Below are positions 1 to 64,000 of a stretch of 64,000 nt of DNA, piece by piece; positions within the stretch are counted from its first letter, which is position 1; each line of letters begins with the position of its first letter. The notes under the pieces are model-generated. The model was not told the origin of the DNA. It saw only the letters and a list, made by a program, of their open reading frames with translations, and searched no databases. A program made the translations under genes and the position numbers. The stretch comes from Sphingomonas sp. PAMC 26621 (GTDB lineage: Bacteria; Pseudomonadota; Alphaproteobacteria; Sphingomonadales; Sphingomonadaceae), in NCBI RefSeq assembly GCF_000251145.1, contig NZ_AIDW01000019.1:186001-250000 (forward strand), written 5' to 3'.

Positions 1-2428
1 GCGTGCCCGGTGCGACGTTCAGTTCGGTCCGTGCGGCGCGGACCTCTCCAATCAGGCGGATCAGCCAGTCGATCTCCTGGCTCGCAGCAGGATCGAGCGC
101 ACGCGCATCCGCCATCGGCCACTGCGCGACGATCAGGTTGCTCTCGCGCGGACCCATCGCGTTCCACAGTTCTTCGGTGATGAAGGGCATGAACGGGTGG
201 AGCAAAACGAGGATCTGGTCGATCACCCAGCCCGCGACCGCACGGGTCTCATCCGCGTCCGCGCCTGTGGCGGGCGCGTCCATCTGGCCGAGCACGGGCT
301 TGATCAGCTCGAGATACCAGTCGCAGAAGCGGCTCCACACGAACTGATACACCGCATTGGCAGCGCCATCGAACCGCAAGTCGGCAAGCGCGAGGTCGAC
401 AGCCTGAACGGTCGCGATCGTCTCTGCGATGATCCATTTGTTGACTGCGAGGGTGGCGCGCGGCGCTTCGAGCGTCTTGCTCGCGCCGATCCCGTTGCCC
501 TGCGCGAAACGGCACGCGTTCCACAGCTTCGTCGCGAAGTTGCGATAGCCCTCGACGCGCTTCTCATCCATCTTGATGTCGCGGCCCTGGCTTTCCATCG
601 CTGCCATGAAGAAGCGCAGCGCATCCGCACCGTACTGGTCGATCAGGCCGAGCGGATTGACCACGTTGCCCTTCGACTTGGACATCTTCGCGCCGTCTGC
701 CGCGCGGACAAGACCGTGCAAATACAGCGTCTTGAACGGAACATCACCCATGAAGTGCAAACCCTGCATCATCATGCGCGCATCCCAGAAGAACAGGATG
801 TCGAAGCCCGAGATGAGCACGTCGTTGGGGTAGCGACCGCCTAAAGTCTCCCTCTCCCCTTCAGGGGAGAGGGTCGGGGAGAGGGGCTGTCCTGCATTAC
901 CGAGGGCGACGCCGGTCGAAGCGTCCCCCTCTCCCCGGCCCTCTCCCCGGAGGGGAGAGGGAGGAGTTGAGCCATCCCAGCCCAGCGTCGCGAACGGCCA
1001 CAGCGCAGAAGAGAACCACGTGTCGAGCACGTCATTGTCCTGCCGCAGCGCGACGCCCTCGCCTGCCTGCGCCTGAGCTTCGGCCTCGGTCATTGCGACG
1101 AACACCGCCCCGTCCTCGGCGAACCACGCCGGAATCCGATGCCCCCACCACAGCTGGCGCGACACGCACCACGGCTGGATGTTCTCCATCCAGTTGAAAA
1201 ACGTCTTCTCCCACGTCTTGGGCACGAGCTTGATCGCACCCGAGCGGACCGCCTCGATCGCGGGCTTCGCCAGCGTCGCCGCATCGACATACCATTGGTC
1301 GGTCAGCCACGGCTCGATCACCACGCCCGAGCGATCGCCATACGGCGTCTGGATCGTGCGCGGTTCGGCGTCGTGCTCGGCGCCGTCCTTGTCAACGTGC
1401 GGGATCAGGAATCCCTCCGCCTTCAACTGCGCGACGACCGCCTTGCGCGCTTCCACGCTGGTCAGCCCGAGGAACGCATCGGGGATCAGGCCGTCCGCAA
1501 CCTGCACGACCTGCGCCTTGGCATCGAGCATGTTGAGCATCGTGCCCGCCGCCATGCCTGCGCGCTTGCCGACCTCGAAATCGTTGAAGTCATGCCCCGG
1601 CGTGATCTTGACCGCGCCCGACCCCAGTTCCGGGTCGGCATGGTCGTCGGTGATGATCGGGATCAGCCGCCCGGTGATCGGCAACCGGACCTGCTTGCCG
1701 ACGAGATGCGTATAGCGCTCGTCCGCAGCGTTCACCGCGACCGCCATGTCGGCGAGCATCGTCTCGGGCCGCGTCGTCGCGACCTCGATGAACCCCGAAC
1801 CGTCTTCGAACGGGTAGCGCAGGTGCCAGAAGCTCCCCTTGATCTCGCGCGTCTCGACCTCGAGGTCGCTGATCGCGGTGCCGAGGCCCGGGTCCCAGTT
1901 CACCAGCCGCTTGTCGCGGTAGAGCAGCCCTTCCTTGTGGAGATCGACGAACACCTTGAGGACGGCTTTGGAAAAGCCCTCGTCCATCGTGAAGCGTTCG
2001 TTCGCCCAATCCATCGAGCAGCCAAGGCGACGGAGCTGCTGCGTGATCTCGCCGCCGCTCTCTTCCTTCCACGCCCAGACCTTCTCGACGAACTGCTCGC
2101 GCGTGAAGTCGGTGCGCTTCTCGGGCGGGGTCAGGGCGCCCATCTGGCGCTCGACTACCATCTGCGTCGCGATGCCGGCGTGATCAGTGCCGACCACCCA
2201 CAGTGCATCCTTGCCCTTCAGCCGCGCATGGCGCGTCAGGATGTCCTGCAGCGTGTTGTCGAGCGCATGCCCGATGTGGAGCGACCCCGTCACGTTGGGC
2301 GGCGGGTTGACGATCGTCCACGGCTCGGCACCGGGGCGGTCGGGCCGGAACTGGCCGGTCGCCTCCCAATGCGCGTACCAGCGCTGTTCGAGTTCGGCGG
2401 GGTCGAAGGTTTTGGGGAGTTCGCTCAT
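1..2428 (-). CDS. valS: Valyl-tRNA synthetase, 3' end beyond the window
   Basis: Charges tRNA-Val with valine in the cytoplasm. The start ATG at 2426-2428 gives [10 protein letters not shown]. The class I HIGH motif is at residues 51-54 (SLHIGHALD) and the KMSKSKG motif is encoded near 669-689. The reading frame stays open to base 1, giving about 809 codons, so the C-terminal part is missing from the window. Between ATLGWDGS and [15 protein letters not shown] the frame runs through a palindromic repeat (848-964) that adds about 36-40 residues not expected in ValRS, such as [11 protein letters not shown] and [12 protein letters not shown], without breaking the frame. Conserved catalytic segments resume immediately after it. 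The family assignment is certain; whether the insert is tolerated in the folded protein is unknown. Confidence 0.96.
848..964. repeat. Bipartite palindromic repeat (family B) inside valS
   Basis: Two CTCTCCCC-type hairpin arms in inverted orientation (one reads CCCCTTCAGGGGAG, the other CCCCGGAGGGGAG) flank a core of about 50 bases. The same arm type recurs at 17451-17550. Codon phase on both sides agrees with the valS start, so the element is translated as part of ValRS. The structure resembles REPIN elements (two REP units in inverted orientation). No REP-associated transposase gene lies in this window. Confidence 0.85.
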
Positions 2429-2474
2429 GATGCCACAGGCTTTAGCCGGGGACGCGCAAAAGGGAAGAGCGACG

Positions 2475-4085
2475 CTATCCCCGTGCCCCCGGACGATCGA
2501 TCAGCGCGCGTACACGCGCCTCGAGATCGCCGCCGCGATACGGCTTGCGCAACAGCTCGAAACTCTTGCTGCTTTCGTCGATCGAGTCGTCGGCATAGCC
2601 GGTCGTCAGCAATACCCGGATCGCCGGGAAATCGCGTCGTACCTGCCGTGCGAGCTCGACCCCATTCATGCCGCCGGGCATGACGATATCGCTGAACAGC
2701 AGCCTGAAGTCCTGATCGGTTCGCAGCACGTCGAGCGCGGTTCGCGCATTCGAAACCTGTACGACGTGATAGCCATGCATCTCCAGCAGCGCCTTGCCCA
2801 GCGAGGCGACCTCGGGCTGGTCCTCGACCATCAGAATGCGGACACCGTGTGTTTCGGTCAGGGCCGGGGCCGGAGCCGTCATACGCTCCACCGCACCGCT
2901 CGCCCGCGGAAAATACAGGGTCAGTCGCGCGCCGCCCTCCGCGGGATTGGTCGCCGTGACCGCCCCGCCGGATTGCCGCATGAACCCATAGACCATCGCC
3001 AGTCCGAGCCCGGTCCCTTTGCCGACGTCCTTGGTGGAGAAGAACGGATCGAACATCCGGTCGATCGCCACGCCATCGATCCCCGGGCCATCGTCGCTGA
3101 TCGTGAGCGCGACATATTCGCCCGGGCGAAGCTTGCCGAGGAGTTCGCCTTCCGACGGCAAGACCGCGTTGCGCGTTGCAAGCGTCACCGTCCCGCGATC
3201 GCTGCTCGCATCGCGCGCGTTGGAGATGATGTTGAGGACTGCCATCTCGGCCTGGACCGGATCGATCCGGCAATTCCACAGCTCGGGGGCGAGGTGGTAG
3301 CGCAACGCCATACCGCCAGCGCTCCGTTCGAGCACCGATCCGAAATCATGCACCAGTGTATTGAGGTTAAGCAACCGATCGCGCAGTTCCTGCTTGCGCG
3401 CAAACGCAAGCAGCTGCTGCGTCAGCGTGGCACCGCGCTGCGCCGCCGCACCGATTGCCTCGACCGCGCGGGAGGCGGCACGATCCCCTGGATCGACGCG
3501 GGCGCCGAGCATATCGATATAGCCGATGATGACCTGCAGCAAATTGTTAAAATCATGCGCGATACCGCCGGTCAGCTGCCCGACCGCCTCCATCTTCTGC
3601 GCTTCGTGCAGCGCCTCCTCCGCCTCGCGTCGGCGCGACACGTCGAGCTGGCTCGCAAAGAAGTAGATCAGCTTGCCCGCCTCATCGAACACGGGCGAGA
3701 TGAACAGCGCGTTCCAGAAGGTCGAACCGTTCTTCCGGTAATTGAGGATTTCGACCGACACTTCCTGCCGCTCCGCGATCGCGCGACGCACTTGCGCAAC
3801 CGAATCCCGATCGGTCTCAGGACCCTGCAGGAAGCGGCAGTTAATCCCGATAATTTCGGCGTCGCTATACCCGGTCATGTGCCGGAACGCCTCGTTGCAG
3901 AAGATTACCGGATTGTCGGGCTGATGCGGGTCGGTCACCACCATCGGCATGCGCGTCGTCTTGACCGCCGCAAAGAAGATGTCGCTCGGCGTGTCGTCCT
4001 GTGCGGCGGCGTTCAGGATGTGCGATGGCGGGACGACGACGTCGTCGCCCGCGTTCGGCGGCCCAGCGGGGTCGGTGTCGTTCAT
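2475..4085 (-). CDS. LOV-domain hybrid histidine kinase (blue-light sensor)
   Basis: 536 residues: LOV/PAS at about 35-150, histidine-kinase dimerisation and ATPase domains at about 165-395, and a C-terminal receiver at about 415-530. The LOV signature GINCRFLQG carries the photoactive cysteine (C83). The other flavin contacts expected of a LOV domain are present (Q87, N115, N125 and Q146 in FFASQLDVS). The H-box is GGIAHDFNN (H177), the N-box NIISNARDA, the G-boxes DDGPGID and GKGTGLGL, and the receiver aspartate is D466 in FSDIVMPGG. Blue light should form a flavin-cysteinyl adduct and alter kinase activity. The built-in receiver suggests internal phosphotransfer or feedback control. It has no membrane segment, so it is cytoplasmic. 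It ends 46 bases before valS starts and could be co-transcribed with it. The output target is not visible. Confidence 0.93.
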
Positions 4086-4151
4086 TGAGTGGCAAACTCG
4101 ATCCGCCCGCGAGGGTTCCCCTCGTTACCAAAACGAACCGAGCGGGTTCAG

Positions 4152-4655
4152 TTACTTCCCGGTAATCCGGTCGATTTCCCTGGCAACCATGGCCTCGACC
4201 ATGTGCGGAAGATTGGCGTCGAGCCATTCCCGCAGCATCGGGCGCAGCATCTCGCGCACCATCGCTTCAAGCGTGTCGCTCCCGGCAATCTCGGGCTTCA
4301 CGACCAGCCGTGACAAGGTGTCGAGCGGTCCGCGCGTTGCGGCGGCAGTCCGCTGCGACAGGATCCCGTCGGCGACGGGCTTCGCGGCTTCGGACTCGGG
4401 CGCGGCAACGGGAGCGCTCGGTTGCGGCGGGACGGGTGTCGCCGGCGGTGCCAGTGCGGCGGGCGAAACCGGCTCGGCCGGTTCGCGCAACTCGAGGATG
4501 TCGTCGCGGGCCGAAGGCTCGGCCTCGGCACGGCGTGGGACCGAACGTTCGGGACGTTTGCCTCGCCCTGGCGTGACGTCATTCTCTTCGGCGATGATCC
4601 GTTTGATCGATGAAAGAATATCCTCCATCGATGGCTCCCCGCTCAAATCCCCCAT
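4152..4655 (-). CDS. popZ: PopZ-like polar organising protein (DUF2497)
   Basis: 167 residues with the three-part PopZ plan. A short N-terminal helix (MEDILSSIKRIIAEE) recruits client proteins in the family. A proline/alanine-rich acidic linker spans about residues 30-105. The C-terminal oligomerisation helices (MVREMLRPMLREWLDANLP, then MVAREIDRITGK) complete it. In Caulobacter PopZ forms a condensate at the cell pole that anchors the chromosome origin through ParB and gathers cell-cycle kinases. The match to the N- and C-terminal signatures is clear, but sphingomonad members are often annotated only as DUF2497, so polar function is inferred from the family. It lies between the TolC-type gene and the LOV kinase, all on the minus strand. 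Confidence 0.85.
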   Translation of the reverse strand: MGDLSGEPSMEDILSSIKRIIAEENDVTPGRGKRPERSVPRRAEAEPSARDDILELREPAEPVSPAALAPPATPVPPQPSAPVAAPESEAAKPVADGILSQRTAAATRGPLDTLSRLVVKPEIAGSDTLEAMVREMLRPMLREWLDANLPHMVEAMVAREIDRITGK

Positions 4656-4690
4656 CGAAAATCCTTGCGAAAGTAAACGGTCACGCCGCG

Positions 4691-6205
4691 TTACCGGTTC
4701 GGCGTCTGTTCACCTGCGGTAATCTTGGCGCTCCTGTCAACTGGCCGCGAGTCGAGCATCGGGTCGAGCGTCCGGGTGACGTTCGAGTTCTGCGCTGCGG
4801 TATCGGTCGTGCGGGTGCCGGTGACGGCGGGATCGGGCTCGGAGCCGAAGTCCCAGATCTTCCCGCGCACGCTCTCATAATGCTTGACCGGATCGTAGAG
4901 CGGCCCGCCATCCAGACCGAGATCGCGCGCCTCGGCATGCCCCATCGCCGCGAGCAGTGCGAAGCCAGCGACATAGGCGTCGCGCCGTGCGGTAACGAGC
5001 GTGACCTGCGAATTGAGCAGTTCCTGCTCGGCGTTGAGGATATCGAGGATCGTGCGATTGCCGACGCTGTTCTCGGCCCGGACACCCTCGAGCGAGAGCT
5101 TGTTGGCATTGACCGCGACTTCGCTCGACGCGATCACTTCGAGCGAGGATTTCCAGACCGCATAGGCCGAACGCGCCTGCGAGATCACGCTGCGTTCGGT
5201 TTCGGTCACGCGCTCGATCGACTGCAACCGTGCGTCCTGCGCCTGCCGGACCTGTGCGGCCGGACGCCCGCCCTGGTACAGCGGCACGGTTAGGCCCAGA
5301 CCAACCGTCGCCGCAGTTCCGGTCTGGCCGACCGCGGTCGCCGTGCCCGAACCAAGCGTCCCGAGATAATTGTAGTAATTCCCGCCAACGTTCGCGTTGA
5401 TCCGCGGTAGCCGGTTGGCGCGCGCCGTCCCGATATCGAAGCCGGCCGCATCCCGTTCCTTGGCAGCGGCGAGCAGCGTCGGGTTGTTCTTGAGCGCGAC
5501 GGCGACCGCATTGTCGGGATCAGCCGGCATGTTGGGCAGTGCCGGCGGCAGATCGAGACGCCCGGGTGCCGCGCCGATCAGCCGGATATAACTCTCGCGA
5601 CTGGAAATCAGTCGCGCCTGCGCGGTCTGCAACTGGCTCTGCGCGAGCGCGAGACGCGCTTCGGACTGGGCGACGTCGGTGCGCGTGAGGTCGCCGACCT
5701 GGAAGCGATCACGACTTGCCTGCAGATTGACGTCGAGGACGCGGACGTTCTGCGTGTTGAGCCCGACGATCGCCTCGTCGCGGATCACGTCCATATAGGC
5801 ACCGACCACCGCGGAGAAGAGATCGCTCTCGGTCCCGCGCAGGCTGAGTTCACCGCCTTCGACGCGGGTCTTCGCCGCACGCACCGAATTGCGCACCGCG
5901 CCACCTGCATAGAGCGGCACCGACAGGGTCGCACTGGCCGTTCCACTGCGATCGGGGGAGACGAAGCTGTTCGCCGCCTTGACCACGTTCTCGGTGTAGG
6001 CGCTTTGCAACTGGACGCCGGGCAGACCCTGCGACCGCGCGATCGGCACGTTCTCGTCAATCGCGCGCAGGTTTGCCCGCTGCGCGGCAAGCGTCGGGTT
6101 ACTGGTATAGGCCTTGACCAGAGCCTCGCGCAGCGTCTCCGCCGACAGCGGCGTGGCTGTCACCAGAAGAATTGCCGAGCCGCTCAGGAGAGAAAGAAAT
6201 CGCAT
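4691..6205 (-). CDS. TolC-family outer-membrane efflux protein
   Basis: 504 residues from the ATG at 6203-6205. A signal peptide (MRFLSLLSGSAILLVTATP, cut near PLSA/ETLREAL) is followed by the internally duplicated TolC fold, with repeated long helices and beta segments such as SVPLYAGGAVRNSVRAAK and LTVPLYQGGRPAAQVRQAQ. TolC trimers form the outer-membrane channel of tripartite efflux pumps and type I secretion systems. No pump or adaptor gene is adjacent, so the partner is unknown. An in-frame upstream start (6274) is possible but would place 23 residues before the signal peptide, so I prefer 6205. The gene starts 20 bases after the Pcm-like gene ends and is probably in one transcript with it. 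Confidence 0.92.
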   Translation of the reverse strand: MRFLSLLSGSAILLVTATPLSAETLREALVKAYTSNPTLAAQRANLRAIDENVPIARSQGLPGVQLQSAYTENVVKAANSFVSPDRSGTASATLSVPLYAGGAVRNSVRAAKTRVEGGELSLRGTESDLFSAVVGAYMDVIRDEAIVGLNTQNVRVLDVNLQASRDRFQVGDLTRTDVAQSEARLALAQSQLQTAQARLISSRESYIRLIGAAPGRLDLPPALPNMPADPDNAVAVALKNNPTLLAAAKERDAAGFDIGTARANRLPRINANVGGNYYNYLGTLGSGTATAVGQTGTAATVGLGLTVPLYQGGRPAAQVRQAQDARLQSIERVTETERSVISQARSAYAVWKSSLEVIASSEVAVNANKLSLEGVRAENSVGNRTILDILNAEQELLNSQVTLVTARRDAYVAGFALLAAMGHAEARDLGLDGGPLYDPVKHYESVRGKIWDFGSEPDPAVTGTRTTDTAAQNSNVTRTLDPMLDSRPVDRSAKITAGEQTPNR

Positions 6206-6225
6206 CGCAAGCGGCTCTTTTCTGG

Positions 6226-6891
6226 TCAGAAAGTGAAAGTACGCGGGCGCGCGAACCCGGGGAGCGCGACACAATCGATATCGGCGAAATCGAGCAACGC
6301 GAAACCACCGGCGCTGCGCCGCCCCGAGGCCAGCCGGGTCACGCCACGATCGGAAAGACCGCTCACGATGCGCCCGCCGACCGCAAGCTGATCGACCAAC
6401 GCCTGCGGCACCTCTTCCACCGCGCCGTCGATGAACAGGACGTCATAGGGTGCACCAGCGGCATGCCCCTCGACGAGCGATCCCTCGACCAGGCTGATCT
6501 TGGCGTGGCCGGCAAGCGCGGTTCGCGCGAGCGTAACCAGCGCAGGGTCGCTCTCGACCGCGACGACATTTGCCACGAGTTCGGCAAGCACGGCGGCGGT
6601 ATAGCCACCCGCTGCGCCGATCAGCAGGACCTTGTCGGTCGGCCGCAGTTCAGCCTGCGTCAACAGCCGTCCGGTCGCGATCGGGACGTTCTGCGCGCGC
6701 CCGTGCGTCAAGGGCACCGCGGTGTCGCGATACGCCAGGTTGGCGACCGCTTCGGGCAGGAACGCCTCGCGCGGAACGAGATCCATCGCCGCAACGACGC
6801 GTGCATCGCTTACCGCATTGGTCCGCAACTGGCTTGCCACCATTGCATGGCGCATCGCCGTCATATCCTGCCCGCGCAAATCGAAATTCAT
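6226..6891 (-). CDS. Pcm-like methyltransferase with degenerate active-site motifs
   Basis: 221 residues starting MNFDLRGQDM. Overall it matches protein-L-isoaspartate O-methyltransferase: an N-terminal RTNAVSDARVVAAM segment, VPREAFLP, and a SAM-binding loop reading LLIGAAGGYTAAVLAEL. The canonical loop is close to EIGTGSGYQ, and the canonical ISQPY motif is replaced here by QNVPIATGRLLTQ. A later VTAA-type segment reads FIDGAVEEVP. A SAM-dependent Rossmann fold is well supported. Repair of isoaspartyl residues is doubtful because motifs that define the enzyme are altered. Alternative in-frame starts lie slightly upstream (up to 6912). Confidence 0.75.
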   Translation of the reverse strand: MNFDLRGQDMTAMRHAMVASQLRTNAVSDARVVAAMDLVPREAFLPEAVANLAYRDTAVPLTHGRAQNVPIATGRLLTQAELRPTDKVLLIGAAGGYTAAVLAELVANVVAVESDPALVTLARTALAGHAKISLVEGSLVEGHAAGAPYDVLFIDGAVEEVPQALVDQLAVGGRIVSGLSDRGVTRLASGRRSAGGFALLDFADIDCVALPGFARPRTFTF

Positions 6892-7063
6892 GATGCCACC
6901 CTCGTCGCGCAACTGTTATAGTCACGCAATACACTTACCGTCAATGCATCGCTTCTATCGCGCGCCACCCGCTTCGCCAAGCGAGCCGTTGCTGCAATCT
7001 GCGTCTGGCTCCATTCTGGTAAACAGCGGGTTAACCGCGATCGGGTTTTTTTGGGCGCAAGAG

Positions 7064-7091
7064 TTGACACCGACGCCATCCGCTTGCATCT
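7064..7091 (+). promoter_or_regulatory. Candidate promoter for tRNA-Cys
   Basis: A perfect -35 box TTGACA lies at 7064-7069. A weak -10-like hexamer GCATCT follows at 7086-7091 after 16 bases, about 13 bases before the mature tRNA. The -35 box is strong and the -10 box poor, as is common in alphaproteobacterial promoters. Confidence 0.4.
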
Positions 7092-7103
7092 GCGCCGCTC
7101 TCC

Positions 7104-7177
7104 GGCCCGATGGCGGAGTGGTGACGTAGAGGACTGCAAATCCTCGCACCCGGGTTCGATTCCCGGTCGGGCCTCCA
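7104..7177 (+). tRNA. tRNA-Cys (anticodon GCA)
   Basis: A cloverleaf can be drawn: acceptor stem GGCCCGA pairs with TCGGGCC, the anticodon arm contains CTGCAAA (GCA), the T arm reads CCCGGGTTCGATTCCCGG, and CCA is encoded at 7175-7177. The length is 74 nt. Confidence 0.96.
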
Positions 7178-7210
7178 GACATTCACGCCGGCCGTCCGCT
7201 CAGGCACGGG

Positions 7211-7642
7211 CTAGCCCTGTCCCGCCAGCGCGGTTTCGAGCGCGGCGATGAAGGGCAGATCGGCCGGCGGCATCGCGAGCCCCCGCAGCGCCCCGGGATA
7301 ATGCCACGCCAGTGCGTCTGCAGCGAGCGCCGCCGGCTCCCCGATCCAGTCGCGACAGACGTACAGCAGCAGCAGGAGATGGCGCTCGGGCAATGCAAGA
7401 CTGGCGAAGGTCAGCGGAATCACCGCCGTCGGATCGACCTCAAGGGTCAACTCCTCGGCCAGTTCGCGGACCAGCGCAGCCTCGGGCGTTTCCCCCGCCT
7501 CGACCTTTCCCCCGGGAAACTCCCACAAGCCCGCCATGGCCGTGCCTGCCGGACGCTGCTGGACCAGAACACGTCCATCTCGATCGACAAGCGCAGCCGC
7601 CACAACCAGCAGCAGAGGCCCCCGTCCGGCGTTCTTATCCAT
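7211..7642 (-). CDS. mutT: MutT-type Nudix hydrolase
   Basis: 143 residues from the ATG at 7640-7642 (MDKNAGRGPLLLVVAAAL). The Nudix box follows the GX5EX7REUXEEXGU pattern (GKVEAGETPEAAL, then RELAEELTL), and the flanking LWEFPGG is typical of MutT. The enzyme cleaves oxidised nucleotides such as 8-oxo-dGTP and prevents A:T to C:G transversions. It is the usual MutT length and has no extra domain. It diverges from the pilin gene, with 60 bases between the two starts. Confidence 0.9.
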   Translation of the reverse strand: MDKNAGRGPLLLVVAAALVDRDGRVLVQQRPAGTAMAGLWEFPGGKVEAGETPEAALVRELAEELTLEVDPTAVIPLTFASLALPERHLLLLLYVCRDWIGEPAALAADALAWHYPGALRGLAMPPADLPFIAALETALAGQG

Positions 7643-7702
7643 TCGGTAATGCTCCCCCGTTACATCCGGTCGCATTGTACACGGCCCGGAGGCGTTGCCG
7701 AC

Positions 7703-7885
7703 ATGTTCGTCGGATTGATCAAACGACTGCTGGCCAGCCGCAAGGCGGGTACAGCCATCGAATATGGACTGATTATCGCGCTGGTCGTCCTCGCGATGAT
7801 TGCCGCGCTCGGGCAGTTCGCCAGCGCGACCACGGGCATGTGGAATCGCGTGAGCACGGCTGTGGTAGGCGCAGGAACGAACTAA
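7703..7885 (+). CDS. Flp/Fap-type pilin, first copy
   Basis: 60 residues. A short basic leader (MFVGLIKRLLASRKAG) precedes TAIEYGLIIALVVLAMIAAL, the Flp signature in which prepilin peptidase cuts after glycine before the hydrophobic helix. Flp subunits build the thin adhesive pili of Tad secretion systems. A GGAGG-like ribosome site lies about 10 bases before the ATG. No tad/cpa assembly gene is in the window, so assembly must be encoded elsewhere. The C-terminus (SATTGMWNRVSTAVVGAGTN) differs from that of the second copy, so the two are diverged paralogues. Confidence 0.88.
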   Translation: MFVGLIKRLLASRKAGTAIEYGLIIALVVLAMIAALGQFASATTGMWNRVSTAVVGAGTN

Positions 7886-8015
7886 AACGGTTCTCTGCGT
7901 AAAAAAAGTCCCGACGTTTAAACCTTTCTCAACCTTACAGGACGTAAATCTGCCGTTGTTGGTCCGGCAATCCGGTCCGACCGGGTACTGAAGCTAATCT
8001 ACGGAGACCGGAATC

Positions 8016-8174
8016 ATGCAGAACATTCGCAAGTTCATCAAGAACTCCAAGGGCGCGACCGCAATCGAATACGGTCTGATCGCTGCGCTCATCGCAGTTG
8101 CTGCTATCACCGCGATGTCGTCGCTGGGCGGCAAGCTGTCGAACACCTTCAATAATGTTTCGACCAAGCTTTAA
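8016..8174 (+). CDS. Flp/Fap-type pilin, second copy
   Basis: 52 residues: basic leader MQNIRKFIKNSKG, then ATAIEYGLIAALIAVAAIT, then a short tail NTFNNVSTKL. The signature and leader length are classic for the major Flp pilin. The ATG follows an ACGGAGACCGG ribosome-binding region. It lies 130 bases after the first pilin and just before a strong terminator, so it could be expressed alone or together with the first copy. The tail has the shape of the common major pilin, and I infer this copy is the major subunit. Confidence 0.9.
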   Translation: MQNIRKFIKNSKGATAIEYGLIAALIAVAAITAMSSLGGKLSNTFNNVSTKL

Positions 8175-8201
8175 TCCGGCTTGATCTGACCAAACTGCTT
8201 G

Positions 8202-8236
8202 AAGGGCGGCGGAACTCCGGTTCCGCCGCCCTTTTT
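8202..8236 (+). terminator. Strong intrinsic terminator after the pilin genes
   Basis: A 13-bp perfect stem (AAGGGCGGCGGAA with its complement) has a 6-base loop CTCCGG and a following T run (8231-8235). It sits between the convergent pilin and accA genes. The plus-strand T run favours termination of pilin transcripts. Confidence 0.9.
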
Positions 8237-8255
8237 GCTGTCCTCCGTTGTGCTG

Positions 8256-9203
8256 TCAGAGCCGCCCCATCGCGAGGAACTTCTCGCGCCGCATCCGTCG
8301 CAGCTCGGCCGGTGCGTGATCCGCGAGCCGCACCAGCGCGGCATCGATCGCATCCCCCAGCGCACGGATCGCCGTCGCCGGATCGCGCTGTGCCCCGCCG
8401 AGCGGCTCGGGCACGATCGTGTCGATGATTCCCAGGCCCTTGAGGTCCTGCGCGGTCACCTTCATCGCCTCGGCCGCATCCGACGCCTTGTCGGCGGTGC
8501 GCCACAGAATCGAGGCGCAGCCCTCGGGCGAGATCACCGCATAGACCGCATGTTCGAACATCAGAACGGCATTGCCCGCCGCCAGCGCGATCGCGCCACC
8601 CGAGCCGCCCTCACCGACGACCGCCGCGACCATCGGCACGCCGAGCGCAAGACACTGTTCTGTCGACCGCGCGATCGCCTCGGCCTGGCCGCGCTCCTCG
8701 GCCTGGATTCCCGGGAAGGCGCCCGATGTATCGACCAGCGTCACCACCGGAAGCCCGAAGCGGTCGGCAAGCTGCATCAGGCGGATCGCCTTGCGATACC
8801 CCTCGGGCTTGCCCATTCCGAAATTGTGCCGGAGCCGGCTCGCGGTATCGTCGCCCTTCTCATGACCGATCACGAGGATCCGCCGCCCGCGGAAGGTCGC
8901 GAATCCGCCGAGGATTGCCTGGTCGTCGCCGAACGCCCGGTCGCCCGCAAGCGGCATCCAGTCGTCGAACAGGCCGGCGACGTAATCCTTGAAATGCGGC
9001 CGATCGCCGTGGCGCGCCACCTGCGTCTTCTGCCACGGCGTCAGCCGCGTATAGGTCTCGCGCAACAATTTGTCGGAACGCGCCTGAAGCCGCGAGATTT
9101 CCGCACTGAGATCGACCGTGCCGTCGGCGGCGGTCTCGCGCAATTCGTCGATCTTGCCGTGGAGTTCGGCGATCGGTTTTTCAAAATCGAGGAAGCTTGC
9201 CAT
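8256..9203 (-). CDS. accA: Acetyl-CoA carboxylase carboxyltransferase, alpha subunit
   Basis: 315 residues ([20 protein letters not shown]), close to the 319 of E. coli AccA. Conserved carboxyltransferase segments are present, including [38 protein letters not shown] and [14 protein letters not shown]. With AccD it moves the carboxyl group from biotin to acetyl-CoA, giving malonyl-CoA, the committed step of fatty-acid synthesis. It is downstream of xerD by 12 bases on the same strand, so it is probably in the same transcript. Confidence 0.97.
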
Positions 9204-9215
9204 AGGTTGGCGCGG

Positions 9216-10154
9216 TTAGGCTTCGCGTGTCGTCGCGTCAACGCGGCGTGTATCGTCGGTCAGCGGATGGCGGGCGTTGACGAGCTCGACGAGGTGGCTC
9301 GCGTCGACATGCGTATAGATTTCGGTGGTGGCGATGTCGGCATGCCCCAGCATCGCCTGTAGCGCGCGCAGATCGGCGCCACCGGCGAGCAGATGCGTCG
9401 CAAAGGCGTGACGAAGCACGTGCGGGCTGACCCGATCGGGGGGAATTCCCGCCTCGGCGGCAAGACCCTTGAGCACCTGATACAACCGGATCCGGCTCAG
9501 ATGCGCCTTTCCCGAAGGAAACAGCCACGCGCTGTCTTCTGCGACGTGCGCGCGCCAAAGGGCGACCGCCGCGCGCGCACGGTCCGAGAGCGGGACGAGT
9601 CGCTCCTTCCCGCCTTTGCCGCGGAGAATCAGATATGGACGATCCGGCGCGACCGCGCGGCGTGGGAGCGACACCAGTTCGGTCGCGCGCAGGCCCGATC
9701 CGTAGAGCAGCTCGACCAGCGCGGACAGGCGTAGATCGTTCGGGTCGCGCGGATCGCGCGCGATTCGCGCGTCGATTGCAGCGAACAGCCGGTCGACGTC
9801 GGCGTGATCGAGCACTTTCGGCAGCCCGCGCGAAGCGCCCGGGCGCGGCAGCGCGGCGCCGGGATCGTCCGCGCGATGCCCCTCCTCTTCCAGAAAGGCG
9901 AAGAACCGACGCAGCGCCGCAGACTTGCGCGCGACCGTCGCCTTCGACAGCGGCAGCCAGGCCGTCCCGACAAGCGCCAGATCCTCCTGCGTCGCAAGCG
10001 ACAGCCCTCCGCTGAGCAAATCTGACGCGAGCGACAGGTCGCTGCGATAGGCGGCGACGGTGTTCCTGGCCGCCCCGGCTTCGGCAGTCATCATCTCGAG
10101 GAACCGCTCGATCAGCGCGCGATCCTCGCCGCCGACGCGCGGGGCGTCGGTCAC
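9216..10154 (-). CDS. xerD: XerD-type tyrosine recombinase
   Basis: 312 residues from a GTG at 10154 that overlaps the previous stop as GTGA. An N-terminal SAM-like core-binding domain (about 10-95) precedes the catalytic domain. The catalytic set is complete: R156 (GLRATEL), K180 (RGKGGKER), H245 and R248 (HVLRHAFATHLL), H271 (LGHADIATT) and the nucleophile Y280 (EIYTHV). With XerC at dif it resolves chromosome dimers at division. The length and the operon with accA match the chromosomal XerD of alphaproteobacteria, not a phage integrase. Confidence 0.93.
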   Translation of the reverse strand: MTDAPRVGGEDRALIERFLEMMTAEAGAARNTVAAYRSDLSLASDLLSGGLSLATQEDLALVGTAWLPLSKATVARKSAALRRFFAFLEEEGHRADDPGAALPRPGASRGLPKVLDHADVDRLFAAIDARIARDPRDPNDLRLSALVELLYGSGLRATELVSLPRRAVAPDRPYLILRGKGGKERLVPLSDRARAAVALWRAHVAEDSAWLFPSGKAHLSRIRLYQVLKGLAAEAGIPPDRVSPHVLRHAFATHLLAGGADLRALQAMLGHADIATTEIYTHVDASHLVELVNARHPLTDDTRRVDATTREA

Positions 10155-12040
10155 GAGCGCGCGATCGCCTCGGCCGCGACCATCCGCGCTTCGCCGACCA
10201 TCCCGACCTCGCGCATCGCGGCACAGATATGGTAGAGCGCCGCCGGGGACACACCCGCCCACGACCGCGATTGCATGCCAGTCGCCGCCAGCAACACGAC
10301 CGTGCCGGGCTCGCCGTCCGCCGCCGCCTGCGCGATGGCGCGGCTCCAGCTATCCGTCGCTGCGATCGGCACGCCGAGCGCCTTCGCGCCCTGCCCGATG
10401 TCGCCACTCGAAAGCCGGCCGAGACCCGCGAGCGCGGCGAAGAACATCCGCTGCTTGATCCCTTGAGGATCGTTCGCGGGGACATAGGCGCCGACGTCGC
10501 CATACCCGACAGCGGGCGCGTTCGGATCGACCAGCGTCAGCATCGCCCAGCCGGTGCTCCCGCGCGCGGCCTTGTCGCGCCAGCGCAGCGCGGGCGTATC
10601 GAGCCCGGCACTCAGCATCGACGCGATCAGCCGGTCGGTGTCGGGTCTGTCGAGCGTGGTGGGGATCCGTGCCGACGCGCCCGCCGTCAGGACGAGCCGG
10701 GCGTAGCGCCGCTCGTAGCCGGTCGGTTCGTCCCACAGCTTGCGCAGCGCCGCAGCACGGGCCGTCGCATCATTGCCCTCGAATGCAGTCCGCACCGTGC
10801 GCGCAACGCTTGCCGCGGCGGGGAGCTGATCGTCCCCCGCATCGACCGCCGCGTACAGATCGACCAGTGCCGCACTCGACAGGATCCCGCGTGCCGCCGC
10901 AAGCTCGGCCGCAGGCGCGCGTACGCCCGGCGTGAGGCTCGACGACAACGCCCGCCAGCCCTGTACCGCGGGCGCGCTTTCCGAAAGCAGCGATTCGGGG
11001 ATCTCGACCCCCGCCGCCATCGCCAGCCCGTAGCGCCATGCGGTCAGCATCGGCGTGCTGTCCCAGTCGACCGTCACCGCCTGTCGCCCGCGCCCGTTGC
11101 TGCCAACCAGCTTCTGCGCGAGCAGCAAATCGATCCCGCTTGCGACACGATCCCTGCGCACCGCTGCGAACATCGGTTCCGCGCGCGCTGGCGTGCCCGA
11201 CAGCCCGGCGCACATCGCACGCGCCAGCACCCAGCCACGCTCGCGCCCGAGCGCCGCGCCCGCCTCGGCAGCAGGACACAGGCCCGCCGGATCGCCGGTG
11301 GCGAGCGCAGCCTGCATCGCCGCCTCGAACAGCTTGGGGGTATAATCCTCGGTATCGACCGCCTGCGCCATCGCGCGCGCCGCGACCGATTCGCCCATGC
11401 GAACGAGCAGCCACGCGCGCTCGGCGGCAAAATCCGCACCGCCCACGCCACGCGGCGTATCGAGCTCCGCCATCAGCGCGCGGCGCAGCGCGATCGAGAC
11501 CCAGCGCGACGCGACCGGCGCGCGCAACCGGTGCATCAGTGTTACCAGGAACCGTCCGTCCGACCGACCAAAGGCGTTTGGCGCCATCGCGCCTTCCGCC
11601 GGACCGGCCACGCCGACACGATCGAGCGAACGGCGCGCATAGCTGGGCGTATCGGCGCGAACGAAGGCTGCGAAGTCGGTCGGCGACGGCGGTGTCGCGA
11701 GCGGGGTCGGCGTTGCGTCGGGTGTCGGAAGATCGGTCGGGAGCGGCGCGCCGGGGAGCGGTGCCACGGCCGGCGGCGGGACCGCTAGCCCCGCGGGCGC
11801 AGTCGCCTGCCCGGTCGAGCCCGACGACGTCGGGGTCGCTGCCGGCGCCGGCGCGCGCGGACGCGGGCGTGCCGGGGCTGCCGACGGCGCGGGGTTGGGA
11901 TCGCCGAACCCTGGCGGCAGAATCGATTCGGGCCGGTTCTGGCCGATCGCGGGGACTGTCGCCGGTATCGTCAGCGTCGCCGCAACCGCGGCGGTCGCGA
12001 GAAGAGCCGGTAGCGCGCGGCTACTTCTGGAGGTTCGCAA
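10151..12040 (-). CDS. Secreted alpha-helical protein of unknown function
   Basis: 629 residues. The N-terminus (RTSRSSRALPALLATAAVAATLTIPATVPAIGQ) looks like a signal peptide. A proline/alanine-rich stretch spans roughly residues 48-112. The rest is almost entirely alanine-rich amphipathic helices with a repeat-like rhythm, suggesting a helical-repeat scaffold. I recognise no enzyme motif. The start is a TTG at 12040, overlapping the upstream small gene by 20 bases; a later start is possible but would cut the signal peptide. The stop overlaps the xerD start (GTGA), so the two are translationally coupled. Its place in the xerD-accA operon suggests an envelope role linked to division, but that is inference only. 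Confidence 0.7.
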   Translation of the reverse strand: MRTSRSSRALPALLATAAVAATLTIPATVPAIGQNRPESILPPGFGDPNPAPSAAPARPRPRAPAPAATPTSSGSTGQATAPAGLAVPPPAVAPLPGAPLPTDLPTPDATPTPLATPPSPTDFAAFVRADTPSYARRSLDRVGVAGPAEGAMAPNAFGRSDGRFLVTLMHRLRAPVASRWVSIALRRALMAELDTPRGVGGADFAAERAWLLVRMGESVAARAMAQAVDTEDYTPKLFEAAMQAALATGDPAGLCPAAEAGAALGRERGWVLARAMCAGLSGTPARAEPMFAAVRRDRVASGIDLLLAQKLVGSNGRGRQAVTVDWDSTPMLTAWRYGLAMAAGVEIPESLLSESAPAVQGWRALSSSLTPGVRAPAAELAAARGILSSAALVDLYAAVDAGDDQLPAAASVARTVRTAFEGNDATARAAALRKLWDEPTGYERRYARLVLTAGASARIPTTLDRPDTDRLIASMLSAGLDTPALRWRDKAARGSTGWAMLTLVDPNAPAVGYGDVGAYVPANDPQGIKQRMFFAALAGLGRLSSGDIGQGAKALGVPIAATDSWSRAIAQAAADGEPGTVVLLAATGMQSRSWAGVSPAALYHICAAMREVGMVGEARMVAAEAIARS

Positions 12041-12158
12041 GCGGCACTGCCTTCTCGACCTGCGTCAGCGGCTTTTCATGCGCCTTTCCCGAAAGCGCGA
12101 ACAGGCCGCCGACCACCACGGCCACGACGACGAGAACCACGAGAAGCAAGCGAGGCAT
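12021..12158 (-). CDS. Tiny single-pass membrane protein, 45 residues
   Basis: It starts MPRLLLVVLVVVAVVVGG: a basic residue, then one strongly hydrophobic helix, then a polar tail (AHEKPLTQVEKAVPLANLQK). It is probably anchored in the inner membrane with the tail outside. It opens the operon that continues into the 629-residue secreted protein, overlapping it by 20 bases. The ATG at 12156-12158 is preceded by sequence shared with the divergent aroK promoter region. Function unknown. Confidence 0.6.
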   Translation of the reverse strand: MPRLLLVVLVVVAVVVGGLFALSGKAHEKPLTQVEKAVPLANLQK

Positions 12159-12247
12159 GGGCAAGGACCTGTAACCGACCGGAAAGAAAAAGCTGCGCAA
12201 GCGAGCTTTTGCCCGATGCGTCGGTGCGCTGTATAGCCCCAGCTTCG

Positions 12248-12814
12248 ATGTTGCAAAGCCCGCCGCCTTCTCCGGATACCGCCCTGCCCGACCAGCCACG
12301 CTGGGGCGGCCAGACGATCGTGCTCGTCGGGCTGATGGGCGCGGGCAAATCCACGGTCGGGCGGCGGCTCGCGATCCGGCTCGGGCTGCCGTTCGTCGAC
12401 GCCGACAGCGAGATCGAGACCGCGGCGGGTATGTCGATCCCCGACATCTTCGAGCGATTCGGCGAAGCTTATTTCCGCGACGGCGAGCGCCGCGTGATCG
12501 CGCGGCTGATGAACGGCGACCGGCGGGTGATCGCCACCGGCGGCGGCGCGTTCGTCGATGACCGGACGCGCGAGACGATCCTGGCGCAGGGGTTTGCGGT
12601 GTGGCTCGACGCCAAGCCGTCGGTGCTCGCGGACCGCGTCTCGCGCCGCGACACCCGCCCGCTGCTGCGCGGGCGCGATCCGCTTGCGGTGCTCGAGGAA
12701 CTGGCGCGCGTGCGCAACCCGTTCTACGCGATGGCCCCGCTCCGCGTCTCGAGCCACCGCGCGCCGCACGACGCCACCGTCAACGCCATCCTGAAAGCCC
12801 TCGGCCAGATATGA
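12248..12814 (+). CDS. aroK: Shikimate kinase
   Basis: 188 residues from the ATG at 12248 (MLQSPPPSPD). The P-loop GLMGAGKST is at about 28-36, the shikimate-binding DADSEIE and FRDGER segments follow, then the Walker B-like GGGAF and the lid region RRDTRPLL. It phosphorylates shikimate at the 3-hydroxyl in chorismate synthesis. The stop overlaps the aroB ATG by four bases (ATGA), so the two are translationally coupled. The N-terminal 17 or so residues are proline-rich and absent from E. coli AroK; an in-frame start 39 bases upstream is less likely. Confidence 0.96.
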   Translation: MLQSPPPSPDTALPDQPRWGGQTIVLVGLMGAGKSTVGRRLAIRLGLPFVDADSEIETAAGMSIPDIFERFGEAYFRDGERRVIARLMNGDRRVIATGGGAFVDDRTRETILAQGFAVWLDAKPSVLADRVSRRDTRPLLRGRDPLAVLEELARVRNPFYAMAPLRVSSHRAPHDATVNAILKALGQI

Positions 12815-13901
12815 CGACAATCCCCGTTTCGCTTGGCGCCCGCAGTTATGACGTCGTGATCGAGGCCGGGCTGCTCGCCCGCGCCGCCGGCTGGCTTGCG
12901 CCGCTGTCGCGCGGGCGAAAGATGGCGATCGTGACCGACTCCAACGTCCTGCCGCACCTCGAAACGTTGCAAACATCGCTGTCAGGTGCTGGCGTGGCGA
13001 GCGAGGCGATCGTTCTAACCCCCGGGGAAGCCACGAAAAGCTGGTCGCAGCTCGAGGCCCTCACCGATCGCCTGCTCGATCTCGGGATCGAGCGCGGGGA
13101 TCATGTCATCGCGCTGGGGGGCGGCGTGATCGGCGATCTCGTCGGCTTTGCCTGCGCGATCCTCAAGCGCGGCTGCGGGTTCGTGCAGATCCCGACGACG
13201 CTGCTCGCGCAGGTCGATTCGTCGGTCGGCGGGAAGACCGCGATCAACAGCCGCGCGGGCAAGAACCTGATCGGCGCATTCCACCAGCCCGCGCTGGTGC
13301 TGATCGACCCGCAGGTGCTCGACACGCTGCCGCTGCGGCAGGTCCGCGCGGGGTATGCCGAGGTCGTGAAATACGGGCTGATCGACGATCCTGCCTTCTT
13401 CGACTGGTGCGAGGCGAACGCCGGCGCGCTGCTCGCGGGTGATCCCGACGCGCGCGTCTATGCAATCGCGCATTCGGTCGCCGCCAAGGCGCGAATCGTC
13501 GCGGCGGACGAGCGCGAGACGACCGGGGTCCGCGCGTTGCTCAACCTCGGGCATACGTTCGGCCATGCGCTGGAGGCAGAAGCGGGCTTCTCGGACCGGT
13601 TGCTCCACGGCGAGGGCGTCGCGGCGGGGATGGCGCTCGCGTTCGGCTATTCCGCCGCGCACGGGCTTGCGCCGACGGTGGATGCAGAGCGGGTGCAGGC
13701 GCATCTCCGCGCGATCGGCCTGCCTGACGGCGTGGCGGCGACGGGTCTGACCGCATCGGCGGGCACGCTGGTCGGCCATATGCTGCACGACAAGAAGATG
13801 GACGCGGGCACGCTGCCGTTCCTGCTCGCGCGCGGGATTGGCCGGACCTTCCTCGACACGTCGGTCGATCTCGCGGACGTCCGCGCGTTTCTGGCCGCCT
13901 G

Positions 13902-13902
<1 letters not shown>
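12811..13902 (+). CDS. aroB: 3-dehydroquinate synthase
   Basis: 363 residues. Family motifs include the NAD-binding [15 protein letters not shown], the [21 protein letters not shown] substrate region, [13 protein letters not shown], and the metal ligands in [12 protein letters not shown] and [10 protein letters not shown]. It converts DAHP to 3-dehydroquinate, step two of the shikimate pathway. It lies in the aroK-aroB-DUF2256 operon with overlaps on both sides. Confidence 0.97.
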
Positions 13903-14048
<146 letters not shown>

Positions 14049-14072
14049 CGTTTGACGCTGCCCCCTGCTGCC

Positions 14073-14177
14073 CTTCCCCGGCGAAGGCCGGGGCCCAGTA
14101 GCGATGGCCGAGGTAACGTAGCGCAATTCCCAGTTACCGTCCGTTCCGCAACTGGGCCCCGGCCTTCGCCGGGGAAG
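14073..14177. repeat. Bipartite palindromic element, family A, copy 1
   Basis: The left arm CTTCCCCGGCGAAGGCCGGG and its inverted copy (CCCGGCCTTCGCCGGGGAAG) enclose a core of about 50 bases. Each arm is itself a hairpin (CCCCGGC GAA GGCCGGGG). It lies between the convergent DUF2256 and DUF423 genes. Other copies are at 37969, 42021 and 59010, with unrelated core sequences. Confidence 0.9.
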
Positions 14178-14195
14178 CGCATTTCGGAATTTATG

Positions 14196-14534
14196 CTACA
14201 CCCCAGCCCTCGCCGCACTCCACGCCAGCCACAGCCATCCGGCAATCAGCAGCGCCCCACCGATCGGCGTGATCGCGCCCAGCCAACGCGGCAGACCCAG
14301 TGCCATCAGGTATAGCGTCCCCGCGAAGATCGCCGCGCCGATCACGAACAGCCACGCCGGCCCGCGTGCCTCCATCCGCGCAGCGACCAGCGCGGCGACA
14401 ACATGCACCAACTGGTAATGCGCGCCCGTCCCAAGCCACTTGGCGGCATCCCCGCTCGCGCCATGCGCGCCGAACGCCCCCGCGCCCACCGCAAGCGCGC
14501 CGCTCAGCGCCGCCAGCACCACGATCATGTTCAT
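14196..14534 (-). CDS. DUF423 small membrane protein
   Basis: 112 residues with about four hydrophobic helices and the family segment GAFGAHGASGDAAKW near residue 20. The family (YgdD in E. coli) is a widespread inner-membrane protein of unknown function. Its ATG overlaps the stop of the upstream antiporter gene by four bases, so it is the last gene of the cvpA-NifU-like-antiporter-DUF423 run. Confidence 0.88.
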   Translation of the reverse strand: MNMIVVLAALSGALAVGAGAFGAHGASGDAAKWLGTGAHYQLVHVVAALVAARMEARGPAWLFVIGAAIFAGTLYLMALGLPRWLGAITPIGGALLIAGWLWLAWSAARAGV

Positions 14535-16291
14535 CCGCCGAGATCCTCGCTCAATTCAGGCCGCGACACCTGGGTGATGATCCGGTCGCGCGCGACCCGG
14601 ATGTCGCCCGCCTCGACCTGCGCCTTCAGCCGCTCGCGATCCTCGCGCCGGTACAGCTCCTCGCTGCGATCGATCTCGGCCTGGTCGACGCCGACCTTCA
14701 GCAGCGCGAGCCGCGCCATCCGCACCGCCGATTCGAGCACCTCGCGCACCACCCCGTCCATCGGCGCGCCCTTGAGCTTGATCACCGCGCGCCGATCGTA
14801 GGCGCGCACGAAGATCGCCGCTTTCGGGAAAGCCTGGTGGACGCCTTCGATCAGGTCGGCGGAAAGCTGGTCGCCATCGATGCAGAACAGGATCAGTTCA
14901 GCCTCCGCCGCACCCGCCTGCCGCAGCAGGTCCATCCGCGTGCCGTCGCCGTAATAGACCTTGGCGCCGAACTCGCCCGCAATGTCGATCATCTCGATGT
15001 CGGTATCGATCAGCGTGACTGGAATACCCTGCGCGATCAGCATTTGCGCGACCGTCTGGCCGAACCGACCGTAACCGACGATCAGCGCATTGGCGCCATC
15101 GGATTGCGGGCCGTCGCGGTCGCCCTGCTGGATCGGCTCCTCGCGGATCCGCCGCGTGATCGACATCAGGAACGGCGTCGTCGCCATCGACAGCGTGACG
15201 ATCGCGCCGAACAGGCTCGCCGCCTCGGGCGCGATCAGCAGCGCTTTCTGCGCCTGCGCGAACAGCACGAACCCGAATTCGCCGCCCTGGCTGAGCAGCA
15301 ACCCGAGCGCGAGCGCGCTGCGCCACGTCATCCGGAACGCCATGCCGATCCCGAAGATGATCAGCGCCTTGGTCGCGATCAGCGCGAGCGCCATGCCGAT
15401 CACGAAGAACGGGCGCTCGGCGATCGCATGGAGATCGAGCATCATTCCGACCGCGAGGAAGAACAGCCCGAGCAGGATCGAGCGGAACGGCTCGACGTCC
15501 GCCTCGAGTTCATGCCGGTATGGGCTGTCCGCGAGCATCACGCCCGCGACGAACGCGCCGAGCGCGGTCGACAGGCCGAGCGCTTCCATCACCGCGGCGG
15601 CGGCAACCACGGTGAACAGCGCGGCGAAGACGAACATCTCGCGCTCGCCCATGTTGCCGATGATCCGGAAGAGCGGGCGCAGCAGGAAGCGCCCCGCGAG
15701 CACCAGCCCCGCGACCGCGCCGATCGTATAGAGGAACAGCAGCCAGCCCGGCGGGCCGTTCGCGTCCGCCGGGTTGCGCGAGAGCACCGCGACGATCGTG
15801 ATCAGCGGGACGATCGACAGGTCCTGGAACAGCAGAATCGAAAAGGCGCGTTCCCCGAACGGGGTGCGCATGCGACCGGCGGACTGAAGCATCGGCAGGA
15901 CCTGCGCGGTCGACGACAAGGCGAGCGGGAGCCCGAGCACCAGCGCGGCGGCACCAGAGAAATGCGTGCCGATCCACACGACCCCCGTCACCGCAAGCCC
16001 GCAGGCCACGACCTGGAGCAACCCGAGCCCGAAGATTTCCTTCTTCAGCGCCCACAGACGCGACGGGTTGAGCTCGAGCCCGACGATGAACAACAGCAAC
16101 GTGATGCCGAGTTCGGCGACGCCAATCTTCGATTCGGCATTGCCGACCAGATGGAGCACCTGCGGCCCGACGACCGCGCCCGCGACCAGATAGCCGAGCG
16201 TGGCGCCCAGCCCGAGCCGACGGAAGATAAGAACGAATACGAGCGCAAAGCCACCGAGGACGACACCGTCGAACAGCAGCGATTCACTCAC
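14531..16291 (-). CDS. CPA2-family cation:proton antiporter with RCK domain (KefB/YbaL type)
   Basis: 586 residues. About 12 membrane helices fill residues 1-390 and include GLELNPSRLWALKK, FQDLSIVPL and LLSQGGEFGFVLFAQ, all typical of CPA2 exchangers. A cytosolic TrkA-N/RCK domain follows with the nucleotide-binding loop ALIVGYGRFGQTVAQML and ALIDTD-like acidic end (TLIDTDIEMID). It exports K+ or Na+ in exchange for protons and is gated by a nucleotide or thiol ligand. Whether it is glutathione-gated like KefB/KefC cannot be told. Start and stop overlap the neighbouring genes by four bases each. Confidence 0.93.
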   Translation of the reverse strand: MSESLLFDGVVLGGFALVFVLIFRRLGLGATLGYLVAGAVVGPQVLHLVGNAESKIGVAELGITLLLFIVGLELNPSRLWALKKEIFGLGLLQVVACGLAVTGVVWIGTHFSGAAALVLGLPLALSSTAQVLPMLQSAGRMRTPFGERAFSILLFQDLSIVPLITIVAVLSRNPADANGPPGWLLFLYTIGAVAGLVLAGRFLLRPLFRIIGNMGEREMFVFAALFTVVAAAAVMEALGLSTALGAFVAGVMLADSPYRHELEADVEPFRSILLGLFFLAVGMMLDLHAIAERPFFVIGMALALIATKALIIFGIGMAFRMTWRSALALGLLLSQGGEFGFVLFAQAQKALLIAPEAASLFGAIVTLSMATTPFLMSITRRIREEPIQQGDRDGPQSDGANALIVGYGRFGQTVAQMLIAQGIPVTLIDTDIEMIDIAGEFGAKVYYGDGTRMDLLRQAGAAEAELILFCIDGDQLSADLIEGVHQAFPKAAIFVRAYDRRAVIKLKGAPMDGVVREVLESAVRMARLALLKVGVDQAEIDRSEELYRREDRERLKAQVEAGDIRVARDRIITQVSRPELSEDLGG

Positions 16292-16722
16292 GCGGGCGCC
16301 TTCGCGGCGGCGGCCCGGGTCGCCTCGGTAACCGCCTCGAACGCGAGCCGGATCGATGCGTGCCGTGCGCTATGCGGGAGCGCGGGGGTGAAGAGTTCGA
16401 AGCCGGGCCATTCGGGGAGCGGCCCCTCGCCCGCCAGCCATGCCGCGAGCGAATCCCGTGCTGCCGCCAGTTCCTCGGCGGACTTGCCGATCGCGGCGGC
16501 ACCCATCAGCGAGGCGCTCGCCTGACCAAGCGCACAGGCGCGGACCAGCATCCCGAGGTCCGATACGCGGCCCTGCGGATCGACCGCGACATCGACGGTC
16601 ACGCGGCTGCCGCAGATCGGCGAGCGCTTTTCCGCGCTCCCCATCGGGTCGGTCAGGCGGGCGTGGTGCGGGATGCTCGCGGCAAGGCGGAGGATCTCGG
16701 TGTTGTAGAGCGGCGCGTTCAT
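16288..16722 (-). CDS. NifU/IscU-like scaffold protein lacking one cysteine ligand
   Basis: 144 residues with the IscU-like fold order. Cysteines sit at C37 (SPICGSR) and C63 (VRACALGQAS), the same numbering as the first two ligands of IscU. At the third site (His-Cys in IscU) the sequence is SARHASIRLAF: a histidine (H121) but no cysteine. Assembly of a [2Fe-2S] cluster on two cysteines and a histidine is possible but unproven. It starts 27 bases after cvpA ends and overlaps the antiporter start by four bases. Its standing as a true scaffold is uncertain. Confidence 0.78.
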   Translation of the reverse strand: MNAPLYNTEILRLAASIPHHARLTDPMGSAEKRSPICGSRVTVDVAVDPQGRVSDLGMLVRACALGQASASLMGAAAIGKSAEELAAARDSLAAWLAGEGPLPEWPGFELFTPALPHSARHASIRLAFEAVTEATRAAAAKAPA

Positions 16723-16749
16723 GGCCTCTATGTAGGAAGCGCTTGCGTC

Positions 16750-17325
16750 TCAGTCACCCCGTTTGGTGTCGGCGACGGGGCGTGCGGGCGTGGTCTTGCC
16801 GAGCGTCGGCTCGACCAGCGGCAGCCCCTTGCGCCGGCGGTCGACGAAATCCGCGATTCCGGCGCTGGTGACGTTGAGCAGCGGATAGACGCGCGCGGAC
16901 TTGAGCCAGACCGGGCGGTGCGCCGGCCCGCCGCCCATCGTGTCGGTGACGAGCACGACGAGCAGGAAGCCGAGGCTCGCAAGGATGAGCCCCTTGAGCG
17001 CGCCGAACCCGAAGCCGAGCGCGCGATCGACCGGGCCAATGATCGAATCGCGGGTCCGCGCGCCGATCGCATTGGCGACGAGCCGCCCCCCGAAATACGT
17101 CCCGCCGGCGAGCAGCACGAACGCAAGCACCGCCGCGCCCGCGGTCGTCCCGACGATTCCGGTCAGCGTCTGCGTCAGGGGTATGTGGAACAGCTTGACC
17201 GCAAAGACGATCGCGACCCAGGCGAACAGCGACAGCACCTCGGTGACGAAACCGCGCATGACGCCAAGCAGCGCCGAGCCGCCGACCGCGACGAGGACCA
17301 GGATATCGAGCGCGGTGAGGTTCAT
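16750..17325 (-). CDS. cvpA: CvpA-family membrane protein
   Basis: 191 residues with four predicted membrane helices (for example LTALDILVLVAVGGSALLG and TAGAAVLAFVLLAGG) and the family hallmark GPVDRALGFGFGALKGLIL around residue 100. E. coli CvpA is needed for colicin V export and for bile resistance. A polar C-terminal tail of about 50 residues (ending VADTKRGD) should be cytosolic. It is the first gene of the four-gene minus-strand run. Confidence 0.9.
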   Translation of the reverse strand: MNLTALDILVLVAVGGSALLGVMRGFVTEVLSLFAWVAIVFAVKLFHIPLTQTLTGIVGTTAGAAVLAFVLLAGGTYFGGRLVANAIGARTRDSIIGPVDRALGFGFGALKGLILASLGFLLVVLVTDTMGGGPAHRPVWLKSARVYPLLNVTSAGIADFVDRRRKGLPLVEPTLGKTTPARPVADTKRGD

Positions 17326-17450
17326 GCGGGTGGCTGTATCCGGTGCGGGCGGGGGAAGTCGAGGGCATTGCGCGGTGGGACGCCTTCCACCCCCGTAAGG
17401 TTGCCACTTGGTCCGCCCCGTCCGTTCGTTACGAGCCTTGCAACAAGCAC

Positions 17451-17550
17451 GCCCCTCCCCTTCAGGGGAGGGGATGGGGGTGGGGCGTGCCTCGCAGAGA
17501 CCTGCGCCCGGTTCAGCCCCACCCCAACCCCTCCCCTGAAGGGGAGGGGC
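17451..17550. repeat. Bipartite palindromic element, family B, copy 2
   Basis: GCCCCTCCCCTTCAGGGGAG and its inverted copy flank a core of about 50 bases that includes GGGGGTGGGGCGTG and its complement CAGCCCCACCCCAA. It lies between radA and cvpA. The arms are close to those inside valS (848-964). Confidence 0.88.
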
Positions 17551-17580
17551 TAAGGGAAATCAGACCCGCCTGAATGCCCC

Positions 17581-18951
17581 TCACTTCCCCAGCATATGCT
17601 CGACGAACCCGCCGAGCGTCCGGAACCCGGTCAGCGTCAGCCCGCTCTTGTCGTCGGTTACCGCGGACGGCAGCAACGCGCGCTCGAAGCCGAGCTTGCC
17701 CGCTTCCTTCAGGCGCAGCGGCGAATGCGCGACCGGGCGAAGCTCGCCCGACAGCGCGATTTCGCCGAACACGACCGCGTCGACCGGCACCGGCCGCTCG
17801 CTCAGCGCGGAGATCAGTGCGGCGGCGACCGCCATGTCCGCCGCTGGATCCTGCACTTTGTACCCGCCCGCGATGTTGAGATAGACTTCGCACGCCGAAA
17901 AACTCAGTCCACAGCGGGCCTCGAGCACCGCGAGCACCATCGCGAGGCGACCGCTGTCCCAGCCGACCACCGCGCGCCGCGGCGTCGCGCCGCTCGCGAG
18001 CCGCACGACCAGCGCCTGGATCTCGACCAGCACGGGCCGGGTTCCTTCCAGTGCGGGAAACACCGTCGTCCCCGTCACGCCTTCCTCGCGCTGCGTCAGG
18101 AACAGGGCGGACGGGTTGGCGATCTCCGTCAGCCCTTCCGCGACCATCGCGAAGACGCCGATCTCGTCGGTCCCGCCGAAGCGGTTCTTGATCGCGCGGA
18201 GGATGCGATACTGGTGGCTGCGCTCGCCCTCGAAGCTGAGCACGGTATCGACCATATGCTCGAGCACGCGCGGGCCCGCGATGCTGCCGTCCTTGGTGAC
18301 ATGCCCGACGAGCACGACCGCGGTGCCGCGTTCCTTGGCGAAGCGGATCAGTTCCTGTGCGGACGCGCGAACCTGGCTGACCGTGCCGGGCGCGCCCTCG
18401 ATCAGGTCGCTGTGCATCGTCTGGATCGAATCGATCACGAGCAGCGCGGGCGGGGTCGCCTGCGACAGCGTGGTGAGGATGTCGCGCACCGACGTCGCCG
18501 CCGCGAGCATCACCGGCGCGCTGCCGAGCCCGAGCCGCCGCGCGCGCAGCCGGACCTGATCGGCGGCTTCCTCGCCCGAGACATAGGCGACCGGCAGCCC
18601 AGCCAGCGCCATCTTCGCCGCCGCCTGTAACAGCAACGTCGACTTGCCGATCCCGGGATCGCCGCCGATCAACGTCGCCGAGCCCTCGACGAACCCGCCG
18701 CCCAATGCGCGATCGAGTTCGGCGACGCCCGAAGTCAGGCGTTCGGGGAGTGTGATCTCGGCATCGAGCCCGACGAGCTGGATCGAACGCCCGCCGCCCA
18801 TCAGGTTATGCTTGGCCTGGAACGGGGTGACGGTCGCCCCCGCCTCCTCGACCATCGTGTTCCATTCGGAACAGTCGCCGCATTGCCCGGCCCAACGGGG
18901 CGAGACCGATCCGCAGGATTGGCAGACGTAGCGTTTCTGGGGTTTCGCCAT
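17581..18951 (-). CDS. radA: DNA repair protein RadA (Sms)
   Basis: 456 residues from MAKPQKRYVCQSCG. An N-terminal four-cysteine zinc finger (CQSC and CGDC, about residues 9-27), a RecA-like ATPase with Walker A GGDPGIGKST, the RadA-specific KNRFG motif (KNRFGGTDEIG) and a C-terminal Lon-like domain are all present. RadA drives branch migration of recombination intermediates. A longer start (19020) adds a basic tail before the zinc finger and is unlikely. Confidence 0.97.
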   Translation of the reverse strand: MAKPQKRYVCQSCGSVSPRWAGQCGDCSEWNTMVEEAGATVTPFQAKHNLMGGGRSIQLVGLDAEITLPERLTSGVAELDRALGGGFVEGSATLIGGDPGIGKSTLLLQAAAKMALAGLPVAYVSGEEAADQVRLRARRLGLGSAPVMLAAATSVRDILTTLSQATPPALLVIDSIQTMHSDLIEGAPGTVSQVRASAQELIRFAKERGTAVVLVGHVTKDGSIAGPRVLEHMVDTVLSFEGERSHQYRILRAIKNRFGGTDEIGVFAMVAEGLTEIANPSALFLTQREEGVTGTTVFPALEGTRPVLVEIQALVVRLASGATPRRAVVGWDSGRLAMVLAVLEARCGLSFSACEVYLNIAGGYKVQDPAADMAVAAALISALSERPVPVDAVVFGEIALSGELRPVAHSPLRLKEAGKLGFERALLPSAVTDDKSGLTLTGFRTLGGFVEHMLGK

Positions 18952-19114
18952 GCCGCAACGCCTAACCGATCTGGAACGAGAGGGGAACAGAAAATTCGGT
19001 GGGGGGTGCCGGGCCGGCATCTGGCTGACGTCGACCCTTGCGGTAAATCAATCGGATAGTTGCCCGTGCATTAACGGAAGATTTTCCAAACCGGGCGATT
19101 TTGGGAGCGTTCCC

Positions 19115-19540
19115 ATGGAGTTCCTCATGCAGCGTATCCTCTACATCAGCACCGCCCGCGAAAAGCTCGACGCGATCGAGCTCGACAGCATCCTCAAAGT
19201 GTCCCGGCGCAACAATGCCGCGGTCGGCGTGACCGGCCTCCTCGTCGTCGGCGGGCGGCGGTTCCTCCAGGTGCTCGAAGGGCCGGACGATCAGGTCGCT
19301 GCCGTTTTCGACCGGATCTCGCGCGACGACCGGCATTTCGCGGTGGTCAAGCTTTCGAAGAAGACGGTCGAGACGCGGTTGTTCGGGGAATGGGCGATGG
19401 GCTATCGCACCGTGGCGTCCGCGGCGATGCCCGACGAGGGCAACCTGTCCGCGATCGTCGAGCGCCTGATCGCGCCGATCGACGACATCGTGCTCCGCGC
19501 CGAATTTACCGCGTTCGCCGCGCTCCACGCGGCGGCCTGA
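19115..19540 (+). CDS. Short BLUF-domain blue-light photoreceptor
   Basis: 141 residues, nearly all one BLUF domain. The photocycle residues of AppA map with a constant offset of 11: Y10 (Y21), N34 (N45), Q52 in FLQVLEG (Q63), W93 (W104) and M95 in EWAMG (M106). It should bind FAD and show a blue-light red-shift. There is no fused output domain; the C-terminal 40 residues are helices, so signalling is presumably through a protein partner. The start MEFLMQ is favoured by a GGAG eight bases upstream. A frameshifted GAF gene follows by 83 bases. Confidence 0.92.
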   Translation: MEFLMQRILYISTAREKLDAIELDSILKVSRRNNAAVGVTGLLVVGGRRFLQVLEGPDDQVAAVFDRISRDDRHFAVVKLSKKTVETRLFGEWAMGYRTVASAAMPDEGNLSAIVERLIAPIDDIVLRAEFTAFAALHAAA

Positions 19541-19623
19541 CCGGGTTCGCCCACCCCAACCCCGCCCACCTTACCTTGTCGTTCGAGCAGGAACGGGTAT
19601 AGGTAGGTCTGGGGAAAAGTCGG

Positions 19624-20126
19624 ATGGAGCAACTTGCCGGGAATAGCGTCGCGTTGGCAGGGGAGCCGCGGATCGCCGCGATCCTGCAGCGGGTCTGCGA
19701 CCTGACCGGCATGGGGTTCGCCGCGGTCGCGCGGGTGACCGAGGAGCGCTGGACCGCGTGCCAGGTGCTCGACCGGATCGATTTCGGGCTCGACCCGGGC
19801 GACGAACTCGAGCTCAAGACCACGATCTGCAACGAAATCCGCGATCATCGCAAGGCGGTGGTGTTCGACCGGGCGTCGGGTCACGCCTATTGGCGCAATC
19901 ACCCGACCCCGGTGCTGTACGGCTTCAAAGCTATATCGCGCTGCCGATCACCCTGTCCGACGGCCAGTTCTTCGGCACCCTCTGCGCGCTGGATCCCGAA
20001 CCGCGCACGGTCGAGGTGCCGAGTCTGGTCGCGCTGCTGCGCGACCTCGCCGATCAACTCGCCACGATCCTCGAATCCCCGGTGACGCCCACTCAGGGCC
20101 TGGACGGAATCGCCAGCCCGCGCTGA
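19624..20126 (+). pseudogene. GAF-domain protein split by a one-base deletion
   Basis: The first frame begins MEQLAGNSVALAGEPRIAA and reads a GAF domain to NHPTPVLYGFK at about 19929. The second half, SYIALPITLSDGQFFGTLCA to GLDGIASPR, continues in another frame to 20126. Joining them needs one extra base near 19927-19930, where TTCAAAGCTAT would become TTCAAAAGCTAT or similar. The combined product would be about 167 residues, the usual size of a free-standing GAF protein of the kind found beside light or redox sensors. No canonical slippery heptamer is present. The 3' end overlaps the convergent glutathione transferase gene by 34 bases. Confidence 0.8.
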
Positions 20127-20797
20127 ACCGCGGGCCGCGCCAGACCGCGCGCGAGCCAGGCGCCGACGTTCGAAAAATCGCCGAAGCCGACGAGATCCCC
20201 CGCACCGTAGAAATCGACCAGCGCGCGCACCCAGCCGAGCATCGAAATGTCCGCGATCGAATAGGCCTCGCCGACGAACCAGTCGCGCCCCGCCAGCGCG
20301 TGCTCCATCACACCGAGCAGCCGCTGCGCCTCCGCGACATACCGATCGCGCGGGCGCTTGTCCTCGAAGTCCTTGCCCGCGAACTTCACGAAGAAGCCGA
20401 GCTGTCCGAACATCGGCCCGACCCCGCCCATCTGGAACATCACCCACTGGATCGCCTGCAACCGCAGGACCGGATCGGCGGGCAGGAACTGGCCGGTCTT
20501 CTCCGCCAGATACAGCAGGATCGCGCCTGATTCGAACAAAGCGAGCGGTTTGCCGCCCGGGCCATGCGGATCGAGGATCGCGGGGATCTTGCCATTGGGG
20601 TTGAGCGCGACAAATTCCGGGCTCTTCTGGTCGTCGCTGGCGAAGTCGATCAGGTGCGGCTCATAGGCCAGCCCCGTCTCCTCGAGCATGATCGACACCT
20701 TGACGCCATTGGGGGTCGGCAGGGAATACAGTTGCAGCCATTCCGGGTGTTGCGCGGGCCAGCGCTGCGTGACGGGAAAAGCGGAAAGATCGGTCAT
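20093..20797 (-). CDS. Glutathione S-transferase, YfcG/Nu-like
   Basis: 234 residues. The N-terminal thioredoxin-fold half has LYSLPTPNGVKVSIMLEE, SPEFVALNPNGKIPAILDP and the glutathione gamma-glutamyl contact ESGAILLYLAE. The C-terminal helical half has the GRDWFVGEAYSIADISMLGW capping motif. The TPNGxK segment and lack of an active-site Tyr/Cys point to the Nu class, which often has disulfide-bond reductase activity. The substrate is not known. Confidence 0.9.
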   Translation of the reverse strand: MTDLSAFPVTQRWPAQHPEWLQLYSLPTPNGVKVSIMLEETGLAYEPHLIDFASDDQKSPEFVALNPNGKIPAILDPHGPGGKPLALFESGAILLYLAEKTGQFLPADPVLRLQAIQWVMFQMGGVGPMFGQLGFFVKFAGKDFEDKRPRDRYVAEAQRLLGVMEHALAGRDWFVGEAYSIADISMLGWVRALVDFYGAGDLVGFGDFSNVGAWLARGLARPAVQRGLAIPSRP

Positions 20798-20870
20798 GGC
20801 GGAGTCCCCTGCTGCACGGTGCGTCGTGGGAGATAGTCATCCCCCCCCGGCTTCGCTATGGCCCCTGCCG

Positions 20871-22022
20871 ATGGAAGCTTCCGATCTCCGCGTGGCCCTG
20901 TTCAGCGGCAATTATAATTACACGCGTGATGGTGCGAACCAGACGCTCAATCTTCTGGTGGGGCATCTGCTCAGTCGCGGGGTGAAGGTCCGCATCTATG
21001 CGCCGACGAGCCGCACCCCCGCCTTTCCACCGACCGGCGATCTGGTCAGCGCACCGTCGATCAAGATCCCGCTGCGCGGCGAGTACAAGCTGACTCGCGG
21101 CATGGGCAACCGCGTGCGCCGCGATCTCGAGGGGTTCGCGCCGAACCTGATCCATCTGTCGGCACCGGACCGGCTCGGGCACAAGGCACTCGAATATGCC
21201 GAGAAGCACGATATCGCCTGCGTCGCATCCTACCATACGCGGTTCGAGACCTACATGCCCTATTACGGGCTCGGCTTTCTCGTCCCGATGATGATCCGGG
21301 CGCAGACGCGTTTCTACAGCCGTGTCGACGAAGTGCTCGCACCGAGCCAGATGATGGGCGAGATCCTCCACGACTGGGGCGTGCCGACCCCCGTCACGCG
21401 CTGGTCGCGCGGCGTCAACCACGCCCGCTTCAACCCGTCGCGCCGCGATCTTGGCTGGCGCCACAGCCTCGGCATAGCGGACGACGAGATCGCGATCGGG
21501 TTCCTCGGGCGACTGGTCAAGGAAAAGGGCCTCGACGTGTTCGCGCGCGCGATGCACGCGCTCGACGAGCGCGGCGTGAAGCATCGCACCGTGGTGATCG
21601 GCGAAGGACCGGCGCGCGACTGGTTCGCGCAGGAAATCCCCGACGCGGTGTTCGCGGGCTATATGACCGGCGACGATCTTGGCCGCGCGGTCGCGTCGAT
21701 GGACGTGTTCTTCAACCCGAGCCTGACCGAGACGTTCGGCAACGTGACGCTCGAGGCGATGGCGGCAGGCGTGCCCGTGGTCGCGGCGCGCGCCTCGGGC
21801 GCGGTCGGGCTGATCGACGACGGGGTGACCGGGCTGATCGTCCCGCCGACCGACATCCAGGGCTATGCCGACGCGCTCCAGCGCTATTGCGAGGACGACG
21901 CGGTCCGCCACGCGGCAGGCGCGGCGGGGCACGCCAAGGCGGCGGGGTATAAGTGGGATACGATCAACCAGACCGTGCTCGATACGTATCTACGCGTGAT
22001 CGAACGCCGCTCGAAGCGGTAG
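20871..22022 (+). CDS. GT4-family glycosyltransferase (GT-B fold)
   Basis: 383 residues from the ATG at 20871 (MEASDLRVALFSGNYNYTRD). The N-terminal acceptor domain has PTSRTPAFPPTGDLVS and SYHTRFETYMPYYG, as in membrane-lipid mannosyl- and sulfoquinovosyl-type enzymes. The C-terminal donor domain has GFLGRLVKEKGLD and the E-x7-E motif ETFGNVTLEAMAAG. A cytosolic face and a nucleotide-sugar donor are expected; a glycolipid acceptor is inferred from similarity. It diverges from the glutathione transferase gene with 73 bases between them. Confidence 0.9.
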   Translation: MEASDLRVALFSGNYNYTRDGANQTLNLLVGHLLSRGVKVRIYAPTSRTPAFPPTGDLVSAPSIKIPLRGEYKLTRGMGNRVRRDLEGFAPNLIHLSAPDRLGHKALEYAEKHDIACVASYHTRFETYMPYYGLGFLVPMMIRAQTRFYSRVDEVLAPSQMMGEILHDWGVPTPVTRWSRGVNHARFNPSRRDLGWRHSLGIADDEIAIGFLGRLVKEKGLDVFARAMHALDERGVKHRTVVIGEGPARDWFAQEIPDAVFAGYMTGDDLGRAVASMDVFFNPSLTETFGNVTLEAMAAGVPVVAARASGAVGLIDDGVTGLIVPPTDIQGYADALQRYCEDDAVRHAAGAAGHAKAAGYKWDTINQTVLDTYLRVIERRSKR

Positions 22023-22072
22023 GCGCGTGTTGCGTGCCTGAGGGCCTTGTCGAGCGACCAGTCCCTTTTTCT

Positions 22073-22162
22073 GCCGTCATGCTGAACGTGTTTCAGCATC
22101 CATCGTTCAACGCTGGCCTGCCCCAGTGCCGCGGTGGACCCTGAAACGAATTCAGGGTGACG
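22073..22162. repeat. Tandem palindromic repeat, family D, copy 1
   Basis: It begins GCCGTCATGCTGAACGTG and ends CCTGAAACGAATTCAGGGTG. Two separate hairpins, TGCTGAA/TTCAGCA and ACCCTGAA/TTCAGGGT, flank a short core. It is the first of three near-identical units and the most diverged. Confidence 0.9.
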
Positions 22163-22190
22163 GCGGGTGAGGTAAGCGATCCCTTCCCGT

Positions 22191-22280
22191 GCCGTCATGC
22201 TGAACTTGTTTCAGCATCCACCGTACAACGCAGGCCTGCCCCAGTGGCGCGGTGGACCCTGAAACGAGTTCAGGGTGACG
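22191..22280. repeat. Tandem palindromic repeat, family D, copy 2
   Basis: It has the same two-hairpin structure as copy 1, with arms TGCTGAACTTGTTTCAGCA and ACCCTGAAACGAGTTCAGGG. It is about 118 bases downstream of copy 1, measured start to start. Confidence 0.9.
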
Positions 22281-22307
22281 CCGAGTGTGAGGCGAGCGTG
22301 TTCTTTC

Positions 22308-22398
22308 GCCGTCATGCTAAACTTGTTTCAGCATCCACCGTACAACGCAGGCTTGCCCCAGTGGCGCGGTGGACCCTGAAACGAGTTCAGGGTGACGC
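22308..22398. repeat. Tandem palindromic repeat, family D, copy 3
   Basis: Almost identical to copy 2, including the core CCACCGTACAACGCAGG; one base differs in the first hairpin (TGCTAAAC). The three copies fill the 400-base gap between the convergent glycosyltransferase and DUF2218 genes, in which I see no gene. Confidence 0.9.
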
Positions 22399-22422
22399 CA
22401 GGTGTGATGGAGACCTGCCCCC

Positions 22423-22737
22423 TTACCGCCAGTCGTACGCGAGCGGCACCTCGCGGAACGCGAAGCGGTCGACGTGGCGCGCGACCGCCCCTTTCAGGCC
22501 GTCGAGCTGTTCCAGCGACGTCGCCTCGATCCGCACCACCAGAACCCCCGGCTCGGCGTCGAAGGTCACGGTCGCATCGCCGGGATGATCCGCGCCGCGC
22601 GCATCGCGCGGGAACACCACCGTCCCGTGCGTGGCCGTGTACGTCACGGCCAGATTGTGCTCCCAATGCTTGCACGTCTGCTGGAGATACTTGCTGGCGT
22701 GCGCGGTGGTCACGCGCGCGATCGCATCGTACGGCAT
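22423..22737 (-). CDS. DUF2218 protein
   Basis: 104 residues. Family features include KYLQQTCKHWEHNLAV near residue 17 and HVDRFAFREVPLAYDWR at the end. DUF2218 proteins commonly sit next to siderophore-interacting or ferric-reductase genes. Its ATG overlaps the stop of the upstream PadR gene (TGATG), so the two form one transcript. An iron- or metal-related role is inferred from family context; no enzymatic motif is visible. Confidence 0.85.
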   Translation of the reverse strand: MPYDAIARVTTAHASKYLQQTCKHWEHNLAVTYTATHGTVVFPRDARGADHPGDATVTFDAEPGVLVVRIEATSLEQLDGLKGAVARHVDRFAFREVPLAYDWR

Positions 22738-23348
22738 CACAGCCGCTCGATCTTCTGCGCGGCCTCGTCGATCAGCGCGACCGCCTGATGGATCGTCTCG
22801 ATCGGAACCGCCTCGTCGCGCAGCTTGTGCATCAACACTTCGCGCAGATTGCCCATCGCGCGGCGCACCGAGGCGCTGTCGGTCCGCGCGCGCTCGGCCC
22901 CGACCTCGGCGATCCGCGCGAACAGCGCCGCGACCAGTTCGGCGTTCTCGGCGAGATGCTGCGTTCCCGGTTCGGTCACTTCGAACAGCTTCTTGGCACC
23001 TTCGGCCTGACGCGCCGCGATCAGGTCCATGTCATCGAGCAGCGTCAGCGTCGGATAGACCACCCCCGGGCTCGGCGCATAGGCACCGCCGGTCAGTTCC
23101 TCGATCCGGCGGATCAGGTCGTAGCCGTGGCGTGGCTCGTCGGCGATCAGCTTGAGCAGCACCAGCCGCAATTCGCCGCCGTCGAACATCCGCCGCCCGC
23201 GCGAGCCGCGCCCCTCGCCATGCTCATGTCCGCCGCGACCGCCGAAGCCGCCGCCGCCCAAACCACGCCCGCCGCCGCGCATTGCCTCGTGCGCTGTGTT
23301 GTGCCCGTGCCGACCGCGTTCGCGGCAACCTTGTTCAAATCCAAACAT
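22737..23348 (-). CDS. PadR-family regulator with His/Gly-rich N-terminus (YqjI/NfeR-like)
   Basis: 203 residues. The N-terminal 50 residues are rich in His, Gly and Arg (RGRHGHNTAHEAMRGGG, GGHEHGEGRGSRGRR), as in E. coli YqjI/NfeR, a nickel- and iron-responsive repressor. The PadR winged helix follows: FDGGELRLVLLKLIADEPRH, IRRIEELTGGAYAPSPGVVY and PTLTLLDDMDLI. The C-terminal helices form the dimer. I infer metal-sensitive repression of its own operon with DUF2218. The rarA gene is divergent, and a palindrome lies between them. Confidence 0.88.
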   Translation of the reverse strand: MFGFEQGCRERGRHGHNTAHEAMRGGGRGLGGGGFGGRGGHEHGEGRGSRGRRMFDGGELRLVLLKLIADEPRHGYDLIRRIEELTGGAYAPSPGVVYPTLTLLDDMDLIAARQAEGAKKLFEVTEPGTQHLAENAELVAALFARIAEVGAERARTDSASVRRAMGNLREVLMHKLRDEAVPIETIHQAVALIDEAAQKIERL

Positions 23349-23375
23349 ATCTATTCCCTTATCTCAGATAGCGCT

Positions 23376-23387
23376 AAGATATATCTT
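23376..23387. promoter_or_regulatory. Palindromic candidate operator between padR-like gene and rarA
   Basis: AAGATATATCTT is a perfect 12-bp palindrome 28 bases upstream of the PadR start. It lies within an AT-rich stretch with further ATATC/GATAT half-sites (about 23350-23394) that stands out from the GC-rich surroundings. Autoregulation by the PadR protein is the likely purpose, but this has not been shown. Confidence 0.55.
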
Positions 23388-23444
23388 GATATGAACGATG
23401 CAAGGTTCGAGTGCAAATTTCCGCGCAGACCCTATCTTCCGGGG

Positions 23445-24770
23445 ATGGCCGACCTTTTCGCTGCATTCGATCCCCCCACATCCGAAGCCGCCCCCGAACC
23501 CGCGGCGGACTCCGCGCCGCTGGCCGACCGGTTGCGCCCGACGACGCTCGCCGAGGTGGTCGGACAGGACCACATCACCGGCCCTGAAGGCGCGATCGGG
23601 CGGATGGTCGCGGCGGGGCGGCTGTCGTCGATGATCCTGTGGGGCCCGCCCGGGACCGGCAAGACGACGATCGCGCGGTTGCTGGCGGATGCGGTGGGGC
23701 TGCGCTTCATGGCGATCTCGGCAGTGTTCTCGGGCGTCGCGGACCTCAAGAAGGCGTTCGCCGAGGCGCGCGAACACGCGCGGATCGGCAAGCGCACGCT
23801 GCTGTTCGTCGACGAGATCCACCGCTTCAATCGCGCGCAGCAGGACGGCTTCCTGCCCTATGTCGAGGATGGCACCGTCACGCTTGTCGGCGCGACGACC
23901 GAGAACCCGTCGTTCGAACTGAACGCCGCCGTGCTCAGCCGCGCGCAGGTGCTGATCCTCCACCGGCTCGATCACGCCGCGCTCGGCCAGTTGCTCGATC
24001 GCGCGGAAGCGGTGGAGGGGCGCCCCCTGCCCCTCACGCGCGAGGCGCGCGACGCGATGATCGCGAGCGCGGATGGCGACGGGCGCTTCCTGCTCAACCA
24101 GTCCGAGACGCTGTTCGCGGTCAATCTGCCCGAACCGCTCGATCCGGCGGGGCTCTCGGCGTTTCTCCAGCGTCGCGTCGCAGTGTACGACAAGGACCGC
24201 GAGGGGCATTACAACCTCATTTCCGCGCTCCACAAGGCGGTGCGCGGGTCCGATCCGCAGGCAGCACTCTATTATCTCGCGCGGATGCTCACCGCGGGCG
24301 AGGAACCGCTGTATCTGTTGCGCCGGATGATCCGGATGGCGGTCGAGGATATCGGCCTCGCCGATCCCGGCGCGCTGACGCAGTGCCTCGCCGCCAAGGA
24401 CGCCTATGACTTCCTCGGCTCGCCCGAAGGGGAACTGGCGATCGCGCAGGCGTGTATCTATCTCGCGACCGCGCCCAAATCGAACGCCGCGTACAAGGCA
24501 CAGAAGGCGGCATGGAAATCGGCGCGCGAGACGGGCTCGCTGATGCCCCCCGAGAACATCCTCAACGCGCCGACCAAGCTGATGAAGGACATCGGCTATG
24601 GCAAGGGCTACGCCTATGACCATGATACCGCGGAGGGGTATTCGGGGTCGAATTACTGGCCGAGCGAAATGGAGCCGCAGACCTTCTACGTCCCGACCGA
24701 GCGTGGGATGGAGAAGAGGATCGCCGAGCGGATGGCATGGTGGGCAAGCCTCAAGACGGGCGATGCCTGA
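23445..24770 (+). CDS. rarA: Replication-associated recombination protein A
   Basis: 441 residues from the ATG at 23445 (MADLFAAFDP). It is a clamp-loader-like AAA+ ATPase: Walker A GPPGTGKTT, Walker B LLFVDEIHRFNRAQQ, sensor 1 GATTENPSFELN, an arginine-finger region, and the C-terminal MgsA tetramerisation domain with RMIRMAVEDIGLADP and YGKGYAYDHD. It acts at stalled replication forks with SSB. Start choice: the reading frame continues upstream into the regulatory region, but only this ATG fits the family N-terminus. Confidence 0.96.
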   Translation: MADLFAAFDPPTSEAAPEPAADSAPLADRLRPTTLAEVVGQDHITGPEGAIGRMVAAGRLSSMILWGPPGTGKTTIARLLADAVGLRFMAISAVFSGVADLKKAFAEAREHARIGKRTLLFVDEIHRFNRAQQDGFLPYVEDGTVTLVGATTENPSFELNAAVLSRAQVLILHRLDHAALGQLLDRAEAVEGRPLPLTREARDAMIASADGDGRFLLNQSETLFAVNLPEPLDPAGLSAFLQRRVAVYDKDREGHYNLISALHKAVRGSDPQAALYYLARMLTAGEEPLYLLRRMIRMAVEDIGLADPGALTQCLAAKDAYDFLGSPEGELAIAQACIYLATAPKSNAAYKAQKAAWKSARETGSLMPPENILNAPTKLMKDIGYGKGYAYDHDTAEGYSGSNYWPSEMEPQTFYVPTERGMEKRIAERMAWWASLKTGDA

Positions 24771-24797
24771 GGGGTGTCCGGCCGGTCCGTGTCAGGC

Positions 24798-25658
24798 ATG
24801 ACTCCCACGCATTTCGCGCAATTCGCCGCGATCGACTGGTCGGGTGCGAAGGGCGCGCGGCATCCGGGAATTGCACTCGCGCTCTGTTCGGCGGGCGATG
24901 CCGCGCCGGTGCTGGTCGAACCGCCGCGCGGGGTCTGGTCGCGCGCCGATATCCTCCACTGGCTCCGCAACCGCGCGGGGGAGCCGTTGCTGGTCGGGTT
25001 CGATTTCTCCTTCGCCGCGCCTTTCATCGAACGCGGTGCCTATCTGCCGGGCGAGACCGACGCGACCGATCCGCCCGCGCTGTGGGCCTATGTCGACCAT
25101 CACAGCGCGGACATGGATCTGGGCGCGGCGTCGTTCCTCGAAGCGCGGCGCGGGCGGCATTTCTATCTGGGCGCGGCGGACGGGGTGAAGGCGGACTTCA
25201 TGCATTATCGCCGCTGCGAAGCGCGGTACAATGCGAACGGCGGCGGCAAGCCGTCGACCGTCTATGACGCGATCGGCGCGGCGCAAGTCGCCAAGGCGAG
25301 TTTCGCGGGGATGCGGCTGCTCCACCATCTCGCGCGCGCGATCCCGGTCTGGCCGTTCGATCCGCCGCCGTCGCACGGGGCGTGCGTGGTCGAGATCTAC
25401 ACCACGATCGCGGCGCGCGCGGCGGGGATGCGCAAGGGGCTGAGCAAGCTGCGCGACGGTGCCGCGCTCGACACCGCGCTCGCCACGATGGGAAGCGCGC
25501 CGCATGTGCCGCTCGCGCGCTATACCGACCATGCGACCGACGCGATCCTCACCGCCGCCTGGCTCCGCCGCAACGCCGCGCGCGAGGATCTGTGGCATCC
25601 GGATGCGCTTACCGCGCAGATCGCCCGTACCGAGGGCTGGACCTTCGGCGTGACTTGA
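24798..25658 (+). CDS. DUF429-like predicted RNase H-fold protein
   Basis: 286 residues from the ATG at 24798; a GTG at 24774 would add 8. Acidic positions typical of DUF429-like RNase H folds are AAIDWSGAKG near the start, LVGFDFSFAAPF in the middle, CVVEIYTTIAAR, and DHATDAILTAAWLR near the end. A nuclease-type activity is possible but unproven. It follows rarA by 27 bases on the same strand. I am fairly sure it is a real gene and unsure of the family. Confidence 0.7.
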   Translation: MTPTHFAQFAAIDWSGAKGARHPGIALALCSAGDAAPVLVEPPRGVWSRADILHWLRNRAGEPLLVGFDFSFAAPFIERGAYLPGETDATDPPALWAYVDHHSADMDLGAASFLEARRGRHFYLGAADGVKADFMHYRRCEARYNANGGGKPSTVYDAIGAAQVAKASFAGMRLLHHLARAIPVWPFDPPPSHGACVVEIYTTIAARAAGMRKGLSKLRDGAALDTALATMGSAPHVPLARYTDHATDAILTAAWLRRNAAREDLWHPDALTAQIARTEGWTFGVT

Positions 25659-25693
25659 CGCATGGAGCGCAGACGAGGCCACGCGCCTCATGC

Positions 25694-25769
25694 GCCGGTT
25701 TAGCTCAGCTGGTAGAGCAGCGGTTTTGTAAACCGAAGGTCGCGGGTTCGATTCCTGCAACCGGCACCA
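25694..25769 (+). tRNA. tRNA-Thr (anticodon TGT)
   Basis: The acceptor GCCGGTT pairs with AACCGGC. The D arm is GCTCAGCTGGTAGAGC, the anticodon loop TTTTGTAAA reads TGT, the T arm is CGCGGGTTCGATTCCTG, and CCA is encoded. The length is 76 nt. It is 35 bases after the DUF429-like gene and probably shares its transcript. Confidence 0.95.
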
Positions 25770-25827
25770 TATTTCCCGACATCGTCAAACATATGCCGTC
25801 GCGCGCGAAGATCGCCGGCGCGGGGCG

Positions 25828-25998
25828 TCACCCCGCGAATTCGCCGGGCTGCATCAGGCGCCAACCCTGGTTCTCGCGGATCATCGGCTGACCGCAGCCC
25901 TTGCACACGCTGCACCGCACACCATTCTGCCAGCGGACCCGGTAGCCGTTGCGATGATGGTAACCGAACAGACATTTCAAGCGTTGTCGCAGATGCAT
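25828..25998 (-). CDS. Small zinc-ribbon-like protein, 56 residues
   Basis: It reads MHLRQRLKCLFGYHHRNGYR then VRWQNGVRCSVCKGCGQPMI, ending QPGEFAG. Three spaced cysteines (CSVCKGC) plus an N-terminal CLFGYHH suggest a zinc ribbon, similar in shape to DUF1660-type phage-associated proteins. It is in the patch just downstream of tRNA-Thr where GC content drops. The ATG is at 25996-25998. Function unknown; the gene call rests on the motif and codon pattern. Confidence 0.6.
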   Translation of the reverse strand: MHLRQRLKCLFGYHHRNGYRVRWQNGVRCSVCKGCGQPMIRENQGWRLMQPGEFAG

Positions 25999-26326
25999 CG
26001 TAAGCCTCGTGAAAAGTGCGAAACATTGCTATACATCATATTAACCATCAGCGTCGACATCACTCTCGGGCTACCTGAGACAGTCACTCGAGCGTTACGC
26101 GGTCGTAATGGGATAGTTTCGCAGCGTTACTCAAGACATCTATGAGATACTTGGATTTTTTACTTTAGATCAGGGCGTTCGATCTGGGCCTGGTTCCTAC
26201 CCGAATAATCCCCTGCCGCCATTCCGTCCGATCGCGGGCGGCGTGCTGCGGTGCAGCGCGCGCCGCAGGGTGGCCGATCCACGCGCACGATTGCATGATT
26301 CGGCAAAGCGCCCGATAGGCGATCGC
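25999..26326. other. Low-GC gap with no recognised gene
   Basis: Bases roughly 26000-26175 are clearly richer in A and T than the rest of the window (for example TATACATCATATTAACCATC and GATTTTTTACTTTAGATC). No convincing reading frame, tRNA or hairpin is seen on either strand. It probably holds the promoters of the small zinc-ribbon gene (minus) and of the EEP gene (plus). Confidence 0.6.
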
Positions 26327-27019
26327 GTGATCAAGGTTGTCAGCTACAACATGCACAAGGGGATCGGGCTCGACCGGCGGCGCGACCCGCGGCGCATCCT
26401 CGACGTGCTGCAGGAAATCGATGGCGATGTCATCGCGTTGCAGGAAGCCGACCTGCGCTATGGCACCAAGGCGGCAATCATCCCGCACCGGCTGCTCGAG
26501 GACCATTCTCCCTGGCGCGCGGTCCCGTTGCCGCACGACCGCGCGAGCATGGGGTGGCACGGCAATGCCCTGTTGGCGCGAAAGGGAATCGACGTGCTCG
26601 CGGCGAGTACGCTGCATATCCCCACGCTCGAACCGCGTGGCGCGATCCGCGTCGACCTGTCGATCGAGTCGACCCCGATCCGCGTGGTCGGGATGCATCT
26701 CGATCTTTCGGGCCTGTGGCGGCGGCGACAGGCGCGCGCGATCCTCGCGCATGCCGACGACGGGACGCCCGGCCTGCCGACCGTCATGATGGGCGACCTC
26801 AACGAATGGACCCCCAACGGCGGGTGTCTCCACGATTTCCGCCGCGCGTTCGAGATCGTCCCGACCGGGCCGAGCTTTCATGCGCGCCGCGCGATCGGGC
26901 GGCTCGACCGGATCATGACGCGCGGGTTCCGGGTGCGCGATTGCGGCGTCCACACCAGCGCGCTCGCGCGCAAGGCGTCCGACCATCTTCCGATCTGGGC
27001 GCTGATCGAACCGTTATGA
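26327..27019 (+). CDS. Endonuclease/exonuclease/phosphatase (EEP) family protein
   Basis: 230 residues from a GTG at 26327 giving the family start IKVVSYNMHKGIG. Catalytic motifs are present in order: YNMHKG (Asn), ALQEAD (metal-binding Glu), GMHLDLSG, GDLNEW (Asp/Asn) and SDHLPIW (final Asp-His). A metal-dependent phosphodiesterase or phosphatase acting on nucleic acid, a lipid head group or a phospholipid is expected. Its stop overlaps the patatin start by four bases, suggesting linked action on lipids. An upstream ATG (26243) would add 28 arginine-rich residues and is less likely. Confidence 0.85.
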   Translation: MIKVVSYNMHKGIGLDRRRDPRRILDVLQEIDGDVIALQEADLRYGTKAAIIPHRLLEDHSPWRAVPLPHDRASMGWHGNALLARKGIDVLAASTLHIPTLEPRGAIRVDLSIESTPIRVVGMHLDLSGLWRRRQARAILAHADDGTPGLPTVMMGDLNEWTPNGGCLHDFRRAFEIVPTGPSFHARRAIGRLDRIMTRGFRVRDCGVHTSALARKASDHLPIWALIEPL

Positions 27020-29310
27020 GCCGCGAGAAGGAGCTTCGTCTCGCGCTCGTTTGCTACGGCGGGATCAGCCTCGCGGTCTACATGCACGGCATCACCAAGG
27101 AAATCTGGCGGCTCGCGCGCGCCAGCCAGGCGTTTCATGCCGGGGCCGCGCCCGCGACCGGGAGCCAGGGCATCTATCACGCGCTGCTCGCCGAGATCGC
27201 GGATGAAACGGGCGTGCGGCTGCGCGTGCTGATCGACATCATCGCGGGCGCGAGCGCGGGCGGGATCAACGGGGTGTTCCTCGGCCAGGCGATCAGCACC
27301 GGGCAGAGTCTTGAACCCCTGACCCAATTGTGGCTCGATTCGGCCGATGTCGAGGCGCTGGTCGACCAGAAGCAGGCGCCTGCGCACCGTTTTTCGAAGG
27401 CATGGGCGCTGCCGCTCGCATGGCTTGCGGCGCGTGGCACCGACGGGGTCGAGGCGACGGTCGAATCGGGCGTGCGCGACGAAGTCCGCGCTAAGCTGTC
27501 GCACTTCATCCGCTCGCGCTGGTTCGAGCCGCCGTTCGGCGGGGAGCGCTTCTCCGGGCTGATCCTCGATGCGCTCGAGGCGATGGCCGCCGCACCGCGC
27601 GCACCGCGCCTGCTGCCGCCCGGGCAACCGCTCGATCTGTACGTCACCGTCACCGACTTCCGCGGGCATCCCGAACGGCTGACGCTCCACTCGCCGCCCG
27701 AAGTCGTCGAGACCGAACACCGCGTCGTCGTCCCCTTCACCGATCACGGCAACCCGCTCGAAACGCTGGCCGACCCCGCCGAGCTGACGTTCGCGGCGCG
27801 CGCGACCTCGTGCTTTCCCGGCGCGTTCCCGCCGTTCATGGTTGGCGAGCTCGACCGCGTGCTGGAGCAACGCGACACCGCGTGGCCGGGGCGCGCGGGG
27901 TTCCTCAAGCGGATCCTGCCGCGCCAATATGCCGCCAACGCCGCCGAGGCCGCGGTGCTGATCGACGGGTCGGTGCTCAACAACGCGCCGTTCCGCCCCG
28001 CGATCGAGGCGCTGCGCGAGCGCCCGGCGCAGCGGCAGGTCGACCGGCGCTTCGTCTATATCGATCCGCACCCGCGCGGCAGCTTCGGCTTGAGCGCGAC
28101 CGGCGCGGCCACCCCGGGCTTCTTCCAGACGATCATCGGCGCAATGTCCGAACTGCCGCGCCAACAGCCGATCCGCGACAATCTCGATGAGATCGCGGAG
28201 CGCTCGCGCCGGATCGACCGGATGCGGACGATCGTCGCGGGAATCCGCCCCGAGGTCGAAAAGCAGGTCGAGGCGCTGTTCGGCTATACGCTATTCCTCG
28301 ATTCGCCGACGCCCGCGCGGCTCGCAGCGTGGCGGCAGCGCGCGCAGACCGCAGCGGCGCGCAGCTCGGGCTATGCCTATGCCGCCTACGGGCATCTGAA
28401 AGTGGCCGGCGTGGTCGAGGCAATCACCACGCTGCTCCACGCCGCGGGTGGGGATACCGAGCAAAGCCGCTGGGACCGGATCCACGACTGCGTCGCCGCG
28501 GCGGTCGCGGCGCTTGGCGTCGACGACATGAAACCGGGGTTTGCTGGCGGCGCGAACACGACGATGATCGGCTTTCTGCGCACTTTCGATCTCGGCTTTC
28601 GCCTGCGCCGGTTGCGACTGCTCGCGCGGCGCGTAACCGAGCTGGAGGCCAATCATCCGGACAGTGAGCTCGGCGGGATTCGCGATGCGATCTATGCCAG
28701 CCTGTCCGACTATCGCGACTGCAAGCGGGCCGAACGGTACGAGGCGCTACGCGACGACGTGCGGTTGCTGCGCGGCGATGCGACCGCGCTGGTCGAGCGG
28801 CTCGGGACCGCAATGGCGTTGCAGGATCTCGACAATAAGACCGAGGCACGGCTTGCGGCGGCGTTTACCGGGCTGACCCGTGACGTCAGGCGGCCGCTGC
28901 TGCTGACCTATCTCGGCTTTCCCTATTATGACGTCGCCACCTTGCCGCTGTTGCAGGGCGAGGGGCTCGACGAATTCGACCCGATCAAGGTCGACCGGAT
29001 CGCGCCCGACGATTCGACCTCGATCCGCGCGGGTGGCGCGGAGGCGACGCTCAAAGGCATTCAGTTCAACAGCTTCGGCGCGTTCTTCAGCCGCGCCTAT
29101 CGCGAGAACGACTATCTCTGGGGGCGGCTCCACGGGGCGGAACGGATGATCGACATCGTGCTGTCGACGCTGGAGGGCGACCAGAGGCTCAAGCCCGGGC
29201 GCACCGCCGCGATCAAGCGCGCCGCGTTCCTCGCGATTCTCGACGAGGAAGCCGACCGGCTAACCGCGATCCCCGGCCTGTTCGAGACGTTGCGCCGCGA
29301 AATCGGCTGA
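27016..29310 (+). CDS. Patatin-like phospholipase with C-terminal DUF3376
   Basis: 764 residues. An N-terminal patatin domain has the oxyanion-type CYGGISLAVYMHG, the nucleophile elbow GASAGGING (serine), and an aspartate motif that reads IDGSVLNN where the family usually has DGG or DGA. The following 400 or so residues are helical and match the DUF3376 type found with bacterial patatins. It is expected to hydrolyse acyl chains from phospholipids. There is no signal peptide. The start is fixed by the ATGA overlap with the EEP gene. Confidence 0.88.
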   Translation: MSREKELRLALVCYGGISLAVYMHGITKEIWRLARASQAFHAGAAPATGSQGIYHALLAEIADETGVRLRVLIDIIAGASAGGINGVFLGQAISTGQSLEPLTQLWLDSADVEALVDQKQAPAHRFSKAWALPLAWLAARGTDGVEATVESGVRDEVRAKLSHFIRSRWFEPPFGGERFSGLILDALEAMAAAPRAPRLLPPGQPLDLYVTVTDFRGHPERLTLHSPPEVVETEHRVVVPFTDHGNPLETLADPAELTFAARATSCFPGAFPPFMVGELDRVLEQRDTAWPGRAGFLKRILPRQYAANAAEAAVLIDGSVLNNAPFRPAIEALRERPAQRQVDRRFVYIDPHPRGSFGLSATGAATPGFFQTIIGAMSELPRQQPIRDNLDEIAERSRRIDRMRTIVAGIRPEVEKQVEALFGYTLFLDSPTPARLAAWRQRAQTAAARSSGYAYAAYGHLKVAGVVEAITTLLHAAGGDTEQSRWDRIHDCVAAAVAALGVDDMKPGFAGGANTTMIGFLRTFDLGFRLRRLRLLARRVTELEANHPDSELGGIRDAIYASLSDYRDCKRAERYEALRDDVRLLRGDATALVERLGTAMALQDLDNKTEARLAAAFTGLTRDVRRPLLLTYLGFPYYDVATLPLLQGEGLDEFDPIKVDRIAPDDSTSIRAGGAEATLKGIQFNSFGAFFSRAYRENDYLWGRLHGAERMIDIVLSTLEGDQRLKPGRTAAIKRAAFLAILDEEADRLTAIPGLFETLRREIG

Positions 29311-29349
29311 CGCTAGTCAAGCCGCGCGGTTTTCGGTAGCCTCGCGCGC

Positions 29350-29721
29350 ATGCAATTCCTCAAGATCCTGTTCTGGTGCCTGCTCGCTTTCGTCGCGGCG
29401 GTGTTCACCGTGGCCAATTGGACGAGCGTCTCGATCCGCCTGTGGGGCGGGATGGAGGCGCTGGTGAACCTGCCGCTGCTGCTGCTGGTGACTTTCCTGG
29501 CGGGGCTGATCCCGACGCTTGCCTGGCATTCGACGTTGCGCTGGCGGCTGCGCAGCCGGCTGGCGAATGCCGAGCGGACGCTCGCCGACATGCGCGTCGC
29601 CATGGCGCCGCCGGTTGCGGCCCCGGTCATCCGCGCGACGCCCGACGGGTCGCCGATCGCGTTGGCAGTCGGCAGTCCCGTCGTGACGACCGCCCCTCCC
29701 GCCAGCGGAGCCATGCTGTGA
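29350..29721 (+). CDS. LapA-domain membrane protein
   Basis: 123 residues with two hydrophobic helices, FLKILFWCLLAFVAAVFTVA and LPLLLLVTFLAGLIPTLAW, joined by a short loop with the typical NWTSVSIRLWG. The C-terminal 45 residues are proline/alanine-rich and polar. LapA (YciS) helps LapB in lipopolysaccharide quality control in enterobacteria; no LapB is seen here. Its stop overlaps the pyrF GTG by four bases. Confidence 0.85.
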   Translation: MQFLKILFWCLLAFVAAVFTVANWTSVSIRLWGGMEALVNLPLLLLVTFLAGLIPTLAWHSTLRWRLRSRLANAERTLADMRVAMAPPVAAPVIRATPDGSPIALAVGSPVVTTAPPASGAML

Positions 29722-30392
29722 CCAACCGGCTGTATGTTGCCCTCGACACGCCCGATCTCGCCAAGGCGCGCGCCATGGCGACGCGGGTCCGGCATCACGT
29801 CGGCGGGATCAAGCTCGGACTCGAATTCTTCCTTGCCAACGGCCAGCCCGGGGTGCGGCAGATGGCCGAGCTCGGCTTGCCGATCTTCCTCGATCTCAAG
29901 CTCCACGACATTCCCAATACGGTCGCCAAGGCGATCATGACGCTCCACGGGATCGAGCCTGCGATCCTGACGGTGCACGCAGCGGGCGGCCGCGCGATGC
30001 TCGAGGATGCCAAGGCCGCCGCGCCGACCGGGACAAAGGTGATCGCGGTGACGACGCTGACCAGCCTCGACGCGAGCGACCTCGCCTCGATCGGTGTGCC
30101 CAGCAGCCCGCACGACCAGGTGCTGCGGCTGACCGAACTTGCGCGCGAATCGGGGATCGACGGCGTCGTTTGCTCGGGCGCGGAAGTCGGCGCGGCGCAT
30201 GCGCTGTGGCCGAGGGGGTTCTTCGTCGTTCCCGGCGTGCGTCCGGTCGACGGTCCGGTCGGCGACCAGAAGCGCGTCGTTACCCCGCGCGCCGCGCTCG
30301 ATGCGGGCGCGTCGATCCTCGTCGTCGGACGACCCATCACGCAGGCCGCGAACCCGGATACGGCCGCGCGCGAGATCGAAGCGACGCTCTGA
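29718..30392 (+). CDS. pyrF: Orotidine 5'-phosphate decarboxylase
   Basis: 224 residues from a GTG at 29718. The catalytic Asp-Lys-Asp set is in FLDLKLHDIPNTV, the phosphate loop is in VVPGVRPVDGPVGDQKRVVT, and VVGRPITQAANP ends the barrel. It makes UMP from OMP, the last step of de novo pyrimidine synthesis. Confidence 0.97.
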   Translation: MTNRLYVALDTPDLAKARAMATRVRHHVGGIKLGLEFFLANGQPGVRQMAELGLPIFLDLKLHDIPNTVAKAIMTLHGIEPAILTVHAAGGRAMLEDAKAAAPTGTKVIAVTTLTSLDASDLASIGVPSSPHDQVLRLTELARESGIDGVVCSGAEVGAAHALWPRGFFVVPGVRPVDGPVGDQKRVVTPRAALDAGASILVVGRPITQAANPDTAAREIEATL

Positions 30393-30489
30393 GCCCAAGG
30401 TCGCCGCCACGCGGTGCGGCGTTGGAGGATGGTTAATCCCTGCATGGTATCGCTTGCGTCTTCCTCGACGAGCCGCAAGGACGTTTCGC

Positions 30490-31128
30490 ATGCCTGTCTC
30501 TGCCAAGATCTGCGGGCTTTCCACGCCCGAAACCCTCGACACCGCGATTGCCGGAGGCGCGAGCCATGTTGGGCTGGTGTTCTTCCCCCCCTCCCCGCGT
30601 CACGTCAGCCGGGACCGTGCGGCGCAGCTCGCAGCGCGTGTGCCGGCGCGGGTCGCGCGGGTGGGCGTGTTCGTGAACCCGGACGACGCAACGCTCGAGT
30701 CCGCGATCGAGGCGGGGAAGCTGTCAGTCCTCCAGCTCCACCAGACCACGCCGGAACGCGCCGCCGCGATCAAGGCGCGCACCGGGCTTGAACTGTGGGC
30801 GGCGGTCGCGGTGCGGACGCGGGCGGACCTCGACGGCGCGCTGCCGTATCGCGGGGTGGCGGACCGGATCCTCTATGATGCCAAGACACCCCCTGGGGCG
30901 GCGCTGCCGGGCGGTATGGGGGTGCGGTTCGACTGGACGTTGCTCGAGGGCTTCCGCCACGCGCTGCCCTGGGCGCTGTCGGGCGGGCTCGACGCGGTCA
31001 ACGTCGGTGAGGCGGTGGCGATGACGGGGGCGACGCTGGTCGACGTGTCCTCGGGGCTGGAAAGCGCGCCGGGAATCAAGGATCCGGCAAAGATCAGCGC
31101 GTTCCTCGCAGCCGTGGCAGCGTGCTGA
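30490..31128 (+). CDS. trpF: Phosphoribosylanthranilate isomerase
   Basis: 212 residues starting MPVSAKICGLSTP, with the catalytic cysteine in KICGL, FFPPSPRHVS, the general-acid aspartate in LYDAKTPPGA, and LSGGLDAVNVGEAV at the C-terminal phosphate site. It isomerises PRA to CdRP in tryptophan synthesis. It is 97 bases after pyrF. trpB and trpA, which usually follow in related genomes, are absent; a tRNA gene on the opposite strand comes next. Confidence 0.96.
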   Translation: MPVSAKICGLSTPETLDTAIAGGASHVGLVFFPPSPRHVSRDRAAQLAARVPARVARVGVFVNPDDATLESAIEAGKLSVLQLHQTTPERAAAIKARTGLELWAAVAVRTRADLDGALPYRGVADRILYDAKTPPGAALPGGMGVRFDWTLLEGFRHALPWALSGGLDAVNVGEAVAMTGATLVDVSSGLESAPGIKDPAKISAFLAAVAAC

Positions 31129-31202
31129 CGCATTCGTTCTGATTTCGATGATTTAGAAGGCCGGTCCCCAGCGCTGCTGGGGTCCGAACTGTCCGGCAAG
31201 AA

Positions 31203-31277
31203 TGGCTCCCTGAGTAGGATTCGAACCTACGGCCGCTCGATTAACAGTCGAGAGCTCTACCGCTGAGCTATCAGGGA
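31203..31277 (-). tRNA. tRNA-Asn (anticodon GTT)
   Basis: Read on the minus strand, acceptor TCCCTGA pairs with TCAGGGA. The D arm is GCTCAGCGGTAGAGC, the anticodon loop CTGTTAA reads GTT, and the T arm is GTAGGTTCGAATCCTAC. The discriminator G and an encoded CCA follow. The length is 75 nt. Confidence 0.95.
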
Positions 31278-31668
31278 ACGTTGCGGAGGCGCGCCTATAC
31301 CAATGGGTTGCGCGGGAATGCAAGCGCCGTGTCGCAGGTTTTTCACATTCTGCAGAAAACGGCGGATTTGCGTGGCTTTGGGGGGGGCTGACGCGACGTC
31401 GACGCGGGATCGTGACGCGGTGTGGGGAGAATCACTCATAACCGCAAAGCCGACAGCCGGCGGTGTCGGCGCCACCTCCGCCGTCGATGCGGTGCGCCGC
31501 GCCACCCCGAATTCCGTCATTCCCGCGCAGGCGGGGGTTATGAGGGCTGGCCATGCCACGCGACGAGAGACGGTAGGAAAGGATCCCCGCCCCCCGGGGA
31601 CGACGGTATAAGGGAAGGGTCGTACCCCAACCTGTCCGGGAAGGCCGGACCAGCCCCCCTGCCCGTCG
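31278..31668. other. Gap without genes, holding a decayed palindromic element
   Basis: I see no gene on either strand. The gap contains one degenerate family C element (31515-31606) and nothing else I can name. Upstream bases 31278-31300 may belong to the tRNA-Asn promoter on the minus strand. Confidence 0.6.
31515..31606. repeat. Degenerate palindromic element, family C, copy 1
   Basis: The left arm CGTCATTCCCGCGCAGGCGG is recognisable. The right arm (GGATCCCCGCCCCCCGGGGA, then CGACGG) carries several mismatches to the intact copies at 33263 and 62298. Confidence 0.75.
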
Positions 31669-32256
31669 CTAGAACTTCATTCCGACGACGAGGTTGGCGA
31701 TGGGGTTCAATCCCCCCCGGTGCTCGCTGAGGGCGCGATAAGAGCGGGGCAGGTCGGCATTGGCGGTGCCGACGAGCGTGCCCATCTCCACCCCGAACAT
31801 CGCATTCTTATAGGTGCCGCTGTAGCCGATCGTCGCGGCGGGTGTGCGGCGGTTGAAACCCGTGCGCACCCCCGTCCCCGTCCCCGGCAGGCGGGGCGCG
31901 TAGAGCAGCCCTCCGGTCGCCTTTTCGGCATCGCGCACGAAGTTGGCGACCGAGAAGAACTTCATTCCGCCGGACAGATGCAGCCCGCTGCCGTTGATCG
32001 GGTAATAGTCGATCATCGAACTGGCGAAGCGCCGCTGCATCGGGCCATCCGGGTCGAGCAACGGATTGAACGACGCGGATGTCGTCAATACCGCGAGCCT
32101 GACGCGGAAGTCGGTCGCGACCCGCGCCTCCACGGGCGCGATGCGAGAGAACAACGGCGTCGCAAGCGCCATCGGGTCATGCGTGGGATCCGCGATCGCG
32201 CTGCCACTCCAGACTCCTGCCGCCAGACCGATGGCGATCCCGACCGCGTTCCGCAT
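31669..32256 (-). CDS. Probable secreted or outer-membrane protein, unknown family
   Basis: 195 residues from MRNAVGIAIGLAAG, a signal peptide with probable cleavage near GSAIA/DPTHDP. Beta-strand-like alternation (LHLSGGMKFFSVANFV, AATIGYSGTYKNAMFGVE) and the C-terminal phenylalanine (NLVVGMKF) fit a small beta-barrel protein recognised by the BAM machinery. I do not recognise a specific family. Divergent from the CC0125-type lipoprotein gene. Confidence 0.65.
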   Translation of the reverse strand: MRNAVGIAIGLAAGVWSGSAIADPTHDPMALATPLFSRIAPVEARVATDFRVRLAVLTTSASFNPLLDPDGPMQRRFASSMIDYYPINGSGLHLSGGMKFFSVANFVRDAEKATGGLLYAPRLPGTGTGVRTGFNRRTPAATIGYSGTYKNAMFGVEMGTLVGTANADLPRSYRALSEHRGGLNPIANLVVGMKF

Positions 32257-32546
32257 ATGCACCCCCGCAGACATTTTGACCCCCGCCGCCCGTTACCTTT
32301 GCAACATAGACGGTAACTGGGACGCTAATCCTGACATAATCGGAAACTTGTTGCGACGGAGCGAACCATCCAAGCGACGAAATGATGCCACATCGTCTCG
32401 TCGCGCGTCAGTCTCCGTTCATCTGCAGGACGTTAGGACGATTCGACCAGTACGATTGACCGGAGCCTTGCGCGCGGTGGTTCGTTCTGCGCTTCATGGC
32501 CTCGACGGCACGGCTCGCCGCACAGACCAGTTCACTGGAGACCGAA

Positions 32547-33173
32547 ATGCCCAAGTTCCCGCCGACCTTCCGCAAGTCCGCCCTGATCGCGGCGCTTGCG
32601 GCTTCTACCCTGCTGACGGCCTGCGCATCCGAATCGACCTATCGCCCCGCGGTCGGTCGCGGGTTCGAGCGGTCGGGCTACAGCGACCGCCAGATCGAGG
32701 ACAACCGCTTCCAGGTCAGCTTCTCGGGCAACAGCTACACGTCGCGCGACACGGTCGAGAAATACCTGCTGTTCCGCGCCGCCGAGCTGACAGTGCAGCG
32801 CGGGTTCGATTACTTCGTGTTCGCCGACCGCAATGTCGACAAGAGCACCCGCACCTACACCACGCCGGGCCTGGGCGGCGGCTTCGGTGGCCTGGGGTAT
32901 GGCGGCGGCTATGGCTATGGCGGCGGCTTCGGCGGCGGCTATTGGGGCCCGAGCTGGCGGTATCGCGGGCGTGGCTTCGGCTGGCGTTCGTGGGACCCGT
33001 TCATCGGCGATCCGTTCTTCGACCGCGGTGTCGATATCAACACGATCGACAAATATGAGGCGAATGCCGAGATCGTCGTTGGTCGTGGGCCGAAGCCCAA
33101 GGATAACATCCGCGCGTTCGACGCGCGCGAGGTGTTGCGCAACCTCGGGCCGAGCATCGTCACGCCGAAGTAA
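32547..33173 (+). CDS. CC0125/CC1285-type lipoprotein
   Basis: 208 residues. A lipoprotein signal ends in the lipobox LLTACAS. The mature part has SGNSYTSRDTVEKYLLFRAA and LTVQRGFDYFVFADRNVD, hallmarks of the alphaproteobacterial CC0125/CC1285 family. A glycine/tyrosine-rich low-complexity stretch (about 110-150) follows, then an ordered tail. A GGAG ribosome site lies just before the ATG. It is probably attached to the inner leaflet of the outer membrane; function unknown. Confidence 0.85.
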   Translation: MPKFPPTFRKSALIAALAASTLLTACASESTYRPAVGRGFERSGYSDRQIEDNRFQVSFSGNSYTSRDTVEKYLLFRAAELTVQRGFDYFVFADRNVDKSTRTYTTPGLGGGFGGLGYGGGYGYGGGFGGGYWGPSWRYRGRGFGWRSWDPFIGDPFFDRGVDINTIDKYEANAEIVVGRGPKPKDNIRAFDAREVLRNLGPSIVTPK

Positions 33174-33197
33174 TGGCTTCCTTGGCTACATGAAAAA

Positions 33198-33230
33198 GCC
33201 CCCCTTCCGCAGGCCGGAAGGGGGGCATTT
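33198..33230 (+). terminator. Terminator after the lipoprotein gene
   Basis: The 12-bp stem GCCCCCCTTCCG pairs with CGGAAGGGGGGC around a 5-base loop and is followed by ATTTTG. It lies 25 bases after the lipoprotein stop. Confidence 0.85.
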
Positions 33231-33262
33231 TGCTGTCTGACGACGTGCCCGCCTCACACCTC

Positions 33263-33358
33263 CGTCATTCCCGCGAAGGCGGGAATCCATTGATACTGCT
33301 GGCCGGCAATTCTGGGCCCGCCAGCCAGTATGGATCCCCGCCTCCGCGGGGATGACGG
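33263..33358. repeat. Bipartite palindromic element, family C, copy 2
   Basis: CGTCATTCCCGCGAAGGCGG and the inverted right arm (GATCCCCGCCTCCGCGGGGA, then TGACGG) flank about 50 bases. The inner part also pairs (TACTGCTGGC with GCCAGCCAGTA), so the whole element could fold as one long stem. It lies between the convergent lipoprotein and secA genes. Confidence 0.88.
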
Positions 33359-33380
33359 GCCCGAGGGGATCAGCGCCCCG

Positions 33381-36113
<2,733 letters not shown>

Positions 36114-36208
36114 GGGGAATTCCTGTATTTCTAAAGGGATTGGCGGCGCGCTACACGCGGCCGCCGAAAGATATGGTTAAGAAGGGCAGCGCGGCAGGCG
36201 CCACCGGA

Positions 36209-36472
36209 TCAAGCCCGCGGGCGATCCAGGTAGAGACGCGCCGTTGCCATCACCGGCAGGGTGAGGTGGCTGAGCGCGAAGACCGGCGTTTCCCCGAAGC
36301 CACCGGCAAGGTGCCGATGCCCCGCGATCCGCAGCACCCGCGCCGGAAGCGCAACCTGCGCGCGTGCCGCCGCGACCGACTGGCATTCGACCTGCACGTC
36401 CGGTGCGCGAACGCCCGTCACCACGCCGGTCAGCGCGGAGAGGATCGCAGAAAAGAACAGCAGCCATTCCAT
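36209..36472 (-). CDS. Small hypothetical protein with N-terminal hydrophobic segment
   Basis: 87 residues, MEWLLFFSAILSALTGVVTG then a polar part (VECQSVAAARAQVALPARVL, HLTLPVMATARLYLDRPRA). One signal-anchor helix is likely. I recognise no family. Its codon usage is GC-rich like its neighbours. It lies between secA and argJ, with no close operon link. Confidence 0.5.
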   Translation of the reverse strand: MEWLLFFSAILSALTGVVTGVRAPDVQVECQSVAAARAQVALPARVLRIAGHRHLAGGFGETPVFALSHLTLPVMATARLYLDRPRA

Positions 36473-36549
36473 CGGTATTCGGGCATGTAATGACTGCGGC
36501 GCGCTTCGTCTATCGGCAAACACCGCTCGTCGTGTGGGGGCAGGACGCA

Positions 36550-36643
36550 CGTCATTCCGGCGGAGGCCGGGGCTGGCGGGTCGGGCGCGCAACACAGATT
36601 TAGCGCGACACCATGGCGGCCCCGGCCTGCGCCAGGGTGACGG
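36550..36643. repeat. Palindromic element, family F (degenerate)
   Basis: CGTCATTCCGGCGGAGGCCG and the inverted right arm (CCCCGGCCTGCGCCAGGGTG, then ACGG) flank about 50 bases. The arms pair imperfectly. The gap 36473-36698 between the small hypothetical gene and argJ otherwise holds only the argJ promoter region. Confidence 0.7.
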
Positions 36644-36698
36644 TATGGGGTGGCATATCGATTGAAAGGGGTCGGACCAGATCGTAAAGCCCCAAACC

Positions 36699-37919
36699 AT
36701 GGACCGCTCCCCGCTCGCTCGCCCCTTCCCCGCCCTGCCCGCGATCGCCGGGGTCACGCCGCGTGTCGCCCGCGCCGGGTACAAGCCGTGGGAGCGCAAC
36801 GACCTGACCTTCATTACGCTCGACCCCGGCACGACCGTCGCGGGCGTGCTGACGCAAAGCAAATGCCCCTCCCCCGAAGTCGAATGGTGCCGCTCGGCGC
36901 TGATCCTCGGCGAGGCGCGCGCGGTCGTCGTCAATGCGGGCAACGCGAATGCCTTCACCGGCGCACGCGGACGCGCCGCGGTCGAGGCGATCGCCGCCAA
37001 AGTGGCGGGCGCGCTCGCCTGCCGCCCGTCCGACGTGTTCGTCTCCTCGACCGGGGTGATCGGCGTGCCGCTGCCGATCGACAAGGCCGAGGCCGGGCTC
37101 GATGCCGCCTTCGCCGCGCTGCCGTGCTCGTGGGAAGACGCGACCAACACGATCGGCACGACCGATACCTTCGCCAAGGGCGCAACCACCACCGCCGTGG
37201 TCGATGGGCGCACGGTGACGCTGGTCGGGATCATCAAGGGCTCAGGGATGATCGCGCCCGACATGGCGACGATGCTCGGCTATATCTTCACCGACGCCGC
37301 AGTCTCCGCCGAATTCCTCCAGGCGACGCTGAGCGAAGCCAATCGCGCGAGCTTCTCGTGCATCACGGTCGACAGCGACACCTCGACCAGCGACAGCGTG
37401 CTCGCCTTCGCGACCGGCACGGCGGGCAACGTGCCCCTGACCGGCCCGGACGATGCCGGCGCAGATTCGTTCCGCGCGGCGCTCGGCGACCTGTGCCGCC
37501 AGCTTGCGCATCTCGTCGTGCGCGACGGCGAGGGTGCGACCAAGTTCATCGAAGTCGCGGTGACGGGTGCCGAGAGCGACCGCAGCGCGCAGCGGATCGC
37601 GATGAGCATCGCCAATTCGCCGCTGGTGAAGACCGCGATCGCGGGCGAGGATGCCAATTGGGGGCGCGTCGTGATGGCTGTGGGCAAAGCCGGGGAGCCC
37701 GCCGAGCGCGACCTGCTCGCAATCCGTTTCGGCGACACGCAGGTGGCGCGCGAGGGGCTTGCGGTGACGGGGTATGACGAGACGCCGGTCGCAGCGCATC
37801 TCAAAGGGCAGGATATCGAGATCGGGGTCGATCTGGGACTCGGCGACGGGGCGGCGACGGTCTGGACGTGCGACCTGACGCACGGGTATATCTCGATCAA
37901 CGCGGATTATCGGACCTGA
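36699..37919 (+). CDS. argJ: Bifunctional ornithine acetyltransferase/N-acetylglutamate synthase
   Basis: 406 residues. The autocleavage site is in KGSGMIAPDMATMLGYIFTD, where the threonine of MAT becomes the N-terminal nucleophile of the beta chain. Other conserved parts are AVVVNAGNANAFTG, SSTGVIGVPLP and GEDANWGRVVMAVGKAG. It recycles the acetyl group from N-acetylornithine to glutamate in arginine synthesis. Whether it is also able to use acetyl-CoA is not visible. Confidence 0.96.
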   Translation: MDRSPLARPFPALPAIAGVTPRVARAGYKPWERNDLTFITLDPGTTVAGVLTQSKCPSPEVEWCRSALILGEARAVVVNAGNANAFTGARGRAAVEAIAAKVAGALACRPSDVFVSSTGVIGVPLPIDKAEAGLDAAFAALPCSWEDATNTIGTTDTFAKGATTTAVVDGRTVTLVGIIKGSGMIAPDMATMLGYIFTDAAVSAEFLQATLSEANRASFSCITVDSDTSTSDSVLAFATGTAGNVPLTGPDDAGADSFRAALGDLCRQLAHLVVRDGEGATKFIEVAVTGAESDRSAQRIAMSIANSPLVKTAIAGEDANWGRVVMAVGKAGEPAERDLLAIRFGDTQVAREGLAVTGYDETPVAAHLKGQDIEIGVDLGLGDGAATVWTCDLTHGYISINADYRT

Positions 37920-37968
37920 GCTAAGTTACCGCGAGCGCTTCTCAAAACTGGAGATTCCCAAGTTGCTT

Positions 37969-38073
37969 CTTCCCCGGCGAAGGCCGGGGTCCAATAGCGG
38001 AGGTTTCTCCAACTGGGCACAGCGCTCAACAACTCCAAGCTTCACTACTGGGCCCCGGCCTTCGCCGGGGAAG
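37969..38073. repeat. Bipartite palindromic element, family A, copy 2
   Basis: The arms are the same as in copy 1 (14073), with a different 50-base core. It lies between the convergent argJ and trxA genes, beside the trxA terminator. Confidence 0.9.
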
Positions 38074-38093
38074 CGGATGCGTGGGGTATGATT

Positions 38094-38127
38094 GAAAAAG
38101 GCCCCCGGATCGCCAAATCCGGGGGCC
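38094..38127 (-). terminator. Terminator of trxA
   Basis: On the minus strand an 11-bp GC stem (GGCCCCCGGAT with its complement) and a 6-base loop are followed by five T residues. It starts 7 bases after the trxA stop. Confidence 0.9.
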
Positions 38128-38134
38128 CAGAACC

Positions 38135-38458
38135 TTACGCTAGCTCGCCCTCGAGCCACGCCTTCAACCGGCCCTTCGGCTCTGCACCGACCTTGGTCGC
38201 CGCCGGCTGCCCGTTCTTGAACAAAATCATCGTCGGGATCCCACGGACGCCGAACTTGCCCGGCGCATCGGGATTCTCGTCGATGTTGAGCTTGGCGATC
38301 GTCACCTGCTCGCCCAGTTCCTCCGAGATTTCCTCGAGGCTCGGCCCGATCATCTTGCACGGGCCGCACCATTCCGCCCAGAAGTCGACGAGAACCGCGC
38401 CCTGCGCATTGGTAACGTCCGAATCCCAGCTCGCGTCGGTGATCTTCTTGGTCGCCAT
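38135..38458 (-). CDS. trxA: Thioredoxin
   Basis: 107 residues starting [15 protein letters not shown]. It has the active-site motif WCGPCKM, the cis-proline in [11 protein letters not shown], and the standard thioredoxin length. It is a general cytosolic disulfide reductase. It is downstream of addA by 65 bases on the same strand and closes the long divL-to-trxA cluster. Confidence 0.96.
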
Positions 38459-38523
38459 CTTCAATCTCCTTGTGTTGCGCATGAACGTAGGTCCGCACGC
38501 ATCGTTGCTCAAGCGCACGAAGC

Positions 38524-41500
38524 CTAGCTTTGCTCCGCATCCGCAAAGCCGGGCTTGTTCGCTGCCAATGCCTGCGCCGACAACAGATGCAATACCGGCC
38601 CGCTCGTATAGAGCAGCGCCGCCTCGATCGCCCGCCCAGGGAAGATCACCCCGAGCGCCGCCGCATAGGCCGCCATCTGCTTGATATGATAGGGCGGGAT
38701 ATCGCCTTCGGTCGCGGGCACGCTGCGCCCGGTCTTGAAGTCGACGATGCGGATCCGGTCGGGCTCGACCAGCAATCGGTCGACCGTGCCCGACACGACG
38801 AACCCGTCGGGCAACACCGCCGCGATCGGCGCCTCGGCGAGCGACCGCTCCCCGAACGCGTCCGCCAGTCGCGGATCGTCGAGCACCGCGAGCACCGGTG
38901 CGGCAATCGCCGCGCGCGCGGCAGGATCGGCGACCGCACCGCTGCGCTCCAACCAGCGATCCGCCGCCAACCCGCGGTCCTGCGGCGCAACCGGCGGCAA
39001 CCGCTCGAACAACGCGTGGATCAGCCGCCCGCGTTCCGCCGCATCGCGCATCGCCGGGGTCGGCGGCGCATCCGCCACCGCATCGTCGCCGAGCGACGAC
39101 GGCGCGAGCGGACGCGGCGGGCGCGATTCGACCGGCGCGACGCGCAACGCCCAGTCGGGCACCGGATCGGGCGCGCGCACGCCGCCTGCCCGCGCGCCCG
39201 CAAGCGGCACCGGCTTCTGCGGCGCGTGGCCGATGAAATCGCGCGGCGCGGTCTCGGCGGGGAAACCGAGCGCGGTCAACGCGCGGTCCGCGGCGGCATA
39301 CCAACTAGCCTCGGGCGCAACGCCTTTCGCGCTCGGCCCGACCGACCCGGCGATCACCAGCCGTTCCTCCGCGCGCGTCGCCGCGACATAGAACAGCCGC
39401 CAATGCTCCTCCAGATCGCGCGCCGCCGCCTCGTCGACCAGCACCGCGAGCGGCCCGGTCGCCTCGCCCTTGCGCGGACGGATGATCGGCAGCGCCGCCG
39501 CCATCTCCCCCGCCTGCCACTTGAGCGTCGCGCGCGGCGAGCGGGTCGGATCGACCGCCGCATCCGCTAGGATCACCAAAGGCGCCTGCAATCCCTTCGC
39601 CCCATGCGCGGTCATCACGCGCACCGCATCCAGCGGCGCGGACGGATCGCGCTTGATCTCGACCTCGCCACGATCGAACCAGTCGAGGAAGCGCTGCAAC
39701 GACGGCGTGCCGAGTGATTCGAAGTCGAGCGCCGCGCTAAGCAGTTCCTCGATCGGATCGCGCGCTTCCTGCCCCAGCCGCCGCAACAGCTTGCGCCGCC
39801 CGCCAAGTGGCCCCGACAGCAGTTCCTCGAGAAACTGATACGGCGTCGCAATGTCGGCGCGGTCGAGCATCGCATACAGCGCCGCCAGATCGCCGCGCGG
39901 TTCGTTGCGCGCGATATGCCGCCACAGGCTGACCGCGCGCTTGGGTGCTGCGTGCATCAGCCGCTCCTGGCTCCACCCGATCAGCGGCGACACCAGCAGC
40001 GACGCGAGCGACAGGTCGTCCTCCGGCTGGAGCACGAAGCGGATCGCGGCGAGCAGATCCTGCACCGACAGCGGCGCGTTAAGCCGCAACCGGTCGACGC
40101 CCGCAACCGGCACGCCCTCGGCATACAGCCGCGCGACGATCAGCGATGCGAGTTCGCCGCGCCGCTTGACGAGGATCATGATATCCTCGGGCCGCAGCGT
40201 CCGCCCCTTGCTCTCGAGCATCAGCGTGCCGACCCAGCCCTTGAGCGTCCGCGCGATCTGGATCGCGAGCGCGCGGGTCGAATCGCTGACCCAGCTTTCC
40301 TCATCCTCATCGCTCCCGCCCGCGACGACCAGCGGCCACAGGCTGACGGTGCCGGGGCCTGGCACTTCGCTCGCATGGCGTTCGGCCTCGACGAACAGGC
40401 CGAGACCGGGTTCGGGGAGCAGCTCGATCGCCGCGTCGACGAATTCGAGCACGGGCCGGGTAGAGCGGAACGATTGCGTCAGCGACAGCCGGTGCCACGG
40501 TCGCGCGCGCATCACGCCGGTGCGCTGGCGTTCCTCGCTATCCGCCTCCCAAGCGGCCTCCGCGCGCCGCCCGAAATCGAGCTCGGCCGCACCGAAATAT
40601 TTCGGGTCGGTGCCCTGGAAGCCGAAGATCGCCTGCTTGAAGTCGCCGACCGTGAACAGCGTGCGGACGCGCTCGCCGTGGCTGCCGTCGCCCGCGAAGA
40701 ATTCCTCGGCGAGCGCGCGGATGATCGCCCATTGTTCGGGATTGGTGTCCTGCGCCTCGTCGATCAGGACATGCTCGGTCGCTTGGTCGAGCTTGTAGCG
40801 GACCCATTCGCCCATGCCGGGCTGTTGCAGCAGCAGGATCGTCGCGCGGATCAGATCGTCGAAATCGACTGCGCCGAGGCGGCGCTTCGCGCGGTCATAA
40901 GTCGCGGCATAATCGCGCCCGACGACCAGCGCATCGGCGAGCAGGTCGGCGTAGGCGGCGCGTTCGCGCAGGCCCAGCAAGGCGGCGCAGGCCTCGCCGA
41001 CCTCGATCGCGATCCCGGCATAATCCTCGTCCGCGGCAGTCAGCTTGGGCGAATATTTGCGCGGTTCGCGCTTGGCGGTGAACGGCACGCCGATCAGGTC
41101 GCCGAGCATCCGCGCGCGCATCTCCGGCGTCGCCTCGACCCAGCATTCGGCGATGTCGGCATGGTTGCCACCGGTCGAGGTCCCCCACGCGCGGTTCGCC
41201 GCCGCAAGCCGCGCGACGCTGTCGACGTCGAATTCGCTGTCGCTGCACGCGTCGCAGATCGCGCCCTCGATATCGCCGGTCGGCAGATCGAGCGCGCGGC
41301 GAATGAACGGGCGGACGCCCTCCCCGCCGGGCAGCTCCGCCATCGCGGCAGGCGCGCGCGCGCAGGCGAGCAGGAAGCGTTCCGCCTCGCCCTCACCCAG
41401 CCGCAGGCTCAGCGCGCCGACGGTGGTGATGGTCTGTTCGCGCCCCTGGGTCTCCGCCGCGACGAGCATCTCGGCGAGCGCGTCGCGGGCCATCACCGCT

Positions 41501-41973
41501 TCCTCGCGCGCTTCGATCGGGCGGAAGCCGGGAACCAGCCCCGCCTCGACCGGGAAGCCCGACAAAAGGCTCTGGCAGAAGCCGTGGATCGTCTGGATGC
41601 GGATCCCGCCGCCGGGCGCATCGAGCACCCGCGCGAACAGCGTCCGCGCGCGTTGCTTGAGCGCAGGCGACGGGTCTTCGCCGAGCGCATGGAGATCGCG
41701 CGCGAGATCGGGGTCGGGCATCCGCACCCACGCCGCGAGCCGGTCACCGATCCGCCCCGCCATTTCGGCCGCGCCCGCCTTGGTAAAGGTCAGGCACAGG
41801 ATCGCGGCGGGATCGACCCCGCGCAGCAACAAGCGATAGACGCGCGCGGTGAGCACCTGTGTCTTGCCGGTGCCGGCCGAGGCGGACAGCCAGACATGCC
41901 CCTCGGGATCGCTCGCGCGCGCCTGCGCGTCTTTAAGGATCGGGAGCGGGCGGTGGCCTTTGGGTTCACTCAT
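38524..41973 (-). CDS. addA: Double-strand break repair helicase-nuclease AddA
   Basis: 1149 residues from [10 protein letters not shown]. UvrD-type helicase motifs: [20 protein letters not shown] (Walker A), [32 protein letters not shown] and [17 protein letters not shown]. The C-terminal RecB-type nuclease has [19 protein letters not shown] and related acidic residues. With AddB it processes double-strand ends before RecA loading. A start 30 bases upstream is possible but less likely. Confidence 0.95.
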
Positions 41974-42020
41974 TGCGGCGCGCTCCGCTCTGGGCCCAGC
42001 CATTCAACGGCGAGAAACTT

Positions 42021-42124
42021 CTTCCCCGGCGAAGGCCGGGGCCCAGTAGCGAGCGGGTTGTTGGACAGGGCAGCGTCGCCCAACATCGCCCACCGCGACT
42101 GGGCCCCGGCCTTCGCCGGGGAAG
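42021..42124. repeat. Bipartite palindromic element, family A, copy 3
   Basis: Same arms as the other family A copies. It is located inside the addB-addA gap, so it would be transcribed with the operon and can fold in the mRNA. Confidence 0.9.
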
Positions 42125-42154
42125 CGTTCATGGGGAAAGCCTCCCTGCCCCCAA

Positions 42155-42224
42155 CCGTTCGTTTCGAGCGAAGTCGAGAAACCGGGCACAGCGCAGGTTT
42201 CTTGACTTCGCTCGAAACGAACGG
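42155..42224. repeat. Palindromic element, family E
   Basis: CCGTTCGTTTCGAGCGAAGT and its inverted copy (ACTTCGCTCGAAACGAACGG) flank about 25 bases. It is directly beside the family A element in the 282-base addB-addA gap, which holds no gene. Confidence 0.88.
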
Positions 42225-42255
42225 ACAGGAGTAGGCGATCGGACGCGCCCCGCGA

Positions 42256-45201
42256 CTATTCACGCCCATACCATTCGTCCCGCCGCATCAACTGGTCGTA
42301 CTCCGCAAACGGCGCATAGTCCGGGTGCAGCTTCGCCTCGAACCCGCGCATGCCCGTCAGCCATTCCCCCGCCGCGTCGCTGAAATGCCGTGTCGCCAGC
42401 GCGACGAAATCCTCGGGCAGCACCTTGTCGAGCTTCCCCGCCGGATCGACCGGCGACGACACCTTGCCGAACGCATCGCCATTCTTGGTCAGCGACCAAT
42501 ATTCGAACCCGCGCGCGATCCCCGCGATATCCTTGAACCCGCCGCGCTCCGCGATCAGCCCGAGCAGCCCGAGCTGCAGGCTGAACCCCTCGCGCACCGC
42601 CGCCGCCGACGGCGCCTTGCCGGTCTTGTAATCGATGATCGCAAGCGTCCCGTCGGGATTGCGGTCGATCCGGTCGAACTTGCCGGTCAGCGTCACGCCC
42701 GCGACCGGCACGGTGCCCGATTGCTCGACATCGAGCACGACGCGACCGGCATCCGCCTGCTTGCCCATCTCGGCGACGATCCAGCCGATCGCCTCCATCA
42801 ACCGCGGTCGCCAGAGCGCACGCTGCATCGGATGCGCCCCGTCGAACATCGCGAGCGCGCGACCGTGAAGCGTGTCGAGCGCGCACTTGTCCTCGCGCGC
42901 CCATTGCTCGAGGATCGCATGCACCGCAGTCCCGCGCCACGCGGCGCTCGGATCGGCGTCGACCGGGTCGAGCTGGGTCAGCCCGAGGATGCGCTTGGCG
43001 TAGAAGGCGTAGGGATCGGCCTTGAGCCGGCCGACGTCGGTCACCGCAATCGTCGTCGGGCGGCGTTCCGCGGGCGGCACCGGGACCGGGCGCTCGGCGG
43101 GAAGATACTCGCCCGGATCGTCAAGCGCGCGCACCCAGCCTTCCAGTGCGGCCGCACGCTCGAACCGCTCGCCCGCGAGCGCCTGTAACCGCAGCCAGAA
43201 GCGTGACGCGATCGCAGGCTGCGTCCCGCCGCGACGCGCGCGCGTGATCAGCGCGCTGGGCGCGCCGAGCGCCTGCGCGAGATCGTGCGCCGCCATGCCG
43301 ACGCCACGGTCGAGTCCCGGAAGCCCGAGCACGATCCGGATCCGCGGCGCAAGCCACGGGTCGGGCGCGGGCAGACCCGGCCACGTTCCCTCGTTGAGAC
43401 CGCCGAGGATCATCACGTCCGCAGTCTGCAGCCGCGCCTCGATCAACCCGTAGATCGCGATCCGCGGATGCCCGCCCTGCTGCGCGCGCACCGCGACCTC
43501 GGCCATCAACGTCGTCAGCAACGGCGCGAGGCTCGCAGGGTCGACCAGCGCCGGACCCTCTGCAGCATGATCCTCGATGCTGCGCAGCAATTCCGCAGCA
43601 GCGCGCCCGTTCGGCCCCGCCCACAAGGCGTCGCCACACAGCGCCTGCGCGGTCTCGCGCAGCCCCGCGATCAGCGCGGCAAGCGGCGCATCGCGCGCGA
43701 ACAACGGCTCGAGCGGCTCGAGCAAAGCACGCGCCTCGGGCCACCAGGCGGTCGCATCGCCAGCATGCCGCGCAACGCGCAAATGCGCATCGATCCCCGC
43801 CAGCCCCGCCGCCGGACGCGGCCCGCGCAGCACCCGGTCGAGCGCGCGCACGCCATCCAGCCACACCGTCCGCTCGGGCCCCGAGCGCACCAGCGGATGC
43901 TTGAGCAACGTCAGCAACGCGAGCGGCGCGAACCGCTGCGTCGCGGCCTCGGCCAGCGCGGTGAGCAACGTCCCCGGCGGCAGAATCGACAACGGTCGCC
44001 CCGCCGAATCGTCGACCGTAATGTCCCACCGCTTGCAATGCGCCGACACCCGCCGCGCCAGCCCACGGTCGGGCGTGACCAGCGCCGCCGTCCGCCCGGG
44101 CGTCTCCGCAACTTCGCGCAACGCGAGCGCGATCGCCTGCGCTTCTTCCCCCGGCGTCGCGAGTTCGGCGGCGGTGATCCCGCCCAACCGCCGCTGTTCC
44201 GCGGGCAGGTCGCTCCACCGCGCGGTCGCATCCGCCGCCGCGAGCGCATTGGCGACCGCCTTGCCGCGCGCCACCGTCGCGTCATGATCGCTCCCGTCGC
44301 GCCACTGGCGGACTTCGGTGCGGTTGACGCTCATCCGTTCGAGCAACAGTTTCAAATGAAATTGCGGATGCGTCTCGATCGAGCGCCGCGTCATTCCGCT
44401 GTCGGGATCGAACCGGTGCGGTCCGAGCGCCTGCCACTCGTCCTCGTCCATCGCGATCGCGAGATCCGCGAGCACGACCATCCCGCGCGGGCTATCCGCG
44501 ACGCAGCGCAGCAACCGCGCCACCGCGGGCGCGCTGTCGGTGATCCCCGCCGCGCAGACGAACCCCGGCGGGGGCGCAGCGTCCCAGCGTTCCGCCAGCC
44601 GCCGCAGCAATCGCGCGCGGCGGTCCGCGAGATCGATCCGCCCGATCCGCGCCAATTCCCCCGGCCAGCGATCCAGCACGATCTCGAACAGCGCAAGCGC
44701 GCGTTCCCAATGCGCCGACATCGCCTCGTTGAGCTCGATCTGCCGCAACCGGATCGGCGCGACATCCTCGACCAGCAACTGGTCGAGCGTCCGCGCGAGA
44801 TCGCCCGCGAGCCGCACCGCTTCCGCCGCATCGACCGGTTGCCCGCCCCGCGCGCGTTCCTCGGTGATCAGGCGCGCGAGGATCATCCGCCGCTGGAGCG
44901 GCTCGACCGCGGGCGGAATCGGCTCGGCCGAATCCGCCGGATCGAGCGCAGCGCCCACGCCCTCGTCGAGCGCGGGATCGCCGATCGCGACCATCCGCGG
45001 TAACAACAGCCCGCCGTCGCTCGCGCGGACGAACGCATCGGTCAGCGCGCGCTTGGCGCGGTTGTTGGGGAGCAACACCAGCCCGCGCGCGAGACCCAGA
45101 TCGTCGCCCCCAAATTGGCGGATCAGCCCCGCCGCCAGCGCATCGGCAAACGCACGGTGGGCAGGTATCGTGAAGATCGTGGGCCGGACGGACTCAGCCA
45201 T
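42256..45201 (-). CDS. addB: Double-strand break repair protein AddB
   Basis: 981 residues from MAESVRPTIFTIPAHRAFAD. The alphaproteobacterial AddB plan is present: an N-terminal inactivated helicase-like half (LLPNNRAKRALTDAF) and a C-terminal RecB-like nuclease with GTAVHAILEQWARED, a catalytic AIIDYKTGKAP and LQLGLLGLIAERGG. It is the partner of AddA. Its start overlaps the end of the upstream murU by 8 bases. Confidence 0.94.
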   Translation of the reverse strand: MAESVRPTIFTIPAHRAFADALAAGLIRQFGGDDLGLARGLVLLPNNRAKRALTDAFVRASDGGLLLPRMVAIGDPALDEGVGAALDPADSAEPIPPAVEPLQRRMILARLITEERARGGQPVDAAEAVRLAGDLARTLDQLLVEDVAPIRLRQIELNEAMSAHWERALALFEIVLDRWPGELARIGRIDLADRRARLLRRLAERWDAAPPPGFVCAAGITDSAPAVARLLRCVADSPRGMVVLADLAIAMDEDEWQALGPHRFDPDSGMTRRSIETHPQFHLKLLLERMSVNRTEVRQWRDGSDHDATVARGKAVANALAAADATARWSDLPAEQRRLGGITAAELATPGEEAQAIALALREVAETPGRTAALVTPDRGLARRVSAHCKRWDITVDDSAGRPLSILPPGTLLTALAEAATQRFAPLALLTLLKHPLVRSGPERTVWLDGVRALDRVLRGPRPAAGLAGIDAHLRVARHAGDATAWWPEARALLEPLEPLFARDAPLAALIAGLRETAQALCGDALWAGPNGRAAAELLRSIEDHAAEGPALVDPASLAPLLTTLMAEVAVRAQQGGHPRIAIYGLIEARLQTADVMILGGLNEGTWPGLPAPDPWLAPRIRIVLGLPGLDRGVGMAAHDLAQALGAPSALITRARRGGTQPAIASRFWLRLQALAGERFERAAALEGWVRALDDPGEYLPAERPVPVPPAERRPTTIAVTDVGRLKADPYAFYAKRILGLTQLDPVDADPSAAWRGTAVHAILEQWAREDKCALDTLHGRALAMFDGAHPMQRALWRPRLMEAIGWIVAEMGKQADAGRVVLDVEQSGTVPVAGVTLTGKFDRIDRNPDGTLAIIDYKTGKAPSAAAVREGFSLQLGLLGLIAERGGFKDIAGIARGFEYWSLTKNGDAFGKVSSPVDPAGKLDKVLPEDFVALATRHFSDAAGEWLTGMRGFEAKLHPDYAPFAEYDQLMRRDEWYGRE

Positions 45202-45958
45202 CCGCGAGCATCGCCTCGGTCTTGCCGACCGCGGCGGGGGTGCCGACATCGAACCACAGCCCCTGATGCACCATCCCGTAAGCGCGCCCCGCCGCGATCG
45301 CGCGTTCCCAGAACAGCATCGTGGAGAACGGCCCCTCGGGCCAGTCCGCGATCACGCGCGGCGACAGGATCTGGACCCCGGTATAGACGAACGGCGCGAG
45401 CTTGCCCGGCTGGCGCCGCCCGGTGATCCGCCCGTCTGCTGCCAACCGGAAATCGCCCTCCCCGGCATGATGGTTCGCGCGCGCGAGCGGAACGAGGAGG
45501 AGCAGCGCGTCCATCTTCGCATCGTCCCATGCCGCGGCGAGCATCCGGATCGCATCGGACGGGCCATCGACCCACAGATTGTCGCTGTTGACGACGAGGA
45601 ACGGCGCGTCCCCGATCAGGTCGCGCGCCTGGACGATCCCGCCGCCCGTCTCCATCAACTGCTTGCGCTCGTCCGACACGACGACGTCGATCCCGTCGAC
45701 GCGGTTGCGCAGATGCGCCTCGAGCGTGTCGGCGAGATAATGGACGTTGACCACCGCGCGCTCGATCCCGCTCGCCCGAAGCCGGTCGAACACATGGTCG
45801 ATCAGCGCGCGGCCGTTCACCACGACCAGCGGTTTCGGGCGCGTCGCGGTGAGCGGACGCATGCGCTTGCCGAGCCCTGCGGCCATCACCATCGCGGTCT
45901 TCGGCACCGTGCCCCCCGGATCGGGCCGGATATGCAGCGTGCGCTTGGGGTCGATCAC
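45194..45958 (-). CDS. murU: N-acetylmuramate-1-phosphate uridylyltransferase
   Basis: 254 residues from a GTG at 45958 that overlaps the amgK stop (GTGA). The nucleotidyltransferase signature AMVMAAGLGKRMRPL with RPKPLV, then ETGGGIVQA and LVVNSDNLW, place it among sugar-1-phosphate uridylyltransferases. Being next to amgK identifies it as MurU, which makes UDP-MurNAc from MurNAc-1-P in peptidoglycan recycling, bypassing MurA/MurB and fosfomycin. Confidence 0.9.
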   Translation of the reverse strand: MIDPKRTLHIRPDPGGTVPKTAMVMAAGLGKRMRPLTATRPKPLVVVNGRALIDHVFDRLRASGIERAVVNVHYLADTLEAHLRNRVDGIDVVVSDERKQLMETGGGIVQARDLIGDAPFLVVNSDNLWVDGPSDAIRMLAAAWDDAKMDALLLLVPLARANHHAGEGDFRLAADGRITGRRQPGKLAPFVYTGVQILSPRVIADWPEGPFSTMLFWERAIAAGRAYGMVHQGLWFDVGTPAAVGKTEAMLADG

Positions 45959-46922
45959 GCGGCGATCTCCATCGGGTTTCCGCGCAGATCGGGCGGGATC
46001 GTCGCGTCGAACCACGCCTTGACCGGGGCAAGCGCGGGATGCGCAAGATCGCGCTCGAGATAGCGCCAGACGCGCGGGCACAAGGCGGCGTAGCGCGGCT
46101 TGCCGTCGCGTTGCCACAGCCGCGTGAAGATGCCGACGATCTTGGCGTTCCGCTGCGCGCCGAGGACGTGGTAGGCGACGTCGAAAGCGTCGTCCGGATC
46201 GGCTGCTGCGCGGTAATGATCCAGCATCGCCGTCTCGACCGCGGGATCGACGTCGCGCCGCGCATCCTGCAGCAGCGAGACGAGATCATAGGCGGGATGC
46301 CCAGCCAGCGCGTCCTGGAAATCGAGCAGGCCGAGCGAGTCGCCCTCGCCCAGCAACATCAGGTTCTCGGCATGATAATCGCGCAGCACCGTGACCATCG
46401 TGCCGTGCAACGTCGTACCCAGAACCGCATCCCATGCCGCGTCATACGCGGCCTGATCCGGCGTGACGCCGATCGCCGGGCAATACCATTCGGTCAGCAG
46501 ATTGGCCTCGCGGTGGAGCACTTCGAGGTCGTAGCGCGGCACCGGTGCCGCCTCCTCCTGCTGCAGTCGCACCAGCGTGTCGATCGCCGAGCGATACAGC
46601 GCGCCTCGCGCTCGGGCGCGGCGTCGACCGTCTCGCGCATTCGCACGTCGCCGAAATCCTCAAGCAGGACGAGCCCGGTGTCGAGGTCGGTCGCATGGAT
46701 CTCCGGCGCGGCGAACCCGCGCCCGGTCAACCAGCGCGCGATCTCGATGAACGGGCGCGGATCTTCCTGCGGCGGCGGCGCGTCCATCAGGATCGCGCTG
46801 CGCGTGCCATCGATCACACGGAAATAACGCCGGAACGATGCGTCGCCCGCCACCGGTTCGATCCGGGCGTCGGGCCAGCCGTGCGCCGCGAGGAACGCCG
46901 CTGCGGCGACGGGGGGAGTCAT
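45955..46922 (-). pseudogene. amgK: MurNAc/GlcNAc anomeric kinase AmgK, split by a one-base deletion
   Basis: The first frame starts MTPPVAAAAFLAAHG at 46922 and reads the kinase N-terminus (AGDASFRRYFRV, LMDAPPPQED, VLLEDFGDVRM) to APEREAR. The second frame resumes LYRSAIDTLVRLQQEEAAPV and reads to the stop at 45955, including VLRDYHAENLML and GLLDFQDALAGHPAYDLVSL, the catalytic loops of the aminoglycoside-kinase fold. One base is missing near 46599-46604; a C there restores the frame. AmgK phosphorylates MurNAc at C1 for MurU. The start overlaps the tsaE stop by four bases (ATGA). Either a sequencing error or a recent mutation. Confidence 0.88.
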
Positions 46923-47359
46923 ATCTGCTGCCATCGCTCTCTCCAGCCCGGCGGGACGCCGGCTGTCAAGCGACGCCCGCCGTCTTCCGCCATCGCCAGC
47001 GTCAGTTGCAGCGCGTTCGGCCAATAGCCGGGGGCGCGTTCGGGCCATTCGATCAGCAACAGCGAATCGCCTTCGGCCTCGTCGAGCCCGAGTTCGTCGA
47101 GTTCGCCCGCATCGTCGATCCGGTACAGGTCGACGTGGAGCACCGGAAATCGCACTTCGGGCGGCGCATACGGCTGGACGATCGCGAAGCTCGGCGACGG
47201 TGCCTCCCCCGCAAGCCCGAGCGCCGCGAGCAACCCGCGCGCGATGCTCGTCTTCCCCGCGCCGAGCGGCCCGGCGAGCGTCACCACGTCGCCCGGCCGG
47301 GCAAGCGCGGAGAGCCGAGCGCCCAGCGCCTCGGTCGCGGCGGGATCGGCAAGGATCAT
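46919..47359 (-). CDS. tsaE: tRNA threonylcarbamoyladenosine biosynthesis ATPase TsaE
   Basis: 146 residues. Walker A reads LAGPLGAGKTSIARGLL; the family segments SPSFAIVQPY, VLHVDLYRIDD and LIEWPERAPGYWP follow. TsaE stimulates the TsaBD complex in forming t6A37 on ANN-decoding tRNAs. ccdB ends one base before the tsaE start region, so the toxin genes have been placed directly upstream of it on the same strand. Confidence 0.95.
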   Translation of the reverse strand: MILADPAATEALGARLSALARPGDVVTLAGPLGAGKTSIARGLLAALGLAGEAPSPSFAIVQPYAPPEVRFPVLHVDLYRIDDAGELDELGLDEAEGDSLLLIEWPERAPGYWPNALQLTLAMAEDGGRRLTAGVPPGWRERWQQI

Positions 47360-47360
47360 C

Positions 47361-47660
47361 TCAATACCCCGTCAGCAGCATGTCGAGCGCATTCATGATC
47401 GTATCCTGTTGATCGGCGAGGGACGCCACATGCTCGCCGAGATGGCGCGTCTCGATCGCCGACGCATATTGCGTGAGCATGACGACGGCATTCCCCTCGA
47501 CCTGGAACACCGGATTGAGCCGTGCAGCATAGCGCGGGAAATTCTCTCGCAGGAACAGCGGCACCGTGAGCCGGGTGTTGAGGCCGGAGAGATAGTCCGT
47601 CTGGCAATCGAGCAGATAGCCCTGCCCCGCTGCGCCGCGATACACGTCGAACCGGACCAT
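47361..47660 (-). CDS. ccdB: CcdB-type toxin
   Basis: 99 residues, MVRFDVYRGAAGQGYLLDCQ then LNTRLTVPLFLRENFPRYAA and MLTQYASAIETRHLGEHVAS, ending LDMLLTGY. Length and motifs fit CcdB, which traps DNA gyrase in its cleavage complex. The family C-terminal residues that contact GyrA (Trp-Gly-Ile in F-plasmid CcdB) are replaced by Leu-Thr-Gly-Tyr here, so potency is uncertain. Its ATG overlaps the ccdA stop (TGATG). Confidence 0.9.
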   Translation of the reverse strand: MVRFDVYRGAAGQGYLLDCQTDYLSGLNTRLTVPLFLRENFPRYAARLNPVFQVEGNAVVMLTQYASAIETRHLGEHVASLADQQDTIMNALDMLLTGY

Positions 47661-47908
47661 CAGAACATCCGGTATTTGGCGAGCGGCAATCCATATTCAG
47701 CAACATAGGCATTGGCTGCCTCCAGCGCCTCGCGATTGTCCTCCTGCCACCGGCGGATGCGCTCGGCGCTGACCGCGTCGCTCAAGCCCTGTTCGCAGGC
47801 GCGCGACAGATTGATGCCGAGGTCCTTCGCCGCCGCAACGAGCTGCTCGTCGAGCGTCACGTTGGTGGGGCGGCGAAACGCCGTACGATCTTCCCGAACC
47901 CGCGCCAT
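47660..47908 (-). CDS. ccdA: CcdA-type antitoxin
   Basis: 82 residues. An N-terminal ribbon-helix-helix DNA-binding part (PTNVTLDEQLVAAAKDLGIN) and the C-terminal toxin-binding tail (WQEDNREALEAANAYVAEYG, then LPLAKYRMF) match CcdA. A GGAGG ribosome site precedes the ATG. It should neutralise CcdB and repress the pair through upstream repeats. Confidence 0.9.
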   Translation of the reverse strand: MARVREDRTAFRRPTNVTLDEQLVAAAKDLGINLSRACEQGLSDAVSAERIRRWQEDNREALEAANAYVAEYGLPLAKYRMF

Positions 47909-47920
47909 CCCGACCTCCCG

Positions 47921-47945
47921 CTATGCGCAGAACCTATGCGCATAG
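47921..47945 (-). promoter_or_regulatory. Candidate CcdA/CcdAB operator
   Basis: CTATGCGCATAG (47934-47945) is a perfect palindrome. A second CTATGCGCA half site is at 47921-47929. The spacing between equivalent bases is 13. It sits 13-37 bases upstream of the ccdA start, where a ribbon-helix-helix antitoxin would bind. Confidence 0.6.
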
Positions 47946-47960
47946 CCCGCCTCGCACAAG

Positions 47961-50315
47961 TCAGCGGCGCGGCAACGTCACCGTGATCAGCGTGCCCTCA
48001 CCCGGCTCGGACACCAAGGCAATCGTCCCGCCATGCCCTTCGGCGAACTGCCGCGCGAGCGGCAAACCGAGCCCCAGCGCGCGCTCGCCGTTGCGCGTGA
48101 TGCCGGGCTGCCCGAACCGGTCGAACGCGCGCGCGACCATCTGCTGGCTCATCCCGATCCCGTCATCCGAAACGATCAGCCGTACCGCGCCCGCGGTCCC
48201 ATCGACATGCAGCAGGATCCGCCCGCCCTCGCGCGTTCCCGCGACCGCGTGGCGCAACAGATGCTCGATCATTTGCTGGAGCCGCCGCGCATCGCCGAAC
48301 ACATGCCCGATCGACGGCTGCAGCTCGACCGCGAAATCAAGCTTGCGCTTGGCGACGAGCGGCGCGACCGACGCGGCGGCGGCCTGCGCGGTGACGGTGA
48401 GGTCGACGTCGCGCTTGTCGAGCACCGCGGTCCCGCCTTCGGCCTGCGTCAGGTCGAGCACTTCGTCGACCAGCATCCCGAGCCGCTCGACCGATTCGAG
48501 GATCGCCTCGACATAGCCTTCCGCCGCCTTGCTGAGCTTCCCGGCATAGCCCTCGTTGAGCATTTCGGCGAACCCGCTGATCGACGTCAAAGGCGTGCGG
48601 AGTTCGTAGCTCATCGTCGCGACGAATGCGGTCTTGATCCGGTCCGCCGCCTCCAGCGCCTCGTTGCGGTCGCGCAGCGCGCGTTCGATCCGGCGGCTGT
48701 CCGAGATGTCGAGCATCGTGAACAGACCGTTGCCGTCCGGGAGCGGAACCGCGGCGAATTCATAATGGCGGCCATCGGCGAAGGCGACGCGCCCCGCGCG
48801 CTGCTGCCGCTCGACCGTCGCGGCGCGGACGAGGTCGCCGATGAGGGTCGACCGCGACGGGTTGGCAAGCTGTTTCGCGGCGGCCTCCGCCAGCACGTCG
48901 ACGCGCGGGTGCGTGGCGAGGAAGGCTTCCTCGAACCCCCACAGCGTACGGAACTTGTTGTTCCACAATTGCAGCCGTCCATCCGCCGCGAAGACGCCGA
49001 GCGCCTCGTACAGATTCTCGAACGTCGCGGTGCGGACGCGCAGCAGCGTGTCCCGCGCGCTGGCGAGCTGGACCTGCTCGGTACGATCCTCGAAGATCAA
49101 CAGCAGGCCACCGTCGGGCAAGGGCTGCGCCACGACGCGCAGATGGACCCCGCCGGGAATATGCCATTCCTCCTCGATCGCGCCCCCCGCCGCGAGGAAC
49201 CAGTCGCGCCGCTCTGCCTTCCAGCCGGGGAAGTCGCGCACTTCGGGGAGCCTGGACGCCTCGCGCATCCGCTCGAGCACGCGGTCGAACTCGGGGCGGT
49301 CCGCCAGCCATTCGGGCTTCATCGCGAAGATCCGGCGGAACGGCTGGTTGCAGAAGACGAGCGCCCGGTCCGCGCCGAACTGCACCACCGCCGCCGAGAC
49401 GCGATCGAGCATCGCGCGCTGCGCGTCGTCGAAGCGCTTGAGCTGCGCGCGCGCCTGTTCGAGATCCTCGATGTCGATCGCGAAGCCGGCGACCCCGCCG
49501 GTCGACAGCGGCGCGTCATATACCCGCAGCATCCGCCGCTCTCCGCGGATCGTCGCGGGGAGCGCCTGCGTCTGGATTGCCTGCGCATCGCGCGCGAGCA
49601 CCGCGCTCGCCAGCGGTCCGCCGACGCCCGACCCTTCGACCAGCTCAAGCCCGCGCTGGACGACGTCCTCGGGCGAGACGCCCTCGACCGCATCGACATA
49701 ATGCGAGTTGACCATCGCCAGCCGCAGGTCCGACCCGCGATACCACATCGGCATCGGCGCAGCCTGGATGATCCCGCTAAGTTCGTCATAATGCATCGTC
49801 GCATCGTCGACGGCGCGGCGCAGTCCGGCGATTTCCGCTTCGCTCTCCGTTGCGTCGAAGACCCAGAGGATCACGCCCCCGGAGATGCGCACGTCCCGCG
49901 CCGCGCGGCTGCCGCGGATCATCAGCGCGCGCGAGGAGCCCAGCGCGCGGATCGCACGCGAGAAGGCGCGACCGGATTTCTGCGCCGCCGCGACATCGCC
50001 CGCGAGCAACGCGAAGTCTTCGGGCGCAATGCCGCCGCCATGCACCGACAGATCGTTGAGATAGCGTGGCGGGCTCGCTAGGCCGAACCAGTCGGCAAGC
50101 CGCTCGGGACAATCGACCCGGCCATCCGCGCGGACGATCATCGCGAGCGCGGGGGCGGACGCCAGCATCGCGGACAGCCGCGCATTGTCGGCAAAGGTCG
50201 CCGCCGCCTCGCGGCGCGCACGCAAGCCCCGGTACAGGATCAGCGACGCTCCCGTCAGGAGCACCGCCAGCCCTACCCCGCTGAGCAGCAGCGAACTGTG
50301 CACCGACCCGATCAT
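47961..50315 (-). CDS. divL: DivL-type cell-cycle kinase with Tyr in place of the phospho-His
   Basis: 784 residues from MIGSVHSSLLLSG. An N-terminal membrane helix, several PAS-like domains (about 60-540), and a HisKA-HATPase core (about 555-784). The phosphoacceptor segment reads VATMSYELRTPL, with Tyr570 (codon at 48606-48608) where histidine kinases have His. ATPase motifs (DDGIGMSQQ, GLGLPLARQFAEGH) are intact. In Caulobacter DivL is a pole-localised pseudokinase that steers CckA through DivK. Order divL-tsaE-amgK-murU-addB-addA-trxA is shared with Caulobacter, apart from the ccdAB insertion, which supports the assignment. A longer start (50414) is possible. Confidence 0.9.
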   Translation of the reverse strand: MIGSVHSSLLLSGVGLAVLLTGASLILYRGLRARREAAATFADNARLSAMLASAPALAMIVRADGRVDCPERLADWFGLASPPRYLNDLSVHGGGIAPEDFALLAGDVAAAQKSGRAFSRAIRALGSSRALMIRGSRAARDVRISGGVILWVFDATESEAEIAGLRRAVDDATMHYDELSGIIQAAPMPMWYRGSDLRLAMVNSHYVDAVEGVSPEDVVQRGLELVEGSGVGGPLASAVLARDAQAIQTQALPATIRGERRMLRVYDAPLSTGGVAGFAIDIEDLEQARAQLKRFDDAQRAMLDRVSAAVVQFGADRALVFCNQPFRRIFAMKPEWLADRPEFDRVLERMREASRLPEVRDFPGWKAERRDWFLAAGGAIEEEWHIPGGVHLRVVAQPLPDGGLLLIFEDRTEQVQLASARDTLLRVRTATFENLYEALGVFAADGRLQLWNNKFRTLWGFEEAFLATHPRVDVLAEAAAKQLANPSRSTLIGDLVRAATVERQQRAGRVAFADGRHYEFAAVPLPDGNGLFTMLDISDSRRIERALRDRNEALEAADRIKTAFVATMSYELRTPLTSISGFAEMLNEGYAGKLSKAAEGYVEAILESVERLGMLVDEVLDLTQAEGGTAVLDKRDVDLTVTAQAAAASVAPLVAKRKLDFAVELQPSIGHVFGDARRLQQMIEHLLRHAVAGTREGGRILLHVDGTAGAVRLIVSDDGIGMSQQMVARAFDRFGQPGITRNGERALGLGLPLARQFAEGHGGTIALVSEPGEGTLITVTLPRR

Positions 50316-50421
50316 TCCGCCCCTTCGCGACGGCGCATCGCCCGTTCCTTCGCTATCCCACGCGCTACCACCGGTCCCGCCGCCTGGACAGAGGGTGCGG
50401 CCGATGTGCCGCACAGATCAA

Positions 50422-50450
50422 GAAAAAAGGCCCGGCAAACCGCCGGGCCT
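50422..50450 (-). terminator. Terminator of the TonB-dependent receptor gene
   Basis: On the minus strand GGCCCGGC and GCCGGGCC form an 8-bp stem with a 5-base loop and six T residues follow. It is 33 bases after the receptor stop and before the divL start. Confidence 0.88.
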
Positions 50451-50482
50451 TTCGTTCTTCCGCAAGGGTGCGAAAGCAAGTG

Positions 50483-53400
50483 TCAGAGCTTAACCGAAGC
50501 GCCGACGTACATGTAGCGCCCGACGTTGTCGTAGATCGCGCCACCGTCGCTGATGCCGAGCTGGCCGTACGGCGGCTTCTTGTCGGTCAGATTGTCGACG
50601 CCGCCATACAGCCGGAACTGCTTGTTGACTTCGACCGTCGCGCGGATCGCGTGATAGACGACCGACGGGAAGAAGGTCCGGTCCGCATAATAAGGATCGA
50701 GCGGGGCCACGCCGTAGGTGGTGAACGTCGATTCCCAGTCGGTGACCGTCTGCCGACCGATGTAGCGCAGCTGGTAACCGAGCGTGACGTTCTTGTGCGT
50801 GTAATCCGCCGACACGTTGAAGTTGTAGACCGGATCGCCGAGCTGCCCCTTGATCCGTGCCGGACGGTCCGGCGTGTCGAGATACGGATAGTCGGTGCGG
50901 GTATCGACATAGGTTCCGACGAACCGCAGCGCGAGCTTGTTCGAACCGTCGAACGCGTGGTTGTAGGCAACGTCCAGATCGAGCCCGCGCGCGTCGCGGG
51001 CCGAATAGTTGACCGTCGCCTGCAGCAGCGCCGGGCGCGCGAACGTGCCGTTGGCCTGGCGCGGATTGATCAGGCGGCAGAACTGGTTGTCGAGCGAGGT
51101 GCCGTCATAGCAGGCATCCAGGATCGTCTGCGCCCCGACCGCGCTGATGATGTTGCTGATCTTGACGTCATACCAGTCCGCCGTGATCGACAGGCCGGGC
51201 AGGTACCGCGGCTGGAAGATCGCACCGAAGGTCCAGCTGCGCGACGTTTCCGCCGACAGGTTGGGATTGCCGCCCGAGAGGAACTCGGTGCTGCCTGCGC
51301 GCGCGATATCGTTGACGAAGCCCGCCGGAACCCCCGCCGCCGCGCAATTCGCGACGCGCGTCGAGCGGCCCTTGGTGATGTAGTTCACATCGCAGGGATC
51401 GTTGAGCTGGTCGAAGTTTTGCGAGTTGGACGCGTACAGATCGCTCAACGTCGGTGCGCGGACCGAGCGCGAATAGTTCACCCGGAACTTCACGTCGCGG
51501 ATCGGCGCGTAGATGACGCCCGCGTTATAGGCGAACACCGTGCCCGTGGAGCCCTTGTAGTCGGCGACGCGACCTGCGCCGTTGACCGTCAATTCCTGTG
51601 CGAACGGCAGGTTCTTGAGCAGCGGCAGTTCGATTTCGCCGTACGCTTCCTTCACCTCGAACGACGGGGGCGCGAAATCGGGAATAGCGTTGAAGAACGT
51701 GTCACCGCCCTTGATCGTATCGTCATACGCCTGGAACGCGGTCTCGCGACGATACTCGCCGCCGATCGCGAACTTGACCGGTCCGCCCGGCAGCTCGAAC
51801 AGCTGCGAGCTGTCGCCGACGAGGTTGGCGTTGATGTCGAGTTCGGTCGCCTTCGAACGGCTGGTCGAGGTGGTGTTGACGTAGTTCAGCGCAGCCTGGC
51901 TGGGCGCGCCGTCGCCAAACAGGTTGATCGGAACGCAGCTAGGATCGGTCACCGAGGCCTGATTCACGCGGCAGACGATCTGCCCCGCGCCGTTGCGCAC
52001 GGCATCCGCAGCCTTCTGGAAGCGCGATTCGATGCGGTTGTTGTAGAAGACCGAATTGCTGTGGAATTCGCCGTAGTTCACCGAGACGTCGTACTTCCAG
52101 TCGTCGTTGAACGTCCCTTCGACCCCGCCGACGAACCGGTACGTATCACGCCGATCGAACTCGTCGCGCGTTCCAAGGTCGTTGTTGTTGCGGTTGAGGC
52201 GGAAGAAGGTCGCGCCCGCCGGCAGCTGCGACCGGATCGTCGCCGCGGCGCCGGGCTGGAGGTAGGCGTTATCGAAGAAGATCGGCACACCCGATCCGAG
52301 ATACGTCCCCGCATCCGCACCGGCGCCCTGCTCGCCGCCCTGGCCGAACGTCGGCGTTCCCTGGCTGAAGGCATCGACGCGCACGAACTTCGCTTCGATG
52401 AACGGCTTGAACGCTTCGGACACGTCGAAGTGACCGATGACGTTGGCGACATACCGCTGAAGCGAGGGGTTCAGCGTACCACGGTCGTTGAGGATCCCCC
52501 CGGAGCCGCCCTGGTTGTTGTTGCTGCCCGCCGGACGGAAATCGCGCCCGTAGTTATACTCGGACAGGCTGCCGTCGCTGTTGAACCCGTAGATCCGCGG
52601 GAAACCGTTAGCGAGGCACGCCGCCGCAACGCCGCCCGAACAGTTGCGCAGGCTGGTCCCGTTATAGGCGACGAAGTTGCCGCCATTGTCATAGCCGTAG
52701 CTATGGACGCCGGACAGGAAAGTGCGGTCGGGGACGGTGTTGTCGAGCGACGGATTGTCGACCTGCTGGAACTGGTTACGGCCGGTGAACGCGCCGGTCA
52801 GGTCGCCGCGGTCCGCAAAGGTGACCAGCTCAGTGTTGTTGTATTCGAGGTTGAGCGCGATGTTGCCGCGCCCGTCCGCGAAGTTCTGGCCGAACGTCCC
52901 CGAGATGCGCTGCGTCCCCTTGCCGCCGCGGTCGGTAAGACCCGCCTGCGCGTTGAGGGACGCACCGCTGAAGTTCCGCTTGAGCACGAAGTTGACGACG
53001 CCCGCCATCGCGTCCGACCCGTAAACCGCCGAGCTGCCGCCGGTGACGACGTCGACGCGGTCGAGCAGGTCGGTCGGGATCGTGTTGGTGTCGACTAGGA
53101 AGTCGCCGGCCGAAGACGTGATGTGACGGCGGCCGTTGACCAGCACCAGCGTACGCGTGACCCCAAGGCCGCGCAGATCGAGGTAGTTGACCCCGGTCGT
53201 GCCGATGAACTGCGTCGAGTTTGCCTGGCTGTAGGTCGAGCGGATCGATGGCAGGTCGTTGAGCACGTCGCCGACCGAGATCGACCCGGTGCGCGTCAGT
53301 TCGGCGGCGGTCAGCGTCGTGACCGGGATGGTCGAATCGAGCGTCGGGCGTGCGATGCGCGAGCCGGTGACGACGATATCGGCAGGCGCTGCTGCCGGGG

Positions 53401-53644
53401 CCGCATCGGCGGGCGTGGCATCGGCCGCGACCGGTGCGCCCTGCGGCGTCGTCGGCTGCCCGGGGGTCGCCGGGTTGGTCTGGTACGGCGCCTGCTCGGT
53501 CGGAAGCGCGGGCGTTGCCGGCCCCTGCTGCGTCTGCGGCGCGCTGACGGGCGCGGCGGTCTGTGCGAAGGCTGGCGCTGCCCCGGCGGCGCACAGGGCG
53601 AGCACGGACGTCTGCAGCAAGACGGAAGAAGTACGGAGACGCAT
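50483..53644 (-). CDS. TonB-dependent outer-membrane receptor
   Basis: 1053 residues from MRLRTSSVLLQTSVLALCAA (signal peptide, cut near AFA/QTAAP). A proline/alanine/glutamine-rich spacer of about 70 residues precedes the plug domain (ADIVVTGSRIARPTLDSTIP, LVNGRRHITSSAG, VVTGGSSAVYGSDAMAGVVN). The beta-barrel ends YMYVGASVKL. The substrate is unknown; no adjacent transport or sugar-degradation genes help. It shares the large-barrel type common in sphingomonads for carbohydrate or siderophore uptake. An upstream ATG (53719) would put the signal peptide inside the protein. Confidence 0.95.
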   Translation of the reverse strand: MRLRTSSVLLQTSVLALCAAGAAPAFAQTAAPVSAPQTQQGPATPALPTEQAPYQTNPATPGQPTTPQGAPVAADATPADAAPAAAPADIVVTGSRIARPTLDSTIPVTTLTAAELTRTGSISVGDVLNDLPSIRSTYSQANSTQFIGTTGVNYLDLRGLGVTRTLVLVNGRRHITSSAGDFLVDTNTIPTDLLDRVDVVTGGSSAVYGSDAMAGVVNFVLKRNFSGASLNAQAGLTDRGGKGTQRISGTFGQNFADGRGNIALNLEYNNTELVTFADRGDLTGAFTGRNQFQQVDNPSLDNTVPDRTFLSGVHSYGYDNGGNFVAYNGTSLRNCSGGVAAACLANGFPRIYGFNSDGSLSEYNYGRDFRPAGSNNNQGGSGGILNDRGTLNPSLQRYVANVIGHFDVSEAFKPFIEAKFVRVDAFSQGTPTFGQGGEQGAGADAGTYLGSGVPIFFDNAYLQPGAAATIRSQLPAGATFFRLNRNNNDLGTRDEFDRRDTYRFVGGVEGTFNDDWKYDVSVNYGEFHSNSVFYNNRIESRFQKAADAVRNGAGQIVCRVNQASVTDPSCVPINLFGDGAPSQAALNYVNTTSTSRSKATELDINANLVGDSSQLFELPGGPVKFAIGGEYRRETAFQAYDDTIKGGDTFFNAIPDFAPPSFEVKEAYGEIELPLLKNLPFAQELTVNGAGRVADYKGSTGTVFAYNAGVIYAPIRDVKFRVNYSRSVRAPTLSDLYASNSQNFDQLNDPCDVNYITKGRSTRVANCAAAGVPAGFVNDIARAGSTEFLSGGNPNLSAETSRSWTFGAIFQPRYLPGLSITADWYDVKISNIISAVGAQTILDACYDGTSLDNQFCRLINPRQANGTFARPALLQATVNYSARDARGLDLDVAYNHAFDGSNKLALRFVGTYVDTRTDYPYLDTPDRPARIKGQLGDPVYNFNVSADYTHKNVTLGYQLRYIGRQTVTDWESTFTTYGVAPLDPYYADRTFFPSVVYHAIRATVEVNKQFRLYGGVDNLTDKKPPYGQLGISDGGAIYDNVGRYMYVGASVKL

Positions 53645-53785
53645 CACAAGCCCTTTGAAAATACTCGCCCCCCGGCGGGGCCTGTCTGCGGGCAAGAAGA
53701 CAGGATGGAAACGATGCATTTACGAATGTGACGTGTTTGTTAGGATATGTTGCAGTGATGCAACAATCTGTTTCTTCAGCGTAAC

Positions 53786-53814
53786 AAAAAGGCGGCAAGC
53801 TCTCGCTTGCCGCC
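53786..53814 (-). terminator. Terminator of ahcY
   Basis: On the minus strand GGCGGCAAGC and its complement form a 10-bp stem with a 4-base loop, followed by five T residues. It lies 35 bases after the ahcY stop. Confidence 0.92.
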
Positions 53815-53848
53815 AGAATGGTCATTCGAAAGAATGAAACAGGTTACA

Positions 53849-55264
53849 TCAGTAACGATAATGGTCGGGCTTGAACGGACCCTCGACCGGCACGCCAATA
53901 TAGTCGGCCTGCTTCTTGGTCAGCTGGGTCATCTTCACGCCAAGCTTCTCGAGATGCAGCGCCGCAACCTTCTCGTCGAGGTGCTTGGGCAGGACGTAGA
54001 CGTCGTTCTTATACTGCTCGGGGTTGGTGAACAGCTCGATCTGCGCCAGCGTCTGGTTGGTGAAGCTCGCCGACATCACGAACGACGGATGCCCCGTAGC
54101 ATTACCCAGGTTAACAAGGCGACCCTTCGACAGGATGATGATCTGCTTGCCGTCGTCGAACTCGACGAGATCGACCTGCGGCTTCACTTCGGTCCACTTG
54201 TAGTTCGACAGCGCCGAAATCTGGATCTCGGAGTCGAAGTGGCCGATGTTGCAGACGATCGCCATGTTCTTCATGCCGCGCATGTGGTCGGCGGTGATGA
54301 CGTCGGCGTTGCCGGTCGCGGTCACGAAGATGTCGGCGCGGGTTACGGCCTCTTCCATCGTCACGACCTCGAAGCCCTCCATCGCCGCCTGCAGCGCGCA
54401 GATCGGATCGACTTCGGTCACGAGCACGCGTGCGCCGCCGTTGCGGAGCGACTGCGCCGAGCCCTTGCCGACGTCACCGAAGCCCGCGACGGTCGCGACC
54501 TTGCCGGCGAGCATCACGTCGGTGCCGCGACGGATCGCGTCGACCAGCGATTCCTTGCAGCCGTACAGGTTGTCGAACTTCGACTTGGTCACGCTGTCGT
54601 TGACGTTGATCGCGGGGAACGGCAGCTCGCCCTTCTTGGCGATCGCATACAGGCGATGAACACCGGTCGTGGTCTCTTCCGACACGCCCTTGATGTTCTT
54701 GACGGTGTCGGTGAGGTAGCCGGGCTTCTTCGCGATGAACGCCTTGACGGCGCGCTGCATCTCGACTTCTTCCTCATTCTCGGGCTCGCCGAACGAATGG
54801 CCGGCCTCGAGCTTGGCACCCCAGAGCGCGAACGCGGTGGCATCGCCGCCATCGTCGAGGATCATGTTGCAGGTCTGGCCGTCGCCATTGTCCCAGTCGA
54901 AGATCTTGCCGACATAGTCCCAATAGTCCGCGAGGCTCTCGCCCTTGATCGCGAACACCGGCACGCCCGACGCGGCGATCGCGGCAGCGGCATGGTCCTG
55001 CGTCGAGAAGATGTTGCACGTCGCCCAGCGGACGTCGGCACCGAGCGCGGTCAGCGTCTCGATGAGCACAGCGGTCTGGATCGTCATGTGGAGCGAACCG
55101 GTGATGCGCGCGCCCTTGAGCGGCTGCGAAGCGCCGAATTCCTCGCGGAGCGCCATCAGGCCGGGCATCTCGGTCTCGGCGATGTTGATTTCTGCGCGAC
55201 CGAAATCGGCTAGGCTGATGTCTGCGACGACATAGTCGGTCGGCTTGTCGAGAACGGTGGCCAC
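53849..55264 (-). CDS. ahcY: Adenosylhomocysteinase
   Basis: 471 residues from a GTG at 55264 with GGAG upstream. The NAD-binding loop reads [16 protein letters not shown], and conserved segments include [33 protein letters not shown] and [20 protein letters not shown]; the C-terminal KPDHYRY is the family ending. It splits S-adenosylhomocysteine to adenosine and homocysteine, keeping methylation running. A perfect palindrome upstream (55324-55343) is a likely operator. Confidence 0.97.
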
Positions 55265-55323
55265 GGGGCATCTCCGGTTTGGTTGATGCTCGCGCCTTTA
55301 ATCCCGAATGATGCCCGGATCAA

Positions 55324-55343
55324 ATATAAAGATGTCTTTATAT
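55324..55343. promoter_or_regulatory. Palindromic operator candidate upstream of ahcY
   Basis: ATATAAAGA and TCTTTATAT form a perfect 9+9 inverted repeat with a 2-base centre, 60 bases before the ahcY GTG. It stands out from GC-rich surroundings. The shape resembles ArsR-family sites such as those of SahR/SamR-type methionine-cycle regulators; that match is from memory and no such regulator gene is in the window. Confidence 0.65.
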
Positions 55344-55394
55344 GTGCTCCACCTGTTGCGGGTCGGATCGCACGGATCGCCGCGGGTCGCGGCG

Positions 55395-55958
55395 TCAGGC
55401 GGTCCCGGCCCCGCTTGCGAGCAGACGCGGATCAATCCCCGCCCCGCCGAACGCGCGCTCCCACCGGCGGGCCGCATCCGCGTCGTACAGGATCGAGAGA
55501 TCGCCTGGCGTGCTGAACCAGCCGTGCCGCGTCATTTCCGAATCGACCTGCCCAGGCCCCCAGCCGGCATAGCCGAGCGCGACGATCCAGCGCGACGGTC
55601 CGGTCCCCGCCGCAATCGCGCGGAGGACGTCCGTCGTCCCCGACAAGGCCCATAGGTTCGCAACCCCGACCGTATCCTGCCCGCCCCAGTCCTGGCTATG
55701 AACGACGAAGCCCCGCCGTGGCTCGACCGGACCACCGATGTGCACGGCGGCGTTGGGCGCGACGCCGGGGTCGATCTCGAGCTGCTCCAGCACCGCGTGC
55801 AGCCCGACCCCGGGCAAGGTCGCGCCGATCCCGATCCCGAGCGCCCCTTCCTCGTCATGCGCGCACATCGCGATGATCGCGCGCGCGAAACGGGTATCCC
55901 CGATCCCGGGCATCGCCAGCAGGAACTGGCCGGTCAGATATGTCGTCGACTCCATCAT
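55395..55958 (-). CDS. YqgE/AlgH family protein
   Basis: 187 residues. Family hallmarks: TTYLTGQFLLAMPGIGDTRF at the start, IGIGATLPG, HIGGPVEPRRGFVVHSQDWG and ALGYAGWGPGQVDSEM. The AlgH/YqgE family has a unique fold; its role in transcription or redox control is unsettled. Two adjacent start ATGs are possible. Confidence 0.93.
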   Translation of the reverse strand: MMESTTYLTGQFLLAMPGIGDTRFARAIIAMCAHDEEGALGIGIGATLPGVGLHAVLEQLEIDPGVAPNAAVHIGGPVEPRRGFVVHSQDWGGQDTVGVANLWALSGTTDVLRAIAAGTGPSRWIVALGYAGWGPGQVDSEMTRHGWFSTPGDLSILYDADAARRWERAFGGAGIDPRLLASGAGTA

Positions 55959-56078
55959 CCGGTATCATAGGCGTGCTCCGGCATGGTCGCCACGCTTGAA
56001 TTTTGCCGGCGTTCGGACGACGTACCGGCCTGCCGCTCCCCAATCCCGTGTCGGAGCGGCGGCATCAGGAGATTCCCC

Positions 56079-56558
56079 ATGACGATCACCGTCGGCGACC
56101 GCGTCCCCACCACCATGCTCACCAAGGTCACGCCCGATGGCCCCGATCAGGTCAGCTCGGACGATTTCTTCAAGGGCCGCAAGGTCGCGCTCGTCGCGGT
56201 TCCCGGCGCGTTCACGCCGACCTGCTCGGCGCGCCACCTCCCCGGTTTCGTCGACAAGGCTGCCGACCTGAAGGCCAAGGGCATCGACGAGATCGCCTTC
56301 ACCTCGGTCAACGACGCGTTCGTCATGGGCGCCTGGGGCAAGGCTAGCGACGCGGGTGCCATCACGATGCTCGCGGACGGCAATGCCGATTTCGCCAAGG
56401 CGGTCGGCCTGACCTTCGACGGCTCGAAGTTCGGCATGGGCGAGCGCAGCCAGCGCTATTCGATGCTGGTCAACGACGGTGTCGTCGAGCAGCTCAATGT
56501 CGAGGCCCCCGGTGAATTCAAGGTTTCGTCGGCCGAACATCTGCTGAGTGAAATCTAA
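56079..56558 (+). CDS. Peroxiredoxin, Prx5 type
   Basis: 159 residues with the peroxidatic cysteine in VPGAFTPTCSARHLPGF, the usual PxxxTxxC pattern, and the Prx5-specific SVNDAFVMGAWGKA. No fused glutaredoxin domain. It reduces hydrogen peroxide and organic hydroperoxides. The ATG has GGAG eight bases upstream. A hairpin follows the gene. Confidence 0.95.
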   Translation: MTITVGDRVPTTMLTKVTPDGPDQVSSDDFFKGRKVALVAVPGAFTPTCSARHLPGFVDKAADLKAKGIDEIAFTSVNDAFVMGAWGKASDAGAITMLADGNADFAKAVGLTFDGSKFGMGERSQRYSMLVNDGVVEQLNVEAPGEFKVSSAEHLLSEI

Positions 56559-56570
56559 GGTACGACGAAC

Positions 56571-56614
56571 CGAGTGCGGCGGCGGAACACCGGTCGCCGC
56601 ACTTCGTTTCTTTC
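56571..56614 (+). terminator. Possible terminator after the peroxiredoxin gene
   Basis: AGTGCGGCG and CGCCGCACT pair as a 9-bp stem with a 13-base loop, followed by TCGTTTCTTT. The tail is mixed, so termination may be incomplete. Confidence 0.5.
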
Positions 56615-56646
56615 GCGTAACACGTTTCACGCGAAGGGAGATTATC

Positions 56647-56895
56647 ATGACCGATGCTATCAAGCAGGCCACCGATACCGTGCAGGATCTTGGCGACAAG
56701 GCCGCGTCCGAAGCGAAGAAGGTGGTCGATCCGTCGATCCTGACGCAGGCGCAGGAAGCGGTCACCGACGCGTTCAACGCGACCGTCACCGCCGTGAAGG
56801 AACATCCGGTTGCAGCAGCCGCGATCGCGACGGGTGCAGCGGCCGCGGTGGCCGGCACGGTGATCGGTGTGAAGAAATTGCGCGAAGGCGAATAA
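56647..56895 (+). CDS. Small ElaB/DUF883-like membrane-anchored protein
   Basis: 82 residues. An amphipathic N-terminal region (TDAIKQATDTVQDLGDKAAS) is followed by a C-terminal hydrophobic helix (AAAAIATGAAAAVAGTVIG) and a basic end. This is the pattern of ElaB/YqjD/DUF883 ribosome-associated or stress proteins, but similarity is too short to be sure. Confidence 0.65.
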   Translation: MTDAIKQATDTVQDLGDKAASEAKKVVDPSILTQAQEAVTDAFNATVTAVKEHPVAAAAIATGAAAAVAGTVIGVKKLREGE

Positions 56896-57008
56896 TCCTT
56901 TCCCGTCACCCCGGCCATGGTCGGGGTGGCGGCTATTCCCCTTCTCCGCGGCCCGGTCTTGCCCCACCCGGTCTTGCCAGTGTAACGATCCGCCTTTAAC
57001 CGCTGACC

Positions 57009-58466
57009 ATGACGCAAGCATCCGACATCGTCGCCGAGCTCGATCGCCTGTATCGCGCCTCGGTCGAGCGGCTCCAGGCCGCACTGACCACCTACATCAC
57101 GACCGGCCAGCCACCCGCGCCGGAAAGCCGCAAGGATGGCAGCTTCGCCTATCCCGAGATCCGGCTCCACTATCGCGGCGGCGAGGATCGCCCGGTCCCC
57201 GCGCGGTCGTTCGGTCGCCTCGTCAGCGAGGGCGCCTATGCGATCAGCGTCACCAAGCCCGCGATCTTCGCGGACTATCTGACTGAACAGCTCACCCTGC
57301 TGATCGAGGATTACGACGTCACCGTCGAGGCGGTCCCCGGCCGGCAGGAAATCCCCTTTCCCTATGTGATCGATCCCGGCCATGCGCTCAGCCTCGACGC
57401 GGTATCCGCAGTCGAACTGTCGCGACATTTCCCCGCGACCGAACTCGCGCATATTGGCGACGAGATCGCAGACGGGCGCTACGCCGTGCTCAACGGCGGC
57501 CCCCGCCCGCTCGCGCTATTCGATGGCCTGCGGACCGATTTCTCGCTCGCGCGGCTGCGGCATTACACCGGCACCCCGCCCGAGCATGTCCAGCGCTACG
57601 TGCTGTTCACCAACTATCATCGCTATGTCGACGAATTCGTCCGCTGGGCGTGCGCGCAGCTCGAGCCGCACGCGGACGGCACGCCGAGCCGCTATACCGG
57701 CGTCTCGGGCGCAGGCGGCGTGCTGATGCGCGCGGGCGACGACGTCGAGGCGATGCTTGCGGATACCAGCGCGTGGCGGCGACACCAGATGCCCGCCTAT
57801 CATCTGATGGCGGCGGACGGCACCGGGATCACGCTCGTCAACATCGGCGTCGGCCCGTCGAACGCCAAAACGATCTGCGACCATCTCGCGGTGCTCCGCC
57901 CCGAGGCGTGGCTGATGATCGGCCATTGCGGCGGTTTGCGCCCGAGCCAGCGGATCGGCGATTACGTGCTCGCGCACGCCTATCTACGCGACGACCATAT
58001 CCTCGACGACGTGCTTCCGCCCGAAATCCCGGTCCCCGCGATCGCCGAGGTCCAGCTCGCGCTTGCCCGCGCGGCGGAGACGGTCTCGGGCCAGACCGGC
58101 GACGAGCTCAAGCGCCGCCTGCGCACCGGCACGATCGTGACGACCGACGACCGCAACTGGGAACTGCAATATTCGCGCTCGGCGCTGCGCTTCTCGCTGT
58201 CGCGCGCGGTCGGGATCGACATGGAGTCGGCGACGATCGCGGCGCAGGGCTATCGCTTCCGCGTGCCCTATGGCACGTTGCTGTGCGTGTCGGACAAGCC
58301 GCTCCACGGCGAGCTGAAGCTGCCGGGCCAGGCCAACCGCTTCTACGAACGTGCGATCAGCGAGCATATGCGGATCGGCATCGAGGCATGCGAGGAGCTG
58401 CGGCGCGAGGGGAACAAGCTCCACTCGCGCAAGCTGCGCGCCTTCAACGAGCCGCCCTTCCGCTAA
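57009..58466 (+). CDS. amn: AMP nucleosidase
   Basis: 485 residues. The N-terminal AMN domain (YPEIRLHYRGGE, FGRLVSEGAYAISVTKPAIF, QEIPFPYVIDPG) precedes a phosphorylase-type domain (VGPSNAKTICDHLAVLRPEA, GHCGGLRPSQRIGDYVLAHA, GIDMESATIAAQGYRF). It hydrolyses AMP to adenine and ribose-5-phosphate. Confidence 0.96.
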   Translation: MTQASDIVAELDRLYRASVERLQAALTTYITTGQPPAPESRKDGSFAYPEIRLHYRGGEDRPVPARSFGRLVSEGAYAISVTKPAIFADYLTEQLTLLIEDYDVTVEAVPGRQEIPFPYVIDPGHALSLDAVSAVELSRHFPATELAHIGDEIADGRYAVLNGGPRPLALFDGLRTDFSLARLRHYTGTPPEHVQRYVLFTNYHRYVDEFVRWACAQLEPHADGTPSRYTGVSGAGGVLMRAGDDVEAMLADTSAWRRHQMPAYHLMAADGTGITLVNIGVGPSNAKTICDHLAVLRPEAWLMIGHCGGLRPSQRIGDYVLAHAYLRDDHILDDVLPPEIPVPAIAEVQLALARAAETVSGQTGDELKRRLRTGTIVTTDDRNWELQYSRSALRFSLSRAVGIDMESATIAAQGYRFRVPYGTLLCVSDKPLHGELKLPGQANRFYERAISEHMRIGIEACEELRREGNKLHSRKLRAFNEPPFR

Positions 58467-58526
58467 GCCACGGAAACCCCGCCACGCTGGCGCGTTCGAC
58501 TGCTGCAACGATTCAAGGAACACACG

Positions 58527-58985
58527 ATGGCCCAGCCACCGAAGAAGCCGACCGACGACGAAACCGACGCGACGACTCCGGTCAAGCCGCCCAAGCCTGC
58601 CAAGCCGGCGAAGCCTGCAGGCGCGAAGGCCAGCGGGCCGAAGCCCCCCGCCCCGCGCAAGCCGGCCAAGCCGCGCACCGCGGCGAGCCGCCCGGTGACC
58701 GGCGGCAAGGGTGCGCCTAAGCCAAAGCCCAAGCCAATGGTGAGCGATACAGACACCAAGGTGGAATCACCCGTTGCCAAGCCGCGTTGGACCGCCGCGA
58801 AGATCGTCGGCGGCGTCGCAGCGGTCGGCGCGGCAGCCGCCGCGTTGTTCGCGCTCCGCGGCAGCACGCCCGTCGCGTCAAAGCCGAAGCCGAAGCCGGG
58901 CAAAGGCGCGCATCAGGCGGACGGTAGCGATTCGAGCAAGTCGTTCGAGGCGGGCATCGCCGACGAGGGCACGATCCCGAACTGA
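58527..58985 (+). CDS. Lysine/proline/alanine-rich membrane-anchored protein
   Basis: 152 residues. The first 75 are low-complexity KPPKPAKPAKPAG-type repeats, like histone H1 or AlgP tails. A hydrophobic helix follows (IVGGVAAVGAAAAALFALRG), then a polar acidic tail. The highly basic tail could bind nucleic acid or polyphosphate or span the periplasm. Function unknown. It starts 61 bases after amn and is probably co-transcribed. Confidence 0.6.
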   Translation: MAQPPKKPTDDETDATTPVKPPKPAKPAKPAGAKASGPKPPAPRKPAKPRTAASRPVTGGKGAPKPKPKPMVSDTDTKVESPVAKPRWTAAKIVGGVAAVGAAAAALFALRGSTPVASKPKPKPGKGAHQADGSDSSKSFEAGIADEGTIPN

Positions 58986-59009
58986 ATGCGTCCCCCTCTC
59001 CCGTAAGTA

Positions 59010-59114
59010 CTTCCCCGGCGAAGGCCGGGGCCCAGTAGCGAGACCTGAGATGGCGGGCGCTTGCGCTCGATACCCTCGGACATTTCGACTGGGCCGCGGC
59101 CTCCGCCGGGCAAG
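59010..59114. repeat. Bipartite palindromic element, family A, copy 4
   Basis: The left arm is intact; the right arm has several mismatches (GGGCCGCGGCCTCCGCCGGG). It lies between the convergent basic-protein and M2 peptidase genes. Confidence 0.85.
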
Positions 59115-59146
59115 CGCGCGTTAAAACAGCCGAGCGCCGCTACCCC

Positions 59147-60976
59147 TCACCAGCCCGACGGCTTCCCCTTGTTCTGCTTGTCCAGCCACGCCTTGAGCGG
59201 CGCGAAATAGGCGACCATCGCCTGCCCCGACATCTCGCGGCTCCCGGTGAACGTCTCGAGCGCATCCGGCCACGGCTTGGACTGGCCCATCGCCAGCATC
59301 GCGTTCAGCTTATCGCCGACGGCCTTGTTGTCGTAGAACGAGCAGCGATGCAGCGGCCCCTTCCAGCCCGACTGCTTGCACGCCGCCTGGTAGAACTGGA
59401 ACTGCAGCAATCGCGCGAGGAAGTAGCGCGTGTACGGCACGCTGGCGGGCACGTGATACTTCGCTCCCGGATCGAACCGCGTCTCGTCGCGCGCGATCGG
59501 CGGCACGACGCCCTGATACTTCAGCCGCAGGTCGTTCCAGCTCTTCTCATACTGGGTCGCGGGGATCGCGCCCGAGAAGACGCCCCAGCGGTACTTGTCG
59601 ATCAGCAGCCCGAACGGCAGGAACGCGACCTTGTCCATCGCCTGTTTGAGCAGCAGCCCGATGTCCTTGTCCGCGCTCGGCACCTTGGACTGGTCGAGCA
59701 GGCCGATCCGCACGAGATAATCGGGCGTGATCGACAGCGCGACGAAATCGCCGATTGCCTCGTGGAAGCCGTCGTTCGCGCCGTTCTTGTAGAGGAACGG
59801 CTGCGTATTATAGGCACGCTGGTAGTAGTTATGGCCCATCTCGTGATGGATCGTGACGAAATCGTCGCCATTCACCTTTGTGCACATCTTGATGCGCAGG
59901 TCGTTCATGCTGTCGACGTCCCACGCCGACGCGTGGCAGATCACCTCGCGGTCGGCAGGCTTGACGATCTGCGAGCGCGCCCAGAACGTGTCGGGGAGCG
60001 GCTTGAAGCCGAGCGAGGAATAGAAACCCTCGCCAGTTTTGAACATCTTGACCGGGTCATAGGCCTTGGCCTTGAGCAGATCGCCCGTGTCATAGCCGAC
60101 ATCGCCCGCACCCGCAGGCGCGACGACGTCATAGATGTTGCCCCATTCCTGCGCCCACATGTTGCCGAGCAGATCGGCGCGGATCGGGCCGGTCTTGGCC
60201 TGTACCGCATCGCCATATTTCGCGTTGAGCTTCCAGCGGACATAGGTGTGGAGCGCGACATAGAGCGGCTCGACCTGCTTCCACAATTTGTCGGTCAGCG
60301 CGGCGAACTGGTCGGGCTCCATGTCATAGCCCGAGCGCCACAAGGCACCGACGTCGGCATAGCCAAGCTCCTTCGCGCCTTTGTTGGCGATGACGACCTG
60401 GCGCGCATAGTCCTTGCGCATCTGCGCGCCGACATTGTCATGCCAACTGACCCACATTTCCTTGGACCTGGCGGGATCACGGACCGACCCCATCGCCGCC
60501 TCGATATCGCTGCCGTTGATCGGCTTGCCGTCGAGCGTGCCCTTGCCCTTGCCATATTCGGACGACATACGCGTCACGATCGTCGACAGCTCGGTCGCGG
60601 CACCCGGGGTGGTCGGTGCGGGCAGCGTCAGCCCGCTGCGAAGCAGGTCGATCTTCCGCTTCGTGTCGAACGACAGGCCCGGGATTTTGGCGTATTTCGC
60701 GGCTTCGAGCGCATATTTGACCGACATTTCGGTGCCTTCTGCGCCGAACTTGGCGGCAATCGCATCGGTGTCGTCGGTAATGTAGGTCGCGTTGATCCAC
60801 GCAGCCTGCTGTGCGGGGGTCGAGAAATCCTCGAGCGCCTTTTCCGCCAGCGTGACGAAGGCGTCGGCTGCTGCGGGCGTGGCGGCGTCAGCTGCGACCG
60901 GTGCCGCCTGCTGCGCAATAGCGGGCGTCGCGGCCAGTGCGAGAGCAAGGGCAAGTGTGGAAATGCTGGTGCGCAC
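59147..60976 (-). CDS. M2-family (ACE-like) zinc dipeptidase, secreted
   Basis: 609 residues from a GTG at 60976 with a strong GGGGGAG ribosome site. The signal peptide is RTSISTLALALALAATPAIA/QQ. The zinc motif HEMGH is in VTIHHEMGHNYYQRAY, with the third ligand in GFHEAIGDFVAL. It matches peptidyl-dipeptidase A (angiotensin-converting-enzyme) proteins of sphingomonads and xanthomonads; the chloride and C-domain elements cannot be judged. It likely cuts dipeptides from the C-termini of oligopeptides in the periplasm. An ATG at 61039 would extend the N-terminus by 21 residues. Confidence 0.92.
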   Translation of the reverse strand: MRTSISTLALALALAATPAIAQQAAPVAADAATPAAADAFVTLAEKALEDFSTPAQQAAWINATYITDDTDAIAAKFGAEGTEMSVKYALEAAKYAKIPGLSFDTKRKIDLLRSGLTLPAPTTPGAATELSTIVTRMSSEYGKGKGTLDGKPINGSDIEAAMGSVRDPARSKEMWVSWHDNVGAQMRKDYARQVVIANKGAKELGYADVGALWRSGYDMEPDQFAALTDKLWKQVEPLYVALHTYVRWKLNAKYGDAVQAKTGPIRADLLGNMWAQEWGNIYDVVAPAGAGDVGYDTGDLLKAKAYDPVKMFKTGEGFYSSLGFKPLPDTFWARSQIVKPADREVICHASAWDVDSMNDLRIKMCTKVNGDDFVTIHHEMGHNYYQRAYNTQPFLYKNGANDGFHEAIGDFVALSITPDYLVRIGLLDQSKVPSADKDIGLLLKQAMDKVAFLPFGLLIDKYRWGVFSGAIPATQYEKSWNDLRLKYQGVVPPIARDETRFDPGAKYHVPASVPYTRYFLARLLQFQFYQAACKQSGWKGPLHRCSFYDNKAVGDKLNAMLAMGQSKPWPDALETFTGSREMSGQAMVAYFAPLKAWLDKQNKGKPSGW

Positions 60977-61035
60977 GATGCGACTCCCCCGGGAATGCGT
61001 TGAGGGCGGCAACCTGTGCCGCCCGGAATGGATGG

Positions 61036-61797
61036 TCAAGCCGCGAGAAAATCGGCGATCGTGCTGCCGAGCTCGGGCTTCATCACCGCGCTCATGTGGT
61101 TGCCCGGGATGCTTGCATAGCGCCCGTCGGGCAAAGCGGCGGCAAGCGCCTCGCCCGAGCCATTGTCGTGATCGTCCACCCCGTTGACGACCAGCACCGA
61201 CGGCCGGATCGTCGCCAGCGCCTCAGGCGGCGTGTCGACGAACGTGTCCAGCACGCGCAGCAACGCGAGCGGATCGCCCTTGGTGGTCTTGAGGAACGCC
61301 TCGGTCAGCCACTCGGGCGTCCCCTGCTTGAAACTGCCGAGGTTGGTCAGGACGTTATGGAAATACGCGCCGCGACCCTGCGTGTGGACGATCCCGTCCA
61401 GCCCCATCCCCGACACCGCCACCCGCCGCGGCGTCGCCCCGTTGACGAGCATCCGCATCACTGTCCGCCCGCCGAGCGAATAGCCCGCCAGATCGTAATC
61501 GCTAAGCCCGAGATGCGCGACCAGAGCCTTGCCGTCCTGCATCAATACGTCGGGCGGATAGGATGCCGCGTCATGCGGCTTCGCGCTCGATCCGTGCCCG
61601 CGCAAGTCAGGCATGATGACGCGAAAACCGGCGGCGGCGATCTTTTCGGCATGGCCGTATTTGATCCAGTTGGTCGTCGCGTCGGAGAAATATCCGTGGA
61701 TCAGGACGACCGCGCGCCCTTCTCCCAACTCCCGCCACGCCAGCCGCGCACCGTCGATGCTATCGAAAAACTGCGGTTCAATCGGGGAGTTTGCCAA
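61036..61797 (-). CDS. Alpha/beta hydrolase
   Basis: 253 residues. Nucleophile elbow AGYSLGGRTVM (serine), oxyanion region VVLIHGYFSD, and the catalytic acid and histidine in VVNGVDDHD and SIPGNHMSAV. The substrate is unknown. Its start overlaps the end of the GFA gene by 20 bases, so the two are probably translated together. Confidence 0.9.
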   Translation of the reverse strand: MANSPIEPQFFDSIDGARLAWRELGEGRAVVLIHGYFSDATTNWIKYGHAEKIAAAGFRVIMPDLRGHGSSAKPHDAASYPPDVLMQDGKALVAHLGLSDYDLAGYSLGGRTVMRMLVNGATPRRVAVSGMGLDGIVHTQGRGAYFHNVLTNLGSFKQGTPEWLTEAFLKTTKGDPLALLRVLDTFVDTPPEALATIRPSVLVVNGVDDHDNGSGEALAAALPDGRYASIPGNHMSAVMKPELGSTIADFLAA

Positions 61798-62224
61798 TTG
61801 CTTTGATCCATCGATCTGCGGTCGACGGATTATCCGCGACCCGCGTTGTCGGGAGATCCTTAGTGTCCAGCCATGCCGCGTGCCAAGTCTCGGGCGAGAA
61901 ATGATGTCCGGGAACGAAGCGCCCGGGCTCGTCGAAGCTGCCGACGGTCAGGTCCATGTTTTCGCCGGGTTCGAGGAATTCGAACGTCAGCGGCGTCCCG
62001 CACGCGCTGCAGAAGCCGCGCTGCGCGATGGGGGAACTCTGGTAGCGATCGGGTTCGCGTTCCCAGGTGACGTCGGCGATCTTGACGCCCTTGAGCGCGA
62101 TCGACACTCCGCCGGTGGCTCGCTGGCACATCCGGCAATGGCAGAGATACGCGTCGGTGGTGTCGATCGCGACGCTGTAGCGGATGCGGCCGCACTGGCA
62201 GCCGCCGGTCATGGTTTCTGTCAT
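61778..62224 (-). CDS. GFA-family zinc protein
   Basis: 148 residues from MTETMTGGCQCGRIRYSV. The zinc ligands are CQC, CHCRMC and CSAC (in RGFCSACGTPLTFEF). Members are related to glutathione-dependent formaldehyde-activating enzyme Gfa, but most have unproven activity. Upstream start at 62326 would extend into a palindromic repeat and is unlikely. Confidence 0.9.
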   Translation of the reverse strand: MTETMTGGCQCGRIRYSVAIDTTDAYLCHCRMCQRATGGVSIALKGVKIADVTWEREPDRYQSSPIAQRGFCSACGTPLTFEFLEPGENMDLTVGSFDEPGRFVPGHHFSPETWHAAWLDTKDLPTTRVADNPSTADRWIKAIGKLPD

Positions 62225-62297
62225 GGCTTGGCTCCCCACGAAGACGATGGGATCGTCGCGCGGGTTCGCGGTTGGCGCAAGGGTCGCCTCCCCCACT

Positions 62298-62391
62298 CCG
62301 TCATTCCCGCGCAGGCGGGAATCCATTAGCGCCGACGCCCGCGATTGCAGACGGCAGCCAGTATGGATCCCCGCCTCCGCGGGGATGACGG
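62298..62391. repeat. Bipartite palindromic element, family C, copy 3
   Basis: The arms match the copy at 33263 (CGTCATTCCCGCGCAGGCGG and the inverted right arm). It lies between asd and the GFA gene. Confidence 0.88.
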
Positions 62392-62413
62392 ATAAAGAGA
62401 GGCCGGGTCCGCC

Positions 62414-63441
62414 TCAGTCCCCCTTGTTCAGATAACGCCGCCCGAGCAATTCCGCGATCTGCACCGCGTTGAGCGCCGCGCCCTTGCGGAGGTTGTCGCT
62501 CACGCACCACAGCGACAGCCCGTTCTCGACGGTCGGATCCTCGCGCACGCGGCTGATGAAGGTCGCATATTCGCCGACGCACTCGACCGGCGTGACGTAT
62601 CCACCGTCCTCGCGCTTGTCGACGAGCATCACGCCGGGGGCCTCGCGCAAAATCTTCTGCGCCTGCTGGGCCGAGATTTCGTTCTCGAACTCGATGTTGA
62701 TCGCTTCCGAATGACCGACGAACACCGGCACGCGGACGCAGGTCGCCGTCACCTTGATCTTGGGGTCGAGAATCTTCTTGGTCTCGACCACCATCTTCCA
62801 TTCTTCCTTGGTCGACCCGTCGTCGAGGAAGCTGTCGATGTGCGGGATCACGTTGAACGCGATCTGCTTGGTGAACTTCTTGGCTTGGCGGAATCGCCGA
62901 CGAAGATGTTGCGCGACTGCTCGAACAGCTCGTCCATCCCCGCCTTGCCCGCGCCCGAAACCGACTGATAGGTCGCGACGACGACGCGCTTGATCTTGGC
63001 GAAATCATGCAGCGGCTTGAGGGCGACGACCATCTGCGCGGTCGAGCAATTCGGGTTCGCGATGATGTTGCGCTTGGTATAGCCCGCGATCGCATCGGGG
63101 TTCACTTCGGGCACGATCAGCGGCACGTCCGGGTCCATCCGGTACAGCGACGAATTGTCGATCACCGTGCAGCCCGCCGCCGCAAAGCGCGGCGCGTGGA
63201 GCTTGGTCCCTTCCGAGCCGATCGCGAACAGCGCCATGTCCCAGCCGGTCGGATCGAAATGCTCGATGTTCTGGACCTTGAGCTTCCGGCCCGTCTCGCC
63301 GAAATCGACTTCATCGCCCTGGCTGCGCGACGATGCGACGACCGCGATATCGTCGAGCGGGAATTCGCGCTCCGCAAGAACGTTGAGCATCTCGCGCCCG
63401 ACGTTGCCCGTCGCGCCCGCGACCACGATCCTGTAACCCAT
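62414..63441 (-). pseudogene. asd: Aspartate-semialdehyde dehydrogenase, split by a one-base deletion
   Basis: The first frame starts MGYRIVVAGATGNVGREMLN at 63441 and includes the catalytic cysteine in NPNCSTAQMVVAL. It runs to FVGDSAKP at about 62890. The second frame, KKFTKQIAFNVIPHIDSFLD to LLGRRYLNKGD, continues to 62414. A single C (CCC read as CC) near 62885-62892 restores one 342-residue product. Asd makes aspartate semialdehyde for lysine, methionine, threonine and diaminopimelate, so loss would normally be lethal. I therefore think a sequencing error is likelier than a true pseudogene. Confidence 0.9.
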
Positions 63442-63502
63442 GTAATCCTCCAGTTCGGAACGCGCCCGTAGCGTTGTTACGCCGGCACGTCCAATCGCTT
63501 TG

Positions 63503-64000
63503 CTAATCGTGCGTACGCGCCTGCCATGTTGCGTGGGTAATGCCATGCACCTTGGCGAGATGATCGGTCAGCGCGTCGAGCTCGCTGACCGTTATATTGG
63601 TGCTCACGAGCTTGGCCACAATCTCCACCCGGTCCTCGGCGCGGTTGATGATGTCGAGTTCCGCGACCGGGAGTTGCGCGGCCTCGAGATGCTCGGTCAG
63701 CAGGTCCCCCATTGGCCCGGCGTCGGCGGCGTCGGTCGTGATCGTGACGGTATAGGTCGCCTCGACGTTGCGGCCTTCCAGCGGGATGCGATTGATCGCG
63801 TCGACAAGCGGGCGGAGCATCGTGTTGGCAAGGATGACGAAGCCGGTGAGCAGCACGGCTTCGGCAATCATGTCGCTCCCCGCGATCGCGCCGACCGCGG
63901 CCGAGCACCAGAGGGTCGCGGCGGTGTTGAGGCCGCGGACGTTCATCCCCTCCTTCATGATCACGCCCGCGCCGAGGAAACCGATCCCCGACACGACATA
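63503..64000 (-). CDS. MgtC/SapB-family protein, 5' end beyond the window
   Basis: At least 166 residues of the C-terminal part are seen. SGIGFLGAGVIMKEGMNVRG and LNTAATLWCSAAVGAIAGSD are the conserved membrane segments of MgtC/SapB. The C-terminal ACT-like domain follows (NVEATYTVTITTDAADAGPM, ending ATWQARTHD). In pathogens MgtC aids survival at low magnesium; in free-living species it is linked to membrane energetics. The frame is open through base 64000, so the N-terminus is missing. Confidence 0.9.
   Translation of the reverse strand, partial: YVVSGIGFLGAGVIMKEGMNVRGLNTAATLWCSAAVGAIAGSDMIAEAVLLTGFVILANTMLRPLVDAINRIPLEGRNVEATYTVTITTDAADAGPMGDLLTEHLEAAQLPVAELDIINRAEDRVEIVAKLVSTNITVSELDALTDHLAKVHGITHATWQARTHD

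Follow-up and report, generated by a model that had tools for sequence, protein, structure and literature searches.

REPINs are non-autonomous elements that consist of two inverted hairpins separated by a short spacer, and the gene of the associated enzyme, a RAYT, is flanked by the same repeats. The palindromic element that lies within the valyl-tRNA synthetase gene (valS) of Sphingomonas sp. PAMC 26621 has the same layout of two hairpins plus spacer. It differs from REPIN/RAYT systems, the subject of PMC3116915 and PMC2817692, in that this genome (hereafter G000) is without a Y1 tyrosine transposase and in that the gene flanked by the repeats encodes a DUF559 or a GIY-YIG protein.

In Rickettsia, palindromes known as RPEs are described as being read in frame within proteins (PMC10969869). 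The valS case is RPE-like in behaviour: palindromes of ~100-150 nt lie in frame within housekeeping proteins. It departs from RPEs in two respects, as many families here re-invade one loop of one synthetase and as G000 contains a candidate enzyme gene with the same ends.

The survey of Di Nocera et al. (2013, PMC3733652) lists REPs that lie within tRNA synthetase genes of X. oryzae, E. litoralis, and S. alaskensis, REPs that differ from one another yet occupy nearly the same position in Xanthomonas recB, and CGTC REPs in S. wittichii and S. chlorophenolicum; a dedicated mobilising enzyme for the CGTC class was reported there, in 2013, as missing. The GTAG and CGTC REPs of that survey resemble the present repeats in forming palindromic dimers within genes, tRNA synthetase genes included (PMC3733652). 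They differ from them in that the valS element, which belongs to a family that we term F1, bears neither tag, and in that CGTC-type palindromes here bracket GIY-YIG open reading frames (ORFs). Both E. litoralis and S. alaskensis are members of the Sphingomonadales.

VsrA of Caulobacter is described as a Vsr-like DUF559 protein of the PD-(D/E)XK superfamily, on which a DNA damage response depends in cells without the ScmA methyltransferase (PMC12907096). It thus shares the DUF559 domain with the nuclease unit reported below, but it is read as acting in mismatch repair, and the word stem “palindrom” is absent from that text (PMC12907096). No link of DUF559 or GIY-YIG genes to REPs was found in titles, abstract openings, and passages of PMC1564403, PMC10969869, and PMC12306157, a scope outside which most subscription journals and preprints fall; to the extent of that literature, the recurrent use of loops in valS and glyS and the pairing of the repeats with nucleases are new.

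Results

An in-frame palindromic element within valS

The window, the whole stretch of DNA analysed, is 64,000 nt long. Within it, the valS coding sequence occupies positions 2-2428 on the minus strand, with its start at 2428 and its reading frame open at the window start. The encoded ValRS carries the Pfam domains tRNA-synt_1 and Anticodon_1, and its nearest solved structure, which is also the best fold match of its AlphaFold2 model, is T. thermophilus ValRS (1GAX). Between the codons for GW and YPND (833-976, minus strand), the linker measures 144 nt (48 residues), compared to 9-11 residues in relatives with an empty site (27-33 nt in 137 relatives).

A sequence-only reading of this DNA had proposed that the valS frame crosses a bipartite palindrome at this place, adding 36-40 residues close to the catalytic domain. 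The frame does cross it, without a stop throughout 848-964, and both the junctions and the added length proved correct (~37 residues beyond the empty form). The reading was right about the vicinity, but the site actually lies inside the catalytic-domain sequence, with DTWFSS on one side and KMSKS on the other, at about 1GAX residues 472-474. In the AlphaFold2 model (mean pLDDT 75, 38 sequences), residues 480-535 have pLDDT values below 50 and are devoid of secondary structure; the insert is predicted to form a disordered loop of ValRS. Among ten hand-chosen, in-frame members of one clade that share a common F1 insert, pN/pS was 0.27 both in the insert and upstream of it, and 0.05 downstream; the indels were 6 nt long. 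These values fit a translated and tolerated loop, and stop short of proof of translation.

The element itself (CTCCCTCTCCCC..GGGGAGAGGGAG, 848-964, 117 nt) is built of a spacer and, flanking it, two halves in inverted orientation that form one hairpin each. The left half (848-887), with the hairpin CTCCCTCTCCCCTTCAGGGGAGAGGG + TCGGGGAGAGGGGC, aligns over 40 columns with the left flank of a DUF559 ORF of the same genome (3 mismatches, 1-nt gap). The right half (925-966), which is the left half inverted, falls within a 48-column alignment with the right flank of that ORF (3 mismatches, 2-nt gap), and the central spacer of ~37 nt (888-924) takes the place that the nuclease ORF holds in the DUF559 unit. 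The RNA fold of 840-975 reaches -93.8 kcal/mol against -64.6 ± 4.3 for shuffled sequences (z = -6.8), a stability equalled by none of 200 shuffles.

The element belongs to a dispersed family with 59 blastn matches (E ≤ 1e-3) in the 4.77-Mb genome, which correspond to fewer places because many places match on both strands. It has the traits of a MITE, with inverted repeats at its termini, copies dispersed in the genome, and no ORF of its own; the unit of half-element, DUF559 ORF, and half-element in G000, with ends ~90% alike, would be a candidate autonomous partner. Traits of RPEs are present as well, namely a palindrome of ~100-150 nt inside an ORF with the frame kept, which supports the earlier view of an RPE-like repeat in valS. 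Neither end of 848-966 carries a GTAG tag, the nearest (830-833) consisting of native valS codons, and the CGTC tag and CCA tail are both absent from the F1 element. No target-site duplication was found in the filled and empty pairs compared, whose linkers are too diverged to show one, and no precise target was found among the inserts, whose junctions vary by several codons. The best explanation of the valS insert is a non-autonomous, MITE/REP-like bipartite palindromic element.

Contigs C57, C43, C54, C56, and C42 of G000 end within ~65 nt of a copy of the element; hairpins therefore seem to break assemblies.

The valS loop among relatives

We compared the site across 80 named loci (the best 80 of 590) and 201 genomes of the same genus, G000 included. 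The site was readable in 194 of the 201; G188 and G165 have Ns there, G085 and G193 break at it, the contig of G137 ends before it, and G122 and G007 were left out. Aligning ValRS of related sphingomonads, the check proposed with the sequence-only reading, showed a variable site: the linker is empty in 137 of the 194 genomes and longer in 57, namely with a palindromic element in 54 (some degraded, e.g. G100), a half-element remnant in one (G113), and a short non-repeat linker in two (G180 and G075). Rather than one insert conserved identically in distant genera, relatives show an empty site, another repeat family, or an insert limited to a clade.

Most palindromic elements (48 of 54) are in frame and free of stops. 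The other six comprise one with an in-frame stop (G114) and five that are frame-shifted (G139, G024, G162, G083, and G168). Sequencing or assembly errors seem to account for the shifted inserts, in which we noted an N gap, differences in homopolymer length, a poly-C/poly-G run, or a collapsed hairpin; given these defects, we do not claim programmed bypassing.

Named genomes from other genera also have an occupied loop (Sphingobium boeckii, L047; Rhizorhapis suberifaciens, L095; Qipengyuania flava, L109). Among Alphaproteobacteria outside the genus, 27 of 28 loci, taken as best-scoring and not at random, were empty, and the one exception (G402) holds a low-complexity insert that seems not to be palindromic. 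Non-repeat insertions in the valS loop are found in L097, L100, and G402.

When the 194 valS genes were scanned for 12-nt inverted repeats over 1440 nt upstream and 960 nt downstream of the site, 42 were located at this loop and 17 elsewhere. Among the latter, we read three as real elements at one C-terminal site (G200, G143, and G012) and 14 as chance self-complementarity of coding sequence. Repeat peptides at the C-terminal site were also present in L040, L045, and L076 among the 110 rows of the first alignment. The G000 insert does not stand alone: repeats have entered this loop recurrently, which makes it a hotspot, and glyS has another.

A further variable place in ValRS, site A, before DVLDTW, was considered as a second repeat hotspot and rejected, as it reads like an ordinary variable stretch without repeats. 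In 20 of the 110 rows (e.g. L037, L038, and L076), site A holds an extra stretch of ~27-57 residues (GP..DG..FVAETEEEAL..), which is absent in other sphingomonads.

Families and turnover

About five families can be told apart among the repeats by sequence motif, with labels corrected by hand for L129, L130, L125, L299, L267, L312, L126, L254, and L263. They are F1 (CCCTCTCCCC.., the family of the G000 valS element), F2 (peptide reading PSRLREGLGEG..PPASGRG), F3 (CCGTTCGTCCTGAGCGAAGTCGAAGG, peptide reading PFVLSEVEG..STSLDTNG), F4 (CCCCTCCCCTTCAGGGGAGGGG, peptide reading PSPSGEGxGVG), and F5, a loose group with the peptide reading HGEGD or similar.

On a FastTree phylogeny of 193 ValRS with the insert removed (L308 was dropped as too gappy), the minimum number of state changes was 41 with full family labels and 24 for occupied versus empty. 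Merging the states into empty, DUF559-type, and GIY-type left at least 29 changes, and F3, present at 11 tips, accounted for 11 changes. Because F1, F2, and F4 arms may replace one another by conversion, 41 overstates the number of new insertions, and 29 and 11 are the safer figures. In sphingomonads, several palindromic families unrelated to one another have repeatedly invaded the valS loop.

Even sister species differ: G000 carries F1 and its neighbour G022 carries F4. The F4 element of G022 sits within an apparent remnant of the 5′ end of F1; an old palindrome may therefore act as a landing pad.

The valS insert of L031 joins an F1-like 5′ half to an F4-like 3′ half, judged by peptide, and conversion between families is therefore suggested. 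In L090 and L290, the valS loop holds two F3 elements in tandem with the frame kept; in L090, the stretch that runs from DTWFSS to FFW counts 110 residues.

Copies in glyS and hrpB

The best other match to the valS element in G000 lies in glyS, in frame, between the stretches matching Pfam tRNA_synt_2f and DALR_1. The two copies share 90% identity across 120 nt, including the spacer, a hint of copying from gene to gene. Another in-frame copy is located in hrpB, between Helicase_C and the connector domain. Across 29 of the 30 best-scoring glyS loci, a choice that enriches for filled sites, the linker from LKKE to LSYTPEPAE carries F1, F4-like, and CGTC-type peptides in different relatives (families judged from peptides alone); nine of these rows (L483, L485, L487, L489-L492, L494, and L496) have a short, repeat-free linker.

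Palindromes bracketing small nuclease ORFs

The DUF559 unit of G000 spans C41:106509-106938 and its ORF C41:106579-106890. By blastn, both valS halves are ~90% alike to the two inverted flanks of this ORF, and on this similarity the flanks are the likely source of the halves of the valS insert.

The pattern was examined at 30 DUF559 loci from G000 and 20 relatives, of which 28 were used (L331, at a contig end, and L334, a weak match in a long frame, were dropped), and at 30 GIY-YIG loci from 20 hand-picked genomes, 11 of them chosen for having F3 in valS. Both sets were filled with the best-scoring loci first and are not random samples. A locus was counted as bracketed when its 300-nt flanks held an inverted repeat scoring ≥ 15; the threshold and the flank width (220, later 300 nt) were set after a first look at the data.

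Palindromes bracketed DUF559 in 26 of 28 loci and GIY-YIG in 23 of 30 (25 of 30 at ≥ 13). The exceptions are L329 (score 13) and L343 (9) for DUF559 and, for GIY-YIG, L356, L361, L367, L373, and L374 (below 13) and L355 and L358 (13). Only 2 of 600 random windows reached 15, one of them with a score of 144, and none of 30 ORFs for ParE toxin, small accessory genes from the same relatives as the DUF559 loci, was bracketed (Fisher test against ParE: 1.7e-14 for DUF559 and 1.7e-10 for GIY-YIG). With 220-nt flanks, 24 of 28 DUF559 loci scored ≥ 17, compared to 2 of 266 other ORFs.

Repeat similarity follows nuclease relatedness (Mantel r = 0.61 for DUF559, n = 26, and 0.68 for GIY-YIG, n = 23; 0 of 2000 permutations each) in a test that covers loci scoring ≥ 15 and leaves the kinship of the genomes uncorrected. 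The arms around DUF559 read as F1, F4, and F5, with F2-like arms around the DUF559 ORF of L330. GIY-YIG ORFs of the YILRCADGSYYTGHTD type pair with F3, and those of the VYIMASxRNGTIYIGVTSDL type with CGTC-type or CCCCGGCGAAGGCCGGGG palindromes. The domain is free of stops in 28 of 28 DUF559 and 29 of 30 GIY-YIG loci, and the residues typical of both nuclease folds, which we take to be the catalytic ones, are kept.

Beyond the genus, bracketing of DUF559 is weaker (13 of 28 loci, or 13 of 23 once two weak matches are set aside along with three domains embedded within long ORFs). For the CGTC-type GIY-YIG ORFs, a phylum-wide sample, from which the fragment L436 was dropped, gave 16 bracketed loci of 28, and 12 of 23 without G000 and G010 (which contribute 5 of the 28); the control, with flanks swapped between genomes, gave 5 of 194. 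Several arms in this sample are canonical CGTC REPs, e.g. CGTCATTCCCGCGAAGGCGGGAATCCAG at L408.

We traced the intergenic site orthologous to that of the G000 DUF559 unit by its upstream gene in 14 genomes, G000 included. The site is empty in G044 (34 nt), G061 and G113 have palindromes without a nuclease, and the other 11 have palindromes and DUF559 in at least two layouts. Such units come and go. For RAYT-type transposases, no PF01797 match was found in G000, and 6 of 21 sampled genomes have Y1_Tnp genes.

Other repeats in the window

Four inverted dimers of the form CCCCGGCGAAGGCCGGGG..CCAGTAGCG are located at 14068-14179, 37964-38075, 42016-42126, and 59005-59116; the same family brackets GIY-YIG ORFs in relatives (L366, L376, and L368) and in G000 (L415). 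Two CGTC-type REP dimers (CGTCATTCCCGCGAAGGCGGGAATCCA) are found at 33260-33358 and 62296-62391, an F4-type palindromic pair (CCCCTCCCCTTCAGGGGAGGGG) at 17452-17561, and a possible F3 element (CCGTTCGT..GAGC.AAGTCGA) at 42155-42224, adjoining the dimer at 42016-42126. A 108-nt unit occurs three times, near-adjacently, at 22062-22404 (spacing 117-118; 84-100% identical to the reference copy).

Discussion

The valS insert is probably a nuclease-encoding palindromic mini-element in its non-autonomous form, which persists in a disordered loop that can tolerate it, with the nuclease promoting its spread. On this model, the nuclease would promote the copying or insertion of its own palindromes, DUF559 proteins serving F1, F2, F4, and F5 and GIY-YIG proteins serving F3 and the CGTC-type palindromes. 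They might do so by nicking or cutting hairpin or cruciform DNA, or the target, after which repair would copy the element. Selection would purge most insertions in coding sequence, and the survivors would be those with a length that is a multiple of three, a frame open across both arms, and a loop with room for 30-50 additional disordered residues. Refuges of this kind would be the loops of valS and glyS; the model assigns no function to the insert peptide.

The nuclease ORFs may instead be passengers of the palindromes and not their movers. A rival reading makes these ORFs parasites that home into the spacers of pre-existing palindromes, which spread by other means. We consider this unlikely and nevertheless take it seriously: the ORF occupies the spacer position, one locus shows palindromes minus the ORF, and the ORF beside a complete palindrome, and GIY-YIG domains are described as first found in homing endonucleases (PMC1564403). 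However, the pairing of ORF clade with palindrome family suits co-mobility at least as well, and homing would leave the spread of the palindromes unexplained.

No more probable is the idea that the valS loop is a true target site of the insertion machinery, beyond mere tolerance. The scanned ValRS stretch holds 42 palindromes at the loop against three at one other site, elements of both nuclease types converge on it, and the F4 element of G022, in its apparent F1 remnant, allows for an old palindrome as landing pad. Yet the junctions spread over several codons without a visible shared target sequence, the glyS linker is different and unrelated, a common target is unlikely for unrelated nucleases, and the loop also accepts the non-repeat insertions of L097, L100, and G402. 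With families of two unrelated nuclease types arriving at the same loop, the hotspot is better explained by tolerance than by recognition of a target.

We rate lower still, as improbable, an ordinary REP or REPIN moved by a RAYT (Y1 tyrosine transposase), with the nuclease ORFs as bystanders. Two inverted hairpins with a spacer are indeed the REPIN layout, and Y1_Tnp genes do occur in the 6 of 21 sampled genomes, but G000 holds the dispersed family while having no PF01797 match, no GTAG stands at the foot of the element (the copy at 830-833 being native valS codons), and DUF559 and GIY-YIG ORFs are what the repeats bracket.

A functional insert, selected for its mRNA hairpin or its peptide, e.g. 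for slower translation or tuning of ValRS, is very unlikely. The hairpin is very stable, and the arms are kept in one clade with a pN/pS of 0.27, but the insert is missing in 137 of 194 relatives, families and peptides differ between sister species, disorder is predicted, and frame constraint together with recent copying can account for the remainder.

Misassembly of a hairpin into valS is hardly credible, since, against the Ns at the site (G188, G165, and G139), the contigs that stop or turn into unrelated sequence there or ahead of it (G085, G193, and G137), the frame shifts (G168, G162, G083, and G024), and the several G000 contigs that end at element copies, the G000 copy is in frame, the named assembly L031 (ValRS 94% identical) has a related in-frame insert, and genomes in one contig (e.g. 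G010, G135, and G154) have in-frame inserts as well.

The reading of the valS insert as a derivative of a nuclease-encoding mini-element may extend further. It is quite possible, and we put it forward tentatively, that many sphingomonad palindromic mini-repeats, and CGTC REPs across Pseudomonadota, belong, as non-autonomous members, to a class of tiny mobile elements that have the layout palindrome, nuclease ORF, inverted palindrome and are moved by small endonucleases instead of transposases, with DUF559 (Vsr/PD-(D/E)XK-like) proteins acting on one set of families and GIY-YIG proteins on the other, and that both types find refuge within genes by reusing the same disordered loops of ValRS and GlyRS-beta.

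The pairing of repeat family and nuclease clade provides named candidate enzymes that are directly testable. At the valS and glyS loops, nature offers replicated experiments in which selfish DNA enters essential proteins, and the many events at one loop reveal what a conserved enzyme can tolerate. They also bear on the origin of in-frame palindromes outside Rickettsia, where such repeats are best known.
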